Source: Fundidesulfovibrio agrisoli
GTDB lineage: Bacteria; Desulfobacterota; Desulfovibrionia; Desulfovibrionales; Desulfovibrionaceae
NCBI RefSeq assembly: GCF_022808715.1
Contig: NZ_JAKZKX010000011.1
Location: 39,726 to 103,725, forward strand
Reading direction: 5' to 3'
DNA length: 64,000 nucleotides
This document shows positions 1 to 64,000 of the stretch, piece by piece. Below the pieces are notes generated by a model. It had not been told where the DNA came from. It saw only the letters and a list, made by a program, of their open reading frames with translations, and made no database searches. Within the stretch, counting starts at the first letter, position 1. Every line of letters starts with the position of its first letter. Both the position numbers and the translations under genes were made by a program.

Positions 1-70
1 GAAACGCTGCGGGGGCTGGCCGGAGGACATTCTTCACATATGTCCCGCCGGCCAGCCCCCGCAGCGCTTC
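1..70. repeat. Long hairpin repeat with conserved apex
   Basis: Arms 1-23 and 48-70 are complementary at 22 of 23 positions. An inner stem pairs GGACAT (25-30) with ATGTCC (40-45). The apex (ATTCTTCA followed by ATATGTCC) matches, at 19 of 21 positions, the apex of the hairpin split by the IS at 52335-53070, while the outer stems differ. It lies 40 bp beyond the stop of the radical-SAM gene, so it may end that transcript, but there is no T-run. Best described as a REP-like intergenic element. Confidence 0.7.
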
Positions 71-110
71 CACAGGGAGACTACAACCCAAGTTCTCAGT
101 TCCGTGCCCC

Positions 111-1412
111 TTATTCGGCTGTTGGCAACGCCCCCGGCATCTTCCCTTCCACCAGATAGGGGTTGAAGTACCCGTACTTGAGCCAGGGGCAGCGCTTGCG
201 CAGCCGCTTCATGAAGTTCGCCAGGCCCATGCTCGCGCCGTAGCCCGCGCCGCTGGCCGTCACCACGCCCTTGTACACGTCCGGGTCCAGGTTCAGGTTG
301 CGCAGCTGCACGTAGTCCACGCGGCTGCCCTCGATGAGCGAACCCAGGGCCTCCAGCTCTTCCTCGGTGTCGCTGACACCGGGATGGTACAGAAAGTTCA
401 GGCTCACCCACAGCCCGGACTGCTTGGCGCGGGCCACGGTCTCGGCCACCTGCTCGAAGCCGTAGCCCTGGGGGCGGGTGTAGGCCTCGTACAGGGGTTT
501 GCGCGCGCTGACCATGCTCACGCGCATGGAGTCGAACCCGGCGGCCTTGAGCTCCTCCACCACTTCGGGGCGGCTGCCGTTGGTGTTCACGTTCACCGTG
601 CCCTTGCCGCCCCCGGCCCGGTACAGGCGCGCGGCCTCGGCCAGCAGGGGGGCCTCGGTCAGGGGTTCGCCCTCGCAGCCCTGGCCGAAGCTCAGGATGG
701 GGCGCGGCTCCCGCTCGGAGTGCACGGCCATCACTTCGGCCACCTCCTGCGGGGTGGGGCGGAAGGTGATGCGGTTCTGGGTGGAGGGGAAGCCGCTGCT
801 CTCGTCCTGCAGGCTCAGACAACCCACGCAGCGGGCGTTGCATGCCTGGGAGGTGGGCAGCGGGGCCTCGAAGCGGCCCAGGGCGAGATTGCGCGCCGCC
901 GGGCAGCAGTAGTTCAGGGCGCAGTTGGAGAGGTGGCCCAGCAGCCGGTTCTTGGGGAAGCGGGACATGAGCATCCGCGCGCCCTTGGTGATCCTGTCCT
1001 TCTTTACGCTGGTGAACACCTGGCGCTGATCCTGGTCCACGCGCTTGGCGCAGACGTAGAAGCGTCCGGCCGCAAAACCCACGGCGGCGTAAGCGAAGAG
1101 CGGCAGCACCGGCGCGCCGGGGCGGGCCTTGTAGGCCGTGACGCCCGAGACCGTGTGCCCGGGGGAGACGAAGGCGGCCACGGCCAGCTCCTCCAGTTCC
1201 TCCACTTCGCCGGATTCCGGGTCGAAACCCAGGGCCGAGCGCCCGGGCAGCAGGAACAGCTCGCTCTCCGAAGGCAGGGGGGTCAGTTCGTCGGGGCGGG
1301 GCAGACCGAACTGGTCGCCGCGCCTGACGAGCATGTCCAGCTCGGGGTGGTCGTAGATGTTGCCCGCCTTGTCCGCGAAAACGAGCTTGGGGGTGGGTTT
1401 GTCGGATGCCAT
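111..1412 (-). CDS. Radical SAM protein
   Basis: A 433-residue radical S-adenosylmethionine enzyme of unknown substrate. The 4Fe-4S cluster motif is CNARCVGC (CxxxCxxC), about residue 190, preceded by an unusual N-terminal region of roughly 185 residues that contains further cysteines (LSNCALNYCCP). After the cluster motif come GQGCEGEPL, similar to the GGE/SAM-binding segment, and a TIM-barrel-like half ending in a basic stretch. The ATG at 1412 was chosen over an upstream in-frame start because AGGAGG lies just before it. It reads toward the hairpin at 1-70 and is followed on its 5' side by the rpsI terminator, so it is probably monocistronic. The C-terminus is complete. The family is certain from the motif; the function is not known. 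Confidence 0.85.
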   Translation of the reverse strand: MASDKPTPKLVFADKAGNIYDHPELDMLVRRGDQFGLPRPDELTPLPSESELFLLPGRSALGFDPESGEVEELEELAVAAFVSPGHTVSGVTAYKARPGAPVLPLFAYAAVGFAAGRFYVCAKRVDQDQRQVFTSVKKDRITKGARMLMSRFPKNRLLGHLSNCALNYCCPAARNLALGRFEAPLPTSQACNARCVGCLSLQDESSGFPSTQNRITFRPTPQEVAEVMAVHSEREPRPILSFGQGCEGEPLTEAPLLAEAARLYRAGGGKGTVNVNTNGSRPEVVEELKAAGFDSMRVSMVSARKPLYEAYTRPQGYGFEQVAETVARAKQSGLWVSLNFLYHPGVSDTEEELEALGSLIEGSRVDYVQLRNLNLDPDVYKGVVTASGAGYGASMGLANFMKRLRKRCPWLKYGYFNPYLVEGKMPGALPTAE

Positions 1413-1485
1413 GGGCCCTCCTGGCCGGAAGGTTGTAGCGTGATGCGGGGAGGAAGAGAAGCGCGGGCGCTGTGGAAACAGCAGC

Positions 1486-1518
1486 ACAAAAAGGGCTGCT
1501 CCGGGAGGAGCAGCCCTT
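1486..1518 (-). terminator. Terminator of the rplM-rpsI operon
   Basis: On the minus strand a perfect 12-bp stem (AAGGGCTGCTCC and its complement, 4-nt loop) is followed by a T-run (A-run at 1488-1492 on the plus strand). It sits 24 bp after the rpsI stop. Confidence 0.9.
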
Positions 1519-1541
1519 GATGATCCGATGGACCCCGGCGA

Positions 1542-1934
1542 TTAACGCTTGGAGTACTGGAACCTGGCGCGGGCGCCGCGCTGGCCGTACTTCTTACGTT
1601 CCTTGGCGCGGGCGTCGCGGGTGAGCAGGCCGGCCTTTTTCAGCACGGGGCGCAGCTCGGCGTCGACCTGCAGCAGGGCGCGGGAGATGCCGTGACGCAG
1701 GGCCTCGGCCTGGCCCGACATGCCGCCGCCGTCCAGGGTGGCGTTCACGTCGAACTTGCCCAGGGTCTTGGTCAGGGCGAAGGGCTGACGGATGATGCCC
1801 TGCAGCACGCTGCGGGGGAAGTACTCATCGATGGCGCGGCCGTTGACGGTGATCTGGCCGTTGCCGGGGACGAGGCGGGTGCGGGCGACGGCGGTTTTCC
1901 GGCGGCCGGTTCCGTAGAAGAAGTCGGTGCTCAT
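1542..1934 (-). CDS. rpsI: 30S ribosomal protein S9
   Basis: 130 residues, full length for bacterial S9. It carries the typical N-terminal [15 protein letters not shown] segment and the basic C-terminal tail RARFQYSKR, whose last residues reach the P-site tRNA in known ribosomes. It is the second gene of the conserved rplM-rpsI operon, 15 bp after rplM, and is followed by a strong Rho-independent terminator. Start at ATG 1934 with an upstream GGAGCAG-type ribosome site. Confidence 0.98.
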
Positions 1935-1949
1935 GTTCTGCTCCGTGAA

Positions 1950-2381
1950 TTAGGCCAGGGGCTTGGGCTGCTGGGCGGTGTGGGGATGCTCGCTGCCGGA
2001 GTAGACCTTCAGCTTCTTGAGCATGGCGCGGCCCAGGCGGTTCTTGGGAAGCATGCCCTTGACGGCCTTGATCAGCACCTGGTCGGGCTTGGTGGCCAGC
2101 ATGTCCTTCAGGACGGTCTCTTTCAGGCCCCCGATCCAGCCGCTGTGGCGGTAGTACATCTTCTGGTCGAGCTTGCGGCCGGTCACCTGCACCTTCTCGC
2201 AGTTGACCACGACAACGAAGTCGCCCGCGTCCATGTGGGGGGCGAATTCGGGCTTGTGCTTGCCGCGCAGACGACCCGCGATCATGCTGGCCAGACGGCC
2301 AAGCACCTGTTCGGATGCGTCCACGATCACCCAATCACGGGTGATTTCTTTGCTGCTCGGGCTATATGTCTTCATGACCAA
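1950..2381 (-). CDS. rplM: 50S ribosomal protein L13
   Basis: 143 residues, the normal length for L13. It contains the conserved [16 protein letters not shown] segment near the N-terminus and [17 protein letters not shown] near the C-terminus, and binds 23S rRNA early in large-subunit assembly. First gene of the rplM-rpsI operon. A TTGACA box lies about 55 bp upstream. The ATG at 2381 has an AGGACAT ribosome site. Confidence 0.98.
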
Positions 2382-2410
2382 ATGTCCTCCATGCGACTGG
2401 GAAGACGAGT

Positions 2411-2439
2411 CCTTTACGGAGTTGCGCCTTCCGTGTCAA
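2411..2439 (-). promoter_or_regulatory. Probable promoter of rplM-rpsI
   Basis: On the minus strand TTGACA (2439-2434) is followed after 17 bp by TAAAGG (2416-2411), about 30 bp before the rplM start. The -35 is perfect; the -10 is weak. Confidence 0.5.
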
Positions 2440-2507
2440 CACCCAATTCGGCTTTTCTGCGATTTTCCCGCCTTGAGCTTTCCGCGGGGGAAGGATACCT
2501 ACATCCT

Positions 2508-3764
2508 ATGTCAAACGTGCGCAAGTCCCTCCTGCAGCTTATCTTCACCGGCTCCTCCATGCAGCGCTGGAACGACAAGCTCCGGCCGACCGAGCTCATG
2601 GAGGTGGACAAACAGGCCCACAAGATGATGGTGGCCTGGGTGCTCTTCCTGCTCAACACGCGCGACATGCCCGCCGAGGAGCGGGTGGAGCTGGGCGCGC
2701 GCATTGTGGAGGGCGGCATCTTCGACTACCTCTACCGCCTCATCATCACCGACATCAAGCCGCCCATCTTCTACCGCATCAAGGCCAACCCCGCCCATTA
2801 CCGCCAGCTCACGGACTGGGTCTTCGCCGAGCTGGAGCCGCGCGTGCGCAGCCTTGGCGAACCCTTCTGGGACAGGCTCCAGACCTACCTGCGCTCCACC
2901 GAGGAGGACACGCTGGACAGGCGCATCCTGAGCGCCGCCCACCTCTACGCCAGCGGCTGGGAGTACAACCTCATCAAGTCCATGAACCGGCAGGACGTCG
3001 AACTCATGGACATCGAGGAATCCTTCCGCAACGGCCTGAAGAAGAACGTGGACCTCATCGGCGTCCCCGACCTGCTGGAGGGCCTCTTCGGCCAGGGCCG
3101 CACCCCGGTGGGGCACTTCGCCCAGGTCTGCGGGCAGCTGCGCTTCCAGAAGCGCTGGTCGCAGACGCCGCGCATCCCCGAGACCTCGGTGCTGGGGCAC
3201 ATGTTCATCGTGGCCTGCTACGCCTATTTCTTCTCGCTCTCCATCGGGGCCTGTTCGGCCAGGGCTCAGAACAACTTCTTCGGCGGCCTCTTCCACGACC
3301 TGCCCGAGCTGCTCACGCGCGACATCATCTCCCCTGTGAAGCAGTCCGTGGAGACCATCGGCGACCTCATCAAGGAATACGAGGAGCTGGAGCTGGAGCG
3401 CGTGATCCTTGAGCCGCTGCGTCGGGGCGGCTTCCCCGACCTGGTGGACAGGCTCTCCTTCTTTCTGGGGCTCTCGGTCGGCTCGGAGTTCCAGGCCTGC
3501 GCCACCCTGGACGGCGAGGTGCGGCGGGTGAGCCCGACCGAGCTGCAGGCCTTCTACAACGCCGACGAGTACGACCCCAAGGACGGCGAGCTGCTCAAGG
3601 TCTGCGACTCCCTGGCCGCCTTCCTGGAGGCCTATACCGCCCTGCGCAACGGCATCGCCTCGGACCAGCTGCAGCAGGGCCTGTGGCGCATCCGCAGCAA
3701 GTACTCCTCCTGGGTGCTGTTCGGGCAGGTGCACGTGGGCGCGCTGCTGGCCGACTTCGACTAG
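2508..3764 (+). CDS. HD-domain hydrolase (YfbR-like)
   Basis: 418 residues. The C-terminal half carries an HD phosphohydrolase core: a metal-binding His in LGHMFIVACYAYF, the HD pair in LFHDLPELLTRDIISPVK, and a later acidic segment. The arrangement HD..E....DI..PVK resembles the YfbR 5'-deoxynucleotidase type, but this protein is about twice as long, with a helical N-terminal extension of some 190 residues. Substrate is therefore unknown; a nucleotide or other phosphomonoester is likely. The ATG at 2508 has a GGAAGGAT ribosome site. The reading frame is open far upstream across rpsI/rplM, but that extension is an antisense artefact of high GC. It is divergent from rplM and apparently monocistronic. 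Confidence 0.8.
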   Translation: MSNVRKSLLQLIFTGSSMQRWNDKLRPTELMEVDKQAHKMMVAWVLFLLNTRDMPAEERVELGARIVEGGIFDYLYRLIITDIKPPIFYRIKANPAHYRQLTDWVFAELEPRVRSLGEPFWDRLQTYLRSTEEDTLDRRILSAAHLYASGWEYNLIKSMNRQDVELMDIEESFRNGLKKNVDLIGVPDLLEGLFGQGRTPVGHFAQVCGQLRFQKRWSQTPRIPETSVLGHMFIVACYAYFFSLSIGACSARAQNNFFGGLFHDLPELLTRDIISPVKQSVETIGDLIKEYEELELERVILEPLRRGGFPDLVDRLSFFLGLSVGSEFQACATLDGEVRRVSPTELQAFYNADEYDPKDGELLKVCDSLAAFLEAYTALRNGIASDQLQQGLWRIRSKYSSWVLFGQVHVGALLADFD

Positions 3765-3807
3765 CTTCCGGTCTCTCCGGGGGGATCATTCAGAGAATAG
3801 CCTCCGG

Positions 3808-3840
3808 CGGCCAAAGGGCTGCGCCCTTTGGAATCCCTTC
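3808..3840. repeat. Short palindromic intergenic repeat
   Basis: CCAAAGGG and CCCTTTGG form a tight hairpin followed by AATCCCTT. The same core with the same flank occurs inverted at about 53230-53262, so it is a dispersed intergenic element. Other GC hairpins fill the rest of 3765-3940 (for example CAAGGGGGC with GCCCCCTTG). No gene is apparent in that stretch. Confidence 0.5.
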
Positions 3841-3944
3841 CCGGCCGCCGCGGGCGTCAAACGTGCGGGTCAAGGGGGCCACGCCCCCTTGCGGGGTGCG
3901 GGGCGGCGCCCCGCCGTCATGATGTTCTTGAGCCATGCCCAACG

Positions 3945-3972
3945 AAAAACGGCCAGCCCGAAGGCTGGCCGC
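3945..3972 (-). terminator. Terminator of the cupredoxin operon
   Basis: On the minus strand CGGCCAGCC, a TTCG loop and GGCTGGCCG are followed by TTTTT. It lies about 30 bp after the cupredoxin stop. Confidence 0.85.
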
Positions 3973-3999
3973 TCCCTGCCGCGAGCCTCGCGGCGAACG

Positions 4000-4413
4000 T
4001 CATTCCTTGACTTCGATCACCCCGGACATCTCGTCGTGCCCATCCCCGCAGAACACGTCGCAGACGAAGGGGAAGCTCCCCGCCTTGTCCGGCGTCAGGG
4101 GCACGCGCGTCACCTTGTTCGGGGCCACGTCCACCCGGATGCCCAGGCCCGGGCACCTGAACCCGTGCACCCGGTCCAGGCTGATGAGCTCCAGCACCAC
4201 GGGTTTGCCCTTGGTCAGCACGATCTTTTCCGGTTTGAATTCGAACTTCTCGGCCGTCACCCGGATCACCTGAACCCCGGCCTCCTCCCCGCCCGCCTGG
4301 GCCTGGGCCGGCACGGGCAGGGCGGAAACCGAGAGCAGCCAGACAGCCAGCGCGGCAAGAAGCGTCAGCCGAGGCAGCGCAGCCGCGCATCCCGATACGG
4401 TTGGCCGCCGCAC
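4000..4413 (-). CDS. Periplasmic cupredoxin with CuA-type copper motif
   Basis: 137 residues: a basic start, a hydrophobic segment ending SALPVPAQA (signal peptide), then one cupredoxin domain. Copper ligands are visible as HGFRCPG and C-D-V-F-C-G-D-G-H-D-E-M, that is Cx3Cx3HxxM, the binuclear CuA pattern of cytochrome oxidase subunit II and N2O reductase. Unlike those it has no other domain and no visible partner oxidase. The GTG at 4413 sits 3 bp beyond the phosphoesterase stop, so the two are probably translationally coupled. It may act as an electron carrier or copper carrier in the periplasm; the CuA motif is seen, the role is inferred. Confidence 0.8.
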   Translation of the reverse strand: MRRPTVSGCAAALPRLTLLAALAVWLLSVSALPVPAQAQAGGEEAGVQVIRVTAEKFEFKPEKIVLTKGKPVVLELISLDRVHGFRCPGLGIRVDVAPNKVTRVPLTPDKAGSFPFVCDVFCGDGHDEMSGVIEVKE

Positions 4414-4415
4414 GG

Positions 4416-5309
4416 CTACATCCCCGCCAGGGGTTTCTCGGTGAACTCCGGGGTGGGCTTGGCCACGTCGTCCTGCACGATCCTCAGTCCCATGCCCTTG
4501 TAGGGCGCGGCGGCGTCCCAGGGCACGGGGGCCTTCTTGGGCACGGAGCCGGGGGCGGGCAGCAGGTAGGCCGTGCTCATGCCCGCGTGCTGGCCGATGT
4601 GCCCGCTCTGGTGGTGGTGCTCCTGGTGGATGTGCCCGTAGAGCACGGTCACGTTGGTGTGGGGCTCCAGCAGGGCCAGCACCTTGTCGGCGTCCTTGGT
4701 GGCCCAGTCCCATTCGGGGTAGAGGTCGAAGAGCGGCCTGTGGGTCAGCACCACCAGCGGGTCGGCCTTGGGGATGCGGGCGAGCTCCGCCGCGATCCAG
4801 GCCAATTGCGCTTCGCCCACGCTGGCCGCCGGGTCGGAGACGTTGTCGATGACCAGGAAGTGCACGCCCTTGTGCTGGAACATGTAGTGGGTCTTGCCCA
4901 GGATCTCCTTGTAGGCCTCGCCCCAGTCCAGCCCGGCGTCGTGCTCGCCCGGCAGGAAGTACACCGCTTTGGGCTTGAGCCCGCCGGCGATGCGTTTGAA
5001 CTCGGTCAGGCGGCGCCTGCGCTCCTGCGGGTCGTCCGTGGTGTGGGTCAGGTCTCCGGTGAAGACCACGAAATCCGGCTGGGGGGTCATGGCGTTCACC
5101 CAGTCCACGCCTTTCTGCAGGCTCGCCGAGGCGTCGGGGTTGACCGGCGGGTTGGCGTAGCCCACGTGGGTGTCGGCGAACTGCACGAAGCTGAAGCCCT
5201 TGCCCGCGCCCGCCGCGGCAGCCAGGGCCCCGCTCCCCGGGTAGGTGAGCAGCAGCGCGCCGCCCACGCCCGCGACCTTGAGGAATCCGCGCCTGTCCAT
5301 GGTGTTCAT
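4416..5309 (-). CDS. Tat-exported metallophosphoesterase
   Basis: 297 residues. The N-terminus MDRRGFLK followed by a hydrophobic stretch is a twin-arginine signal, so the folded metalloenzyme should be exported. Calcineurin-type motifs are present in order: FADTHVG (DxH), FTGDLTH (GD), LPGEHDAG, LTHRP and YGHIHQEHHH (GHxH). The usual GNHD motif reads GEHD, replacing the metal-bridging Asn by Glu. The His-rich run after GHxH may bind extra metal. The ATG at 5309 has GGAGGAG upstream. It is coupled to the CuA cupredoxin and is divergent from the Cys-rich exported protein at 5598. Confidence 0.85.
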   Translation of the reverse strand: MNTMDRRGFLKVAGVGGALLLTYPGSGALAAAAGAGKGFSFVQFADTHVGYANPPVNPDASASLQKGVDWVNAMTPQPDFVVFTGDLTHTTDDPQERRRRLTEFKRIAGGLKPKAVYFLPGEHDAGLDWGEAYKEILGKTHYMFQHKGVHFLVIDNVSDPAASVGEAQLAWIAAELARIPKADPLVVLTHRPLFDLYPEWDWATKDADKVLALLEPHTNVTVLYGHIHQEHHHQSGHIGQHAGMSTAYLLPAPGSVPKKAPVPWDAAAPYKGMGLRIVQDDVAKPTPEFTEKPLAGM

Positions 5310-5499
5310 CCGCTCCTCCGTGTTTCCCTGGAATCCGGTCCGGTGAGTAACCGCTTTGCCGGGGCGGTCCTGCCCGTAAGGCCAGGTCTGATTTGATCCA
5401 TCATCTAGAGAAACCGGGCAGAATTGGCAACATCCTCCTGCGGGGTTCCGGTCAGGGGCCGCACCAGTCCGGGGGGGCCTGCCGCAAACCCGGGATAAG

Positions 5500-5530
5500 T
5501 TGACAAGCCGGTTCAGCTCAGGAATATGTT
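5500..5530 (+). promoter_or_regulatory. Possible promoter for the Cys-rich protein gene
   Basis: TTGACA at 5500-5505, with TATGTT at 5525-5530 after a long 19-bp spacer, about 70 bp upstream of the 5598 start. The rest of the 290-bp divergent region shows no other clear signal. Confidence 0.3.
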
Positions 5531-5597
5531 TGAATAGGATCATAGTTCAAGAAGCCGCAATGATGCCCTTCAACGTACAACGTCATGGAGGTGCCCC

Positions 5598-5972
5598 GTG
5601 AAGACAGTGATGTCGATCCTTGCCGTCATCTTTCTGCTGGCGCTGGCGACTGCCGCGTTCGCGTCCCCGGACAACCCAAAGATCCCCTTGAAGGTGGGCG
5701 ACATGGTGTATGTCTGCGGTTGCGGCGAGTCGTGCCCGTGCAAGTCGATGTCGATGAAACCGGCGAAATGCACGTGCAACAAAAAGATGGTGAAGACGAA
5801 GGTGCTGAGGATCGAAGGAGACAACGCCGTGGTCAAGGTCAAGGGGGCCGAGGAGACATTCCCCATGACCGGCAAGTACGTCTGCGGCTGCGGTGCTGGC
5901 TGCGATTGCAACTTCGTCAGCCAGAGCCCGGGCAAGTGCGCCTGCGGCAAGGATCTGGTCCCCGCGAAATAG
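5598..5972 (+). CDS. Exported Cys-rich protein with two metal-binding-like repeats
   Basis: 124 residues: signal peptide (MKTVMSILAVIFLLALATAA), then two related modules. Module 1 is VYVCGCGESCPC followed by PAKCTCNKKMV; module 2 is KYVCGCGAGCDC followed by SPGKCACGKDLVPAK. The second half of each (PGKCxCGxDLVP) resembles the heavy-metal-binding domain of copper-efflux proteins (YxCPMHPEV...PGKCPxCGMDLVP), with the CPMH part replaced by a CGCGxxCxC cluster. It is therefore probably a periplasmic soft-metal binder. GTG start with GGAGGTGCCC upstream. Divergent from the phosphoesterase/CuA pair, which fits a shared metal theme. A hairpin terminator follows. Confidence 0.75.
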   Translation: MKTVMSILAVIFLLALATAAFASPDNPKIPLKVGDMVYVCGCGESCPCKSMSMKPAKCTCNKKMVKTKVLRIEGDNAVVKVKGAEETFPMTGKYVCGCGAGCDCNFVSQSPGKCACGKDLVPAK

Positions 5973-6015
5973 ACGCGATTCCCGCGCGGCGGGGGGCCGG
6001 CCCTCCGCCGCATTG

Positions 6016-6045
6016 ACGGCGCGGCATCCACCGCGCCGTGTTTTG
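6016..6045 (+). terminator. Terminator after the Cys-rich protein gene
   Basis: ACGGCGCGG (6016-6024) pairs perfectly with CCGCGCCGT (6031-6039), followed by GTTTTG. Confidence 0.7.
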
Positions 6046-6066
6046 CTTACGGCCAGGAGGCGGATC

Positions 6067-7062
6067 ATGGCTTTTTCCGACACCAACCCAGGCGAGCTGC
6101 TCCAGGTTTCGGGCGGCTATTGGCAAGCCTGCGCCCTGCACGCCGGGGCCATGCTCGACGTGTTCAGCCCCCTGGCGGACGGCCCCATGGAGGCCGGGCC
6201 GCTTGCCGCGCGCCTGGGCTGCGAGGCGAGGGCCCTGGGCATGCTCCTGGACGCGCTGTGCGCCATGGGCCTGCTGGGCAAAAGCGGCGGGGCCTACGCC
6301 CTGCAAGGCGCGGCGGCGCGGTATCTGGTGAAGTCGTCGCCGGGCTACATCGGTTTCATCATCCGCCACCACCACAGGCTGATGGCCTCCTGGGCCAGGC
6401 TGCCCGAGGCGGTGCGCACGGGCGAACCGGTGCGCCGTTCCGACGCCGCCAAGGATGAGGGGCGGGAAGATTTCCTGATGGGCATGTACAACCTGGCCTC
6501 GGCCATCGCCCCGGGCCTGGTCAAAAGCCTGGACCTGGGCGGCGCGGCCGCGCTGCTGGACCTGGGCGGCGGCCCCGGCACCTACGCGGTGCACTTCTGC
6601 CTGGCCAACCCCGGGCTCAGGGCCACGGTGTTCGACCTGCCCACCTCCGAGGCCTTCGCGCGGGATGTGGCCGCGCGCCACGGCGTGGGCGACAGGGTGG
6701 ATTTCGTCGCGGGGAATTACTTGGAGGATGAGCTCCCAGGCGGCTTCGACGTGGCCTGGCTCTCGCAGATTCTGCACGCCCAGAGCCCCGAGGAGTGCGG
6801 GACGATCATCGCCAAGGCGGCGAGGGCGCTCAAGCCTGGCGGGCTGCTGTTCATCCACGAGTTCCTGCTGGACGACGCCATGGACGGCCCGCTCTTCCCG
6901 GCGCTGTTCTCGCTGAACATGCTGCTGGGCACGCAGAGCGGGCAGTCCTACAGCGGGGGCCAGTTGCGCGCCATGCTGGCGGCGGCCGGATTCAAGGACG
7001 TGACCCGGCTCGACTTCAAGGGGCCCAACGACTCGGGCATCCTGCGGGCCGTGGCCGGTTAG
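6067..7062 (+). CDS. SAM-dependent methyltransferase, O-methyltransferase type
   Basis: 331 residues. The N-terminal ~90 residues form a winged-helix dimerization domain (LAARLGCEARALGMLLDAL). The SAM-binding core starts at LLDLGGGPGTYAVHF, followed by the acidic strand end ATVFDLP, and DVAWLSQILH marks the usual post-motif region; LKPGGLLFIHEF is typical of the plant COMT-like and hydroxyindole O-methyltransferase families. The acceptor substrate cannot be read from the sequence. ATG 6067 is preceded by CAGGAGG. Followed closely by the convergent HDOD gene (12 bp between stops). Confidence 0.85.
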   Translation: MAFSDTNPGELLQVSGGYWQACALHAGAMLDVFSPLADGPMEAGPLAARLGCEARALGMLLDALCAMGLLGKSGGAYALQGAAARYLVKSSPGYIGFIIRHHHRLMASWARLPEAVRTGEPVRRSDAAKDEGREDFLMGMYNLASAIAPGLVKSLDLGGAAALLDLGGGPGTYAVHFCLANPGLRATVFDLPTSEAFARDVAARHGVGDRVDFVAGNYLEDELPGGFDVAWLSQILHAQSPEECGTIIAKAARALKPGGLLFIHEFLLDDAMDGPLFPALFSLNMLLGTQSGQSYSGGQLRAMLAAAGFKDVTRLDFKGPNDSGILRAVAG

Positions 7063-7074
7063 GGACGATCAGGC

Positions 7075-7935
7075 TCAGGCGCCCGTTCTGGAGAGGATGA
7101 CCTCGATCTCGGCAAGGGTGGTGACCATCTGCGCCATGGAGTCGATCAAGGCGTCCTGGGTGAGTTTCAGGCGGTCGAAGCAGTCCTGGCAGACGGTGGA
7201 GCGCATGCCCTCCAGCCCCTGGCCGATCCCGGACATGGTGGCCATGACGTGCCCCACGTGGATCAGGTCCAGGGCTTCGTCGCGCTCCTCGTCCTGGGCC
7301 GCGTCCGGGTCCATGTACCAGCGCACGCAGTTGACTATGGGGGAGGGCAGTTCCCAGCGTTTGAGCAGCAAGGCCCCCAGCTCGGCGTGGTCTATGCCCA
7401 GGATCCTGCGCTCGGCCACCTCGAAGGGGATATCCTCTTTGGAGGACAGGGTCAGCAGCTGGTCGGCGTCCACTTCGAGGAACTGGCCCAGCACGATCTT
7501 GCCGATGGTGCAGAGCAGCCCGGCGGTGAAGGTGTGGTCGGGCGCGCGCAGGCCCAGCTCCCGCGCGAGCACCTCGGCGCCGGTGCCCAGGGCGACGCTG
7601 TGGCGCAGCAGCTCGCCTTCGGCCAGCCTGTAGCCCGCCACCGGGGGCTGGGTGCGGGGGGCCACGCCCGAGGCGATCACCAGCTGGACCACCCTGCGGG
7701 TGCCCAGGCGGAAGAGGGCGTCGCGCACGGTGGTGATGCCGCCCGCGCCGCCGAAGAAACTGGAGTTGGCCATGCGCAGCACGTTCACGGTGAGCCCGGG
7801 GTCGTATTCGATGGCCGAGGCCAGCTCGGCCAGGTCCGCGTCGGGCTTGGAGAGGTAGGCCATGATCCGCATCACCGGTGCCGGCATTTGGGGCAACTGC
7901 TCTGCGCGGGCGATGATCTGGTCACGTAACGTCAT
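7075..7935 (-). CDS. HDOD-domain signalling protein
   Basis: 286 residues. The sequence LPQMPAPVMRIMAYLSKPDADLAELASAIEYDPGLTVNVLRMANSSFF, read in pieces, is the standard HDOD opening (residues 14-60). HDOD proteins resemble HD hydrolases but usually lack catalytic residues; they act as scaffolds in motility, chemotaxis or c-di-GMP circuits. The start ATG overlaps the cheD stop in an ATGA, so both are made from one message, which ties this protein to the chemotaxis system. Confidence 0.85.
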   Translation of the reverse strand: MTLRDQIIARAEQLPQMPAPVMRIMAYLSKPDADLAELASAIEYDPGLTVNVLRMANSSFFGGAGGITTVRDALFRLGTRRVVQLVIASGVAPRTQPPVAGYRLAEGELLRHSVALGTGAEVLARELGLRAPDHTFTAGLLCTIGKIVLGQFLEVDADQLLTLSSKEDIPFEVAERRILGIDHAELGALLLKRWELPSPIVNCVRWYMDPDAAQDEERDEALDLIHVGHVMATMSGIGQGLEGMRSTVCQDCFDRLKLTQDALIDSMAQMVTTLAEIEVILSRTGA

Positions 7936-8405
7936 ATTTCCCACTCCTGTCCCTGCGAGGTGATGGTCACTTTGCCTGTTTCCACATCGAGCGTGAGCGT
8001 GCGGGGGATCGTGCCTCCCACATCCTGTGCGGCCAGGACGACGCCGTTCTTGGTGAAGAGCGATTCGAGCATGGCCATGTTCTGGGCGCCTGTGTCGAAC
8101 TGGTTCTGGATGAGGTTCATCCGGCCGCAGCCCGCGGCCTTGAAGATCAGGCTCTCCTTGGCGCAGCCCATGGCGGCCAGCTTGCGGATCATCAGCGGCA
8201 CCCCGACGTTGACGTACATGTAGGGGTTCTGCACGTTGGGGCCGACAGCCCGGGGGAGCAGGCAATGGATGAGCCCCCCCACCTTCGAGGCCGGGTCGTA
8301 CGCGGCAAGCCCCAGGCAGGAGCCCAGGGAATGCGTGACGAGCAGATCCCGCGGCCTACGCGAGATCTTCATGTCGGAGATGGTGACGACCAAACGGTTT
8401 TTCAC
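7932..8405 (-). CDS. cheD: Chemoreceptor glutamine deamidase CheD
   Basis: 157 residues from GTG 8405. CheD converts specific receptor glutamines to glutamate and can interact with CheC. The catalytic Cys lies in THSLGSCLGLAAYDP and the His in GLIHCLLP; GAQNMAML and FKAAGCG fit the family. An upstream TTG at 8465 is in frame, but family alignments start near VVTISDMKIS, and AGGA lies 10 bp before the GTG. Translationally coupled (ATGA) to the HDOD gene. No other che genes are in the window. Confidence 0.85.
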   Translation of the reverse strand: MKNRLVVTISDMKISRRPRDLLVTHSLGSCLGLAAYDPASKVGGLIHCLLPRAVGPNVQNPYMYVNVGVPLMIRKLAAMGCAKESLIFKAAGCGRMNLIQNQFDTGAQNMAMLESLFTKNGVVLAAQDVGGTIPRTLTLDVETGKVTITSQGQEWEI

Positions 8406-8504
8406 GAGGGGATGGTCCTGGGGCTTTTCAATGCCTCGCCAACCAATTAAGATTACAAAAAGCAACGCCGTTGGTAAAGCGCGGCAAACCCACGAGGACC
8501 ATCC

Positions 8505-8987
8505 ATGCTGTTACGCGAACGCGCCTGGGACGTGATGCGCACCGACTTCATCACCATCCGCGAGAGCGACAGCCTGCGCGAAGGCGCGCTCAGGCTGCGC
8601 AAGGCCATGAAGGATCACCCCGAAAGGGCCTGCGCCGTGGTGCTCTCGGCCGACGGGGAGTTCAAGGGGGCGGTGACGGCCTGGTGGCTGCTGCTCTACA
8701 CCGAGCAGTGCGCCCTGGACGACTCCCTGAAGCTGACCCAGGGGCAGGATTTCGAGACCAAGTTCCGCACGGTGTGCCGCAAGTGCTTCTCCCGCAGGGC
8801 CGGGGAGGTGGTGGAGCGCGACCTGCCCGTGGTCAAGCCGCAGGACCCGCTGGCCGTGGTGCTGGAGTCCATGCTGTCCACCCGCAGGCGCTGGGCCGTG
8901 GTGCTGGAAGGCGGCAAGGTCTTGGGCGTGATCGCCGCCGAGGACGTGTTCATGCAGCTCGACTGGGAAGAACCCCAGGAGGGCTGA
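8505..8987 (+). CDS. CBS-domain protein
   Basis: 160 residues with two CBS motifs: MRTDFITIRESDSLREGALRL near the N-terminus and LPVVKPQDPLAVVLESML with AEDVFMQ at the C-terminus. CBS pairs sense adenine nucleotides or other ligands. Between them is CRKCFSRRAGEVV, a CxxC that could hold a metal or disulfide. No effector domain is attached. GAGGACC ribosome site before ATG 8505. Shares a bidirectional terminator with the HD-GYP gene. Confidence 0.8.
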   Translation: MLLRERAWDVMRTDFITIRESDSLREGALRLRKAMKDHPERACAVVLSADGEFKGAVTAWWLLLYTEQCALDDSLKLTQGQDFETKFRTVCRKCFSRRAGEVVERDLPVVKPQDPLAVVLESMLSTRRRWAVVLEGGKVLGVIAAEDVFMQLDWEEPQEG

Positions 8988-9033
8988 GCCGCAAAGTGGT
9001 TTCAAGGCCGCCCCCAAGGCCGTGGGGGCGGCG

Positions 9034-9082
9034 GAAAAAGCCCGGGCCGGGGATGTTTCCACATCCCCGGCCCGGGCTTTTG
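9034..9082. terminator. Bidirectional terminator
   Basis: AAAAAGCCCGGGCCGGGGATG pairs with CATCCCCGGCCCGGGCTTTT around a short loop, giving T-runs on both strands. It separates the convergent CBS and HD-GYP genes. Confidence 0.9.
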
Positions 9083-9107
9083 ATTCACAGGCAGGCTCGA
9101 CAGCTGG

Positions 9108-10121
9108 CTACATCTGCTTCGTGTTGATCAGGTAGGTGGCCAGCTGCTTGGTGAAGCGAGGGTCGTATTTCGGGTCACCGCCCAGGGCGGCGGCGGCAGC
9201 CTTGGGGGTCATGGCCTTGGCGTAGGGCCTCTCGGTTATCATGGCGCAATAGGAATCCGCCACGGCGGTCAGCAGGCCCGGCACGGAGAGGTCCGCGCCG
9301 GAGAGCTTCTGCGGGTAGCCCGAGCCGCCCAGGCGTTCGTGGTGCTGCAGCACGCACTGCTCCACCTCGGGGAAGCGCAGGTCCAGCTTGGCCAGCATCT
9401 CCATGCCCAGCAACGGGTGCTTGAGGATCTTCTGACGCTCCTCCGAGGTGATGGTCTGGGTCTTTTCGCGCAGGAAGGCGGGGATCTTGCTCATGCCCGC
9501 GTCGTGCAGGAACAGGCCCAGGGCCAGCCGGTCCAGGGCCTGGCGGCCCTTGGGGTCATGCTTGATGTCGGGCGCGGACTGCAGGAAGAGCTGCAGGCCC
9601 ACGAACCCGCAGTTCACCGAGTGGTTAGCCAGGGTGTGCTTGGGGTGCACCCGGCGCGAGATGGCCTTGCCCCGGTTGACGTCCTGCCAGAGATATTCGG
9701 TGAGCACCATGACGTCGGCCACGAGCTTGTCGGCCACGGCTTTCACGGGCTGCTCGATGAACTCCTCCATGCGCCGGGTGAGGGCGGCCTGGAAGATGTC
9801 GGCGGTTTCGCTCTCGGTGAGGTGCCGGTCCATGAGCACCAGGTCCAGCTGGTAGGAGATGTGCTTGACGTAGACGGCGTGGTCCGCCCGGGAGACGAAG
9901 ATGAGCCCGAGCTGGACCAGGTTCTCCAGCTCCTCCCCCATCTCCTTGCTCAGGCGCTCCCCTACCTTATAGAAAGGTACGAGCCGGATGACGTCCTCCT
10001 TGAGCCTGAAGATGTTCAGGGGAGGGCGGAACTTGTTGAAGCTGAGCAGAATGTCCGGGCTGATCTGGTAGTATTCCTCTTCCAGATCCTCCATTTCTTT
10101 GTTCAGGGGCTTCTCGCTCAT
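9108..10121 (-). CDS. HD-GYP domain protein (probable c-di-GMP phosphodiesterase)
   Basis: 337 residues. The C-terminal half contains the HD pair in LGLFLHDAGMSKIP, conserved HPLLGMEML, and the GYP signature HHERLGGSGYP, so it probably hydrolyses c-di-GMP. The N-terminal 150 residues are helical and unrecognised, a type common in Desulfovibrio (LSFNKFRPPLNIFRLKED). The start is uncertain: ATG 10121 and ATG 10160 are both in frame and neither has a strong ribosome site; 10121 fits the acidic N-terminus better. Confidence 0.85.
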   Translation of the reverse strand: MSEKPLNKEMEDLEEEYYQISPDILLSFNKFRPPLNIFRLKEDVIRLVPFYKVGERLSKEMGEELENLVQLGLIFVSRADHAVYVKHISYQLDLVLMDRHLTESETADIFQAALTRRMEEFIEQPVKAVADKLVADVMVLTEYLWQDVNRGKAISRRVHPKHTLANHSVNCGFVGLQLFLQSAPDIKHDPKGRQALDRLALGLFLHDAGMSKIPAFLREKTQTITSEERQKILKHPLLGMEMLAKLDLRFPEVEQCVLQHHERLGGSGYPQKLSGADLSVPGLLTAVADSYCAMITERPYAKAMTPKAAAAALGGDPKYDPRFTKQLATYLINTKQM

Positions 10122-10228
10122 GTGGATAGGGTGGGTTGAGGGTCGCCGCGCAAAATCCATCGGCTTGGCGGTACACGTACCCTGCCCGGAGCGCTATTAC
10201 AAGCATTACAACCGGTTTTGCGAAGGCA

Positions 10229-10284
10229 GGCGCCCCTCGAGCCTGGGCGGCTGCGGCCTGCGCCGCCCAGGCTCGAGTGGCGCC
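10229..10284. repeat. Long perfect hairpin upstream of mraZ region
   Basis: Arms of 22 bases pair at 21 positions (core CTCGAGCCTGGGCGG at 10236-10250 with its complement at 10263-10277) around a GC-rich loop. The apex differs from the hairpins at 1-70 and 52287-53116. It lies between the divergent HD-GYP gene and mraZ and may be part of a transcribed leader. Confidence 0.6.
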
Positions 10285-10289
10285 GCGGA

Positions 10290-10493
10290 GCCGCCATGGA
10301 ATCCTGGCCGAGTCGTCAGGGCTGGGCACCGCGTTTCCCGCCGGGAGGCCCGGAAGGGTTCCGGAAGCGCCGGCCGCCCGGCGCAGGCCTGTCCGAAGGG
10401 GTCAGGTGGTAAAATCAGGCCAAAGTGGGAGACGGCCCCTCCGGGTGGGAACCGCCGAAGGCCCCGTGTGACGCCCTCCGGGGCGTTTTTTTT
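10290..10493 (+). ncRNA. Candidate structured RNA ending at an orphan terminator
   Basis: No gene is found between 10122 and 10677. This stretch can fold (CCGAAGGGGTC near 10394 pairs with GGCCCCTCCGG near 10435, 10 of 11) and ends in a strong terminator at 10471-10493. No coding gene on the plus strand lies upstream to need that terminator, so an independent small RNA or an attenuated leader is implied. I could not match it to SRP RNA, 6S, RNase P, tmRNA or common riboswitches. The class is unknown. Confidence 0.35.
10471..10493 (+). terminator. Rho-independent terminator without an upstream gene
   Basis: ACGCCC, TCCG loop, GGGCGT, then eight Ts. About 185 bp before mraZ. Confidence 0.85.
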
Positions 10494-10601
10494 GGCCCGC
10501 TTACGGCCTCCTTTGGCGGCGAATCATTAAATATCGCGCGATGTTGAGGTGTTGCGATTGCTAGCAACACGAAGCAATGGTTTGAGAATTTTCCTTTTAA
10601 C

Positions 10602-10667
10602 TTGACATAAAGGTGGGATTGTTTGAGAGGCAAGTGGAAGAGAGTGGTAAAAAGTGGTGAGTTGTGT
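10602..10667 (+). promoter_or_regulatory. mraZ operator (GTGG repeats at 10-bp spacing) and promoter region
   Basis: GTGG/GTGT occurs at 10634, 10644, 10654 and 10664, exactly one helical turn apart, with a further GTGGG at 10613. MraZ proteins bind arrays of GTGG-type repeats upstream of their own gene, so autoregulation of the dcw cluster is expected. TTGACA at 10602-10607 is a possible -35; no good -10 sits at the normal distance. Confidence 0.75.
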
Positions 10668-10677
10668 GAGGGCCTGA

Positions 10678-11133
10678 ATGTTCAGAGGACACTCCGAACG
10701 AAATCTCGACCCCAAGGGGCGACTGATGCTGCCTCCCGATTACCGGGAGGAGGTCTTCAGGCATTCCCCCGAGGGCAGGCTCATGCTCACCAACTTCGAC
10801 GGCTGCGTGGTCGGCTACACCCTCCCGCAGTGGGCCTCCATCGAGGAGGGCTTCAAGCGCGTCAACGTGCTCAACACCACTCTGCGCAAAATCCAGCGTT
10901 TCATCATCGCCGGCGCGGTGGAGGTCGAGCTGGACAAGCAGGGCCGCATCCTCGTGCCGCCCTACTTACGCAGCTATGCCAAGCTCGACAAGGACTGCAT
11001 CCTGGCGGGCATGGTCGATAAATTCGAAATCTGGGACAAAGCCACCTTCGAGTCCATGCGCAAGGAGACCGAAGACAACCTCGACGCCGACCTGACGACC
11101 CTCGCGGAAGCCGGGTTCGAGCTGCATCTCTGA
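10678..11133 (+). CDS. mraZ: Transcriptional regulator MraZ
   Basis: 151 residues, full length. Two SpoVT/AbrB-like halves are visible, each with the family DxxGR: LDPKGRLMLPPDYR near the N-terminus and LDKQGRILVPPYLR near residue 88. MraZ forms rings and binds GTGG repeats; such an array lies just upstream (10634-10667). First gene of the dcw cluster, 15 bp before rsmH. Confidence 0.97.
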   Translation: MFRGHSERNLDPKGRLMLPPDYREEVFRHSPEGRLMLTNFDGCVVGYTLPQWASIEEGFKRVNVLNTTLRKIQRFIIAGAVEVELDKQGRILVPPYLRSYAKLDKDCILAGMVDKFEIWDKATFESMRKETEDNLDADLTTLAEAGFELHL

Positions 11134-11148
11134 TACCGGGGGGCCATC

Positions 11149-12114
11149 GTGGAACACGACCCCCGGCACGCCCCCGTCCTCGTGCGGGAGGTGTGCGATC
11201 TCCTGAACCTCCGTCCCGGGATGCGCGTCCTGGACGCCACCCTGGGGCTGGGCGGCCATTCCCTGGCCATGCTGGCCAGGACCGGAGGCGACGTGGAGAT
11301 TCTGGGGCTGGACCGCGACGAATCCGCCATCAGGCGCGCCAGCGAGAACCTGTCGGGCTACCCCGGCAAGGTCACGGCGCGGCAGATGCGCTTTTCGCAG
11401 TTCCCCCAGGCCCTGGATGAGCTCGGCTGGGACGGCGTGGACGCCGCCCTGGCCGACGTCGGCGTTTCGTCCCCCCAGTTGGACGAGGCCGAGCGCGGCT
11501 TCAGCTTCGTGGCGGACGGCCCGCTGGACATGCGCATGAGCGTGGCCGACGGCTCCGAGCCCGCCGCGAACATCGTGAACAAGTGGAATTTCGAGCGCCT
11601 GCGCGACCTCATCCGCGAATACGGCGAGGAGCCCCAGGCCGGGCGCATCGCCAGGGCCATCGAGGCCGAGCGCGCCAAGAAGCCCATCGAGACCACCCTG
11701 GAGCTGGCCAAGCTGGTGGAGCGGGCCTACCCCCCCAAGTGGCGGGCCAACGCGCGCAACCACCCGGCAACGCGCACCTTCCAGGCCCTGCGCATGGCCG
11801 TGAACCATGAACTCGACGAATTGAAGGATTTTCTGGACAGGATCGTGGACTCCCTGCATCCCGGCGGCCGTGTGGCCGTCATCTCCTTCCACTCCCTGGA
11901 AGACCGCCTGGTGAAACAGGCCTTCCGGCGCGAAGCCTCGAGCTGTTTGTGCCCGCCCCGCCAGCCGCTGTGCACCTGCGGCCACGCCCCACGTCTGCGC
12001 ATCCTGACCAAGAAGCCCCTCATGGCCTCCCCCGAGGAGGCCGCCGCCAACCCCAGGGCCCGTAGCGCCAAGCTGCGAGTGGCGGAAAAGCTGCCCGCCC
12101 CGGAGGCCAGGTGA
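11149..12114 (+). CDS. rsmH: 16S rRNA m4C1402 methyltransferase
   Basis: 321 residues. Opening HAPVLVREVCDLL, SAM motif VLDATLGLGGHS, and the family segment LADVGVSSPQLDEAERGFSF with PLDMRM are diagnostic of RsmH (MraW), which N4-methylates C1402 of 16S rRNA. The GTG start at 11149 directly precedes EHDPRHAPV; GGGGGG lies upstream. The stop overlaps the ftsL GTG start. Confidence 0.97.
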   Translation: MEHDPRHAPVLVREVCDLLNLRPGMRVLDATLGLGGHSLAMLARTGGDVEILGLDRDESAIRRASENLSGYPGKVTARQMRFSQFPQALDELGWDGVDAALADVGVSSPQLDEAERGFSFVADGPLDMRMSVADGSEPAANIVNKWNFERLRDLIREYGEEPQAGRIARAIEAERAKKPIETTLELAKLVERAYPPKWRANARNHPATRTFQALRMAVNHELDELKDFLDRIVDSLHPGGRVAVISFHSLEDRLVKQAFRREASSCLCPPRQPLCTCGHAPRLRILTKKPLMASPEEAAANPRARSAKLRVAEKLPAPEAR

Positions 12115-12566
12115 AGACCGGCGTCACCAAGGAATGGGCCATCACCATGGCCTTTTCGGTGCTCGTCTTCCTGGGGCTGGGGCTTGGCTTGACCTGGGTG
12201 AACATCGAGCGCGTGGACATGGCCTACGAGCTCAAGCGCCTCCAGACCGAGATCGTGGCCCAGGAGTCGCTCATCTCCAAGCTGGAGGTGGAGCGCAACA
12301 CCATGCTCACCCCGGAGCGGCTGCGCGTGCTGGCCACACAGTACGGCCTGACCCAGGCCCGCCCCGGACAGATCAGGCGCCTGGGCGCCGCCGGCGAGGA
12401 GATCGCCTCCCCGGTCATCAAGGCCGCGCCCCCGGCCCCGGAGAAGCCCGCCAAGAAGAAGCCCGAGGACTGCCCGCCCAACAAGGTGATGAAGAAGTCC
12501 CCCCGCAGCAAGGTGGCCGGACCCGCCGACGCCGGGCAGGACGCCAAGAGGAAGAAGAGCACGTGA
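12111..12566 (+). CDS. ftsL: Cell division protein FtsL-like
   Basis: 151 residues: one transmembrane helix (about 10-30, AFSVLVFLGLGLGLTWV), a coiled-coil periplasmic stretch (LKRLQTEIVAQESLISKLEVERN), then LTPERLRVLATQYGL typical of FtsL. The C-terminal Lys/Pro-rich tail of about 55 residues is longer than usual. Called from topology and position between rsmH and ftsI, since FtsL sequences diverge strongly. Overlaps both neighbours (GTGA). Confidence 0.85.
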   Translation: MKTGVTKEWAITMAFSVLVFLGLGLGLTWVNIERVDMAYELKRLQTEIVAQESLISKLEVERNTMLTPERLRVLATQYGLTQARPGQIRRLGAAGEEIASPVIKAAPPAPEKPAKKKPEDCPPNKVMKKSPRSKVAGPADAGQDAKRKKST

Positions 12567-14560
12567 GCCGCGCACAGAAACAGATACGCGACTTCAGCCG
12601 CATGCGACTCATGGTCGTGGGCGGTGTGTTCTTTTTGTTCTGGGCCAGCCTCTGGGTCCGGGCGGGCTTCCTGCAGATCGTGCAGGGGCCCCAACTGGCC
12701 GAGCAGGCCCTGCGCCAGCACATGGCCTCCGAGTACGACCGGGGCAAGCGCGGCGTCATCCTGGACCGCAACGGCCAGCTGCTGGCCAAGTCCGTGGAGT
12801 TCATGGCCGTCTCCGCCGTGCCCAAGGAGGTCAAGAACCCCGAGGAGGCGTCCAGCGCCCTGTCCAAGGTGTTCGGCGTCCCCCAGAAGGACATCCAGCG
12901 CAAGCTCACCAGCCACTCCAACTTCGTGTACCTGGCCCGCCGCGTGAACGACCGCGCCGCCGCCCAGGTCAAGGCCTTGAACATCCCCGGCGTGACCCTG
13001 GCCACGGAGTACGGGCGCTCCTACCCCAACAAGCAGATGGCCGGGCAGTTGCTGGGCTTCGTGGGCTACGACGACCAGGGCCTTGAAGGCCTGGAGAAAT
13101 ATTTCGAACCCATGCTGGCCGGGAAGAAGGCCAAGTACGTGGTGCAGCGCGACGCCTCGGGCCGCAGGCTCTACCTGGACGCCCAGGGCCGCGAGATGGC
13201 CAACGCCGACGGCTCGGACGTGCGCCTGACCATCGACGCCCAGATCCAGTTCTTCGCCGAGGAAGCCCTGGCCAAGGCCGTGGTGGACAACAAGGCCAAG
13301 GCGGGCACCTGCATCGTGGTGCACGTCAAGAGCGCCGAGATCCTGGCCTGGGCCAACTACCCCTTCTTCAACCCCAACGGCGGGTCCGACTCCGACCCCA
13401 AGGCCGCGCGCAACCGCCTGGCCCTGGACGTGCTGGAGCCCGGCTCCACCATGAAGCCCATCCTGATCGCGGCCGCATTGCAGGAGAAGGTGGTTCGCCC
13501 CGACACCACCTACAACTGCGAAAAAGGGCAGTGGAACTTCCAGAACATCGCCACCATCCGCGACACCCACCCCTACGACGTGCTGCCGGTGAACAAGATC
13601 CTGCGCTGGTCCTCCAACATCGGCGCGGCCAAGATCGGCATGGACTTGGGCGCTCCCAAGCTGCACGCCTACTTCGAGAAGGTGGGCTTCGGCCAGCCCA
13701 CGGGCCTGCCCCTGCCCGGCGAGGCCAAGGGCCTGCTGCGCCCCCTCTCGGCCTGGAGCAAGCTGGACCTGGCCACCAACTCCTTCGGCCAGGGCATCGG
13801 CGTCACCCCGGTGCAGCTGGCCCAGGCCTTCCACATCATCGCCAACAACGGGGTGCGCAAGCCCCTGCGCCTGGTGCTCGACCCCGTGCAGGACAGCGCC
13901 TACTGGCCCGAAACCCGCGTGTTCGACCCCCAGGTCGCCAGGACCGTGCAGCAGATGATGCGCGAGGTCGTGGAGGAGGAGAAGGGCACCGGCGTCAAGG
14001 CCCACATCGACGGCCTGGAGCTCGGCGGCAAGACCGGCACCGCCCAGAAGGCCAAGGCCACCGGCGGTTACGGCGACAAGTACCTGGCGGACTTCGTGGG
14101 CTTCATCCCCGCCGTGGACCCCGAGTACATGATCCTCGTCATGGTGGACGAACCCGAGCCCAACCATTATGGCGGCGTGGTCGCCGCGCCCGCCGTGCGG
14201 GAGGTGGCCATCAAGAGCCTCTCCTACCTGGGGCGCATGCCCGAATCCGTGAAGCTGGCCCAGGAGCAGCGCCCCGCAGCCCCGGCTCACGCCCAGGGAC
14301 CCACCGGCACGGCCCCCGACGTGGCCGAGGTGCTGGGAGTGGCCTTCCCGCCCATGAACCTTTCGGTCAACGGCGCGGAGGTGCCCAACCTGGTGGGCCT
14401 GCCGCTGCGCAAGGCCTCCGAGATCCTGGCATCCAAGGGCGTTGTGCCCTCGCTCAAGGGCAGCGGCCTGGTGGTGGGCAAGCAGAACCCCGCGGCCGGG
14501 ACACCCTGGAACGCGGTCGAAAAAGAACCTTTCACCCTCTGGCTGGCCAAGGCATCCTGA
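12563..14560 (+). CDS. ftsI: Septal peptidoglycan transpeptidase FtsI (class B PBP) with PASTA domain
   Basis: 665 residues. N-terminal transmembrane helix, PBP dimerization domain with RGVILDRNGQLLA, then the transpeptidase with SxxK (EPGSTMKP), SxN (WSSNIG) and KTG (GGKTGTAQ). A single PASTA domain ends the protein (VPNLVGLPLRKASEIL), making it resemble the SpoVD/PBP2x type. It crosslinks septal peptidoglycan with FtsW. The GTG at 12563 overlaps the ftsL stop and has GAGGAAG upstream; a much longer frame into ftsL is an artefact. Confidence 0.96.
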   Translation: MSRAQKQIRDFSRMRLMVVGGVFFLFWASLWVRAGFLQIVQGPQLAEQALRQHMASEYDRGKRGVILDRNGQLLAKSVEFMAVSAVPKEVKNPEEASSALSKVFGVPQKDIQRKLTSHSNFVYLARRVNDRAAAQVKALNIPGVTLATEYGRSYPNKQMAGQLLGFVGYDDQGLEGLEKYFEPMLAGKKAKYVVQRDASGRRLYLDAQGREMANADGSDVRLTIDAQIQFFAEEALAKAVVDNKAKAGTCIVVHVKSAEILAWANYPFFNPNGGSDSDPKAARNRLALDVLEPGSTMKPILIAAALQEKVVRPDTTYNCEKGQWNFQNIATIRDTHPYDVLPVNKILRWSSNIGAAKIGMDLGAPKLHAYFEKVGFGQPTGLPLPGEAKGLLRPLSAWSKLDLATNSFGQGIGVTPVQLAQAFHIIANNGVRKPLRLVLDPVQDSAYWPETRVFDPQVARTVQQMMREVVEEEKGTGVKAHIDGLELGGKTGTAQKAKATGGYGDKYLADFVGFIPAVDPEYMILVMVDEPEPNHYGGVVAAPAVREVAIKSLSYLGRMPESVKLAQEQRPAAPAHAQGPTGTAPDVAEVLGVAFPPMNLSVNGAEVPNLVGLPLRKASEILASKGVVPSLKGSGLVVGKQNPAAGTPWNAVEKEPFTLWLAKAS

Positions 14561-14562
14561 CA

Positions 14563-16020
14563 ATGAGCTTCACAGACAAGCCCGAAACCGCCGCCTGGGC
14601 GGACCTCCTGAACCGCGTGGCCGCGGGGCTGCCCATCCGCACGGACTCGCGCCTTGTCGAGCCCGGCGACGTGTTCGTGGCCGTGCCCGGCGCGGCGCAG
14701 GACGGCGCCCAGTTCGTGCCCATGGCCGTGGAGAAGGGCGCGGGCTACGTGGTGGCCGCTTCAAGCGATAGTTTCCCTGCTGACGCGCGGGCCGAGCTGG
14801 TGCTCACCGACGACCCCCGCCGGGCCCTGGGCCAGCTCGCGGCCGCCTCCAACGGCACCGCCACGCTGCCCTTCCCCCTGGTGGGCGTCACCGGCACCAA
14901 CGGCAAGACCACCATCGCCTACCTGGTGGAGCACGTGATGGCCTCGGCGGGCGGCAAGCCCGGCGTGCTCTCCACCGTGGAATACCGCTGGCCGGGCGAG
15001 TCCGTGCCCGCCAACCTGACCACCCCCGGCTGCCTGGCCATCCACTCCATGCTTGGCCGCATGGTCCGCGCGGGCGTCACCGGCGCGGTGATGGAGGCCT
15101 CCAGCCACGCCCTGGACCAGGGCCGCCTGGAAGGCCTGACCTTCGACGCCGCCGCCCTGACCAACGTGACCCAGGACCACCTGGACTACCACCGGAACAT
15201 GGAGACCTATTACAGGGCCAAGCGCAGGCTCTTCGAGGCCTACCTCAAGAATTCCACCGGGGCGGTGCTCAACGGCGACGACCCCTACGGCCGCAGGATG
15301 CTGGAGAGCATGCCCGACGCCCTGGGCTACGGCCTGGGCGAGCAGGGCGCCGCGAAGCGCTGGCTGCAGGGCGTCATCCTCTCCAACACGGCCCAGGGCA
15401 TGGAGCTGGAGATGCGCTACGACGGCGGCTCCTGGCGCTTCGCCACCCCCCTGGCCGGGGCGCACAACGCCGCCAACCTGCTGGCCGCCCAGGGCGCGTG
15501 CCTGGCCATCGGCTTCACCCCGGAGCAGCTCCTGAGCCTGGCTACCTGCCAGGGCGCGCCGGGCAGGCTGGAGCGGGTGCCCAACTGCCGGGGCCTCAAC
15601 GTCTACGTGGACTACGCCCACACCCCCGACGCCCTGGTCAACGTGCTTAAGGCCCTGCGCAAGCTCGACTTCGGCAAGATCGTCACCGTGTTCGGCTGCG
15701 GCGGCGACCGCGACCGCACCAAGCGCCCGCTCATGGCCAAGGCCGTGGCGGACTGGTCGGACGTGGCCGTGCTCACCTCGGACAACCCGCGCCACGAAGA
15801 CCCCCAGGCCATCATGGACGACGCCATGCCCGGCCTGGCCGGGGCCAGGCAGGTCATCGCCCACCCGGACCGCCGCCAGGCCATCGCCATGGCCCTGGAG
15901 CTGCTCACCCCGGCGGACGCCCTGCTCATCGCGGGCAAGGGCCACGAGACCTACCAGCAGATCGGCGACGTGAAGCACCCCTTCAACGACGTGGAAGTGG
16001 TCAAGGAGCTTCTGGCATGA
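14563..16020 (+). CDS. murE: UDP-MurNAc-tripeptide synthetase (meso-DAP adding)
   Basis: 485 residues. ATP loop GVTGTNGKTT, family segment TQDHLDYH, and the DNPR motif (TSDNPRHEDPQ), which marks addition of meso-diaminopimelate rather than lysine. This predicts a Gram-negative DAP-type wall. Two bases after ftsI and overlapping murF. Confidence 0.97.
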   Translation: MSFTDKPETAAWADLLNRVAAGLPIRTDSRLVEPGDVFVAVPGAAQDGAQFVPMAVEKGAGYVVAASSDSFPADARAELVLTDDPRRALGQLAAASNGTATLPFPLVGVTGTNGKTTIAYLVEHVMASAGGKPGVLSTVEYRWPGESVPANLTTPGCLAIHSMLGRMVRAGVTGAVMEASSHALDQGRLEGLTFDAAALTNVTQDHLDYHRNMETYYRAKRRLFEAYLKNSTGAVLNGDDPYGRRMLESMPDALGYGLGEQGAAKRWLQGVILSNTAQGMELEMRYDGGSWRFATPLAGAHNAANLLAAQGACLAIGFTPEQLLSLATCQGAPGRLERVPNCRGLNVYVDYAHTPDALVNVLKALRKLDFGKIVTVFGCGGDRDRTKRPLMAKAVADWSDVAVLTSDNPRHEDPQAIMDDAMPGLAGARQVIAHPDRRQAIAMALELLTPADALLIAGKGHETYQQIGDVKHPFNDVEVVKELLA

Positions 16021-17414
16021 AGCTCGCCCTGGGCGAAATCATGGCCGCCGTGCAGGCCGAGGCCGACATCCGCCCCTTCGCGGGCGCCGTGTGCGACCTC
16101 GTGACCAGCGACAGCCGCCAGGCGCGCCCCGGCGCGCTGTTCTGCTGCCTCAAGGGCGAACGCGCTGACGGCCACGACTTCGCGGCCCAGGCCGTGGAGC
16201 GGGGCGCTGGCGCGCTGCTGGCCTCCCGCCCGCTGCCCGAGGTCGAGGGCAGGGCGACCGTGCTCCAGGTGCCCGACGTGCTGGTGGCCATGGGCCTGCT
16301 GGCCCGGCACTGGCGCAGGCGCACCCGCGCCGTGGTGGCCGCGCTCTCGGGCTCGGCGGGCAAGACCACCGCCAAGGAGATGCTGGCCTCCATCGCCGCG
16401 CGCATGGCCGCCTCCATCAAGAATCCAGGCAATTTCAACAACCAGCTGGGCCTGCCGCTCTCCATGCTGGCCGCCGAAGAGGAGCACCGCCTCTGGGTGC
16501 TGGAGCTGGGCATCAGCCGCCCCGGCGACATGGAGGAGCTCGGGGCCATCTGCGAGCCCGACGTGGCCGTGGTGCACAACATCGGCCCCGCCCACCTGGA
16601 AGGCCTGGGCAGCATCGAGGGCGTGGGCCGGGCCAAGGCCGCGCTGTTCCACTTCCTGCGCCCCGGCGGGGTGGCCCTGGCCAACCGCGACTACCCCGAG
16701 CTGTGGGCCGCCGCCAGGGAGATCCGCCCGGACGTGCAGGCCATGTCCACCAGGGACCGCGAGGCCCCCTACTATTGTTCCTTCACCGGCTGCGGCCCGG
16801 ACGGGCGCGGCCTGTACCGCCTGAACCTGCAGGGCCTCAAGCTTGAAGTGGCGCTCTCCTGCCACGGCGGCCACCTGGCCGAGAACGTGCTGGCCGCCGC
16901 GGCAGCCGCCAGCGTGCTGGGCGCGGACGCCCGGCAGATCGCCGAGGGGCTGGCCGCGGCAGAGCTGCCCGGCCGCCGCTTCGACGTGAGCCGCATGGGC
17001 GGGCTTGCCGTCATCGACGACACCTACAACGCCAACCCCCTGTCCATGGCGGCGGCCATCGAGTCCGCCAGGGCCCTGGCCGGGGGCGGCCCGCTGGTGC
17101 TGGTGCTCGGCGAGATGGGCGAGCTGGGCCCCGAGGCCGACCAGGCCCACCAGGCCCTGGGCGAGTGCATCGCCAGGGGCGGCTGCGACCTGCTGGTGTT
17201 CAAGGGCGGCGCAGCCGGGCACGTGGAGCGCGGCCTGCGCTCGGCCGGCTACACCGGGCGCTTCGTGCCGGTGGAGACTGCGGAAGAATTCGAGGGCGTA
17301 GCCCGCGACATGGATATCGACGAGGGAGCCGTGCTCTTCAAGGGCTCGCGCTCCCAGCGCATGGAGGAGTTCTTGGAGCGTTTTCTTGCAACACGCGCGG
17401 GAGAGAGCAAGTGA
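16017..17414 (+). CDS. murF: UDP-MurNAc-tripeptide D-Ala-D-Ala ligase
   Basis: 465 residues. P-loop [22 protein letters not shown] and [12 protein letters not shown] are family motifs; [11 protein letters not shown] lies in the C-terminal domain. Adds D-Ala-D-Ala to the tripeptide. Its D-Ala-D-Ala supplier, ddl, is not in this cluster. ATGA overlap with murE, GTGA overlap with mraY. Confidence 0.97.
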
Positions 17415-18487
17415 TTTTCTGGCTGCTGGTCCCCTTCGCCGCTCAGATGACCGTGCTGAACGTGTTCCGCTACATCACGTTCCGCGCCATCTACGCTTTC
17501 GCCACTGCGCTCATCATCTCCATCGTGTTCGGCCCGCGGATGATCCGCTGGCTGACCAAGATCAAGTGCGGCCAGTACATCCACGAGGACGTCAAGGCCC
17601 ACCAGTGCAAGGCCGGAACCCCCACCATGGGCGGGCTGCTCATGGGGGCCTCCATCCTGGGTTCGGTGCTGCTCTGGGCGGACCTGGCCAACGCCAACGT
17701 CTGGATGGCCATCATGGTCTTCGTGGGCTTCGGGCTCATCGGCCTGGGCGACGACTACCTGAAGGTGGTCAAGAAGAACAACAAGGGCCTCTCCGCCAGG
17801 GGCAAGCTCATCGGGCAGCTCATCATCGCGGGCGTGGCCGTGGGCGCGCTGCTCCTGGACCCGGACTTCTCCACCAAGCTCCAGGTGCCCTTCTTCAAGA
17901 ACTTCTCGCCGGACCTGGGCTGGTGGTACCTGCCCTTCGCCGTGCTGGTGATCGTGGGGGCCTCCAACGGCGTGAACCTCACCGACGGGCTCGACGGCCT
18001 GGCCATCGGCCCCACGGTGGTGGCGGCGGGCATGTTCGCCCTGTTCGTCTACGTGGCGGGCCACGCTCAGATCGCGCGCTACCTGCAGGTGCTGCCGGTA
18101 TCCGGCGTGGGCGAGGTGGCGGTGTTCTGCGCGGCAATGGCCGGGGCGGGGCTCGGGTTCCTCTGGTTCAACGCCTACCCGGCCCAGGTGTTCATGGGCG
18201 ACGTGGGCTCCCTGGCTCTGGGCGGGGCGCTGGGCTTCGTGGCCGTGGTCTGCAAGCAGGAGTTCATCCTGATGATCGTGGGCGGCGTCTTCGTGCTGGA
18301 GACCCTCTCCGTGATCCTGCAGGTGGGCTACTACAAGTTCTCCGGGGGCAAGCGCATCTTCCGCATGGCCCCCTTGCACCACCATTTCGAGCTCAAGGGC
18401 ATACCGGAATCCAAGATCATCATCCGGTTCTGGATCCTCTCCATCCTCCTGGCCTTCGTGGCCTTGAGCACGCTGAAGCTGAGGTAG
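17411..18487 (+). CDS. mraY: Phospho-MurNAc-pentapeptide translocase
   Basis: 358 residues with about ten membrane helices, the usual MraY size. Signature segments: [18 protein letters not shown] with the DD pair, [27 protein letters not shown] and [11 protein letters not shown]. Makes lipid I at the inner membrane. GTG start at 17411 overlapping the murF stop. Confidence 0.97.
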
Positions 18488-18491
18488 CGGG

Positions 18492-19808
18492 ATGCAGGCG
18501 CTGATCCACAAATCGCAGTTGGCGGGGCACAAGGCCGTGGTGGTGGGAGCCGCCGTGTCCGGCGTGGCCGCCGCCCGCCTGCTGGCTGCCCTGGGCGCCT
18601 CCGTCCGCCTGCTGGACCGCAACCCCGAGGCCCTGGACGCCGAAGCCCGCTCCATGCTGGAGGGCCTGGGCGTGGAGCTCAGGCTCGGCCCCCACAAGCC
18701 CGAGGACTTCGCGGGCGCGCAGATGGTGGTGCTCTCCCCCGGCGTGCCCGTGGCCAAGCTGGCCGCGCTCCTGGCGGCCTGCCCGGATGCCCAGGTGCTC
18801 GGCGAGCTGGAGCTTGCCTCCTGGTTCAACCAGGCCCCCATCGTGGCCGTCACCGGAACCAACGGCAAGACCACCACGACCACGCTCATCGGCGAGATCC
18901 TTCGCCACGCCGGGCGCAAGGTGTTCGTGGGCGGCAACATCGGCACGCCCCTCTCCGACCATCTGCTCTCGGGCGAGCCCTGCGACGTGGCCGTGCTGGA
19001 GGTCTCCAGCTTCCAGCTGCAGAACGTGAAGAGCTTCCGCCCCAAGGTGGGCGTGCTGCTCAACTTCTCGGCCAACCACCTGGATTTCCACGCCGACATC
19101 GAGGAATACCTTACGGCCAAGCTCAACCTCTTCGCGCGCATGACCGAGAACGACCTGGCCGTGCTGCCGCTTGAGATGAAGGACGAGTTGGAGGCCCGCA
19201 CGTTCACCAAGGCCCGCCGCGTGTACTTCACCGGCACCTCCCGCTTCCCGGAGAACCACCTGCCCGGCGCGCACAACAGGGCCAACATGGAGGCCGCCTG
19301 GCTGGCCTGCCGGGCCATGGGCGTGACCGAGGAGCAGGCCCGCGAGGCCGTGGCCGCGTTCAAGCCCCTGGCCCACCGCCTGGAGAGCCTGGGCGAGAAG
19401 GCCGGGGTGCTCTTCGTGGACGACTCCAAGGCCACCACCGTGGACGCCATGCGCGCCGCCGTGCAGAGCTTCGACCGCCCGGTGCGGCTGCTGGCGGGCG
19501 GCGTGTTCAAAGGCGGCGACCTGGAGGCGGTGCTGCCGCTGTTCAAGGGCCGCGTGGTGGAGGTGGGGCTGTTCGGGGCCAACCGCGAGGTGTTCGAGGC
19601 CGCCTGGAGCGGGCAGCTCCCCCTGTTCTGGGAGCCCACGCTGGAGGCCGCCGTGACCAGGCTGTACCGCAACAGCGAGCCCGGCGACGTGATCCTGCTC
19701 TCCCCGGCCACGGCCAGCTTCGACCTGTACTCCGGCTACAAGGCCCGCGGCGAGGACTTCGCCCGGATCATGGCCGGTCTGCCCGATGAGACGGAGGCCA
19801 GGCAATGA
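18492..19808 (+). CDS. murD: UDP-MurNAc-L-alanine:D-glutamate ligase
   Basis: 438 residues. N-terminal nucleotide-like fold (VVVGAAVSGVAAARLL), ATP loop VTGTNGKTTTTTLIGE, EVSSFQLQ and NFSANHLDFH are characteristic of MurD. GAGGTAGCGGG ribosome site precedes ATG 18492. One of few genes in the cluster not overlapping the gene before it (4-bp gap). Confidence 0.97.
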   Translation: MQALIHKSQLAGHKAVVVGAAVSGVAAARLLAALGASVRLLDRNPEALDAEARSMLEGLGVELRLGPHKPEDFAGAQMVVLSPGVPVAKLAALLAACPDAQVLGELELASWFNQAPIVAVTGTNGKTTTTTLIGEILRHAGRKVFVGGNIGTPLSDHLLSGEPCDVAVLEVSSFQLQNVKSFRPKVGVLLNFSANHLDFHADIEEYLTAKLNLFARMTENDLAVLPLEMKDELEARTFTKARRVYFTGTSRFPENHLPGAHNRANMEAAWLACRAMGVTEEQAREAVAAFKPLAHRLESLGEKAGVLFVDDSKATTVDAMRAAVQSFDRPVRLLAGGVFKGGDLEAVLPLFKGRVVEVGLFGANREVFEAAWSGQLPLFWEPTLEAAVTRLYRNSEPGDVILLSPATASFDLYSGYKARGEDFARIMAGLPDETEARQ

Positions 19809-20950
19809 GCGTGCACGCCCACTCCCAGGCGCACGTCGCCTCCCCCCCCATCGCGGCGCCCCGCTCCGGTTTCGACTGGTGGCTGGTGGCCTTCGCCGTG
19901 GCCCTGGCCGGGCTCGGCGTGGTCATGGTGCTCTCGGCATCGGGCATCATGGCGGAGCGCATGGTCCACGACAAATACTTCTTCTTCAAGAAGCAGGCGA
20001 TCTTCCTGGGCATCGGGGTGTGCCTGATGTTCTTCGTGGCCTGGCTGCCCCGCAAGATCCTCTACGGGCCGGTGTACCTCTGGCTCTTCGTGGTGTTGGC
20101 GCTCCTGGCCATGACCATGATCCCGCCGTTCTCGGTCAAGGCGGGCGGCGCGCGGCGCTGGATGCACCTGGGGCCGCTGCTGCTGCAGCCCATGGAGCTG
20201 GCCAAGGTGGTGCTGGTGTTCTACCTGGCCTATTTCTATTCCAGCAAACAGGCCCTGGTGAAATCGTTCTCCGTGGGCTTCATCCCCCCTGTCATCGTCA
20301 CGGGCATCCTGGGCGTGGTGCTGCTCATCCAGCCGGACTTCGGCGGCGCGGTGTTCCTGGGCATGCTCTTCTTCCTGATGAGCCTGGTGGGCGGCACGCG
20401 CATCATCTACCTGTTCGTCTCGGGCCTGTTCGGCGCGGCGGCCGCCGTGCTGCTGGTGGTGCACTCCCCCTACCGCTTCAAGCGCTGGTTCGCCTTCCTG
20501 GACCCCTTCCAGGACCCCCAGGGCACGGGCTACCAGCTGGTGCAGTCCTTCTTCGCCTTCGGCTCCGGCCAGGTCACGGGCGTGGGTTTCGGCGCGGGCA
20601 AGCAGAAGCTCTTCTACCTGCCCGAGGCCCACACGGACTTCATCATGGCCGTCACCGGGGAGGAGCTGGGCTTCATCGGCGTCTCCGTGATCTTGGCCAT
20701 GATCGGGGTGCTCATGTGGCGCTCCTTCCGCATCGCCCTGGCCCAGGACGACCTGCGCGACCGCTTCACCGCCTACGGCATGGCCATGGTGCTGGGCATC
20801 GGCTTCCTGCTGAACCTGGCCGTGGTCATGGGCTGCGTGCCGCCCAAGGGCGTGGCCATGCCCTTCCTCTCCTACGGCGGCTCCAACCTTATTTCGGGCT
20901 TCCTGTGCGTGGGCATCCTCCTGAACCTCTCGAGGAGGAAACCCACATGA
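19805..20950 (+). CDS. ftsW: Lipid II polymerase FtsW (SEDS family)
   Basis: 381 residues with about ten membrane helices. SEDS signatures GGARRWMHLGPLLLQPMELAKV, in pieces, and PEAHTDFIMAVTGEELGF, and the C-terminal PFLSYGGSNLI are present. Partner of FtsI in septal wall synthesis. ATGA overlap with murD. Confidence 0.97.
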   Translation: MSVHAHSQAHVASPPIAAPRSGFDWWLVAFAVALAGLGVVMVLSASGIMAERMVHDKYFFFKKQAIFLGIGVCLMFFVAWLPRKILYGPVYLWLFVVLALLAMTMIPPFSVKAGGARRWMHLGPLLLQPMELAKVVLVFYLAYFYSSKQALVKSFSVGFIPPVIVTGILGVVLLIQPDFGGAVFLGMLFFLMSLVGGTRIIYLFVSGLFGAAAAVLLVVHSPYRFKRWFAFLDPFQDPQGTGYQLVQSFFAFGSGQVTGVGFGAGKQKLFYLPEAHTDFIMAVTGEELGFIGVSVILAMIGVLMWRSFRIALAQDDLRDRFTAYGMAMVLGIGFLLNLAVVMGCVPPKGVAMPFLSYGGSNLISGFLCVGILLNLSRRKPT

Positions 20951-22011
20951 GGCGCGCCATCGTGACCACGGGCGGCACCGGAGGCCACATCTTCCCGGCC
21001 CTGGCGGTGGCGGCCGAACTCAAGGCCATGCACCCCGGCGTGGAGATCCTCTTCGTGGGCGGCGAAGGCCCCGAGGGCGAGCTGGCCCGCAAGGCCGGAG
21101 TGAGCTTCAGGGGCCTGGCCGTGCGCGGCGTGCTCGGCCGGGGCCTCAAGGCGATCCCCGCCATGTTGCGCATGGCCGGGAGCCTGGTCACGGCGCTGGC
21201 CATCGTCAGGGATTTCAAGCCGGAGGTGGTGGCCGGTTTCGGCGGCTACGCCGGGTTCTGCCCGGTGCTGGCCGCCTGGATGCTGCGAGTGCCCACCGCC
21301 GTGCACGAACAGAACAGCGTTCCCGGGGTGACCAACCGTTTCCTTGGCCGGGTGGTGGACAAGGTGATGGTGACTTACCCCGACGAAACCCGCGCTTTTC
21401 CGGCCGCCAAGGTGCTCGTCACGGGCAACCCGGTGCGCCCCGAGATCGCGGGATACGTCGAGGCGGAACCCTCGCGGGTGGTGCCAAAAAGGGTTCTTGT
21501 CTTGGGAGGCAGCCAGGGGGCCCGGGCCGTCAACCGGCTGATGGTGACGGCCTGGCCCCGTTTGGCTGCTGAAGGCGTGGAGCTCTGGCACCAGACCGGC
21601 TCCGCCGACTACGAATCATTGTCGCAGCACTATCGCGGGCAGGCTGGCGTCCGGGTGGAGCCCTTCATCACGGACATGGCCGCGGCCTACGCCTGGGCCG
21701 GGCTGGTGATCGGCCGCGCCGGGGCCTCCACCCTGGCCGAGCTGGCCTGCATGGGCAAACCCTCGCTGCTGGTGCCCTTCCCGCACGCCACGCACGACCA
21801 CCAGCGCGTGAACGCCTCCTGGCTGGAGCGCGAGGGCGCGGCCGTGGTCATCGCCGAGAAGGACCTCACCGCCGACGTGCTGGCCGGCACGATCCTCGGG
21901 CTGCTTAACGATCAGGACAGACTTCTGGCCATGGGCCGCGCCGCGCGCGCCCAGGCCAAACCGGACGCCGCCGGGGTGATTGCGCGCGAGCTCACCCGGC
22001 TGGCGGCATGA
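20947..22011 (+). CDS. murG: GlcNAc transferase MurG
   Basis: 354 residues. [13 protein letters not shown] glycine loop, [24 protein letters not shown] and [11 protein letters not shown] are classic MurG motifs. Converts lipid I to lipid II on the cytoplasmic face of the membrane. Start overlaps ftsW. Confidence 0.97.
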
Positions 22012-23441
22012 TGAAAGGAACCAACGTGGCTGACATCGATACGAGTCGCAACCCCGCGCGCGGCATGCGCACCCAGGTGAACCGCATCCACATGGTGGGC
22101 ATCGGCGGGTCGGGCATGTCCGGCATCGCCGAGGTGCTCCTGAACCTGGGCTACCAGGTCACCGGCTCGGACATGGCCCTCTCGGACACGGTCAAGCGCC
22201 TGCAGCGCCTGGGCGCGGAGATCTCCATCGGCCACGGCCGCGAGAACCTGGGCCAGGCCGACGTTCTGGTCAAGTCCACGGCCATCACCGAGGCCAACCC
22301 CGAGGTGGAGGAGGCCCGCCGCAGGGGCATCCCCGTGATCCCCAGGGCCGAGATGCTCTCCGAGCTGATGCGCCTTCGCTCCGGCATCGCCGTGGCCGGA
22401 ACCCACGGCAAGACCACGACCACCTCGCTTCTGGCCACCATCTTCTCCGAAGCCGGGCTCGACCCCACGGTCATCATCGGCGGCAGGCTCAACGCCATGG
22501 GCGCCAACGCCCGCCTGGGCGAGGGCCAGTACCTCATCGCCGAGGCCGACGAGTCCGACGGCTCCTTCCTGTGCCTCTCCCCGGTGATGACGGTGGTCAC
22601 CAACGTGGACGCCGACCACCTGGACTTCTACTCCGGCCAGGACGAGATCGATTCGAGCTTCATCCGCTTCTGCAACGCCATCCCGTTCTACGGCATGAAC
22701 GTGATCTGCCTGGACGATCCGGGCGTGCGCCGCATCCTGCCGCGCATCAACCGCCCGGTGCTGACCTACGGCGTGCAGGATGCCAAGGCCCGCCTGCGCG
22801 GCCGCATCCTGGATTCCGGGCCGCGCCCCCGTTTCGAGGTGCTTCTGGACGGCGAGCTCTGGGGCGAGGTGACCCTGAACCACCCGGGCCGCCACAACAT
22901 CCAGAACGCCCTGGGCGCCATCGGTGTTGCCATCGAGGCCGGTCTGGAGAAGAAGGCCATCCTGGCCGCGCTGGCCAACTTCGCTGGCGTGGGCCGCCGC
23001 TTCGAGAAGAAGGGCGAGCGCGACGGCGTGCTGGTCATCGACGACTACGGGCACCATCCTGCCGAGATCTCGGCCACTCTGGCCACGGCCAAGGGCTGCT
23101 ACCCGGACCGCAGGCTCGTGGTGCTCTTCCAGCCGCACCGCTTCACCCGCACCCAGGCCCTGTTCGGCGACTTCTGCAAGAGCTTCGAGGAAGTGGACGA
23201 ACTGGTGCTCACCGAAATCTACCCGGCTTCGGAGAAGCCCATCCCCGGCGTCTCCGGACAGAGCCTGGCCCAGGGCATCCGCCAGGTCTCCAAGACCAAG
23301 GTGACCTACGTGCCGGACTTCGACGCGGCCCTGCACACCCTGCAGGCCATGCTGCGCCCCGGCGACGTGCTCATCACCCTGGGCGCGGGCAGCGTCTGGA
23401 AGGTGGGCGTGCAGTATCTGGAGGGGGCGCATGGCGCTTAA
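22008..23441 (+). CDS. murC: UDP-MurNAc:L-alanine ligase
   Basis: 477 residues. [31 protein letters not shown] and [10 protein letters not shown] are MurC motifs. The start given overlaps the murG stop (ATGATGA). A second plausible start is the GTG at 22026, where AAGGA of the overlapping codons would serve as the ribosome site, giving a protein six residues shorter. Confidence 0.96.
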
Positions 23442-24330
23442 GATCCAGCCCGGTCCCCGCTTCGCGGAACGCACCACCCTGCGGGTGGGCGGCCGCGCGC
23501 AGGCCGAGATCCTCCTGGAATCCCCGGAGGACGCGGCCCTGCTGGGGGACGAGCTGGCCCGGCACGCGGGCAGGCCCTTCGTGCTGGGTTGGGGAAGCAA
23601 TCTTCTGGCCCTGGACGGCGACCTGGACATCGCGGTCGTCAGCTTGGGCCAGGGTGGGGGCCCGGTGCGCGCCGGGCTTGCCTCCGGCCAGGGAGCGGGC
23701 GGTCGCGAGCTGGTGGTGGTCCCTGGCGGGTACATGCTGCCCAAGCTTCTCAACTGGGCCGCGCGGGAGGGCCTCTCCGGCATGGAGGGGTTGTCGGGAA
23801 TCCCCGGCACCGTGGGCGGCGCGGTGGCCATGAACGCGGGCAGCTACGGCCGCGAGACCGCCGAGCTGCTGGACGCCGTGCGCGTGTGGGACATGTCCGG
23901 CGGGCTGCGCTGGATCGGGCCGGAGCAGTGGCTGGCGGCCTACCGCCGCTTCACCCCCCTGGGCCTGGACGAACCCTGGCTGGTGCTGGAGGCGCGTTAC
24001 GCCCTGACCCCGGCGGCGCCAGTGGCGGTGCGCGCGGCCATGGACGACGTGCTGGCCCGCAAAAAGGCCACCCAGCCCGTTAGCGCGGCCACCTGCGGCT
24101 GCGTGTTCAAGAATCCTCCGGGCGTAAGCGCGGGCAAGATGCTCGACGAGCTGGGCTTCAAGGGCAAGGCCCTGGGCGGCATGCGCTTCTCGAACATGCA
24201 CGCGAATTTTCTGGTGAACGACGGCAGGGGCACGGCCATGGCGGCGCTGGAGCTGATCGACCAGGCCAGCCAGGCGGTGCTGGAACGCTTCGGCGTGGAG
24301 CTGGAGCTTGAAGTGAAGGTGGTGCAGTGA
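23431..24330 (+). CDS. murB: UDP-N-acetylenolpyruvoylglucosamine reductase
   Basis: 299 residues. FAD-binding [43 protein letters not shown] in pieces, and C-terminal HANFLVND are MurB features. The proton-donating Ser of E. coli MurB (SAGSFFKNP) is Cys here (CGCVFKNP), a variant also found in other bacteria. It overlaps the murC 3' end by 11 bp. Confidence 0.95.
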
Positions 24331-25259
24331 GCGTGGCCGCAAGACCCACATCGCGCCTGGGCCTGGGCGCGGGCAGAAGCCGCAACGCCCACTCCTACGG
24401 GGGCGGCAAGGACTCGCGCGCCAAGATCACGGCCTCCCGCACAGCCAACCGCGAAGGCCGCCTGACCCTGGCCAAGGCCAAGGGCAACAAGGCGCGCGGC
24501 AGATCCGGTGCGGGGTTCAAGGCCATGCTCCTGGGCGGCATGTTCGCCAAGCTGTGCACCCTGGTGCTGGGCTGCGTGCTGATGGTGGCCGTCTCGGTGG
24601 GCCTGCTGGCCGGTTACCGCTGGCTGACCACCATCGACTACTTCACCATCCGCGACCTGCAGGTCACGGGCATCAACCGCATGTCCCGCGACGACGTGAT
24701 CACCCAGGCCGAGCTGAGCCAGGGCCAGAACCTGCTAGCCGTGAACATGGAGAACGTGGAGTCCCAGCTGATGCGCAACCCCTGGATCGAATCGGCCCAG
24801 GTCACGCGCGTGCTGCCGGACACCCTGCGCATCGCGGTCACGGAGCGCGAGCCCAGCTACCTGGTGCAGTACGAGGAGAGCCTCTGCTACGCCGACGGCG
24901 AGGGCCGCATCATCGACAAGGTGCAGGCGGACAAGTTCGTCTCCCTGCCACAGGTCGAGGTGGAGTCCGGCATGGAGCGCCACCTGGCCCTTCTGGAGCA
25001 GCTGCGCCAGGCCCTGGCCGACAAGAAAGGCCCCTTCGGCCTGGACCAGGTGGCCTGGATACGGCTTTCATGGAGATACGGCCTGGAGATCAGGCTGATG
25101 GATAGGAACGTCCTGCTCTGCGTGGGCGTGGACGACTGGAAGAACAACCTCACCCACCTTGGGCTGGTCTGGAGCAACCTGCAGAAGCGCGGCGAGCTTG
25201 ACCAGGCCGCGATCATCTCGGCCCAGAACCACAAGGTGTGGGTGGAAAAGCACGGTTAA
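24327..25259 (+). CDS. ftsQ: Cell division protein FtsQ
   Basis: 310 residues. A long basic cytoplasmic N-terminus (about 60 residues), one transmembrane helix ([20 protein letters not shown]), then a POTRA domain ([19 protein letters not shown]) and the FtsQ/DivIB segment [21 protein letters not shown] overlap with murB. The usual ddl between murB and ftsQ is absent. Confidence 0.94.
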
Positions 25260-25292
25260 GACCACGCGAGCAAGGAGCGAGGGGGACCCGCA

Positions 25293-26525
25293 ATGGCCAA
25301 GTCTTCGGAACTCATAGTCGGATTGGATATCGGCACCACCAAGATCTGCGCGGTGGTGGGCGAGCTGTCCGCGGAAGGCGTGGATGTCGTCGGCATCGGA
25401 ACCGCGCCCTCCACGGGCCTGCGCAAAGGCGTGGTGGTCAACATCGAGCAGACCGTGGCCTCCATCAAGAAGGCCCTGGAAGAGGCGGAGCTCATGGCCG
25501 GGTGCGAGATCCGCACGGTCTACGCGGGCATCGCCGGGAGCCACATCAAGGGCTTCAACTCCCACGGGGTCATCGCCGTCAAGGGCGGCGAAGTCACCCA
25601 GAAGGACGTGGAGCGCGTGCTGGACGCGGCCAAGGCCGTGGCCATCCCGCTGGACCGCGAGGTCATCCACATCCTGCCGCAGGAGTTCATCGTGGACGAC
25701 CAGCGCGGCATCGCCGACCCGCTGGGCATGGCCGGCGTGCGCCTGGAAGTGAAGGTGCACATCGTCACCGGCGCGGTGACCTCGGCGCAGAACATCGTGC
25801 GCAGCTGCCATCGCGCCGGGCTGGATGTGGCGGACATCGTGCTGGAGGCCCTGGCCTCCTCCAAGGCGGTTCTCACCGAGGAGGAGCGCGAGATCGGGGT
25901 GGCCCTGGTGGACCTGGGCGGTGGAACCACGGATCTGGCCGTGTTCTCCAACGACTCCATCAAGCACACCTCGGTGCTGGCCCTGGGTGGCAACAACCTG
26001 ACCAACGACATCGCCTTCGGCCTGCGCACGCCGATGGCAAGCGCGGAGAAGATCAAGATCAAGTACGGCTGCGCCCTTTCCGACCTGGTGAGAAAGGACG
26101 AGGTGATCGAGGTCATCAGCGTGGGCGGCCGCGAGCCCCGCAGGCTCTCCCGCCAGGTGCTGGCCGAGATCTGCGAGCCGCGCATCGAGGAGATGCTGGC
26201 CCTGGTGGACCAGGAGCTGGTCAAGTCCGGACTGAAGAACGCCATCGCCGCGGGCGTCGTGCTCACGGGTGGAACCGCGCTCATCGAGGGCATCCAGGAG
26301 CTCGGCGAGCAGATCTTCAACCTGCCGACGAGAGTGGGCTTCCCCCTGCGCGTGGGAGGCCTCAAGGACGTGGTGAACAGCCCCATGTACGCCACGGCGG
26401 TCGGCCTGCTGATGTACGGCGCGGAGAAGGAAGGCGTGGAGAAGCGCTTCCGCATCCGCTCGGACGAAAAAGTGTTCAATCGCATCCTCGGCCGCATGCG
26501 GAAATGGTTCGTGGATGTGAAGTAG
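25293..26525 (+). CDS. ftsA: Cell division protein FtsA
   Basis: 410 residues. Actin fold: [16 protein letters not shown] at the start, [13 protein letters not shown] mid-protein, [11 protein letters not shown] near the end. The C-terminus [14 protein letters not shown] is an amphipathic helix that tethers FtsZ to the membrane. AAGGAGCGAGGGGG ribosome site before ATG 25293. Confidence 0.97.
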
Positions 26526-26587
26526 AAACGAGGGACAGGGTTATGAACATTCAGGGGGATCTTTTGCAATCGCAAGGAGAGGGGAAC

Positions 26588-27970
26588 ATGGACATTTACG
26601 ACATCGATTTCGAATCCAACGCACGCATCAAAGTGGTCGGGGTAGGCGGTGGCGGCGGCAACGCCGTGAACAACATGATCTGTTCGGCCCTGCGCGGCGT
26701 GACGTTCATCACCGCCAACACGGACATCCAGGCGCTGAACAAGTCCAAGGCCGAGTTCAAGATCCAGCTTGGCGACAAGCTGACCAAGGGCCTGGGCGCG
26801 GGCGCCAACCCGGACTGCGGCCGCGACGCGGCGCTTGAATCCATCGACCAGATCCGCAAGACCATCTGCGACGCGGACATGGTCTTCGTCACCGCGGGCA
26901 TGGGCGGCGGCACCGGCACCGGCGCGGCCCCGGTCATCGCGCAGGCCGCCAAGGAAGCGGGCGCCCTCACCGTGGGCGTGGTCACCAAGCCCTTCTTCTT
27001 CGAGGGCAAGAAGCGCATGGCAGCCGCCGAGCGCGGCATCGCGCTCTTGCGCGAGCAGGTGGACTCCATCATCACCATCCCCAACGACCGCCTGCTGACC
27101 ATGGCCTCCAAGAAGGCCGCCTTCATCGAGATGCTCAAGAAGGCCGACGAGATCCTCTACTACGCGGTGAAGGGCATCTCGGACCTCATCATGGTCCCCG
27201 GCCTCATCAACCTGGACTTCGCCGACGTGAAGGCCGTGATGAGCGAGATGGGCCTGGCCATGATGGGCTTCGGCGTGGCCCGCGGCGAGAACCGCGCCAA
27301 GGAGGCCGCCCTGAAGGCCATCACCAGCCCCCTGCTGGAGGATGTGACCATCGACGGCGCCAAGGGCGTGCTCATGAACATCACCTGCTCGCCCGACCTG
27401 ACCATCGAGGAAGTGGACGAGGCCGCCTCCGCCATCACCGAGGCCGTGCACGAGGACGCCAAGGTCTTCTTCGGCACCGTGTTCGACGAGAACGCCGGTG
27501 ACGAGATCCGCATCACCGTGATCGCCACGGGCATCGAGAGCGCCGCCGAGATGAGCCGCAACCAGGCCTCCAAGGTGAGCGTGCACCCGGCCGTGGCCGG
27601 GGCCGTCAACCAGCATGTGGAGCCCGCGCCCCAGCCCAGGGCCGTTCAGCAGCCCGTGCAGCAGCACCAGCCGGTGCAGCAGCCTGTCCACCAGGCGGCG
27701 CACAATTCCGGCCACCAGCCCTACGCCGGGCACGACGAGCTGCGCCCCCGCCGCGACCTGCCGCCGCAGCAGCAGCCCGCCAACCGCGCCGAGCGCGCCT
27801 TGGCCGCCCACAGCGACCTGACCATCCCGGCGTATCTGCGCAAGGGCCGCAAGGGCCCCGATTCGGCGGGCATCGCCCAGTACAGGAACCACTCGCCCGG
27901 TTCGGAGGACTTCGTGTTCGACGAGGACGAGTTCGAGGTGCCGGCCTTCATCCGCATGCAGGCGGACTAG
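26588..27970 (+). CDS. ftsZ: Cell division GTPase FtsZ with two C-terminal peptide motifs
   Basis: 460 residues. The GTPase core shows [15 protein letters not shown], the tubulin motif [13 protein letters not shown] and [11 protein letters not shown]. The linker (about 325-420) is rich in Gln, Pro and His. The tail has two FtsA/ZipA-binding-like peptides: [10 protein letters not shown] and, at the very end, [12 protein letters not shown] after an acidic DEDE stretch. Most FtsZ proteins have one. ATG 26588 has AAGGAGA upstream; an in-frame ATG at 26543 is possible but less typical. Confidence 0.97.
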
Positions 27971-28177
27971 GCCGCAAGCCGGACAGGGCCGCCCTCCGGA
28001 ATGGGGGGCGGGATGCGGTGCGAACCGCAGCCAGCGATGCAGGGCGCATCCGGCGGCAGCCGGTGCGGCCCGCGCTGCCCGGCATGGAACGGATCATGAG
28101 AACGATGAGGCATTCAGGCAGCCCCGCTGTCCGCTTGGCCCGGGGGACGATCCCCCCCGCCGGGCACGGATAGAGGC

Positions 28178-29827
28178 GTGTCGAAGGAGGGCGCGGCGAA
28201 CCGCACCGTCTATTTCAGAGGCCAGGAGCCCTCGCTGCCGGACCCCGGCGGCAGGCTGCCGGTGGCCCTCGCCTACCCTGGCGCCGTGCGCGCGGCGTTG
28301 TCCGCACTGGGTTGGCAGGCCGTATACCGCCTGGCCGAACAGAGCCCGTGGCTGGTCACGGAGCGTTTCTTCCTCTCCGCAGGGAAGGGCGTTCCAAGGT
28401 CGCAGGATACGTCCTCCCCTCTGGACGCCTTCCCGCTGGCCGCCTTCTCGCTGGCTTTCGAACTGGACGGTGCGGTTCTCGCCCTGGCCCTGGAAGCCTC
28501 CGGCATCCCCCCGCTTGCGAGCCAGCGGTCCGGCTACCCCCTTCTCCTGGGTGGCGGGCCGCTGGCCTTTTTGAATCCCGCGCCGCTTTCCCCAATCCTG
28601 GACGCCTGGTTCGTGGGCGAGGCCGAGGCCGGGCTGATCCCGGTTCTGGAGCGCGCCGCCACGATGATCCTCGGCGGCGCTGGCAAGGCCGAAGTCCTGC
28701 GCGAGATCGCGGGGATGCCCGGCATGTACGTGCCAGGGCTCTCGCCCACGCCGGTGCGCCGGGTGGTGCCGCCGGGCGGGCGCGTGCTGGCCGACCCGGC
28801 CTGCTCCAGCTTCGTGAGCAACGAAGCCGAATTCAAGGACACCCTGCTCCTGGAGGTCAACCGGGGCTGCCCCCACGCCTGCCGCTTCTGCGCGGCCGGG
28901 TACGTGTACCGCCCGCCCCGGCAGGCCCGAGTGGAGGACCTGCGGGAGATCGTGGCCCAGGTGCGCCCCAAGAAGGTGGGCCTGGTGGGCACCGCCCTCA
29001 CGGACTGGCCCGAGCTGCCCGGCTTCCTGCGCTGGCTGGCGGCTGAGAAGGTCAAGTACACGCTGTCCTCCGTGCGCGCCGACGGCGTGAACGAGGAATT
29101 GTTGGATATTTTGCGCAACGCGGGCCTGCGCACCCTCACGCTGGCGCTGGAGGGGCCGAGCGAGCGCATCCGGCGCATGGCCAACAAGAACCTGGAGCCG
29201 GACGTTTTCCTGCGTGCCGTGGAACTGGCGGCCAAACGCGGGGTGAACCACCTCAAGGTCTACCTCATCATGGGCTGGCCCCTGGAGTCAGACGAGGATT
29301 ACGCCGAGCTGGAGCGCTTCCTGGCCGAGGTCTGCCGTGCGGGCAAGGTGGGGTCGGGCAAGAAGGGCATCGGGCACATGACCCTCGGGGTCAACCCGCT
29401 GGTGCCCAAGCCCTGGACCCCCATGCAGTGGGCGCCCATGGCCTCGGAGGAGGCATTGGAGGCCCGCCAGGCCTGGATGGCGTCCGTGGTCAAGCCTCTG
29501 CGCGGGGTGCGGCTGGAGGGCGAGAAGCCGTTCTGGGCGCGCGTGCAGGGCCTGCTGGCCAGGGGAGGGGAGGAGCTGGCCCCCATGACCCTGCTGGCGG
29601 CCCGGGAAGGCTGGCGCGCGGCCATGAAGGAATACGCGGCCCACGCCGCAAACGTGCTGGACCGCGAGCGCGGCCGTGACGAGGCGTTCCCCTGGGAATG
29701 CGTGGACGTGGGCGTGAGCCGCGAGGCGCTTTGGGACGAGTGGGAGCGCTACAAGCAGGGCCGCCGCAGCCCCAAATGTCCGGACGAACCCTGCGGGCGC
29801 TGCGAGGCTTGCTCCTGGGGCGTGTGA
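28178..29827 (+). CDS. Radical SAM protein with C-terminal Cys cluster
   Basis: 549 residues. The N-terminal ~220 residues resemble the cobalamin-binding-like region that precedes many such enzymes (YPLLLGGGPLAFLNPAPLSP, FVGEAEAGL). The radical-SAM cluster is CPHACRFC, about residue 234. The protein ends CPDEPCGRCEACSWGV, four or more cysteines that could hold a second cluster. Similar uncharacterised radical-SAM proteins are common in Desulfovibrio and Geobacter. GTG start at 28178 with GAGG upstream is tentative. The 200 bp between ftsZ and this gene contain GC hairpins but no clear terminator. Confidence 0.8.
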   Translation: MSKEGAANRTVYFRGQEPSLPDPGGRLPVALAYPGAVRAALSALGWQAVYRLAEQSPWLVTERFFLSAGKGVPRSQDTSSPLDAFPLAAFSLAFELDGAVLALALEASGIPPLASQRSGYPLLLGGGPLAFLNPAPLSPILDAWFVGEAEAGLIPVLERAATMILGGAGKAEVLREIAGMPGMYVPGLSPTPVRRVVPPGGRVLADPACSSFVSNEAEFKDTLLLEVNRGCPHACRFCAAGYVYRPPRQARVEDLREIVAQVRPKKVGLVGTALTDWPELPGFLRWLAAEKVKYTLSSVRADGVNEELLDILRNAGLRTLTLALEGPSERIRRMANKNLEPDVFLRAVELAAKRGVNHLKVYLIMGWPLESDEDYAELERFLAEVCRAGKVGSGKKGIGHMTLGVNPLVPKPWTPMQWAPMASEEALEARQAWMASVVKPLRGVRLEGEKPFWARVQGLLARGGEELAPMTLLAAREGWRAAMKEYAAHAANVLDRERGRDEAFPWECVDVGVSREALWDEWERYKQGRRSPKCPDEPCGRCEACSWGV

Positions 29828-29838
29828 GGCCGTGGCGG

Positions 29839-29884
29839 TTGTTAAAAAATTGCTTGCTCTGTTCGCGATTCGCGAATAGCGAAT
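29839..29884 (+). promoter_or_regulatory. Probable promoter/operator of the TA pair
   Basis: TTCGCGA-type repeats (29862-29883) include the perfect palindrome ATTCGCGAAT and a partial second copy (AGCGAAT). They overlap a likely promoter: TTGCTT at 29850 and CGAATA at 29873. An antitoxin-bound operator in this position would give autorepression. Confidence 0.5.
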
Positions 29885-29889
29885 GACTC

Positions 29890-30438
29890 ATGTATCTCAA
29901 GCCCCAAGACATAGTGATTCTGCTCAAGTTGAGCCTGACCTCCCTATCCGGCAGGTCGCGGGAGTCGAGCCTGCCCTCCTTGCATGACTGGTCGTACAAC
30001 CAGCTAGCGTATGAGTTGCACATGAGTCCTTCCGAAATCCACAAGGGGATCAAACGTGCCGTTCAAGCCCGGCTGTTTGATTTGGAAATCAGACGCCCCA
30101 ACCGGAAATCCTTGGTCGAATTCCTGATTCACGGGGTCAAATACGCATACGCCCCCGAGATCGGAGGCATGACGAGGGGTGTGCCGACCGCATTTGCTGC
30201 GCCCGGACTGCGTGAACACTTTCAAATGGGCGACGAGTCGTTTGTTTGGCCGGACCCGCAAGGGGAACACCGGGGATTGTCATTTTCTCCCATGTACAAA
30301 ACTGTTCCCCTGGCAGTTCGGGAGGATGAAGGACTGTACAGGGCTCTCAGTGCTCTCGATGCGATCAGGGCGGGACGAATCCGGGAGCGCAAAATGGGCG
30401 AGAATATCTTAACGGATATGCTGGAGCATCATGACTAG
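29890..30438 (+). CDS. Helix-turn-helix protein, probable antitoxin
   Basis: 182 residues. SYNQLAYELHMSPSEIHKGIKRAVQARL (about residues 38-65) is a winged-helix DNA-binding segment; the rest is not recognised. It precedes and overlaps by 8 bp an AbiEii-like nucleotidyltransferase, the arrangement of type IV-like toxin-antitoxin or phage-defence pairs where the first gene encodes a DNA-binding antitoxin. Palindromic repeats upstream are a plausible operator. Codon use is less GC-biased than in the flanking genes, suggesting transfer. Confidence 0.65.
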   Translation: MYLKPQDIVILLKLSLTSLSGRSRESSLPSLHDWSYNQLAYELHMSPSEIHKGIKRAVQARLFDLEIRRPNRKSLVEFLIHGVKYAYAPEIGGMTRGVPTAFAAPGLREHFQMGDESFVWPDPQGEHRGLSFSPMYKTVPLAVREDEGLYRALSALDAIRAGRIRERKMGENILTDMLEHHD

Positions 30439-31141
30439 GCACGGCGTGCGGAATCTCGAATTGGTGGTCAGCGCCATCTCGGCCCTGGGGGATTTGGCGC
30501 ATGAAGTTGTTCTTGTCGGTGGAGCCGCAACGGCCCTGCTCATTACCGACCCTGCTGCCCCGGATGTTCGCCCGACACTGGACGTCGACGTTATCGTCGA
30601 GGTTTTATCTAGGCGTGAGCATTATGAATTTTGCGAGCGCCTGCGCGACAAGGGATTCGTGGAGTCCGGCGAGGAAGGAGTCATTTGCAGGTGGAAGAAA
30701 GGCGGGGTGATTCTGGACGTCATGCCGACAAATGAAGACATCCTCGGGTTCGCGAACCGATGGTATCCTGACACCGTTCGCAACGCTCAAAGGGTGGAAG
30801 TGGACGGTAAGCCGTTCTGGGCGGTTACGGGGCCGTATTTTCTGGGGACGAAGTGGGAGGCGTTTCAAGTTCGAGGCGCAGGAGAGTATGATTCCAGCCA
30901 TGACATGGAGGATATCATCGCCGTGCTCGACGGTCGCGCAGGGATTGTCGACGAAATCAAAGCGTCGGAAGCGGCGCTCCAGGAATACTTAGCCGAATGC
31001 GCGCGACTGCTTCTGGAGAAGGATGCGACAGAGCCTGTGATAACTTGCCATCTGCCGGGAGACCAGGCGAGCCAGCAACGTGCCCGCTTCGTGCGCGAGA
31101 GGCTCAGGTCGATTGCGGCTGTCGGCGTTACCCCACGCTGA
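30431..31141 (+). CDS. AbiEii-like nucleotidyltransferase, probable toxin
   Basis: 236 residues. The nucleotidyltransferase motif is VLVGGAATALLI then TLDVDVIVEV (GG...TxDxD), with DVMP as a further acidic strand. Proteins of this type (AbiEii, MenT) inhibit growth by transferring nucleotides to tRNA or other targets when freed from their antitoxin. The 3' end overlaps the 3' end of the opposing diguanylate cyclase gene by 14 bp. A role as toxin is inferred from motif and pairing; it could also be a stand-alone small-molecule nucleotidyltransferase. Confidence 0.7.
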   Translation: MTRHGVRNLELVVSAISALGDLAHEVVLVGGAATALLITDPAAPDVRPTLDVDVIVEVLSRREHYEFCERLRDKGFVESGEEGVICRWKKGGVILDVMPTNEDILGFANRWYPDTVRNAQRVEVDGKPFWAVTGPYFLGTKWEAFQVRGAGEYDSSHDMEDIIAVLDGRAGIVDEIKASEAALQEYLAECARLLLEKDATEPVITCHLPGDQASQQRARFVRERLRSIAAVGVTPR

Positions 31142-32006
31142 CCCTGTCCCCACCCGACCCCTTGGCGGCGTACAGGGCCGCATCGGCCCTAGCCACCACC
31201 GTTTCAAAAGCGGCCCCGCCTGGCTCACTGGCGGACCGAACCGAGGTCAGCCCCAGCGAAAGCGTCGAGCCCCGTCCGTTCACGTCCCTGAAGCGCATGC
31301 GGATGCGCTCGGCCACGTCCCGGGCCTGGAGCTCCCGGCAGCACAGCAGCGCGGCGAATTCGTCCCCTCCCAGGCGGAAGGCCTGGTCCACCCCTTCACG
31401 GACGCTGTCCTGCAGTATCCCGGCCAGAACCAGCAGCACCTCGTCCCCGGCTTGATGCCCGTGGGCGTCGTTGACCTGCTTGAACTTGTCGCAGTCGATG
31501 AGCAGCAGGTGCCTTTCGGGGAAGGCCTCGGAGCCGGTGCGGGCCAGGGCGTCCTCGAAGGCGCGGCGGTTGCCCAGGCCGGTCAGGGGGTCGCGGCGGC
31601 TCAGGTCCTCCATGTCGCGGCGCATCTTGTCGGTCTCCTCCAGCCTCCAGAGCAGGCGCTTCTCGCGGTCCTCCAGCAGGTGCAGCATCCAGTTGAGGTT
31701 GCGCTTGAGGCGGATGAGCATGTGCTCGTCCTCGGCCTCGACGGGCAGCGCAAAGGGCTCGGGCAGGCCGCCGCGCCGCAGCCTTGCGGAGAAGACGCTC
31801 AGCTCCTCCAGTTCGCGGTAGACGACGAAGCGCAGGATGGCCTTGGCGAGGAAGGGCAGCAGCGCCAGGCCCAACGCGGCGTGCAGGGCCAGCAGGGCAA
31901 GGGCGGAGGAGGCCTTGCCCGCCTCCAGCAGGGACATGGCCGCCAGCGACGGGGTGACCATGATCGCAGCCAGGATGCAGGCCAGTTTCAGATGGGGGCT
32001 CACCAA
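31128..32006 (-). CDS. Membrane-anchored diguanylate cyclase
   Basis: 292 residues. Two N-terminal membrane helices (about 7-60), a short coiled linker (EEDREKRLLWRLEETDKM region), then a GGDEF domain: DPLTGLGNRRAFEDAL, LLLIDCDKFKQVND and RLGGDEFA. The inhibitory RxxD site expected five residues before GGDEF reads EGVD, so feedback inhibition may be absent. GTG start at 32006 with GGAGG upstream. The promoter carries overlapping Fur-like palindromes. Confidence 0.9.
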   Translation of the reverse strand: MVSPHLKLACILAAIMVTPSLAAMSLLEAGKASSALALLALHAALGLALLPFLAKAILRFVVYRELEELSVFSARLRRGGLPEPFALPVEAEDEHMLIRLKRNLNWMLHLLEDREKRLLWRLEETDKMRRDMEDLSRRDPLTGLGNRRAFEDALARTGSEAFPERHLLLIDCDKFKQVNDAHGHQAGDEVLLVLAGILQDSVREGVDQAFRLGGDEFAALLCCRELQARDVAERIRMRFRDVNGRGSTLSLGLTSVRSASEPGGAAFETVVARADAALYAAKGSGGDRVSVG

Positions 32007-32025
32007 TACCTCCGGGCAGGGAATG

Positions 32026-32053
32026 CGGATATGATTTTGAAAATCATTTTCAA
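32026..32053 (-). promoter_or_regulatory. Fur-like box over the diguanylate cyclase promoter
   Basis: Two overlapping 7-1-7 inverted repeats: TGATTTT-G-AAAATCA (32032-32046) and TGAAAAT-C-ATTTTCA (32038-32052). On the minus strand TTGAAA and TATCCG, 16 bp apart, lie within or next to them. Position and form match Fur operators. Confidence 0.6.
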
Positions 32054-32248
32054 GTGACCCCTACAGAGCAAGCGTTGGGCTGTCAACGCCTGCGGGTGCG
32101 TCGGTTTCACGCCGCTCAGGTGCGCAGATTTCGTCATTGATGGGCAAAATTCGTAACCGCCTCAAAGTGTGTTGAAGAAATAAACAATGATATTGAAGTG
32201 GTAATCTCTGGCACGGGATATGATAGGGCAGGGGCGGAGGTACTTGTC

Positions 32249-32521
32249 ATGAAAAGCCTGCTGCTCGCCGCCGTACTCGTCTGCCTCGTTTCTTCCCAGG
32301 CGTTCGCGTATGGTTCGTTGTCCGTTAGCCCTTGGGGCGTTTCCGTGTCGGTGGGCAATCCCGCGCCGCCGGCTCCCGTCTACGTGGCGCCAGCCCCGGT
32401 CTATGTCGCGCCCCCGCCCCCGCCGCCCCCGGTGTACGTGGCTCCCGGCTACTACTACGCTCCTCCTCCGGGCTACGTGTACCGCCACAAGCCCCATCCG
32501 CACCGCTATTACGGCTGGTAG
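32249..32521 (+). CDS. Small exported Pro/Tyr-rich protein
   Basis: 90 residues: signal peptide (MKSLLLAAVLVCLVSSQAFA), then PxxVYVAP repeats and a Tyr/His-rich end (YYYAPPPGYVYRHK). Such low-complexity exported proteins are frequent in proteobacteria, and no activity is known. GGAGG lies 9 bp before ATG 32249. Confidence 0.7.
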   Translation: MKSLLLAAVLVCLVSSQAFAYGSLSVSPWGVSVSVGNPAPPAPVYVAPAPVYVAPPPPPPPVYVAPGYYYAPPPGYVYRHKPHPHRYYGW

Positions 32522-32527
32522 ATATCA

Positions 32528-32557
32528 CAAAAAAACCGGGGGGCTCTCGCCCCCCGG
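32528..32557 (-). terminator. Terminator of the lysis module (bidirectional hairpin)
   Basis: CCGGGGGGC-TCTC-GCCCCCCGG hairpin with a run of eight As on its left, i.e. eight Ts downstream on the minus strand. It ends the minus-strand phage-type genes and lies between them and the convergent small exported protein. Confidence 0.85.
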
Positions 32558-32561
32558 CCGT

Positions 32562-32813
32562 TTATTGCCCTCCCGGCTTGCGGTCTATTCCGGTCACCAC
32601 GAACACCCTCCCCGGCCCGTCCTTGGGCGCGGGCGCGTCCTCGGCGGTCTGCCGGGCGATGTCCTTGATCTCCTTGGCCGCAGCCAGTTGCACCTTGTCG
32701 TCTTCGGCTTCAAGCAGGCGCTCCAGCACGTCCAGCACCTTCTCCGAGAGAAGTGCGGCTGCACGCTGGCACACCGGCTTGCGCCTGGCCGATGTTCTGC
32801 GCGCTCCGGGCAT
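32562..32813 (-). CDS. Small hypothetical protein of the lysis module
   Basis: 83 residues. Basic N-terminus, a helical middle (LLSEKVLDVLERLLEAEDDKVQLAAAKEIKDI) and no signal or membrane segment. Last gene of a five-gene minus-strand set with a transglycosylase at its head; 3 bp after the preceding gene. It could be a terminase-small-subunit-like or regulatory phage protein, but nothing is decisive. Confidence 0.5.
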   Translation of the reverse strand: MPGARRTSARRKPVCQRAAALLSEKVLDVLERLLEAEDDKVQLAAAKEIKDIARQTAEDAPAPKDGPGRVFVVTGIDRKPGGQ

Positions 32814-32816
32814 GCG

Positions 32817-33071
32817 TCACTTCACCGCCTGCCGCACCAGCCGTTCCCACGCGGCCAGCCCGAGCCAGGCCAGCCCGCCGCCCACCAGCGAGGTGACGAC
32901 GGCGTTGAACAGCTGGGTGCGCAGGGAGAAGGCCCCGCGCAGCATCTGGTGATGCCGGGCGTGTTCGCCCGGCGCCAGATCGCACCCGGCGCAGCAGTCC
33001 TGGCGCAGGGCGCCGTCTTCCAATGCCTCCTTGATGGCCTCCCTGACGAGGGGTTTGAGGTTGTCGTTCAC
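32817..33071 (-). CDS. Small membrane protein, holin/spanin-like
   Basis: 84 residues with two cysteines (DCCAGC), a charged N-terminal half and one hydrophobic segment near the C-terminus (LFNAVVTSLVGGGLAWLGLAAW). GTG start. Position in the lysis module suggests a membrane-acting lysis accessory; the ribosome site is weak. Confidence 0.5.
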   Translation of the reverse strand: MNDNLKPLVREAIKEALEDGALRQDCCAGCDLAPGEHARHHQMLRGAFSLRTQLFNAVVTSLVGGGLAWLGLAAWERLVRQAVK

Positions 33072-33078
33072 GGGGGCC

Positions 33079-33255
33079 CTACGCGACCGGCTCCGCGGTG
33101 AAGAGCCGCAGGGCCGTGTTGGTCACGGCCAGCAGGGCGGCCTGCAGGGCGGGGTCCATCACGCTGGTTCCCACGGCGGCCTGCACGCCGACGGCGGTCA
33201 GGGCTGCGAGGTTGGTCCATATCGTCTTGGAAGCGTACCACTTCTTGGCGTTCAC
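33079..33255 (-). CDS. Holin-like small membrane protein
   Basis: 58 residues starting at GTG 33255, which overlaps the nuclease stop and has CAGGAG upstream. KKWYASKTIWTN followed by a hydrophobic stretch and a C-terminal LRLFTAEP resembles small phage proteins found beside endolysins and often annotated as holins. It would give the transglycosylase access to the wall. Confidence 0.55.
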   Translation of the reverse strand: MNAKKWYASKTIWTNLAALTAVGVQAAVGTSVMDPALQAALLAVTNTALRLFTAEPVA

Positions 33256-33734
33256 TTGTTTCTCCTGTGGTGTTTGCGCCACTGCCAGGGCGGCACGGGC
33301 GCGGGGTCGGCCCAGAGGCCCAGCCCGCGAAGCCTGGCCGCCGTTTCGGCCAGGCGCAGCCCATAGCAGGGGCGGCAGTAGTTGCGGTACACCCAGGCGT
33401 GCCCGGCCCGCACCATCTCGGAGTTGAGTTCCGATCCGTCCGGTAGCAGGACAACGGCCACGGTGCGCCCGTAGGCGTCAATGTCCTTTTCCCGGACGTC
33501 CACGCGTTTGCCCAGGGCCAGGTGGCTCAGGTAATCCCTGGCTTCACGGCCGTCGAGCTGGGCGAGTTCGGGGGCGTCGATGCCGAAGAGGCGCACGTGC
33601 ACGCCCTCCACGGTGATGGTGTCGCCGTCGGCCACACGCTGGACCGTTCCTTCGAAGGCCCACGCGGCGCTAGCGGCGAGGATCAGGCCCAGGGCCATGA
33701 GGCCGGGCAGGGCTCGTCTGGCTATGTTCTTCAT
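33252..33734 (-). CDS. Exported thermonuclease-family (SNase) protein
   Basis: 160 residues: signal peptide (ALPGLMALGLILAASAAWA), then the staphylococcal nuclease fold with RVADGDTITV, RLFGIDAPE and DAYGRTVA carrying the expected catalytic Arg and Glu residues. It probably cuts nucleic acid outside the cytoplasm. Overlaps the transglycosylase stop (ATGA). The link with lysis genes suggests degradation of released DNA, or use in a phage-like particle cycle. Confidence 0.8.
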   Translation of the reverse strand: MKNIARRALPGLMALGLILAASAAWAFEGTVQRVADGDTITVEGVHVRLFGIDAPELAQLDGREARDYLSHLALGKRVDVREKDIDAYGRTVAVVLLPDGSELNSEMVRAGHAWVYRNYCRPCYGLRLAETAARLRGLGLWADPAPVPPWQWRKHHRRNK

Positions 33735-34219
33735 TGGGGCCACTTCCCGCCGAGGGCGCGGGCGATTTTGTCCACATAGGACTGGTTCACGAACGAGCCG
33801 TCGGCGGCGAAGCGCGCCGAACCGGCGTTGTAGGCGGCGGCCACTCCGGGCCAGCCGTGTTTGCCGCACAGGCGGTCGCGCAGCCGTGCCAGCAGCCTGC
33901 AACCGTATTCAAGCCCGGTGGCCGGGTCCGTCAGGGCTGAGAGGAACGGCCCCTGGTAACCCAGGCCCCTGGCCGTCGCGCCCATGACCTGCATCAGCCC
34001 CCAGGAGGTGGCCAGGGCCTGGCGCTCGGAGTCCAGGCTGCAGGGGGCCTTGGGGCGCACGGAGGCGTCGTTGGCCACGTGGCGCGCGTAGTACGCGGGT
34101 TCAAACCGGAAGGCCCACGCGTTGCCTCCCGACTCCACTCCAACCACCGCCGCCACGAGTTCCGGGGGCAGGCCCCAGGCCTTGGCGGCGTTCTCGATGA
34201 GCATCTCCTGCTCGGTCAT
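33731..34219 (-). CDS. Lytic transglycosylase / endolysin
   Basis: 162 residues with an SLT (goose-lysozyme-like) domain: AAVVGVESGGNAWAF with the catalytic Glu, SWGLMQVMGATARGLGY, and AAYNAG near the end. It cleaves the glycan strand of peptidoglycan. No signal peptide, which fits a holin-dependent endolysin. AAGGAG precedes ATG 34219. Head of the minus-strand lysis operon. Confidence 0.85.
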   Translation of the reverse strand: MTEQEMLIENAAKAWGLPPELVAAVVGVESGGNAWAFRFEPAYYARHVANDASVRPKAPCSLDSERQALATSWGLMQVMGATARGLGYQGPFLSALTDPATGLEYGCRLLARLRDRLCGKHGWPGVAAAYNAGSARFAADGSFVNQSYVDKIARALGGKWPQ

Positions 34220-34315
34220 CGTGTTTTCTCCTTGCGATGTTCCCAAGCGCGAACGGCGCGCCCTGGCCGGGCATCCTGTGAGCGGTCCCGCCCGGCGCGC
34301 CGTGTCGTGGGGTGC

Positions 34316-34343
34316 ATCATAGGCAAGGCGCGTTTGGTGTAAA
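34316..34343 (-). promoter_or_regulatory. Promoter of the lysis module
   Basis: Minus-strand TTTACA (34343-34338), 16-bp spacer, TATGAT (34321-34316). The -35 overlaps a small inverted repeat TGTA-N5-TACA that could be an operator. Confidence 0.6.
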
Positions 34344-34458
34344 CGGTACATGGGGGCATGCGGCCATTTACATTCTGGCCCATGTGCAGCGGGGGGGAAA
34401 CCCTGGCAAAGCAGGGGCGCGCATGGTAGAAAAAGACAAACCGGAAGAAGGAGCTGCC

Positions 34459-35169
34459 ATGGGCAAGCTGCGTGAAATACGGAAGATCGTGCTGGAGGTG
34501 CTGGCCGGGGACGACTGGCCCCAGGGCCTGGCGGCGCTGGAATCCATCCCTGCAAAGCAACTGCTGGGGCCGCTGTTCGCCTGCCTGCTGGAGCCCGACC
34601 AACTGGTGCGTTGGCGTGCGGTGACCGCATTCGGGGCCGTGGTGGCGCGCCTGTACCAGGCCAAGCCCGAGGACGCCCGCCAACTGGTGCGCCAGTTGAT
34701 GTGGCGCCTCAACGAGGAGTCCGGCAACATCGCCTGGGGCATCCCGGAGGCATTCGGGGAAATCCTGGCCAAGCAGCCCGACCTGGCCAAGGAGTTCCAC
34801 AAGGTGCTGGCCTCCTACATCAACGAGCGCGACTGCAAGACCGGGGACAACTACCTCGAGCTCTGCCCGCTGCGTTGCGGGGCCTACTGGGGGCTCGCGC
34901 GCCTGGCCCAGGACAGGCCCGAGCTGACCATGACCGCTTTCGACGACCTGGCCCTGGCCCTGGCCAGCGAGGATCCGGAGAGCCGGGCCCTGGCCGCCTG
35001 GGGGGTGGGCCCCATGCTCAAGTACGCCCACGCGCGCGTGAAGGCCGTGAGCGGCGTGCTGGAGGCGCTTTCGGGCGACGAATCACCGGTGGAGCTTTAC
35101 CGTGACGGAAGCCTCGCCCGCACCAGCGTGGCGGCGCTGGCCAGGGAGGCCCTGAAGAAAATTCCTTGA
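34459..35169 (+). CDS. HEAT-repeat protein
   Basis: 236 residues, almost entirely helical. Repeating helical pairs (LVRWRAVTAFGAVVARL, ESRALAAWGVGPML) are of the HEAT type; LCPLRCGAYWGLARLAQDRPEL is typical of a small Desulfovibrio family of HEAT-like proteins. A binding or scaffold role is likely; the partner is unknown. AAGGAG before ATG 34459. Confidence 0.7.
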   Translation: MGKLREIRKIVLEVLAGDDWPQGLAALESIPAKQLLGPLFACLLEPDQLVRWRAVTAFGAVVARLYQAKPEDARQLVRQLMWRLNEESGNIAWGIPEAFGEILAKQPDLAKEFHKVLASYINERDCKTGDNYLELCPLRCGAYWGLARLAQDRPELTMTAFDDLALALASEDPESRALAAWGVGPMLKYAHARVKAVSGVLEALSGDESPVELYRDGSLARTSVAALAREALKKIP

Positions 35170-35235
35170 CGCTGTGGCAGGAATGATTATTAAGAAATTT
35201 ATCATCCTGTTTATTCAAACGGCAAGGAGACAGCC

Positions 35236-35580
35236 ATGGATGAACTCAGAAGCTTCGAGGAACATGACGTTGACTGGGAAATGACCCCGGAAGCCGCCGT
35301 GACCCTCTATCTCGAATGGGGCAACAACTGCTGGCTGGGCGAGTTCAAGCCGGTACGACACCGTAGCGACTCGACCACCTATTTCGTGGTCAGCACGTGG
35401 GAGCCTGAGCCCAAGCTGATGCTCATCCATCGCACCTGCGACGAGGCCAAGGAACTGGCTGTGCTTCCTCTGCCCGCGCACCTGCGGGAGCACTTCATGC
35501 AGGATGTGGGCTTCAACAAGGGCATCTATCCGCCGACCCCCGAGATCAAGGATTGGCTGCGCACGCAAATGCATAATTGA
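35236..35580 (+). CDS. Conserved hypothetical protein
   Basis: 114 residues, soluble, mixed alpha/beta, with aromatic and acidic composition (WEMTPEAAVTLYLEWGNN). It looks like a lineage-conserved Desulfovibrio protein, possibly allosteric or chaperone-like; I cannot name a function. AAGGAGA precedes ATG 35236, and a strong terminator follows. Confidence 0.6.
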   Translation: MDELRSFEEHDVDWEMTPEAAVTLYLEWGNNCWLGEFKPVRHRSDSTTYFVVSTWEPEPKLMLIHRTCDEAKELAVLPLPAHLREHFMQDVGFNKGIYPPTPEIKDWLRTQMHN

Positions 35581-35602
35581 TTACCTAACAAGTATTTCAT
35601 GG

Positions 35603-35631
35603 AAAAAGGCCGGGTCCCCGGCCTTTTTTTA
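35603..35631. terminator. Bidirectional terminator
   Basis: AAAAAGGCCGGG-TCC-CCGGCCTTTTTTT, directly after the hypothetical gene. Confidence 0.9.
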
Positions 35632-35698
35632 TTGCGGGATGAGGGCTCACGACGATAATGAAAGCTCGGCCGTACCCGAAATAACGATGGAGGCGGTA

Positions 35699-36079
35699 AT
35701 GAAACCCGCGTCGATCATGGTTGTGGAAGACGAGCGCATCATCGCCCTTGATCTGTGCTTCAAGCTCAAGCGGCTCGGCCACACGGTCTGCGGAGTGGCC
35801 CACAACGGCGAGGAGGCCGTCCGCCTCGCAAGTGAGCTGCATCCCGACGTGATCCTTCTCGACATTATCCTGGAAGGCGGCATGGACGGCATCGACGCGC
35901 TGGAAGTCATCCGGCGCAGCCACCCCGTGCCCGCATTGTTCGTCTCGGCCTGCGCCGACGAGGCCACCCGCTCGCGTGCGCGGGCAGCGGGCTGCTCCGG
36001 CTTCGTGCACAAACCGGTGGACCTGGACCAACTGGCCGACCGCGTCCGTTGCGTGCTGGAGCTGGCCGCGCGCCAATGA
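35699..36079 (+). CDS. Single-domain response regulator
   Basis: 126 residues, receiver domain only. Acidic pair in MVVEDERIIALD, phospho-acceptor Asp in VILLDIIL, Ser in place of Thr in FVSACAD, and Lys in HKPVD. The start VVEDERIIALDL is typical of receivers linked to hybrid histidine kinases. GGAGG precedes ATG 35699. Coupled by ATGA to the phosphoesterase and then to the kinase, forming a signalling operon. Confidence 0.9.
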   Translation: MKPASIMVVEDERIIALDLCFKLKRLGHTVCGVAHNGEEAVRLASELHPDVILLDIILEGGMDGIDALEVIRRSHPVPALFVSACADEATRSRARAAGCSGFVHKPVDLDQLADRVRCVLELAARQ

Positions 36080-36813
36080 TCGTCCTTTCGGACATCCACG
36101 CCAATCTCGAAGCCCTGGAGGCCGTCCTGGCCGACATCCGCGTCACGGGCGCGCAGGGCCCCCTGATATTCCTGGGAGACATGGTGGGCTACGGGGCCGA
36201 CCCCGAGGCCGTGGTAACGCGCGTGCGGTCCCTTGGCGCGCTGGCCGTACAGGGCAACCACGAGGCAGGAGTGTGCGACGAGGGCAGGGCGAAGCGCTTC
36301 AACCCCGTGGCCTGGGACGTGGTGCGCTGGACGCGCGAACACCTCGGCGCCGAGAGCCTGGAGTGGCTGGCCGGATTGCCGCGGTTCCTGAGCCTCGACG
36401 GCTGCCGTCTGGTCCACGGGATGCCGCCGCAGAGCGTCGACAAATATCTGTTCCAGACTGACGAGCCGGAAGTTCGCGCCATCATGGAGAATCTGAAGGA
36501 GCCCGTGAGCTTCGTGGGGCACACCCACCTGCTGCGGCTGGTGAGCCTCGGGCCGGACGGGGGGTATTCGAGCAAGCGTCTGGTTTGCGGCGAGCGCGTG
36601 CTGGATTCGGGAGCGCGCCACCTGGTGAACTGCGGCGCGGTGGGCCAGCCCCGCGACGGGGACTGCCACGCCAAGTATGTTGTCTACAACCCGGCAACCA
36701 GGGAGCTGGACGTCCGCTTTGTGGCCTACGACGCCCAATGCGCCGCTCGAAAGATCGTCGCCGCGGGCCTGCCCGCCACCTACGCCGAGCGGCTCACGGA
36801 CGAACCGCTGTGA
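36076..36813 (+). CDS. Metallophosphoesterase
   Basis: 245 residues with all calcineurin-type motifs: SDIHANLEAL, FLGDMVGYG, QGNHEAG, LVHGMP and VGHTH. Family members include phosphodiesterases and PP2A-like protein phosphatases. Between a receiver and a Ser/Thr kinase in an overlapping operon (ATGA and GTGA), it may be the phosphatase opposing the kinase; that role is inferred from context only. Confidence 0.85.
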   Translation: MIVLSDIHANLEALEAVLADIRVTGAQGPLIFLGDMVGYGADPEAVVTRVRSLGALAVQGNHEAGVCDEGRAKRFNPVAWDVVRWTREHLGAESLEWLAGLPRFLSLDGCRLVHGMPPQSVDKYLFQTDEPEVRAIMENLKEPVSFVGHTHLLRLVSLGPDGGYSSKRLVCGERVLDSGARHLVNCGAVGQPRDGDCHAKYVVYNPATRELDVRFVAYDAQCAARKIVAAGLPATYAERLTDEPL

Positions 36814-38171
36814 GGCGCATCGGCCGCTACGAGGTGCTCGGGCTGCTGGGTCGCGGCGGCATGGGCGCGGTGTACAAGGTGCGCGTGCCCGCGCTGGGCA
36901 AAATCCTGGCGCTGAAGCTGCTGGCTCCCACGCCCTTCCTGCGCACCCTGGTGGGAATGGACGAACTGCGCCGCCAGTTCGAGGCCGAGGCCGTGACCCT
37001 GGCCGGGCTCAACCACCCCCACATCGCCGCCGTGTGGGACTACGGCCACGTCGGGCGCAGGCCCTTCTTCCTCATGGAGTACTTCTGCCGCGACCTGGGG
37101 CAGGTGCTGGGCGAGCGCCCCGAGGTGGAGCTCCCAAGCCGCCGCCTGCCCCTGCCGCGCGCCGCCAGCTACGCACTGCAGACCCTGGACGGCCTGGCCC
37201 GCCTGCACCACGCGGGCATCGTGCACCGCGACATCAAGCCCTTCAACCTGCTCATCACCGATGAGGATCAGATCAAGATCACCGATTTCGGCCTCTCGCG
37301 GGTGCGCGGAGAATCCCTCTCCCGCGCGCCCGGCCTGAAGGTCGGTTCCCCCTATTACGCCGCGCCCGAGCAGGAGCGCGACCCGGCCTCGGTGAAGCCC
37401 TGCGCGGACCTCTATTCCGTGGCCGTGACCTTCTACCGGATGCTCACGGGCGTCCTCCCGGAGTGGCCGCTCAAGGGCGAGGGCCTGCCCAGCCGCGCCT
37501 CGCAGGACATGGACCCCGAGTGGGACGCCTTCTTCAAGCGCGCCCTGCACCCCGACCCGGAGCGCAGGCCCGGCAGCGCAAGGGGCATGGCCGAGGAGGT
37601 CGAGGCCCTGCTGGGTGAGTGGCGCTCCCGCCTGAAACAGGCCTGCCGCCTGGAGGAAGCCGGAAGCGTGACGCCGCTGTGCCCGAGGCCCGCCCCAGGG
37701 GAGAGGCTGCGCGCCGAGCCCTTGAAGGCTTTCGGGAAGGACACGGGCGGCCTGCTGGAGCTGGACGAGCTCTGGCGGCCGAAATGCTACGCGCCGGAAG
37801 GGCTCGCCCCCCTGGGCAACACTGTGCGGGACGCGGCGCATGGGCTCGTGTGGCAGCGCGGGGGCAGCCCCTATCCGCTGGATTGGGCGGGCGCGCACGA
37901 GTACGTGGCCGAGCTCAATTCCCGCCGCTTCGACGGGTCCGGCACCTGGCGGCTGCCCACCGTGGCGGAGCTGGCCTCCACCATGCGGCCCCCTGCCGAA
38001 TTCACCTCCCACTGCGCCGACCCGGCGTTCGAGACGGCCATGCGGCTGCTCTGGAGCGCGGATAGGCGCGCCTATACGCAAGCCTGGTTCGCGGACATGG
38101 AACTTGGAGCGTTCGCCTGGGCCGAGCACACCTGCCGCAGATGGGTGCGGGCCGTGCGAACGGCCTGTTGA
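36810..38171 (+). CDS. Ser/Thr protein kinase with Lcl-type C-terminal domain
   Basis: 453 residues. Hanks-type kinase: LLGRGGMGAVYKV, LALKLL, HRDIKPFNLL, ITDFGLSRV and YYAAPEQ. From about residue 320 a DUF1566/Lcl domain follows (LVWQRGGSPYPLDWAGA, LNSRRFDG, TWRLPTVAELAS), usually extracellular or a sensory/lectin-like module; no membrane helix separates the two here, so it is cytosolic. GTG start overlapping the phosphoesterase stop. Confidence 0.9.
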   Translation: MRRIGRYEVLGLLGRGGMGAVYKVRVPALGKILALKLLAPTPFLRTLVGMDELRRQFEAEAVTLAGLNHPHIAAVWDYGHVGRRPFFLMEYFCRDLGQVLGERPEVELPSRRLPLPRAASYALQTLDGLARLHHAGIVHRDIKPFNLLITDEDQIKITDFGLSRVRGESLSRAPGLKVGSPYYAAPEQERDPASVKPCADLYSVAVTFYRMLTGVLPEWPLKGEGLPSRASQDMDPEWDAFFKRALHPDPERRPGSARGMAEEVEALLGEWRSRLKQACRLEEAGSVTPLCPRPAPGERLRAEPLKAFGKDTGGLLELDELWRPKCYAPEGLAPLGNTVRDAAHGLVWQRGGSPYPLDWAGAHEYVAELNSRRFDGSGTWRLPTVAELASTMRPPAEFTSHCADPAFETAMRLLWSADRRAYTQAWFADMELGAFAWAEHTCRRWVRAVRTAC

Positions 38172-38225
38172 GCCGCCAGCGGGCTCTGTCACTCCTCTCG
38201 GCATCAGCGGCAGTCGAGTCCGTCC

Positions 38226-38525
38226 TTACCCCCCGGTGGCCAGGGTTATGTTGGCCGTATCGTCGCAGGCCCTGAACTCGGGCCGCTCCCGCAGCAGCCA
38301 CTCCAGCTGGTCCTGGTCCATGTTCATGGCGTGGACGTTCTCCTTGAAGTCGCCGCGCGGCATGTAGAAGGGGATCACCGCCTCGATGCGGCAATCCTTG
38401 AAGAAGGCGCGCTGGTCCTCCGGGAGGCGGCGCAGAAATTTGGTCAGCATGAGGATGGGCAGGTTGTTCTGGGTGGCGCTGGCGTGCAGCTCCTCCTCGC
38501 CGACAGTGATGCGGTGCTCTATCAT
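38226..38525 (-). CDS. Capsid-associated small protein, truncated copy
   Basis: 99 residues, almost identical to the first 99 residues of the gene at 41729-42112 (MIEHRIT, LPILMLTKFL, PFYMPRGDF) but ending right after TLATGG, so it lacks the last 28 residues with their cysteines. AAAGGAT ribosome site. It lies in a 502-bp duplication (38229-38730) next to a capsid 3' fragment. Possibly non-functional. Confidence 0.65.
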   Translation of the reverse strand: MIEHRITVGEEELHASATQNNLPILMLTKFLRRLPEDQRAFFKDCRIEAVIPFYMPRGDFKENVHAMNMDQDQLEWLLRERPEFRACDDTANITLATGG

Positions 38526-38730
38526 CGGGTATCCTTTAAGGGGGCGGGCCCCGTGGCCCGCCCTGGTTTGTCAGTCGGTTAGTCGGTCGCGCACTTCTTG
38601 CACTTGGAGGCGGACTTCTCGCCCAGCATCACGAAGGTGGCCTCCATGATGGACTGGCACTTCACGGAGTCGCCCGTGGCGGCCAGGTCAACGCACTTGA
38701 AGGGCCGCAGGAAGGCCATGGAGCAGCGGG
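38229..38730. repeat. Duplicated block R2, copy A
   Basis: Nearly identical to 41816-42315: end of the capsid gene, the GC hairpin spacer and the small capsid-associated gene. Identity stops abruptly at both ends. Confidence 0.85.
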
Positions 38731-38732
38731 GG
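38579..38732 (-). pseudogene. 3' fragment of major capsid gene
   Basis: Encodes the last ~51 residues of the capsid protein (SMAFLRPFKCVDLAATG to SKCKKCATD), differing at a few positions from the intact copy at 42164-43120. Upstream sequence is unrelated, with no start in the right place. Remnant of a capsid-gene duplication. Confidence 0.8.
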
Positions 38733-38832
38733 GGGGTAGTAGACTGAGAGGCGGCGAATCGAGGTGGGTGGCTTTGGGCACGCCGCCCTGAGGGGGAAAA
38801 TTGAGGATGTTTTGCTTGTCTCTTAAGGCATC

Positions 38833-39390
38833 CTATCTCTTGTAGCTGTTCAGGACGTCGTTGAACCAACTTGTGAACGATCGTAATGTGGGAAGTATGG
38901 CGTTGTGGAAGATAAAGATAAGCAATTTATTGTAATAATGTATGAGAATGCCAAGTAGTGCGCCGGTGACGGCGGCAGGTACTAATGCAGTGAGGCATCC
39001 CGTCAAATCTTCCTGAAACGATTCAAGCACTAACTTTGAAGCACGGTTTTCAAATATTCCGAAATGTTTGAGTACGAAGGGTGACCAAGACTCCAGAAGG
39101 ACGAGTGGTGGTGCCAGGAGGCCTAATAACGCGCCAGAGGTGACGTTTTTTAACGCTACGTTATTTTTAGACAATATTTTTGCAGTGTCAAAAAATGTAA
39201 TTGCAGGTGTAAGTATAAAGCATGTAACAAATTCATGCTTGTATAAAAACTGTGAGCTGATTTTCCACGTAGATGGTATGAAAACCAGCGCAAGGCACAT
39301 TGATACGACATTGGCTATGACTAGCGTTGCTGTGTGTATATATTTATAAGGGAAATGATTTTGGCAAGACTCGCTTTGGGCTTGGTTCAT
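38833..39390 (-). CDS. Multi-spanning membrane protein, possible immunity or holin partner of the amidase-like gene
   Basis: 185 residues with about four membrane helices (ATLVIANVVSMCLALVFI, TCFILTPAITFF, GALLGLLAPPLVLLE, TALVPAAVTGALLGI). AAGGATGG before ATG 39390. Low GC compared with neighbours. It follows the amidase-like gene on the same strand after 95 bp. No homology recognised; membrane immunity proteins against periplasmic wall-degrading effectors often have this form. Confidence 0.6.
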   Translation of the reverse strand: MNQAQSESCQNHFPYKYIHTATLVIANVVSMCLALVFIPSTWKISSQFLYKHEFVTCFILTPAITFFDTAKILSKNNVALKNVTSGALLGLLAPPLVLLESWSPFVLKHFGIFENRASKLVLESFQEDLTGCLTALVPAAVTGALLGILIHYYNKLLIFIFHNAILPTLRSFTSWFNDVLNSYKR

Positions 39391-39484
39391 AAGTTGCCAT
39401 CCTTGGTTATTTATTCATAAATAGATTATGCACCTGGAAGGCGTCAAGGAGATGTTCGCCTTCCATGCGAACAAAGTTAGTTGG

Positions 39485-40123
39485 CTATTTGTATCTCCTT
39501 ATGATTGGAGTTGCGCCTGGAAAAGATTCGCTGGCAGATCGGATGGTGTTCTCCTTTAAACCTTCGTGACCTGCATAAATAACCTTTCCGTCTCCAGTCG
39601 CGATGGCACTATGGTGGTTGCCATTGCCGTACCAGACAACAATATCTCCTGGCTTGGCCAGGTTGACGTCATCATGGTATTCAAGGGTGCTTGGTGCAAA
39701 TTCAGGGTCGGCAAGGTTGTCCACCGTGGGCTTGAAATAATCCCGGCGGAAAGGATTGCCAGGGTTTCTGTCGCGTAGCACGGTCGGAAAACCAGCCCCG
39801 AGAGGGTCGCCCGCTAGATGCGCTTCGTAGGCGAATTCATTGCATTTCGGATAGGATTTGAAACTCCATCGGGGTCCTTCAGCCCATTTCTCCGGATTGC
39901 TTGCCAGTTCACTACGGGCGAAGTCGGCCCTTTGTTGCCCTCTATTCATCCGCTCAGCCTCGGATGCTTCTTCCGTGGGCATCGGGCGAGCATCGCCAGG
40001 GTTCTCCGAGCCCTCGACGTTGTCTTGAAAGGTGGGCGGTGTAGCTGAGGCGTCATGGAGACGCTTCTCGTCATCCAGCCAGCAATAGTCCGAGAAATTC
40101 GGGTCATCGATTCTTTCGCTCAT
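39485..40123 (-). CDS. Variable gene 1: shared N-terminal motif plus Cys/His amidase-like domain
   Basis: 212 residues. Residues 1-28 (SERIDDPNFSDYCWLDD, RLHDAS) match the genes at 41057 and 45356; the rest is unrelated to them. The C-terminal domain has SYPKCNEFAYEAHLAG with the likely nucleophile Cys, and PGDIVVWYGNGNHHSAIATG with the likely His, the layout of NlpC/P60, CHAP and T6SS amidase effectors. It would cut peptidoglycan peptides. AAGGAGG before the tandem ATGs at 40126 and 40123. Downstream of a frameshifted copy of the small capsid-associated gene. Confidence 0.75.
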   Translation of the reverse strand: MSERIDDPNFSDYCWLDDEKRLHDASATPPTFQDNVEGSENPGDARPMPTEEASEAERMNRGQQRADFARSELASNPEKWAEGPRWSFKSYPKCNEFAYEAHLAGDPLGAGFPTVLRDRNPGNPFRRDYFKPTVDNLADPEFAPSTLEYHDDVNLAKPGDIVVWYGNGNHHSAIATGDGKVIYAGHEGLKENTIRSASESFPGATPIIRRYK

Positions 40124-40286
40124 CATGCTCCTCCTTTAGAACTTCTCGTTACAGGTTGAATCGTCTCCGGCCTGCGCACCGTCGTTGCCGCCGCTCAAGG
40201 CCGTACCGAACGACATAACCTTCCCCCCCCGGTTGCCAGGGTGTTGTTGGCCGTATCGTTGCAGGCCCTGAACTCGGGCCGCTCGC
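40046..40286. repeat. Duplicated block R1, copy C
   Basis: Nearly identical to 41639-41875: the 3' end of the small capsid-associated gene, the ribosome site, and the 5' end (about 28 codons) of the variable gene. Confidence 0.85.
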
Positions 40287-40293
40287 GAAACAG
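40130..40293 (-). pseudogene. 3' fragment of small capsid-associated gene, frameshifted
   Basis: Matches codons from FRERPEFRAC to STCNEKF of the intact gene at 41729. A C-run of eight (six in the other copies) shifts the frame within the fragment. No start remains. Confidence 0.75.
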
Positions 40294-40401
40294 TACATCG
40301 GTCAAGGCGCGTCGATAGGATAATTACTTGACGGCGACAAAATTTTCCGAATATTAGCGTGTTGTCAGATAACACTTATTAAGTATCGGCGGTGGGGGGG
40401 T

Positions 40402-40500
40402 ATGCTTAGGGAGTTTGCACTTGGACTCGCGAATATCGCAGTTAGTTGTGCACTCGGGTATGGATTGGTGTTGTTATATAAAAGATTGCTGGTGAGTTGA
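40402..40500 (+). CDS. Tiny membrane peptide
   Basis: 32 residues, one hydrophobic helix (LGLANIAVSCALGYGLVLLY) with basic end KRLLVS. GGGGGGG directly upstream of ATG 40402. Next tiny gene starts 2 bp later, which suggests a real small operon in an AT-rich stretch. Function unknown; could be a toxin-like or lysis peptide. Confidence 0.4.
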   Translation: MLREFALGLANIAVSCALGYGLVLLYKRLLVS

Positions 40501-40501
40501 G

Positions 40502-40627
40502 ATGGGTTCAAAAGAAAAAGCAGAGATGATTCGGAAGGAAGTCCGCGGTATATTTTTAGCGGAGTTTGGGTTTGTAGTCCTGTTCTTCTTGTACGAAAAA
40601 TATTACAATGGCGGCTGCTCATGGTAG
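40502..40627 (+). CDS. Tiny membrane peptide
   Basis: 41 residues: charged N-terminal half (MGSKEKAEMIRKEVRG) and one hydrophobic helix (IFLAEFGFVVLFFLY). Immediately follows the preceding tiny gene. No homology recognised. Confidence 0.4.
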   Translation: MGSKEKAEMIRKEVRGIFLAEFGFVVLFFLYEKYYNGGCSW

Positions 40628-40644
40628 GTAGATCTTTCCTTTCC

Positions 40645-40728
40645 ATGAAGGATGTTTACGATGTGCTGCTGTTTACAGCTCAGTTTGTGTTGTTTTACTT
40701 TGTGATTGAAAACATGTGCAGGAGATGA
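40645..40728 (+). CDS. Tiny membrane peptide
   Basis: 27 residues, MKDVYDVLLFTAQFVLFYFV with basic end CRR. Weak ribosome site. Same strand as the two tiny genes before it. Confidence 0.3.
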   Translation: MKDVYDVLLFTAQFVLFYFVIENMCRR

Positions 40729-40865
40729 CGTTTTCAGAACTGTGAATCGTGATTTAACTACAGTTTGTTGGGCAATTTTCCGATAAGCAAATCCCGAAAA
40801 TCGCCAGGACAAGTTGCTGATTGGCCACCACTATAAAATGGTAATAGCTTTACGGGTGGGCTGAA

Positions 40866-40958
40866 GTGAAGATTCTTAAGCGCATATTGGAAAAAATCAT
40901 TGAGCTTGAACTGTGGAGCACCGTGTTTTATGCTATTTTGCATTTGTTTAAGAAGTAA
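40866..40958 (+). CDS. Tiny amphipathic/membrane peptide
   Basis: 30 residues from GTG 40866, MKILKRILEKIIELELWSTV and FYAILHLFKK. Amphipathic and basic at both ends, resembling small membrane toxins. GGTGGG upstream. The opposite strand also has an 81-codon frame (40758-41003), judged less likely. Confidence 0.35.
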   Translation: MKILKRILEKIIELELWSTVFYAILHLFKK

Positions 40959-41015
40959 TTTTTGTTGAGCCGTTCGACTGGATGGTGGCCAGAAATTTGC
41001 CATGCAGTATGTCTC

Positions 41016-41045
41016 GGGCGCAGCATTTTCTGCAATGCTGCGCCC
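41016..41045. terminator. Hairpin after variable gene 2
   Basis: GGGCGCAGCATT and AATGCTGCGCCC, 12 bp perfect, 6-nt loop, no T-run. 12 bp past the variable gene 2 stop. Confidence 0.55.
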
Positions 41046-41056
41046 AAGTAAAGTGA

Positions 41057-41716
41057 TTACTTGTTCCCTGAAAATGAGTTATTGAAAATTCCTTTCAAGG
41101 AGGTGGAGCCGAAGGTCATCGCGCCTTTTGCAATGCTCGTCGCATATGGAGCTCCCCTGAGAACAGAGAGTCCGCTTGTTGCAATTGCTGCTGCTGTGGC
41201 ATCAATCGGACTGTCTGCGCTTTGAAGCGGTGCGTCCATCTTGCGCCTGGCCATTTCATCTTCAACTTGCCTTGCTTCCGTAGAGTCCAACCTCCTGCCC
41301 ACGTTTGGGATCACATTCTGTGATTTGTACAAAGCACCTCCGTACCGGAAATATTCATCTCCATCGAGTGCAAACCTTTTCTCACCAGCCACCTTTTCCT
41401 GAGCTGATGGAAAATCAGGGTGGGACCTGAAGTCGAGGAGCTGTTGTTCTTGTTGGCCAGAGTTCACTGTATGAGCCGGTACCATCTTGAACTCAGGGGG
41501 GCCGACATCGTCTTGCTGTTGCCCCTGCCCATCCATCTTCCGCAAATGCGCCACGGCCAGATCCCGGTAGGTGAGGGTCTTGGGCATCTGCTCCAATGCC
41601 TGCTCCACGCTGGTCGAGGGTTGCGGCGCGGGCGTTTCTGAGGCGTCATGTAGACGCTTCTCGTCATCCAGCCAGGAATAGTCCGAGAAATTCGGGTCAT
41701 CGATTCTTTCGCTCAT
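41057..41716 (-). CDS. Variable gene 2: shared N-terminal motif, unknown C-terminus
   Basis: 219 residues. N-terminus SERIDDPNFSDYSWLDD and RLHDAS as in variable gene 1; middle Gln-rich (GQGQQQDD); C-terminus with a small-residue hydrophobic stretch (ATAAAIATSGLSVLRGAPYA) and GAMTFGSTSLKGIF, which could insert in membranes. AGGAGG before the tandem ATGs. Starts 12 bp after the small capsid-associated gene and is co-transcribed with the capsid. No known family. Confidence 0.65.
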   Translation of the reverse strand: MSERIDDPNFSDYSWLDDEKRLHDASETPAPQPSTSVEQALEQMPKTLTYRDLAVAHLRKMDGQGQQQDDVGPPEFKMVPAHTVNSGQQEQQLLDFRSHPDFPSAQEKVAGEKRFALDGDEYFRYGGALYKSQNVIPNVGRRLDSTEARQVEDEMARRKMDAPLQSADSPIDATAAAIATSGLSVLRGAPYATSIAKGAMTFGSTSLKGIFNNSFSGNK

Positions 41717-41875
41717 CATGCTCCTCCTTCAGAGCTTCTCGTTACAGGTTGAACCGTCTCCGGCCAGCGCGCCGTCGTTGCCTTCCGTCATGGCCGTCCC
41801 GCACGACACTACCTTCCCCCCGGTGGCCAGGGTTATGTTGGCCGTATCGTCGCAGGCCCTGAACTCGGGGCGCTC
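41639..41875. repeat. Duplicated block R1, copy B
   Basis: Partner of 40046-40286. Confidence 0.85.
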
Positions 41876-42112
41876 CCGCAGCAGCCAGTCCAATTGGTCC
41901 TGGTCCATGTTCATGGCGTGGACGTTCTCCTTGAAGTCGCCGCGCGGCATGTAGAAGGGGATCACCGCCTCGATGCGGCAATCCTTGAAGAAGGCGCGCT
42001 GGTCCTCCGGGAGGCTGCGCAGAAATTTGGTCAGCATGAGGATGGGCAGGTTGTTCTGGGTGGCGCTGGCTTGCAGCTCCTCCTCGCCGAGGGTGATGCG
42101 GTGTTCGATCAT
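41729..42112 (-). CDS. Small capsid-associated protein (intact copy)
   Basis: 127 residues, soluble. MIEHRITLGEEELQASATQNN, PFYMPRGDF, then a tail with cysteines (ACDD, SCGT, TCNEK). Unknown family; its place directly after the capsid gene suggests a head decoration or assembly protein. AGGACAG before ATG 42112. A GC hairpin (42125-42148) separates it from the capsid gene. Confidence 0.7.
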   Translation of the reverse strand: MIEHRITLGEEELQASATQNNLPILMLTKFLRSLPEDQRAFFKDCRIEAVIPFYMPRGDFKENVHAMNMDQDQLDWLLRERPEFRACDDTANITLATGGKVVSCGTAMTEGNDGALAGDGSTCNEKL

Positions 42113-42315
42113 AGGCTGTCCTATGGGGCGGGCCTTGCGGCCCGCCCCTGGTTTGTCAGTCGGTTAGTCGGTCGCGCACTTCTTGCACTTGGAGGCGGAC
42201 TTCTCGTTGTGCATCACGAAGGTGGCCTCCACGATGGACTGGCACTTCACGGAGTCGCCCGTGGCGGCCAGGTCAACGCACTTGAAGGGCCGCAGGAAGG
42301 CCATGGAGCAGCGGG
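41816..42315. repeat. Duplicated block R2, copy B
   Basis: Partner of 38229-38730. Confidence 0.85.
42125..42148 (-). terminator. Attenuator-like hairpin between capsid and small protein genes
   Basis: GGGGCGGGCC, 4-nt loop, GGCCCGCCCC, no long T-run. Conserved with a changed loop in copy A (38540-38563), so the structure seems kept; it may lower expression downstream of the capsid gene. Confidence 0.5.
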
Positions 42316-43120
42316 ACGGGTCGTAGACGTACACGCGGTCGTACTTGGTGCCGGTGTCGTCGTCCTTGGCCAGGTAGCGGTCGATGGTCACCTTCATGCG
42401 CCCGAAGGGGGTCTCCAGGACCATCACGGCCATGACCAGGGTCTGCTCCGAGGCGTTGGTGTTCACCGTGATGCGCCCGGCCTGGTTCCAGTTGGCGATC
42501 TTGCGCGCCTGCACAGGCCCCACCAGGATCACGGAAGGCTCGCCCCCGGCCTCGTAGCAGGCCTGCGACATCTCCATCAGCTTGGCCTCGGAGAAGTCGT
42601 TGGTGGCGTTGTAGCTGGCGTAGCTCTTGTCGTTGGTGGAGACGAAGCCCTCCAGGCCCTTCATCTGGCGCGCGGTGCCCGCGTCGCCCGCGCTGGCGGC
42701 GGCGTTGTTCAAGGCCGCGTATTCCAGCTCCGTGTTCAGGTAGCGGAAGCTCTTGTCCATCTCGTACTGCTTCACGCGCTGGCGGCCGAGCGGGGTCACG
42801 GCGTCCAGGGTGCCGGAGATCTTGAAGGTGTCCTCAAGGATCTGACAGTAGTTGGAGAGCCGCACCGGCGCGGTGCGGGCCGTGGCCACGGCGTCCGCGC
42901 CCTCGATGGCCTTGTTGGAGCCGGTGGGGGTCTTGAGTTCGTCCTCCAGCCATTCGTGGAGCACGTTCTTGGCCTTTCCGGTGCCGATGGAGGCGATGAA
43001 GGGGGTCTTGTGGGGCGTGACGGTCTGGATCACGTTCTCCACGTCCGAGAAGAGGGTGTCCTTCATTTCGCGCACACCGGCGCCGGAATTGGAGTAGTAG
43101 GAAGTCAGGGAATCAGCCAT
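42164..43120 (-). CDS. SU10-type major capsid protein
   Basis: 318 residues. ENVIQTVTPHKTPFIASIG, EWLEDEL, NYCQILEDTFKISGTLDAV and GEPSVILVGPVQARKI resemble HK97-fold SU10-like major capsid proteins (DUF5309 type), which build phage heads. The C-terminus is unusually Cys-rich (FKCVDLAATG, KCQS, SKCKKCATD) and could form crosslinks. AAGGAGA upstream of ATG 43120. Second gene of the head operon after the scaffold-like gene. No protease, portal or terminase is adjacent. Confidence 0.8.
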   Translation of the reverse strand: MADSLTSYYSNSGAGVREMKDTLFSDVENVIQTVTPHKTPFIASIGTGKAKNVLHEWLEDELKTPTGSNKAIEGADAVATARTAPVRLSNYCQILEDTFKISGTLDAVTPLGRQRVKQYEMDKSFRYLNTELEYAALNNAAASAGDAGTARQMKGLEGFVSTNDKSYASYNATNDFSEAKLMEMSQACYEAGGEPSVILVGPVQARKIANWNQAGRITVNTNASEQTLVMAVMVLETPFGRMKVTIDRYLAKDDDTGTKYDRVYVYDPSRCSMAFLRPFKCVDLAATGDSVKCQSIVEATFVMHNEKSASKCKKCATD

Positions 43121-43151
43121 TGCGTATCTTTCTCCTTGTAGAGGTTACAGG

Positions 43152-44054
43152 TTAGCGGCCGGAGCCGGAATTCATGGAGAGTTCGAGGTAGCGCAGCAGG
43201 TCGCCCTCGCGGGCGCGGCCGGATTTGGCGCGGGCCTTGAGCTCGGCCAATTCGGTGGAGCGGGCGGCCCCGCCCAGGCGTTCTTCAAGGACGCCAGCGC
43301 TCTCCAGGGCGGGAGCGGCCATGCGACCGGCCACGGCGCGGCGGATGCGCGCGCGGGGATCGGTTTCGTCAGGCTGCCGATCCTGCGGCATCGCATTGTT
43401 CACCGGTTTGCTCAGGTCGTATTCGATGGCGGTACGCAGGTGGATGTAGAGATCCAGGAACGCACCCGGAGTGCGGTCCACCGCCTCCAAATAGACGCGC
43501 TGAATCTTTTCGGGTATCCTCTGAATGTAACTCGCAAGCCTGTTGTAGGTAGTCGCGAACAGCGGGTCGTTGGCCTTGAGCACCGCCAGCATGACCTGGT
43601 TGTTCAGGACCTTGCGCTGGGCGCGGCGGACCTGACGCTCCTGCCCACGGCGCTGGCGGTTGGCCATGGCGGCCTGCCACTGGGCGCGGGCCATGGGGTT
43701 CATGGGGGGCGGCCCCAGGGGGATGTCGGGCAGGCCGTCGCCGTCAATGTCGATGCCTTCCAGGTGTTCGATCATGCCGGGGCGCGCGGCCAGTTGGGCC
43801 AAGGCGGACCGCAGGGCGTCGGGCGCGGCGGCCACGGGCTGGGGAGGCAGGTTGCGGGGAGCGGCCTGGGCGGGCTGGACGGCATCCTGAGCCAGCGCGC
43901 GCCTGCGCTGGATCTCCTCGTCGGGAAGCTCTGATTCGCCGGGGGCGAAGCCTGCGAGCTGCTCCAGGTAGCGGCGGTAGGCCAGTTCGTTGCGGGCCTG
44001 ACCGTCGGCGGACGATTGCTGCCCGGCGGGGCCGGACATGGTGGGATAGGGCAT
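43152..44054 (-). CDS. Scaffold-like head assembly protein
   Basis: 300 residues, hydrophilic, Pro/Ala/Gln-rich N-terminal half, an Asp-rich DIDGDGLPDIP loop that could bind Ca, a basic central helix (RQRRGQERQVRRAQRK) and a long helical C-terminus. Such composition and the position directly before the capsid gene fit a scaffolding or portal-associated protein. AGGAGG precedes ATG 44054. Operon head, with a palindromic operator upstream. Confidence 0.55.
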   Translation of the reverse strand: MPYPTMSGPAGQQSSADGQARNELAYRRYLEQLAGFAPGESELPDEEIQRRRALAQDAVQPAQAAPRNLPPQPVAAAPDALRSALAQLAARPGMIEHLEGIDIDGDGLPDIPLGPPPMNPMARAQWQAAMANRQRRGQERQVRRAQRKVLNNQVMLAVLKANDPLFATTYNRLASYIQRIPEKIQRVYLEAVDRTPGAFLDLYIHLRTAIEYDLSKPVNNAMPQDRQPDETDPRARIRRAVAGRMAAPALESAGVLEERLGGAARSTELAELKARAKSGRAREGDLLRYLELSMNSGSGR

Positions 44055-44113
44055 TCGGGGTTCCTCCTGTGAGGGTGGTTTGTTTCCTGGCATCCCGCGC
44101 CAAGATTCCCCGA

Positions 44114-44161
44114 ATTGTATGCAGGCGGTTTTTTATTTCACCCCACATAGGGCTATGTGGG
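44114..44161 (-). promoter_or_regulatory. Capsid operon promoter with 20-bp palindromic operator
   Basis: Palindrome CCCACATA-N4-TATGTGGG at 44142-44161 directly abuts GTGAAA (-35, 44141-44136), a 16-bp spacer and TACAAT (-10, 44119-44114) on the minus strand. On the plus side AAAGTTGAAA follows. The same layout recurs at 46242-46289. Confidence 0.65.
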
Positions 44162-44230
44162 TAAAAAGTTGAAAAAACTTTGAGGCGGCCATCGAGCGCC
44201 CGGGCGTAGGCGGAGCCGAAAGGAGCAAAT

Positions 44231-45202
44231 ATGGTGTGGCGTGTCGTGCTTGGTTTGTTGTGTCTGGGATTGGTGGCGGTGTCACCGGTGAGCGCATCGG
44301 AACAGACTGACCTGCTCGGGGTAAGGCAACAGTGGATAGACTTCTTCAAACGCACAACTGCGGATATCGAGGCGATTCACACGACGATGGAAGGCGCGAA
44401 AGCCCTTGAATTGCCGGAAGGCGATAACAATAAAGACGCTTTTGCATTGAATGAAGTCACTTCAGAGATCTGGGGGCTGGTTGGATTCACTGAGTTGGCG
44501 CAGGATGTGCTCTTCGCGGCCAGGGTTGAGGCGGGTATCGCCTTGGATATGAAAACCAAACCCGTTGTGTACGCTGACGCTCTCAATAGGTTTCCGGGGC
44601 CTGTGCCTCAGATGGCTGAAAAGGCCATGGCGGGCATTGGAGCGGTATCAAACCAAAAGCTGAGACAGGTGGCAGAAAAGATGGTGCCGGCAATACAGGA
44701 TTTGGTTTCGGCATACGGCGGATGGCCAGGTGATTTTCTCAGAATGCATCTGAAGGATGAGCCATATGGCAAAGGTGATCTGCCAAAGGATGTGGTTGAT
44801 TTGGCTGGTGCCGTCGATCAGGTCAATGAAGCAGCAGCACGATACTTTGTTGAAGTGGCCGAAGCAGAAAAGGGCTTACCGCCTGCCTCATTGGACTATC
44901 TGAGCCTGTTCAGGCAATCACAGCGCAGCGTCACAAGCCTGACGATCTCAGTTGCCGATATTTATATGCTGGTTGTCGCCAAGGCTCGCTTGGATGCCGT
45001 TCAGCGCAAAACTGAATATGCAGAGGAAGACAATGAGATCGTCCGCGTGTTGCTGGAAGAAAGGTTCAGGAGTTATAGGTCGATGCTGACAAATTTTGAG
45101 AAGCAATGCTCTGTGGTCAATGCAAGGGATAAAGAGCTGTGCAGGCGGATGGAGATGCTCTTTAAAGCAGTGCAAGAGCGCATGGCGAAGTTTGTCATTT
45201 AG
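44231..45202 (+). CDS. Exported helical protein of unknown function
   Basis: 323 residues: signal peptide (VVLGLLCLGLVAVSPVSA), then a mostly helical, low-GC protein (FKRTTADIEAIHTTMEG, QSQRSVTSLTISVADIYML, LLEERFRSYRSMLTNFEKQC). AAAGGAGC before ATG 44231. Divergent from the head operon and sharing its palindromic operator, so likely co-regulated. It is followed by a hairpin shared with the convergent variable gene 3. No family recognised. Confidence 0.65.
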   Translation: MVWRVVLGLLCLGLVAVSPVSASEQTDLLGVRQQWIDFFKRTTADIEAIHTTMEGAKALELPEGDNNKDAFALNEVTSEIWGLVGFTELAQDVLFAARVEAGIALDMKTKPVVYADALNRFPGPVPQMAEKAMAGIGAVSNQKLRQVAEKMVPAIQDLVSAYGGWPGDFLRMHLKDEPYGKGDLPKDVVDLAGAVDQVNEAAARYFVEVAEAEKGLPPASLDYLSLFRQSQRSVTSLTISVADIYMLVVAKARLDAVQRKTEYAEEDNEIVRVLLEERFRSYRSMLTNFEKQCSVVNARDKELCRRMEMLFKAVQERMAKFVI

Positions 45203-45267
45203 ATATGATTTTTCAATTTGGTTGTAATGGTGCGTTTAGCATTTGTTGTGGCCTTGAATAGGCGATG

Positions 45268-45302
45268 TGCTGCGGCCGCTGACAATCAGTCCGGCCGCAG
45301 CA
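45268..45302. terminator. Hairpin between convergent genes
   Basis: TGCTGCGGCCG and CGGCCGCAGCA, 11 bp, between the exported protein gene (plus) and variable gene 3 (minus). Confidence 0.55.
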
Positions 45303-45355
45303 GTTGTTTGGCAGGGCTCCTTTTGCGGAGCACCTGCTCTTGGCGTGGGGGTAGG

Positions 45356-45931
45356 CTACGGCCTCATTACGGAGTCTAGCCCCTCGACGGCGTTCTTTGA
45401 TTTATTGAGTACGTTGTACAAAGAACTGGCTGGCCCTGGAACGTACCTGGCACCCATGCTTAAGAGACCTTCGGCTTTGGCTTGCCGCTGTTCATCCGTG
45501 AGAGGGGTGCCGGATGCCTGAAGGACCGCCATCGTTAGCGCCTTCGGCGCATCCAGCCCCGGATGCAACGCCTTGGTCAGGCCGCTAACCCTCTCCTCAA
45601 TGGGTGTGTCATAGCCCAGGCTCGGGTGGACCTCCAAGCCGACGCCACGAACGATCCCCTTTGCGAAACCTGAGAAGGCCTGGACAAAAGGGTTCTCCAT
45701 ATACTTGTTGTAGGGCATGCGGCTGTTCCATCCGCCTTCGCCTTCCTTGGGGGCGCGGATGATGGCGGCATCGGGGTCAAAGGGCTGAGTTGGGTCACCA
45801 TTTCCCTGCGGGTTGTAGCCCGGAGCCGCCTGCGACGGGCCGGGATTGACCTCCAGGGGGCCGAGGGTGTGGTTCACGTCGTCTGTCCAGGAGTAATCCT
45901 GGAATCCGGGATCATCAGTTCTCTCGCTCAT
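45356..45931 (-). CDS. Variable gene 3: diverged shared N-terminal motif
   Basis: 191 residues. N-terminus SERTDDPGFQDYSWTDD is a diverged form of the motif in variable genes 1 and 2. The rest differs from both: a Pro/Gly-rich linker (PSQAAPGYNPQGNG), then FVQAFSGFAKGIVRGVGLEV and a helical C-terminus ending SKNAVEGLDSVMRP. No enzyme motif seen. It follows a 67-residue protein gene in an operon driven by the second palindrome. Confidence 0.6.
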   Translation of the reverse strand: MSERTDDPGFQDYSWTDDVNHTLGPLEVNPGPSQAAPGYNPQGNGDPTQPFDPDAAIIRAPKEGEGGWNSRMPYNKYMENPFVQAFSGFAKGIVRGVGLEVHPSLGYDTPIEERVSGLTKALHPGLDAPKALTMAVLQASGTPLTDEQRQAKAEGLLSMGARYVPGPASSLYNVLNKSKNAVEGLDSVMRP

Positions 45932-45987
45932 CTGTCTTTCCATCCTGTGGTTGAGGTTGACCAGGGTTCTCCAGCGATGGCGGCCCG

Positions 45988-46191
45988 TCACTTCCAGGCG
46001 GAACTGTGGCGCAAGATCCGGGGCGTCCAGGCCGCGCGGGACCGCCAGCGGCGGCGTTCGTCGTCGGCGCGAGCCTCGCGCTCGATGTGGACGGAGCTTC
46101 CCGAACCGGCGGCGGGCGTGCCTGGGCCTGCATCCGGGGCTTGCTCCGGGCGGTTGTCGGCCAAGGGGGTGGGAGGGATAGGCTGGCGCAT
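45988..46191 (-). CDS. Small Pro/Arg-rich protein
   Basis: 67 residues, low complexity (MRQPIPPTPLADNRPEQAP, ERRRWRSRAAW). AGGAG lies 8 bp before ATG 46191. First gene after the second palindromic promoter, leading into variable gene 3. Likely structural or linker-like; function unknown. High GC leaves other frames open, so the reading is moderately certain. Confidence 0.45.
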   Translation of the reverse strand: MRQPIPPTPLADNRPEQAPDAGPGTPAAGSGSSVHIEREARADDERRRWRSRAAWTPRILRHSSAWK

Positions 46192-46241
46192 CGGGGTGTC
46201 TCCTGTTGGATTCCGCATCTGCGAAGGCGGAGGATCCCCGG

Positions 46242-46289
46242 AGCCTAGTCAGGATGGATTATTTTGCACCCCACATAGGGATATGTGGG
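46242..46289 (-). promoter_or_regulatory. Second copy of the palindromic promoter
   Basis: CCCACATA-N4-TATGTGGG at 46270-46289 abuts GTGCAA (46269-46264), 16-bp spacer, TAGGCT (46247-46242). Same geometry as the copy at 44114-44161; AAAGTTGAAA again follows on the plus side. Confidence 0.65.
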
Positions 46290-46475
46290 GAGAAAGTTGA
46301 AACAAGTTGGGGGCACTGGGCCGGGTGGGCAACGAGCGCGTGAAGCCTGGCGATGGGGTGAGTTTGAAAAGGGTTGCTTGCGAGAAGGTAAGTTCGTAAG
46401 TGATATCGCATATAGATCGTATTGTTGGTATGGATACGTCAACCGAAAGGCCGGAACGAGATAAGGGGCAGGGAA

Positions 46476-46685
46476 ATGACGTGCTGGACACTCGAGTGTT
46501 TGCTGGAAACAGTGAGGAAAGATATCGTATTCTACTTTTTTGCGTTTTTCATTTTCTGGGTGGTGCTGTACATCCGAAAATCCAAGCGCGAGGATCAACT
46601 GTATGGTGTGTCAGTCCGGTTCGTTGTCTTTTGGTGTGTGGCGTTTTTTGTGAGAAGAACACTGATAAGCCATGTCGTTAGATAG
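46476..46685 (+). CDS. Small two-helix membrane protein (CLLET family)
   Basis: 69 residues. MTCWTLECLLETVRK followed by two hydrophobic helices (FYFFAFFIFWVVLYI and VVFWCVAFFV). The first 13 residues match the protein at 47037 (CWSVECLLETIR), so they are paralogues. GGGGCAGGGA upstream. AT-rich context. Function unknown. The 185 bp before it hold only the plus-side half of the palindromic promoter. Confidence 0.5.
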   Translation: MTCWTLECLLETVRKDIVFYFFAFFIFWVVLYIRKSKREDQLYGVSVRFVVFWCVAFFVRRTLISHVVR

Positions 46686-46781
46686 TGTGGATTGTGCATG
46701 TGCAATTTTATAATTCATTGTTTAAGAATTGTTTGCATGCAATTCACTGATCTGCAAATTTGATTTGTTGTGAGGTGGTTG

Positions 46782-46949
46782 ATGGAACATGCAGTAAAAG
46801 TAATAATGTAGACGCTGATTTGCTTTGTGCTCTTGTTTGCTTTTGATTACGTGGATAGGGTGAGAAGGCCGGACAGGAAATATTACCTCGGGTTTTTCAG
46901 TGGCGCGTTGTTATTGTCGTGCGCTATCGTTATTTTGGTTTGCGGATGA
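46782..46949 (+). pseudogene. Small two-helix membrane protein interrupted by an in-frame TAG
   Basis: MEHAVKVIM, TAG at 46809-46811, then the same frame continues TLICFVLLFAFDYVDRV, a basic loop and GALLLSCAIVILVCG to TGA 46949. GAGGTGG sits just before the ATG. Read through, it would be a 55-residue two-helix protein like its neighbours. Either a pseudogene or dependent on amber suppression. Confidence 0.4.
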
Positions 46950-47036
46950 TTTGAGGAATATGAAATTTTATATTTAAATGAGCATTATGTAGCGTTTAAG
47001 AGCTTTGTCTGTTAGTTTGGAGTGTGGAGGTGTACA

Positions 47037-47270
47037 ATGTGTTGGAGTGTTGAGTGTCTGCTCGAAACAATCAGGAGCAGCGTGTTCTCTTACTTTGCCG
47101 TGCTGCTTTGGTTGGCTGTTTGGGGCTACGTGATAACAGCACGGGGGAACTACAGTGGCCAAAAAGTAACATGGTGGCGCGTTGTGATCGCCGCCGGTGT
47201 TTTATTTGCCTTAATGACGGTCACCAGCCACGTTGCAAGATGGTACTGGCATGAAAATTATGGATGGTGA
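47037..47270 (+). CDS. Small two-helix membrane protein (CLLET family)
   Basis: 77 residues: MCWSVECLLETIRSS, helix 1 (YFAVLLWLAVWGYVI), basic loop, helix 2 (VVIAAGVLFALMTV), end HVARWYWHENYGW. Paralogue of the 46476 protein. GGAGGTG before ATG 47037. Function unknown. Confidence 0.55.
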   Translation: MCWSVECLLETIRSSVFSYFAVLLWLAVWGYVITARGNYSGQKVTWWRVVIAAGVLFALMTVTSHVARWYWHENYGW

Positions 47271-47344
47271 AGCAGAGGCGGTACGTGGCTTTGCCATCTC
47301 TGTGAGTTAAAAATCCTCCTCTGTACCCGCACGCGCAGGACTAC

Positions 47345-47371
47345 AAAAAAAAAGGCCGGTTTCCCGGCCTT
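47345..47371 (-). terminator. Terminator of the YbhB-like gene
   Basis: AAGGCCGG-TTTC-CCGGCCTT with nine As on the left, i.e. a T-run on the minus strand. Confidence 0.85.
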
Positions 47372-47395
47372 GCGTCATCTTTCCATCCGCTCCAG

Positions 47396-47929
47396 CTACT
47401 TCTTGTATTTCCCCGTCAGCTTGGCCCGGGCCAGTATGTGCCCCTCCAGCGCCAGCAGGAACTCCTGGCGCGTGGCCGATTCCGGCAGGTCCAGGCTGAC
47501 GTCCAGGGCGAAGAGCTCGATCATCACCTGGCGCGTGGCACCGGCAGGGGGGCAGGGGCCGGAGTAACCCGGTTTCCCCCCCGGGAGGCTGACCTGCACG
47601 CCCTCGGGCTTCATCTGCCGGGCGTGGGGCTGGTTCTCGGTTATGGCCTGCGTCGCGGGGGGGATGTTGCAGGCCATCCAGAGCGTGGCCCTGGCCTTGC
47701 CGCCGTCCATCTCGGAGGCCAGCAAGGCCAGCGTCTGCGTGCCTTCGGGCGCTCCCGCGACCTGCAGCGCGGGCGAGCGTTCGCCCCCGTCGCAACCGGC
47801 GCTGCGCGGCATCTTGTCCCCGTCCTTGAAGGCGGGGCTTAAAAGCGTGAGTGTCCGGGCCCCGGCGGCCCCGCCCCAGAGGAGCAGGGCCAGCGCGGCC
47901 AGAAGGATTTTCGCGGTCGTTCCCGCCAT
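47396..47929 (-). CDS. Exported YbhB/YbcL family protein (PEBP fold)
   Basis: 177 residues: signal peptide (ILLAALALLLWGGAAGA), then the phosphatidylethanolamine-binding-protein fold of the bacterial YbhB/YbcL type (LLSPAFKDGDKMP, SPALQVAGAPEGTQTLALL, GYSGPCPPAG). The usual W near the substrate loop and D-H-W motif are altered (CNIPP). Probably a small-molecule or phospho-ligand binder in the periplasm. Confidence 0.8.
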   Translation of the reverse strand: MAGTTAKILLAALALLLWGGAAGARTLTLLSPAFKDGDKMPRSAGCDGGERSPALQVAGAPEGTQTLALLASEMDGGKARATLWMACNIPPATQAITENQPHARQMKPEGVQVSLPGGKPGYSGPCPPAGATRQVMIELFALDVSLDLPESATRQEFLLALEGHILARAKLTGKYKK

Positions 47930-47981
47930 ATGCTCCCGCCCTTTGTACTGCCCGGGCCGGCGCGTGGGGGCCGGGGCTTGG

Positions 47982-48842
47982 TTACGCGCCCTTGCGCATG
48001 GTGAACGCCTTCACCGTGTTGGAAATGAGCATGGCGATGGTCATGGGGCCGATGCCGCCGGGGGCCGGGGTGATGGCCGATGCGACTTCCTTCACGGCCT
48101 CGAAGTCCACGTCGCCGCAGAGGCCGGTGTCCGTGCGGTTCATGCCCACGTCGATGACCACGGCCCCGGGCTTGACCATCTCCCTGGTGACGAAGCGCGC
48201 CCTGCCGATGGCCGCCACCAGGATGTCCGCCTCGCGGCAGACTCCGGGCAGGTCCGGCGTGCGGGAGTGGCAGATGGTCACCGTGGCGTTGGCCAGGGGC
48301 GTGGAGCGGGCGAGCATCAGCGCCATGGGCTTGCCCACGATGTTGGAGCGCCCGATGACCACGGCCCGCTTGCCCGCGCAGGAGATGCCGTAGCGCTCCA
48401 GCAGCACCATGACGCCGGCCGGGGTGCAGGGCTCCAGGCAGGGCAGGCCGATGCAGAGCTTGCCCACGTTCATGGGGTGGAAGCCGTCCACGTCCTTTTC
48501 GGGGGCCACCAGGGCCTGCACGGCCAGGATGTCCAGGTGCTTGGGCAGGGGGGCCTGCACCAGGATGCCGTCCACGCCGTCGTCGGCGTTGAGGCCGGAG
48601 ACGAGCGTCTCCAGCTCGGCCTGGGTGGTCTGCGCGGAGATGCGGTGGGTGCTGGAGCGGATGCCCGCGTCGGCGCAGGCCTTCTCCTTGTTGCGGACGT
48701 ATACCTGGGAGGCGGGGTCCTCGCCTACGAGCACCACGGCCAGGTGCGGGGGGCGGCCGTGTTTGGCGGCCAGGCCCGCGACCTCCTGCGCCAGTTGCTG
48801 GCGGATGCTCAGTGCTGTGGCTTTCCCGTCGAGAAGCTGCAT
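47982..48842 (-). CDS. folD: Methylene-THF dehydrogenase / methenyl-THF cyclohydrolase
   Basis: 286 residues. [19 protein letters not shown] carries the catalytic Lys, [13 protein letters not shown] and [17 protein letters not shown] are the folate and NADP signatures, and [12 protein letters not shown] is near the end. Supplies one-carbon units. AGGAAGG precedes ATG 48842. Confidence 0.97.
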
Positions 48843-48954
48843 GCCGGTACCTTCCTGATATGGATTGCGGACGCCGGACGGGAGGAATCCAGGCGGACCC
48901 GGAAAACCCGGATAAGACAATTCGCGCGCCAATGCAAATCCGGCCAAGGGCACG

Positions 48955-48985
48955 AAAAAGGCCGGAGCGTTTGCCCCGGCCTTTA
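48955..48985 (-). terminator. Terminator of the Hsp20 pair
   Basis: AAAGGCCGG and CCGGCCTTT around a short loop, T-run on the minus strand, 19 bp after the second Hsp20 gene. Confidence 0.8.
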
Positions 48986-49003
48986 CGATGATGCGTTGCC
49001 CGT

Positions 49004-49369
49004 TCAACCCATCTGGATGTCGATCTTGCGCGGCTGGGCCTTTTCGGCTTTGGGCAGGTGCAGCTCCAGCACGCCGTTCTTGAGCGTGGCCCTGATGCGG
49101 GACTTGTCCACGATGTGCGAGAGCGTGAACCCCCGGTAGTATTCGCCGTTGCCGAACTCCACGTGGATGAGCTTCTCGCCGTCGGGCGCGGGGTAGGCGC
49201 TGCGGCCGGAGACCTTGATCTCGTCCTCGTTGAGGTCGATCACCAGGGCCTCCTTGGAGACGCCGGGCATGTCCATGTAGATGTAGAAGCCGTCCTCGGC
49301 CTCCACGATGTCCGTGGCGGGCTTGACCCTGGGAAAGCCCTTCTCTTCGGTCTTGCGGATGTCGCTCAT
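49004..49369 (-). CDS. Hsp20 small heat-shock protein
   Basis: 121 residues, mostly the alpha-crystallin domain ([17 protein letters not shown] to [17 protein letters not shown]). Short N-terminal arm. Holdase chaperone. Second gene of a two-gene Hsp20 operon, 15 bp after the first. Confidence 0.9.
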
Positions 49370-49384
49370 GGGTGTTCCTCCGGA

Positions 49385-49801
49385 TCAGGCGATGTCGATG
49401 GAGATTTTCTTGGGCTTGGCGCCGTCGGACTTGGGGATCACGATCTCCAGGAGTCCGTCCTTCATCTTGGCGCTGACCTTGTCGCGGTCGATGGGGGACT
49501 GGATGTTCACCACGCGCTGGAACGCGCCGGTGGGCCGCTCCTGCCTGTAGTACTTGCCCTTGGCGGGCTGGCGCTCGCCCTTGATGACCAGCGAGGAGTC
49601 GGTGAGGCTCAGGTCGATCTCGGAGATGTCCATTCCCGGGATCTCGCAGTGCACCAGGATGCGGTCCTGGTCTTCCGAGATGTTCAGGGGCGGGTAGGCG
49701 TAGGGCCGCTGGGAAATGGGCAGCGTTGGGGACCAGATAGCCTCGAACACGCGCTCAAGGGGCGATTGTGCGCCGAAGAAGGGGCTGAAGTCGATGACCA
49801 T
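49385..49801 (-). CDS. Hsp20 small heat-shock protein
   Basis: 138 residues: N-terminal arm (MVIDFSPFF), alpha-crystallin domain ([38 protein letters not shown]) and a C-terminal tail. First gene of the Hsp20 operon, divergent from the FmdB/htpG genes; a minus-strand TTGACG about 57 bp upstream is a possible -35. AGGAGG precedes ATG 49801. Confidence 0.9.
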
Positions 49802-49900
49802 GCGGATTCCTCCTCAAAACGGTGTTTCGATTGTGACGATAATCACCGATCAGGGGCCGTCAAGCATTCATTTTAGCGTAAAAAAGCGGGGCTTTGCGCC

Positions 49901-49928
49901 TTGACAGAGCCTTTGCGCTGTTTATTCT
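49901..49928 (+). promoter_or_regulatory. Promoter of the FmdB-like gene
   Basis: TTGACA (49901-49906), 16-bp spacer, TATTCT (49923-49928); the start codon is 32 bp downstream. Confidence 0.6.
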
Positions 49929-49960
49929 ATTCTGTCGACGGAATCGGCCAGGAGAATCCC

Positions 49961-50203
49961 ATGCCCATATACGAATACCAGTGCCGCGCCTGCTACTGCA
50001 GGTTCGAGGAAATCAGGCATGCGTCCGCCGCGGACAAGCCCGCCTGCCCCTCCTGCGCCTCGCAGGACGTGGTCAGGCTCATGAGCGCGCCAAGCCCGCA
50101 CGGCCTCGACGGCCCCGGCCTCTCCGGCCCCTCTTCAGGCGGCCCGGGGGGCGGCCCGGGGGGCGGCCTGGGCGGCGGCTGCGGCTCGGGCGGCTTTTCC
50201 TGA
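49961..50203 (+). CDS. FmdB-type zinc-ribbon protein
   Basis: 80 residues: zinc ribbon MPIYEYQCRACYCRF and ACPSCAS (two CxxC knuckles), then a Gly/Ser/Pro-rich tail with GGGPGGG repeats. FmdB-like proteins are small regulatory or metal-sensing ribbons; no target known. CCAGGAGA before ATG 49961. Upstream of htpG. Confidence 0.85.
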   Translation: MPIYEYQCRACYCRFEEIRHASAADKPACPSCASQDVVRLMSAPSPHGLDGPGLSGPSSGGPGGGPGGGLGGGCGSGGFS

Positions 50204-50280
50204 GCGCCCTAGGCGCCCGGCCGGTCCGGCCGGAACGACACGAATCATCACAGAACATCCCCAAGGAGTCAGAGACAGCC

Positions 50281-52182
50281 ATGTCCGACAATGCGATCAA
50301 GCGCGAGTTCAAGGCTGATATCGTCAAGCTGCTCGATATCATCACCCACTCGGTCTACACCAACAAGGAGATCTTCCTGCGCGAGCTGGTCTCCAACGCC
50401 TCGGACGCCCTGGAGAAGCTGCGCTTCCAGATGAGCCGGGGCGACCAGGTGGCCGCGCCCGACCTGCCCCTGGAGATCCGCATCGCCACCGACAAGGACA
50501 ACGCCGTGCTGACCATCACGGACACCGGCGTGGGCATGAGCGAGCTGGAGCTGGTGGAGAACATCGGCTCCATCGCGCATTCCGGCTCGGAAGACTTCAT
50601 CAACGCCCTGGGCGAGGACAAGTCCAAGGCCAGCTCCATCATCGGGCGCTTCGGCGTGGGCTTCTATTCGGTGTTCATGGTGGCCCGCAAGGTGGTGCTG
50701 ACCACCAGCCCGGCCGCGCCCGGCGAGCAGGCCTGGGTCTGGATCTCCGACGGCCTGGGCGGCTACGAGCTGATCCCCGCCGAGGGCGAGGTGGAGCGCG
50801 GCACCTCCATCGAGATCCACCTCAAGGACGACGCCAAGGAGTTCGCCGAACCGGACGTACTCAAGGACGTCATCAACCGCCATTCGCACTTCATCTCCTT
50901 CCCGATCCTGGTGGACGGCGAGCGCGTGAACACCGTGCCCGCCATCTGGCGCGAGCCCAAGAGCAGCGTCACCGCCGAGCAGTACAAGGAGTTCTACACC
51001 TTCCTGACCCACGACGACGAGGCTCCGCTGGAGACCATCCACATGAACGTGGACGCCCCGGTGCAGTTCTCCTCCCTGGTGTTCGTGCCCGCCAAGGCCG
51101 AGGACTACATGGGCTTCCAGAAGCTGGAGCGCGGGCTGGACCTCTACGTGCGCCGGGTGCTCATCGCCAAGGACGCCACCGAGCTGCTGCCGGAATACCT
51201 GCGCTTCTGCCGCGGCGTGGTGGACACCGAGGACCTGCCCCTCAACATCTCCCGCGAGACCTTGCAGCAGAACGCCGTGCTGCGGCGCATCGCCCAGGCC
51301 GTCACCAAGGAGATCCTCTCCCGCCTGAAGAAGAAGGCCGCCTCCGACCCCGACGGCTACGCCGCGATCTGGAAGGAGCACTGCAAGATCTTCAAGCTGG
51401 GCTACTCCGACTACCTGAACCGCGATTCCGTGGCCGAGCTGCTGCGCTTCGACTCCTCCGCGCTGGACGGCCCGGGCAGGCTGACCTCCCTGGCGGACTA
51501 CGTGAGCCGCGCCAAGGAGGGCCAGAAGACCGTGTACTACGTCTCCGGCCCCAGCCGCGAGGCCGTGGAGCTCAACCCCTACCTGGAGATGTTCACGCGC
51601 AAGGGCGTGGAGGTGCTCTACCTGTACGAGCCCATCGACGAGTTCATGCTGGAGTCGCTGCACACCTTCAAGGAGTTCAGCTTCAAGTCCGCCGAGCAGG
51701 CCCAGGCCTCCGACCTGGACCCCTTCGAGGACGTGGCCCCGGCCGCCAACGCCCCGGAACCGCTCACCACGGAGCAGTCCGGCGGGTTGGACGCCCTGCT
51801 TGCGGACATGAAGAAAATCCTGGGCGACAAGATCAAGGACGTGCGCCGTTCCACCAGGCTCAAGTCCAGCCCGTCGTGCCTGGTCTCGGCCGAGGGCGGC
51901 AGCTCCCAGATGCAGAAGATCATGCGCCTGATGAGCAAGGACGAGTCCATCCCGCCCAAGATCATGGAGGTCAACCCGGACCACCCGCTGACCCGCAACC
52001 TGCTGGAGATCCACACGGCGGACCCGGCCGACCCGTTCATCGAGCAGGCCACCACGCAGTTGTACGAATCCGCGCTGCTGCTGGAGGGGTATCTCTCCGA
52101 CCCGCACAAGATGGTGGGGCGCATCAACTCCATCCTGGAACAGGCCAGCGGCTGGTACGCGGGGCTCAAGAAGAAAGGCTAG
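50281..52182 (+). CDS. htpG: Hsp90-family chaperone HtpG
   Basis: 633 residues, full length. EIFLRELVSNASDALEKLR, DTGVGMSELELVENIGSIAHSG in pieces, GRFGVGFYSVFMVA form the GHKL ATP site; later SRETLQQNAVLR and NPDHPLTRNL belong to the middle and C-terminal domains. The ATG 50281 follows an AAGGAGT site. Together with the Hsp20 pair it forms a stress-chaperone group. Terminator follows. Confidence 0.97.
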   Translation: MSDNAIKREFKADIVKLLDIITHSVYTNKEIFLRELVSNASDALEKLRFQMSRGDQVAAPDLPLEIRIATDKDNAVLTITDTGVGMSELELVENIGSIAHSGSEDFINALGEDKSKASSIIGRFGVGFYSVFMVARKVVLTTSPAAPGEQAWVWISDGLGGYELIPAEGEVERGTSIEIHLKDDAKEFAEPDVLKDVINRHSHFISFPILVDGERVNTVPAIWREPKSSVTAEQYKEFYTFLTHDDEAPLETIHMNVDAPVQFSSLVFVPAKAEDYMGFQKLERGLDLYVRRVLIAKDATELLPEYLRFCRGVVDTEDLPLNISRETLQQNAVLRRIAQAVTKEILSRLKKKAASDPDGYAAIWKEHCKIFKLGYSDYLNRDSVAELLRFDSSALDGPGRLTSLADYVSRAKEGQKTVYYVSGPSREAVELNPYLEMFTRKGVEVLYLYEPIDEFMLESLHTFKEFSFKSAEQAQASDLDPFEDVAPAANAPEPLTTEQSGGLDALLADMKKILGDKIKDVRRSTRLKSSPSCLVSAEGGSSQMQKIMRLMSKDESIPPKIMEVNPDHPLTRNLLEIHTADPADPFIEQATTQLYESALLLEGYLSDPHKMVGRINSILEQASGWYAGLKKKG

Positions 52183-52200
52183 CACTGTCTCCCCCTGAAA

Positions 52201-52240
52201 CAAAAAACCGGAGCGCCCGTGAGGGCGCTCCGGTTTTTTT
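52201..52240. terminator. Bidirectional terminator after htpG
   Basis: AAAAAACCGGAGCGCCC and GGGCGCTCCGGTTTTTTT. Confidence 0.9.
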
Positions 52241-52334
52241 GTTTGTTCGAGATAACGGCTGATGAGGGAGTTGTCGGGTTGGAGTCTTCCCCCCTGGCCC
52301 CGCGCCGGGCGGCCCCCCGGACATATTTGAAGAA

Positions 52335-53070
52335 GGGTCATGACTAGAACAGCTGGCCAAAAACCTGCTAGGTTCAAGTCATGGAGCGGGCTAACAAGTA
52401 CGCAAATCGTTCGAAAATTTCAGAGGCGAAATTTCGCCAGCTCGTGAAGCTCTTTGCCATTGATTTGGATGCCTCACAGATCGCCCAAGTTGCTGGGTTG
52501 AACCGGAATACCGTGAATCGCTACCTCACGGCCATCCGGCAGCGGGTGGCCGAATTTTGTGAGCAGGAATCTCCGGTTTTCGGCGAAGTGGAGATTGACG
52601 AGAGCTACTTCGGACCTCGCAGAGTAAAGGGTCAACATGGGCGAGGAGCAGGCTGTAAAACCATAGTTTTCGGCATCTTCAAACGTCAAGGAAAGGTATA
52701 TACTGAGATCGTACCGGATTGCAGCCGCAAGACCCTTCAGGCCATAATTCGTGGCCGAGTGGGCCTCGACAGCGTGATCCACACAAATGGCTGGCGAGGA
52801 TACTGGGGGCTCGTTGACCTGGGATATCAAAAGCACTTTCGGGTGAATCACGCCGAAAACGAATTTGCAAACGGACGAAATCATATCAATGGGATAGAAA
52901 GCTTCTGGGGATATGCCAAAACGAGGTTGGCTCGATTCAGAGGCATGAAAAAGCACATGTTTCTATGGCACTTGAAGGAATGCGAATTTCGTTTCAACCA
53001 CAGGGGGCAAGACCTCTACAAAGCCCTCCTGAAAATCGTCAGGGCTAGGCCGCTGTTCTAGTCATGACCC
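52335..53070 (+). mobile_element. IS1595-family insertion sequence, intact
   Basis: 736 bp. Terminal inverted repeats begin GGGTCATGACTAGAACAGC (19 bp identical) at 52335 and, inverted, at 53070. Both ends are flanked by the 8-bp direct repeat TTGAAGAA (52327-52334 and 53071-53078), the duplication length typical of IS1595. One transposase gene fills it. Perfect ends and duplication indicate a recent, possibly active insertion. Confidence 0.95.
52381..53061 (+). CDS. IS1595-family transposase
   Basis: 226 residues. N-terminal helix-turn-helix (LDASQIAQVAGLNRNTVNRYL), then the catalytic domain: EVEIDESYFGPRRVKG with the first Asp, VIHTNGWRGY, and NHINGIESFWGYAKTRL with Asn/Glu. This is the IS1016-like branch, which lacks the zinc-ribbon part of larger members. 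Full length, no frameshift. ATG 52381 lies 46 bp inside the left inverted repeat. Confidence 0.93.
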   Translation: MERANKYANRSKISEAKFRQLVKLFAIDLDASQIAQVAGLNRNTVNRYLTAIRQRVAEFCEQESPVFGEVEIDESYFGPRRVKGQHGRGAGCKTIVFGIFKRQGKVYTEIVPDCSRKTLQAIIRGRVGLDSVIHTNGWRGYWGLVDLGYQKHFRVNHAENEFANGRNHINGIESFWGYAKTRLARFRGMKKHMFLWHLKECEFRFNHRGQDLYKALLKIVRARPLF

Positions 53071-53229
53071 TTGAAGAATATCCGGGGGGCCGCCCGGCGC
53101 GGGGCCAGGGGGGAAGACGACACGGTTCACGGCGGAAGGAGCGGGGATGGGAAAGACGAACCCTGCGAACAGGACGCCACGGGGCGCAGGACTTGGGGAA
53201 AGCCTCGCCGTCCGCCCTGCGAAGCGGAA

Positions 53230-53262
53230 AGGGATTCCAAAGGGAGGAACTCCCTTTGGAAA
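53230..53262. repeat. Short palindromic intergenic repeat, second copy
   Basis: TTCCAAAGGGA and TCCCTTTGGAA hairpin; with its flank it matches 3808-3840 in inverse orientation. The rest of 53117-53298 shows no gene. Confidence 0.5.
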
Positions 53263-53298
53263 CCCATATGGGCTTTAAGTCTAGAATGTAAACGCGAA

Positions 53299-54468
53299 CT
53301 ACAGCAGCGTCGCCCCGGCCAGGAAGGCGGCGCCCAGCACGATGCCGGGGTGGTTGCGCATGAGCAGGGTGACGAACGCGCCCGCCGCCAGGGCGATGCG
53401 CAGGGTGTCCCAGCCGGGGGCCATCTGCAGCACGGAAATCAGCTGCGCACCCAGCCCCAGGCACAGGCCCGCCAGCACGGCCGAGACGCCGCCCAGGGCC
53501 TTGGGGGCCCACTTGCAGGCGGCCACGGCCCCGCGCACGGGCTGCACGGCCACGGCCATGACGAGCGTGGGCAGGAAGGCTCCGGCCGCGGCGGCCAGCA
53601 GGCCGCCGAGGCCCAGGGCGCGCGCGCCCAGCAGCAGCGCCCCCCCTCCGTAAGGGCCGGGAATCGCGTCCACCAGGGTCATGGCCTGTGCGAAATGCAC
53701 AGGGTCGAGCCACTGGCGCAGGCGCACCAGGTCGGCGAAGAGCAGGGGGTAGAGCCCGAAACCGCCCAGCGAGAACAGACCCGCCTTGCCCGTCCAGAGC
53801 ATGAGCCTGCCCAGGGAGGCGTCCAGGAGCGCGCACAGCCCGGCGGCTACGGCCAGGGGCAGGGCGGCGGCCAGGGCCGTGCCCCAGGGGTACGGCTTGG
53901 CCTCGCAGCAGCAGTCCGTTCCGGGGGCCGGGCCGGCCGGGTCGGGCGTCAGCAGCACGCCCAGCACCGCGCCGCCCATGAGCATGGAGAAGGGCTTGAG
54001 CCCGATGAAGAAGAGCAGGCCAGCCGCCGCGGCCAGCGCCCAGGCCAGGGGCTTGCGCCCGGTGGCGGTGAAGAGCATGTGCAACCCCGCGTAAAGGCAA
54101 ATGGCGGGGGAGACGACGAGCACGCCGCGCAGCCCGGCCGCGAACCAGGGGGCGCCCCCCTGGATGTGCCAGAGCCCGGCCAGCAGGGCGGCGCAGACGA
54201 GGCCGGGGCCGATGTAGCCCGCGCTGGCCGCCAAGGCTCCGCCCAGGCCGCGCAGGTGAATGCCGGAGGCGCAGACCAGGGTGAGGCCGCGCAGGCCGGG
54301 GAGGTTGGCGCTCATGGCCGCGTGCTGGGCGAAGTCCGCGTCGGACATCCAGCCGAGCTGCTCCACCAGACAGTTGCGCAGCAGGGTTTCAAGGCGGCGG
54401 TGGCGGGAGCGCAGGCCCAGGAGCAGGGTGATTCTGAAGAGCAGGGGGAGCGTGCAAGGGGTCGTCAT
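53299..54468 (-). CDS. Chromate-transporter-like membrane protein (divergent)
   Basis: 389 residues, about ten membrane helices, two CHR halves. The second half keeps GKAGLFSLGGFGLYPLLFADLV and DAIPGPYGGGALLLGA; the first half has lost most of the FxxGxxxxGGP motif. A CCC sequence (DCCCEAK) lies in the central loop. Start ATG 54468 chosen for its GAGG site; 12 bp after the other transporter gene. Possibly forms a heteromer with it; substrate may not be chromate. Confidence 0.7.
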   Translation of the reverse strand: MTTPCTLPLLFRITLLLGLRSRHRRLETLLRNCLVEQLGWMSDADFAQHAAMSANLPGLRGLTLVCASGIHLRGLGGALAASAGYIGPGLVCAALLAGLWHIQGGAPWFAAGLRGVLVVSPAICLYAGLHMLFTATGRKPLAWALAAAAGLLFFIGLKPFSMLMGGAVLGVLLTPDPAGPAPGTDCCCEAKPYPWGTALAAALPLAVAAGLCALLDASLGRLMLWTGKAGLFSLGGFGLYPLLFADLVRLRQWLDPVHFAQAMTLVDAIPGPYGGGALLLGARALGLGGLLAAAAGAFLPTLVMAVAVQPVRGAVAACKWAPKALGGVSAVLAGLCLGLGAQLISVLQMAPGWDTLRIALAAGAFVTLLMRNHPGIVLGAAFLAGATLL

Positions 54469-54480
54469 GTACACCTCAAA

Positions 54481-55629
54481 TCAGAAAAGGAGCAGGCTCA
54501 AACCGGCGGCGGCGAGCACGATCCAACAGACATTGACCTTCTTGGTCAGGGCGGCCAGCGTGAGGACGAGCAGCAGGCCTGAGGCCCAGCCCCAGTCCAC
54601 GGCCTTGGCCAGTGCGTAGCTGACCGCCACGATCATTCCGCCCAGGGTGGCCAGAACCCCGGCCAGGGCGCTCCTGGCTCGGGCCGAGCCCACGATGGCG
54701 TCGCGGTAGTGGGACGCGGCGAGCACCACCACGAACGAGGCCGCGAAGATGCCCACCGATGCCACAATGGCCCCGGGAATCCCGCGAACGATGTAGCCCA
54801 TGAAGGCCGAGGCCAGCAGGCTCGGGCCGGGCGTCACCTGGGCCAGGGCCATGCCCTCGATGAAGGTGGCGCTGTCCACCCAGGCGCGGTGCTCCACCAC
54901 CTCGGCGTACATCACGGGGAAAACGCCGAAGCCTCCGAACGAGAGCATATCCACCTTTATCATGGAAACCGCAAGATCGAAGAGCAGCGGGTCCACCGCA
55001 AGAAGAAAGCCCATGCCCAGGACCATGGCCAGGGCCATGTAGCCCGCCAGGCGCAAGGCACCGTTGGCGGATTGGCCCTCGCCCAGGTCGGGGGCGGGCC
55101 CGGGGGCCAGGGCGAACAGGCCCAGCAGGGCGGCCCCGAAGACGATGGGCACAACGCCCACCCCGGCCAGGAACAGGGCGGCGGCCGCCGCGGTGAAGGC
55201 CTGGTGGCGCTTTGTGGGCGCGAAGCGTTTGATGAAATCCAGGCAGGACATGAGGCAGATGGCCAGCACCACCACCTTGAGCCCGGCGCACACGGCCTGG
55301 GAGAAGTGCGAGCCCCGGGTCTGCGTATAGAACATGGAAAGCCCGAGCATCAGCAGGAACGCCGGGCAGGAGAAGCCGAGGTAACCGGCGATGGCCCCGG
55401 GCAGGCCGTCGAGCTTGAGCCCGATGTAGGCCGCGAGTTGCATGAGGGTGCCGCCGGGGATGGTCTGGCAGAGGCCCAGGCCCAGGCGGAAGTCCTCCCG
55501 GGTGACGAAGCCGCGCTTCTCCACCACTTCGTGGCGCATGGCCGGCATCATGGCCGGCCCCCCGTAGGCGGTTGCGCCGACCACGAAGAAGCCCTTGAAT
55601 ATGTCCCAAGCTTTCACGCGTGCGGCCAT
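54481..55629 (-). CDS. Chromate transporter (ChrA-like)
   Basis: 382 residues, two CHR domains. First: FFVVGATAYGGPAMMPAMRHEVV and LCQTIPGGTLMQLAAYIG; second: LSFGGFGVFPVMYAEVVEHRAWV and ALAQVTPGPSLLASAFMGY. About ten to twelve membrane helices. Exports chromate in known members. AAGGAGC before ATG 55629. Operon with the divergent homologue downstream. Confidence 0.85.
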   Translation of the reverse strand: MAARVKAWDIFKGFFVVGATAYGGPAMMPAMRHEVVEKRGFVTREDFRLGLGLCQTIPGGTLMQLAAYIGLKLDGLPGAIAGYLGFSCPAFLLMLGLSMFYTQTRGSHFSQAVCAGLKVVVLAICLMSCLDFIKRFAPTKRHQAFTAAAAALFLAGVGVVPIVFGAALLGLFALAPGPAPDLGEGQSANGALRLAGYMALAMVLGMGFLLAVDPLLFDLAVSMIKVDMLSFGGFGVFPVMYAEVVEHRAWVDSATFIEGMALAQVTPGPSLLASAFMGYIVRGIPGAIVASVGIFAASFVVVLAASHYRDAIVGSARARSALAGVLATLGGMIVAVSYALAKAVDWGWASGLLLVLTLAALTKKVNVCWIVLAAAGLSLLLF

Positions 55630-55773
55630 GATCGCTCCTTGTCTCTGAAAAGCCGTGATACGGGCATGTGGCGAAAAAGTGAACAGGCCGGACAGTATTT
55701 TATGCGCGACGGCCCGCCGGGGCGGAAGCGATAAGGCATTGACGAAGCGTGCCCAAGCGGCAACAACCTGCCC

Positions 55774-56337
55774 ATGCGCACAATACTCTTCGACGCCGCC
55801 CCACCGGAGGACGACGCCTGCCGCCAGGGGCTGGACGCCCTGCGCCGCGCCCTCACGGACGAGGGCTGCTCCGTGCGCACCTTCGCGCTGGCCCGCACGG
55901 CCATATCCCCGTGCCGGGGCTGCTTCGCCTGCTGGGTGGGCACGCCTGGGCGCTGCCCCTTCGAGGACGCCTCCTGCGAGGCGGCGCGGGCCGTGGCCGG
56001 GGCGGAGCTGCTGGTGGTCTATTCCCCGGTGGCCTTCGGCTGCTGGAGCTCGGAAGCCAAGAAGGCGCTGGACCGCATGGTCTGCCTGGTGTCGCCGCAT
56101 TTCGCCTTTTCCGGCCTGACGCGCCACAGGCCCAGGTACGAGTCGCTGCCCGCGCTGCTGGGCGTGGGCTGGCTGGCGGAGCCCGACCCCGAGGCCGAAA
56201 GCGTGTTCGCCCGGCTGGTGGAGCACAACGCCTACAACCTGCACGCTCCGGCCCAGCGGGCCGTGCTGCTGGAGCAGGACGAGTGGGCTCGCCAGCGCCA
56301 GGTGTGCCGCGGCGCCCTGCGGGAGATGTTCCAGTGA
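55774..56337 (+). CDS. NADPH-dependent FMN reductase-like flavoprotein
   Basis: 187 residues of the flavodoxin-like family. The Cys set CRGCFACWVGTPGRCPFED is typical of iron-sulfur or FMN-binding members of this family; VVYSPVAFGCWSSEAKKALDR follows. Coupled to the next flavoprotein by a GTGA overlap. Substrate unknown. Confidence 0.75.
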   Translation: MRTILFDAAPPEDDACRQGLDALRRALTDEGCSVRTFALARTAISPCRGCFACWVGTPGRCPFEDASCEAARAVAGAELLVVYSPVAFGCWSSEAKKALDRMVCLVSPHFAFSGLTRHRPRYESLPALLGVGWLAEPDPEAESVFARLVEHNAYNLHAPAQRAVLLEQDEWARQRQVCRGALREMFQ

Positions 56338-57005
56338 GGCGGGTGCTGCTGCTGGCTGGCAGCCCCAGGGCGGGGGGCGTCTCCCTGATGCTCGGGCGGG
56401 AGCTGCTGGAGCGCATGGCGGCGCTCGACTTCGCCACGGAGGTGCGGACCCTGCGCGTCAGCGGCCTGCTGGACGCCCAGGAGGGCAGGGCCAGGCTGCA
56501 CGCGGCCTTCGCCTGGGCCGACACGGTGGTGTTGAGCGCGCCGGTGTACGTGGATTCGCCCCCGGCGCAGGTGCTCAAGGCCCTGGAGTTCCTGGCCGCC
56601 GAACCCTGGCGGGGGGATGAGCCCAAGCGCTTCTGCGCCCTGTTCTGCTGCGGCTTCCCCGAGGCCTCGCACACCGCCATCTGCCTGGACGTGAGCCGCA
56701 TCTTCGCCCGCAAGGCCGGGCTGGAGTGGGCGGGCGGGCTCGGCTTCGGCGGCTCCGGGGCGCTTGGGGGGCAGTCCCTGGCCGCTCGCGGCAGGATGGC
56801 CGCCCCCGTGGCCCGCGCCCTGGACATGGCCGCCCAGGCCCTGACCGACGGGCGGCCCGTGCCGCCGGAGGCCAGGGAGCTTGCGGCCAAACCACTGATC
56901 CCCAAACCGCTCTATCTGTTCCTGGCCGAGTCGGGCTTCCTGTCCCTGGCCTGGAAGAGCCGGACAATCACGCGCCTGGGCGCGAAACCCTACGAGAAGC
57001 AATGA
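56334..57005 (+). CDS. Flavodoxin-like NAD(P)H-dependent oxidoreductase
   Basis: 223 residues. LLLAGSPRAGGVSLMLGREL is the FMN-phosphate loop; ADTVVLSAPVYVDSPPAQVLKAL is the second flavin loop. GTG start at 56334 overlapping the previous stop; its own stop overlaps holA. The two flavoproteins may act together. Confidence 0.75.
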   Translation: MRRVLLLAGSPRAGGVSLMLGRELLERMAALDFATEVRTLRVSGLLDAQEGRARLHAAFAWADTVVLSAPVYVDSPPAQVLKALEFLAAEPWRGDEPKRFCALFCCGFPEASHTAICLDVSRIFARKAGLEWAGGLGFGGSGALGGQSLAARGRMAAPVARALDMAAQALTDGRPVPPEARELAAKPLIPKPLYLFLAESGFLSLAWKSRTITRLGAKPYEKQ

Positions 57006-57985
57006 GCCAGCGCCCGGGATTCACTTTTCTGGTCTGCCCGGACCCGGAGATGGTCAAACGCAGGCTGGAGCAGCTCATGGCCGCCTCCGGCGGCGGCTTC
57101 GCCCGCCAGGTCTTCTGGGGCGACGCCGACGAGTTCGATTCAGCCTGGTGGCAGGCCCTCTCCACCGTGAGCCTTTTCGCACAGCCCAAGGCGGTCGTCC
57201 TGCGCCGGGCCGAGGGCCTCGGGGCCGACTTCTGGGAGAAGCTGGCCCGCCCGCTCTCCGGCTTCAACGAGCACGCCTGGCCCGTGATCTGCCTGGAAGG
57301 CCCGCACGACCCCAAGAAGGGGCCGACCCTGCCCAAGGGGCTGGCCGAGAGGCCCTACTGGAAGGTGGGGCAGCAGAAGGGCTGGGTCTGGATATCCCCC
57401 GGCCTCACGGAGGAGACCCTCGGCCCCCTGCTGCGCCAATGGGCCCAGAGCCGCAACCTGCGCTTCGGCAAGGGGGCGCTCTCCGAGCTGACGAGGCTTC
57501 TGCCGCGCAACATGGCCGCCGCCTCCGCGGAACTGGAGAAGCTGGAGCTGGCCGCCGTGGACGGCGAGATCGGGGCCGACCTGGCGGGCATGAACCCCGT
57601 GGAGGCCGAGCTGGACGTCTTCGGCTTCCTCAAGGCCCTTGAAGAGGGGCGCGACCCGGCCGGGGTCTGGCGCACGGTCTTCGGGCACCAGCTCTCCAGC
57701 GACGACGGCTTCCTGTTCCAGTTCCTGGCCATCCTGGCCCGCGAATACCGCCTGATGTGGCAGCTCCTGCACGAGGACCCGGAGTGCAAGGCCCACCCCT
57801 ACGTGCGCAAGCTCAAGACGCCCATGGCCGGGCGGCTCGGCCCGGCAGGGCTGGCCAAGATGTGGGACCTGGCCATGGAGGCGGAGTGCTCGGTGAAGTC
57901 GGGGCGCAAATCCCCGGATCAGGCGCTCGAGCTGCTGGTGGCGGAGCTGCATATGCTGTTCGCCCGGGTCAGGGGCCGCAACTGA
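57002..57985 (+). CDS. holA: DNA polymerase III delta subunit
   Basis: 327 residues. LVCPDPEMVKRRLEQLM and FWGDADEF at the start, FAQPKAVVLRRAEGL, KGALSELTRLLPRNMAAASAELEKL in pieces, and NPVEAELDVFGFLKAL near the collar domain fit HolA, the clamp-loader wrench. Highly divergent, as usual for delta. ATGA overlap with the flavoprotein gene. Confidence 0.8.
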   Translation: MSQRPGFTFLVCPDPEMVKRRLEQLMAASGGGFARQVFWGDADEFDSAWWQALSTVSLFAQPKAVVLRRAEGLGADFWEKLARPLSGFNEHAWPVICLEGPHDPKKGPTLPKGLAERPYWKVGQQKGWVWISPGLTEETLGPLLRQWAQSRNLRFGKGALSELTRLLPRNMAAASAELEKLELAAVDGEIGADLAGMNPVEAELDVFGFLKALEEGRDPAGVWRTVFGHQLSSDDGFLFQFLAILAREYRLMWQLLHEDPECKAHPYVRKLKTPMAGRLGPAGLAKMWDLAMEAECSVKSGRKSPDQALELLVAELHMLFARVRGRN

Positions 57986-58075
57986 GCGCTCTTTTCAGGA
58001 AATAACCCGGACATTGGCGGCCCAAACGGGACAATCGCATCATCTTCGGCCGAAAAACGCGCGAGGGGCTTGCGC

Positions 58076-58774
58076 ATGGGCACTTCTATGCTTAAACAAA
58101 AGAATCAACCCCACTACCTGGGCCACCGCGGCCGCCTGAAGCAGCGCCTTCAGGACAGCCCGCGCGCACTGGCCGACTACGAGATCCTTGAACTGCTGCT
58201 GGGCTACGCCAACCCCAGGCGCGACGCCAAGCCCCTGGCCAAGGCCCTGCTGGAGCGCTTCGGCTCCCTGCGGGGGGTGTACCAGGCCCGGCAGGCCGAC
58301 CTGATGGAGGTCGAGGGCTTCGGGGAGGGGTTGAACGTGTTCTGGGGGCTCTGGAGGGAGTTCCTGGCCCGCCTGGGCGAGCAGGACGTGCGCGAGCGCG
58401 TGCTGGTGGACGACCCCAAGGTCGTGGCGGACCTGGCCAGGGAGCGCCTGGGCCACCTGACCGGCGAGGAGTTCTGGGTGCTGCTGGTGGACGCCTCCAA
58501 CCGGGTTCTCGGCTGGGAGCGCGTGAGCCGGGGCACCGTGGACCAGACCCCGGTCTACCCCCGGGAGGTGCTGGCCCTGGCCCTGAACCGGCAGGCCGCC
58601 GGGCTGGTGATGGTGCACAACCACCCCAGCGGCGACCCCAAGCCCTCCAACGCCGACGTGGAGATAACCCGCCAGGTCAAGCTGGCGGCCCACGGGCTGG
58701 GGGTGAAGCTCCTCGACCACGTGATCGTTGCGGACAAGAAGTTTTACAGTTTCAGAAAGGCCTCATTGATGTAG
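58076..58774 (+). CDS. radC: RadC family protein (JAB/MPN fold)
   Basis: 232 residues. N-terminal helix-hairpin-helix (LGYANPRRDAKPLAKALLERFGSL) and C-terminal metal site MVHNHPSGDPKPSNAD (HxHPSGDxxPSxxD). RadC's role is unsettled; it is not a dedicated repair enzyme. ATG 58076 has GAGGGG upstream; a TTG two codons earlier is in frame. Confidence 0.93.
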   Translation: MGTSMLKQKNQPHYLGHRGRLKQRLQDSPRALADYEILELLLGYANPRRDAKPLAKALLERFGSLRGVYQARQADLMEVEGFGEGLNVFWGLWREFLARLGEQDVRERVLVDDPKVVADLARERLGHLTGEEFWVLLVDASNRVLGWERVSRGTVDQTPVYPREVLALALNRQAAGLVMVHNHPSGDPKPSNADVEITRQVKLAAHGLGVKLLDHVIVADKKFYSFRKASLM

Positions 58775-58840
58775 CGCGATTTCGGCCCTCGACGGATCGG
58801 GAATCCATCCCGGACATTCGAAGCCACCAAGGAGTGATCC

Positions 58841-61324
<2,484 letters not shown>

Positions 61325-61348
61325 CCCCCGAAGAATGAGAAACGGCGA

Positions 61349-61386
61349 ACGGCCCGGAAGGAGCGCTCCTTCCGGGCCGTTTTTCT
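61349..61386 (+). terminator. Terminator of lon
   Basis: ACGGCCCGGAAGGAGC and GCTCCTTCCGGGCCGT, then TTTTTC. Confidence 0.92.
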
Positions 61387-61493
61387 TTCCAGCGGTAACG
61401 CCACGGTGCCTGCTCGACATCGCCGCCCGAAGGCTGCAAATAAGGACCATGCCGGTCCCGCCCGGCCACAACCGCTCCCGCAGGAGGAAATCC

Positions 61494-62477
61494 ATGCCCG
61501 CCCAGCCCCGCAAGCATTCGTGGAGAAACATCACGGCCCTGAGCCTGCTCTGCGCGGCCCTTGGGCTCGCCCAGTCGGCCATCGCCGGGCCGCCCGCGCA
61601 GGTCAAGACCCAGGCTCCCGGGTATTTCCGGATGATGCTCGGGGATTTCGAGGTCACCGCGCTGCTGGACGGCATGACCAAGATCCCCGTCGAATACCTC
61701 AAGGGCGTCAAGACCGAGGAGGCCCAGCGCACGCTGGAGCGGGTCTTCGCGCCCGCCGACGGCGGAATGCAGACCGCCATCAACGCCTACCTGGTGCACA
61801 CGGGGGCCAACCTGGTGCTCATCGACGCGGGCGGCGGCTCCTTCATGGGCCCCAAGGCCGGGCATCTGCCGGAGGCCATGCGCGCCGCCGACTACGCCCC
61901 TGAGCAGGTGGACGCCGTGCTGCTGACCCACGGCCACCGCGACCACCTGGGCGGCCTGGTGGACGCCCAGGGCGCGGCCGCGTTCCCCAACGCCACGCTC
62001 TTCATCGCGGCCCCCGAAGCGGCCTACTGGGTCGAAACCGACCCCGCCACCCAGCCGCAGGACAAGCGCCCCCGCTTCGAGCTGGCCCGCAAGGTCACGG
62101 CCCCGTACAAGGCGGCCGGAAAATACAGAACCTTCGCCCCGGGCGACGAGATCCTCCCCGGCCTCACCGCGGTGGATCTGATCGGGCACACCCCGGGGCA
62201 CTGCGGGGTCATGCTGCGCTCCAAGGGGCAGGCCATGCTGGTGTGGGGCGACGTTATCCACAGCCACGCCACCCAGTTCGCCAAACCGCGCATCGCCATC
62301 GAGTTCGACACGGACCAGGCCAAGGCCGTGGCCGCGCGCAAGCGCGTGCTGGCTGAGGCGGCCTCGGAAGGCTGCTGGGTGGCGGGATTGCACCTGCCTT
62401 TCCCGGGCATCGGGCACGTGCTCAAAACGGGCGGCGGCTACGCCTGGGTGCCGGTGGAATACGCGCCCATGCCCTGA
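61494..62477 (+). CDS. Exported metallo-beta-lactamase-fold hydrolase
   Basis: 327 residues: signal peptide (ITALSLLCAALGLAQSAIA), then the fold's metal motif LTHGHRDHLGGL (HxHxDH), later GHTPGHCGV and VWGDVIHSH, and C-terminal GLHLPFPGIGHV. Two metals expected. Similar exported enzymes act on lactones or other small esters. GGAGG before ATG 61494. Confidence 0.88.
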   Translation: MPAQPRKHSWRNITALSLLCAALGLAQSAIAGPPAQVKTQAPGYFRMMLGDFEVTALLDGMTKIPVEYLKGVKTEEAQRTLERVFAPADGGMQTAINAYLVHTGANLVLIDAGGGSFMGPKAGHLPEAMRAADYAPEQVDAVLLTHGHRDHLGGLVDAQGAAAFPNATLFIAAPEAAYWVETDPATQPQDKRPRFELARKVTAPYKAAGKYRTFAPGDEILPGLTAVDLIGHTPGHCGVMLRSKGQAMLVWGDVIHSHATQFAKPRIAIEFDTDQAKAVAARKRVLAEAASEGCWVAGLHLPFPGIGHVLKTGGGYAWVPVEYAPMP

Positions 62478-62493
62478 GCGGGGGGCAGGATGT

Positions 62494-62522
62494 AAAAAAG
62501 CCCGGAGGGGGACCCTCCGGGC
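62494..62522 (-). terminator. Terminator facing left, without a known gene
   Basis: GCCCGGAGGG and CCCTCCGGGC with six As on the left: a T-run on the minus strand only. No minus-strand gene lies to the right. Confidence 0.7.
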
Positions 62523-62720
62523 AGTGGGCGGACGAACCGACATGTCAGAAACTGTAAGACCCGGGTCAACTGGATGAACGCTCCCGGCGAGATGTGCGCG
62601 CAACCGCTGGAGCAAAGCCGTCCATTTGACCCGGGCCCGATGCCTGGGGGCGCGGAGAGTCTCCGCGGCCCGGTGAATATGCTGAGTGGGCAGGCGGCCC
62701 TCGAGGGGTCAAAGCCTATG
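62523..62720 (-). ncRNA. Candidate small RNA
   Basis: The 392 bp between the hydrolase and aroC have no gene. On the minus strand the orphan terminator ends a stretch with paired arms CCCGGGTCAA-Y-TGGA at 62560-62574 and their complement at 62623-62637 (14 of 15), and a hairpin CGCGGAGAG/CTCCGCG at 62651-62666. No clear promoter, and no match to a known RNA class. 62721-62869 shows nothing except the aroC leader. Confidence 0.3.
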
Positions 62721-62869
62721 GAATGACCGGATACGACCGCCGAAAAATGATATCGGTGAATGATGGATCTGTAAATACTCCGCATGGATTGATATCCAGG
62801 CTGTAATCTTCTCCTGCCCGCCGATTGCGCCTTGCGGCGTCCCCCCGCTCTGGGGTAGCGTGCCCGCCC

Positions 62870-63925
62870 ATGAGCGGAAACACCTTCGGACGCCTTTTCA
62901 GGCTCACCACGTTCGGCGAATCCCACGGCCCTGCGCTCGGCGGCGTCATCGACGGCTGCCCCGCCGGCCTGCCCCTGACGGAAGAAATGATCCAGCAGGG
63001 CCTGGACAAACGCAGGCCCGGCCAAGGCACGCCAGGCTCCACGGCCCGCAAGGAGCCGGACGCCGTGCGCCTGCTCTCCGGCGTGTTCGAAGGCGTGACC
63101 ACGGGAACTCCCATCGGTTTCGTCATCGAGAACAAGGACCAGCGCTCCAGGGACTACTCCGACATCAAGGACATCTTCCGCCCCGGCCACGCCGACTTCA
63201 CCTACCAGGCGAAGTACGGCGTCCGCGACTATCGCGGCGGAGGACGGGCTTCCGCCAGGGAGACCGCCGCGCGCGTGGTGGGCGGCGAGGTGGCCCGCCA
63301 GCTTCTGGCCCGCCACGGAGTGCTGGTTTCCTCCTACACGAAGGAGCTGGGCGACATCCCGGCCCAGTGCATGGACATCCCCGGCGCGCCTTCGCGGCCG
63401 TTCTACGCCCCGGACGACTACGTGGTGGACATCTGGGAAGACCGCGTGCGCCTGGTGCACGCCGAAGGGGACTCGGTGGGCGGCATCGTCTGCGTGAACG
63501 CTTTCGGCGTCCCCGCGGGGCTGGGGGAGCCCGTGTTCGACAAGCTGGACGCCCGCCTGGCCTACGCGCTCATGGGCGTGGGCGCGGTGAAGGCCGTGGA
63601 GATCGGCGAGGGCATCCAGGCCGCGCGCAACTACGGCTCCAAGAACAACGACGCCATGACCCCGGAGGGCTTCGCCTCCAACCGGGCCGGGGGCATCCTG
63701 GGCGGCATCAGCTCCGGGCAGATGATCGTGGCCCGCTGCGCCGTGAAGCCCATCCCCTCGGTGGGCAAGGAACAGCAGACCGTGAACACCTCCGGCGAGG
63801 CCGTCACCGTGCGCATACCGGGACGCCACGACGTCTGCGCCATCCCGCGCATCAACCCCGTGCTGGAGGCCATGACGCTCCTGACCCTGGCCGACTTCTG
63901 GCTGCTCTCGGGGCGCGGCGTCTAG
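62870..63925 (+). CDS. aroC: Chorismate synthase
   Basis: 351 residues. [52 protein letters not shown] and [16 protein letters not shown] are family signatures; [10 protein letters not shown] and [10 protein letters not shown] close the FMN site. Last step of the shikimate pathway. ATG 62870 chosen to start [10 protein letters not shown]. Complete, followed by a terminator. Confidence 0.98.
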
Positions 63926-63955
63926 CGGCCTGTAGAAAATTCCCTCGAAAAAAGC

Positions 63956-63999
63956 CGAACCCGCTGCGCAGGATGCCTACGCAGCGGGTTCGTTCTTTT
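63956..63999 (+). terminator. Terminator of aroC
   Basis: CGAACCCGCTGCG and CGCAGCGGGTTCG around an 11-nt loop, then TTCTTTT. Confidence 0.88.
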
Positions 64000-64000
64000 G

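Follow-up and report, generated by a model that had tools for sequence, protein, structure and literature searches.

What does a 20-bp palindrome that stands twice beside the head genes of a phage-like region in Fundidesulfovibrio agrisoli control, and what kind of protein would read it? In the 64,000-nucleotide stretch analysed here (the window), CCCACATA-N4-TATGTGGG is matched exactly at 44142-44161 and 46270-46289, with both 8-bp arms identical and the central N4 reading GGGC and GGGA on the plus strand, respectively. These two remain the only matches in the window at up to three mismatches, compared to 0.07 expected by chance, and none of 100 shuffled controls reached two palindrome matches. 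On the minus strand, each palindrome abuts a promoter consisting of a GTG[A/C]AA −35 element, a 16-bp spacer and a −10 element, and promoter 1 was also found by an independent promoter scan (Table 1). A reading made from the sequence alone had called the two units identical, which holds for the arms but not for the centre, the spacer sequence and the −10 element, the latter differing in strength as well.

Table 1. Features of the two palindrome-promoter units and of the genes around them, in window coordinates.
Feature	Position	Strand	Remarks
Palindromic operator 1	44142..44161	−	CCCACATAGCCCTATGTGGG read on the minus strand; exact match; the genome has 16 promoter-linked copies in all
Promoter 1	44114..44141	−	−35 GTGAAA 44136-44141, 16-bp spacer, −10 TACAAT 44114-44119
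A-rich upstream flank of promoter 1 (AAAGTTGAAA), UP-element-like	44162..44177	−	conserved in the 91-site profile
Palindromic operator 2	46270..46289	−	CCCACATATCCCTATGTGGG read on the minus strand; exact match
Promoter 2	46242..46269	−	−35 GTGCAA 46264-46269, 16-bp spacer, weak −10 TAGGCT 46242-46247
Scaffolding protein, 300 aa, first gene of unit 1	43152..44054	−	precedes capsid gene; paralogs at other sites
Major capsid protein, SU10_MCP (PF17236)	42164..43120	−	E=4.4e-74; PHROG major head protein
Conserved small protein, 127 aa, immediately downstream of capsid gene	41729..42112	−	75-93% identical in two other species
Cargo-like protein	41057..41719	−	N-terminal MSERxDDPxFxDYSW, variable C-terminus; by alignment and phmmer
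Small ORF (76 aa frame) directly after promoter 2	45988..46218	−	87% identical in sister species G009 and therefore probably a gene
Cargo-like protein "gene 3", 191 aa, MSER N-terminus	45356..45931	−	homologs in G009 and G100, same place
Exported all-helical protein, 323 aa	44231..45202	+	convergent to 45356 cargo gene; candidate immunity protein
Orphan cargo, MSER N-terminus and NlpC/P60-like amidase C-terminus	39485..40126	−	by alignment and structural matches
Membrane protein, 185 aa, after NlpC-like cargo	38833..39390	−	by position and hydrophobic sequence; candidate immunity protein
Remnant duplicate	38226..38737	−	capsid C-terminus 38582-38737; 127-aa gene 38226-38525

The genes behind the promoters are those that had been proposed, with the scaffold-capsid operon following promoter 1 and the variable gene 3 unit following promoter 2. 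Both units had furthermore been taken to control divergent transcripts, and AAAGTTGAAA adjoins both palindromes on the plus strand. To judge the direction of the sites we turned to 91 of them from six genomes, which are partly homologous by descent or duplication and hence non-independent, and all of which except the F. agrisoli set (genome G000) were detected with a profile that itself contains the −10. At a distance of exactly 22 nt beyond the palindrome, 78 % of these sites have TAnnnT; the share is 0-2 % at every other offset examined (10-39) and 2 % for the mirrored 22 nt on the opposite side. Among the 16 sites found by the palindrome alone, which give the cleaner figure, TAnnnT is present at 22 nt in 15. 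As the −10 lies almost exclusively on the downstream side, the promoter reads one way, and divergent transcription from one site is not supported; the plus-strand AAAGTTGAAA is no second promoter but belongs to the A-rich stretch that is conserved upstream of the minus-strand promoter, and on its plus side, towards the exported protein gene, operator 1 showed no promoter. Truly divergent units (L079, L103, L124) contain two palindromes, one per unit. The terminase start codon is found 37 nt past the palindrome in nearly all species (L010 8172-8231 and equivalents); given where the −10 is predicted, the mRNA would have next to no leader.

In class II activator promoters, such as those of the LuxR lux box, CRP class II and Mu Mor/C, a palindrome sits against a weak −35 or directly upstream of it, the spacing is fixed and the flank further upstream is A-rich. 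The sites described here, with the operator directly upstream of a weak −35 and a base-exact distance to the −10, fit this geometry and would form a promoter set of the class II type, although the palindrome differs in sequence from the lux, CRP and Mor/C boxes. Long near-perfect palindromes are often repressor operators and particle genes must be silent in most cells, so that a dedicated repressor, removed on induction, could be thought to keep the genes silent instead. Repressors, however, usually overlap the −35/−10/+1 region and tolerate variable spacing, whereas here the site lies wholly upstream of the −35, at a base-fixed distance to the −10 behind a weak −35 and a 16-bp spacer, with the A-rich flank further upstream. 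We consider a repressor unlikely and favour activation because of the position upstream of the −35 with invariant spacing, as the placement beside the −35 had already suggested to the sequence-only reading.

The palindrome is not confined to the head region, as the initial description of a local pair would have it. When up to two mismatches were allowed, the pattern was met at 17 places in the entire genome of 3.94 Mb (52 contigs), compared to a single one for a reversed-pattern control, and 16 of the 17 are linked to a promoter. The exception at C25:13539, with two mismatches, is without a −10 at the required spacing and is the sole copy of this non-promoter kind found. With about 16 copies across the genome, the pair would rather belong to a chromosome-wide regulon. 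Aligned in the direction of the −10, the 16 sites share a block of ~60 bp, aACTTTCTC-CCCACATAGCCCTATRTGGG-GTGAAA-N16-TAnnAT, and a model of this block retrieved 13-18 sites in each of five other genomes of the same genus and zero in the seventh genus genome, G075. Among 288 genomes of the family, covering 44 genera, more than one match was obtained only in the six site-bearing genomes of this genus. Scanning the IMG/VR viral contigs did not reveal the palindrome, nor do the capsid relatives in other genera (G093, G030, G070, G053, G012) have it. A literature search with the two octamers turned up only unrelated uses in the papers listed, no Rfam match was obtained between 30 and 50 kb of the window, and no tRNA was found in the window.

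The centre of the palindrome varies between species in a concerted manner. While it is mostly GCGC (xCGC) in other species, giving the perfect 20-bp palindrome CCCACATAGCGCTATGTGGG, it reads xCCC in transcription direction in 34 of 34 sites of F. agrisoli and its nearest sister G009. Such a concerted change at scattered sites is expected if one diffusible protein reads them all; gene conversion between cassettes could contribute to it.

Besides the scaffold and SU10 capsid genes of the window, sites directly precede the terminase and SU10 portal genes and the SU10 adaptor gene, all at L010, and the tail collar fibre and assembly chaperone genes at L008. At L009 a site is followed by the gene of a 499-aa stabilisation-type protein, named so by our own judgement of the sequence and its recurrence at sites in all six species, with a 373-aa partner; they are without a family match. 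The same particle families recur at sites in other species. Other units begin with scaffold paralogs, several of which end in [KR]xGxAREGDLLRYxEL (the C-terminal motif of the window scaffold, KSGRAREGDLLRYLEL, is common to several paralogs in the genome), or with variable proteins such as an SLT transglycosylase (L012), an M23 peptidase (L124, G100) and a further family without Pfam match (L008, L013). One cargo group has the N-terminus MSERxDDPxFxDYSW in common, and three of its members are encoded in the window (45356, 41057 and 39485). In no unit was the gene directly behind the box seen to encode a recognisable transcription factor, which gives no sign of a regulator acting on its own gene by way of this box. 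Divergent SU10-type capsid genes with 34-41 % identity were observed in the genus and the family, at G094:C1:11317-12180 (L132) and G093:C1:299363-300241 (L128).

The scattering of the sites might also be that of a mobile promoter repeat which spreads by itself or by transposition and lands upstream of genes, and promoter cassettes are tandemly duplicated in G094 C14, G009 C12 and G050 C26. The sequence-only reading had itself named a common dispersed repeat unrelated to phage genes as the result that would speak against it. The sites are indeed dispersed, but the genes recognised in the list of those downstream are particle genes, their paralogs and cargo, in the same orientation and at syntenic places. 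No transposase was seen around the ~60-bp block, and the cargo units may have spread through duplicated cassettes, an explanation that does not extend to the core loci, which makes a self-spreading repeat very improbable.

The core loci are situated beside the same host genes in four to six species. An NYN-domain-like gene adjoins the terminase and adaptor locus, a DNA-alkylation-repair-like gene the stabilisation protein and an ECF sigma-like gene the fibre locus, while Hsp20 and folD genes lie near the capsid locus, all named by our judgement of the sequences. In all five species where the fibre locus was seen (at L008 upstream of the fibre promoter, with equivalents in G009, G100, G050 and G094), the ECF sigma-like gene is accompanied by an anti-sigma-like gene. 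G075 has neither sites nor any relative of this capsid; there, only 119 bp separate the NYN gene from the one found past the portal in G100, representing an empty terminase site. Between species the core proteins are 57-98 % identical with dN/dS values of 0.11-0.59, whereas the nearest phage capsids reach ~33 % identity, and a peptide-pattern scan found no portal relatives in free phages. When 99 genomes were sampled from the host's family, 9 proved to have this capsid family, and in named host genomes the capsid gave only one distant match, at 30 %, in a Synergistaceae MAG. The capsid and scaffold genes and the AT-rich variable genes around them could suggest an ordinary prophage, intact or decaying, whose two operators drive divergent transcripts. 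The terminase, portal, stabilisation and fibre genes, however, lie on other contigs beside host genes and at the same places across species, the sites occupy 16 places, and a second promoter on the plus side is missing. Within the window no contiguous phage genome with integrase and replication genes is visible around 33-47 kb, no replication or integration genes were seen beside the inspected sites, and the structural genes do not form the contiguous genome, with integration and replication modules, of a temperate prophage. A prophage is very improbable.

Instead, phage-type capsid, portal, terminase and tail genes are under purifying selection and reside at several chromosomal loci that are vertically inherited; gene transfer agents (GTAs; criteria in PMC11841831) are characterised by such scattered, syntenic and constrained genes. 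The best reading of dispersal, synteny and constraint is that the particle has been domesticated by its host.

Candidates for the regulator were sought among known families. A Mor/C-type activator was rejected, being absent from the site-bearing G009 and G100 and present three times in the site-less G075; the neighbourhood of L034 looks Mu-like. The occurrence of CCACA within the half-site prompted a search for the DnaA-C domain of GafY-type regulators. These were rejected as well, as every complete genus genome, including the site-less one, has two DnaA-C matches and no more, located in long open frames of ~440-490 aa. Genes with LuxR/GerE domains number 1-4 per site-bearing genome and 10 in G075, and none of their groups shows a clear match to the distribution of the sites.

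The cargo units show a conserved N-terminal part, a variable C-terminus and neighbouring exported or membrane proteins, and thereby the predicted architecture of polymorphic toxins with a shared N-terminus, a variable C-terminal domain and an adjacent candidate immunity gene. In L012 and G100, an exported protein is convergent to the SLT cargo, and both NlpC-like cargos, the one in the window and a related one in L015, are followed by a membrane protein. The window cargo at 39485 resembles NlpC/P60 or Tse1/Tae1 type enzymes most closely in structure, with a best Z of 8.9 obtained with a modest model (mean pLDDT 59). Judged by these arrangements, the exported and membrane neighbours look like immunity proteins. 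Homologs of the exported protein in the window are 35-41 % identical and lie beside the same cargo in G009 and G100; its AlphaFold model has a pLDDT of 80.6 and gave no PDB match with E<=0.001. A sequence search finds no relation between this family and the exported family of L012 (8229-9218) and L074, suggesting two separate candidate immunity families.

Further partial copies of the capsid C-terminus or the next gene are present near 40120-40290 and, together with the remnant duplicate, appear to be marks of cassette recombination. The array of cargo cassettes after the capsid gene (38226-42112) resembles orphan toxin cassettes left by homologous recombination. Tandem duplications of promoter and cargo units, or of the promoter with the 5' end of a scaffold gene, were observed in L074 (G100), L109 (G009), L086 (G094) and L076 (G050), and several G050 contigs end near a site, as if repeated cassettes had broken the assembly. 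A set of lysis-like genes at 32562-34219 (transglycosylase-like, thermonuclease-like and small holin-like ORFs) is conserved in G009; it has no palindrome, lies 9 kb from the capsid operon and could be the lysis module of the particle.

Taken together, one genus-specific activator acting in trans probably co-expresses a dispersed, host-domesticated, GTA-like particle along with its cargo. The sites with their fixed geometry, the genes, their synteny, the restriction to the genus and the empty locus are observations, from which we infer activation over repression, a single regulator and the particle function. A candidate dimeric activator would bind the palindrome in trans and, seated upstream of and against the weak −35 (GTGAAA, 16-bp spacer, TAnnAT −10), switch the promoter on. 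The ~13-18 one-way promoters scattered over the chromosome would thus form one genus-specific regulon. Its genes would be those that can be recognised of a domesticated podovirus-like particle of SU10 type, with terminase and portal, adaptor, scaffold and capsid, tail and fibre genes. It would also take in paralogs of the scaffold as well as variable cargo, which includes several peptidoglycan hydrolases with exported or membrane neighbours, and the common sites would stand in for the co-transcription lost when the phage genes dispersed.

This arrangement resembles the GTAs of Rhodobacter capsulatus (RcGTA, activator GafA) and Caulobacter (CcGTA, activators GafY/GafZ, repressor RogA) in its selected phage-derived structural genes, its several loci and a dedicated activator, which is predicted in our case. 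In Caulobacter, ten loci respond when RogA is lost, and GafYZ acts on several distal ones (PMC9632790); GafA acts through the omega subunit of RNA polymerase (PMC9638019). The present system differs from both in the SU10-type lineage of capsid, portal and adaptor, in having few core genes per locus and no long central structural cluster, in the 20-bp palindrome directly at the −35, in the variable hydrolase cargo and in the absence of an extra DnaA-C (GafY-type) protein. GTAs outside the alphaproteobacteria are represented by VSH-1 of Brachyspira, for which the title of a work cited in PMC11841831 reports a divided genome, and Dd1 of Desulfovibrio; a phage-like particle outside that class is what the present system would have in common with them. 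With SU10, the LUZ24-like and the Manatee Spring podoviruses it has the SU10_MCP, SU10_portal and SU10_adaptor Pfam families in common, at a capsid identity of ~33 % at best, but those are free phages with contiguous genomes. The cargo in turn recalls polymorphic toxin systems (reviewed in PMC3482391) and the type VI amidase effectors Tse1/Tae1 in the conserved N-terminus, variable C-terminal enzymes, neighbouring candidate immunity genes and orphan cassettes; the carrier here would, unlike theirs, be a phage-like head with scaffold paralogs.

It is conceivable, though less likely than not, that the regulon builds a phage-derived weapon particle, in which scaffold paralogs load wall-hydrolase or pore-forming cargo into the head, each cassette brings its own immunity gene and the shared activator box is the sole tie between them. 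If true, this would be a headed, cargo-swappable delivery system and not a DNA-transfer agent.

The box gives an exact DNA signature, searchable in genomes, with which the dispersed units of a phage-derived particle can be gathered; to prophage finders these would look like remnants without any connection. The testable questions raised are the identity of the activator and whether the particle load is DNA, toxins or both. The findings point to a GTA-like system derived from an SU10-type phage outside the alphaproteobacteria and would show how co-expression can outlast the dispersal of a phage genome.
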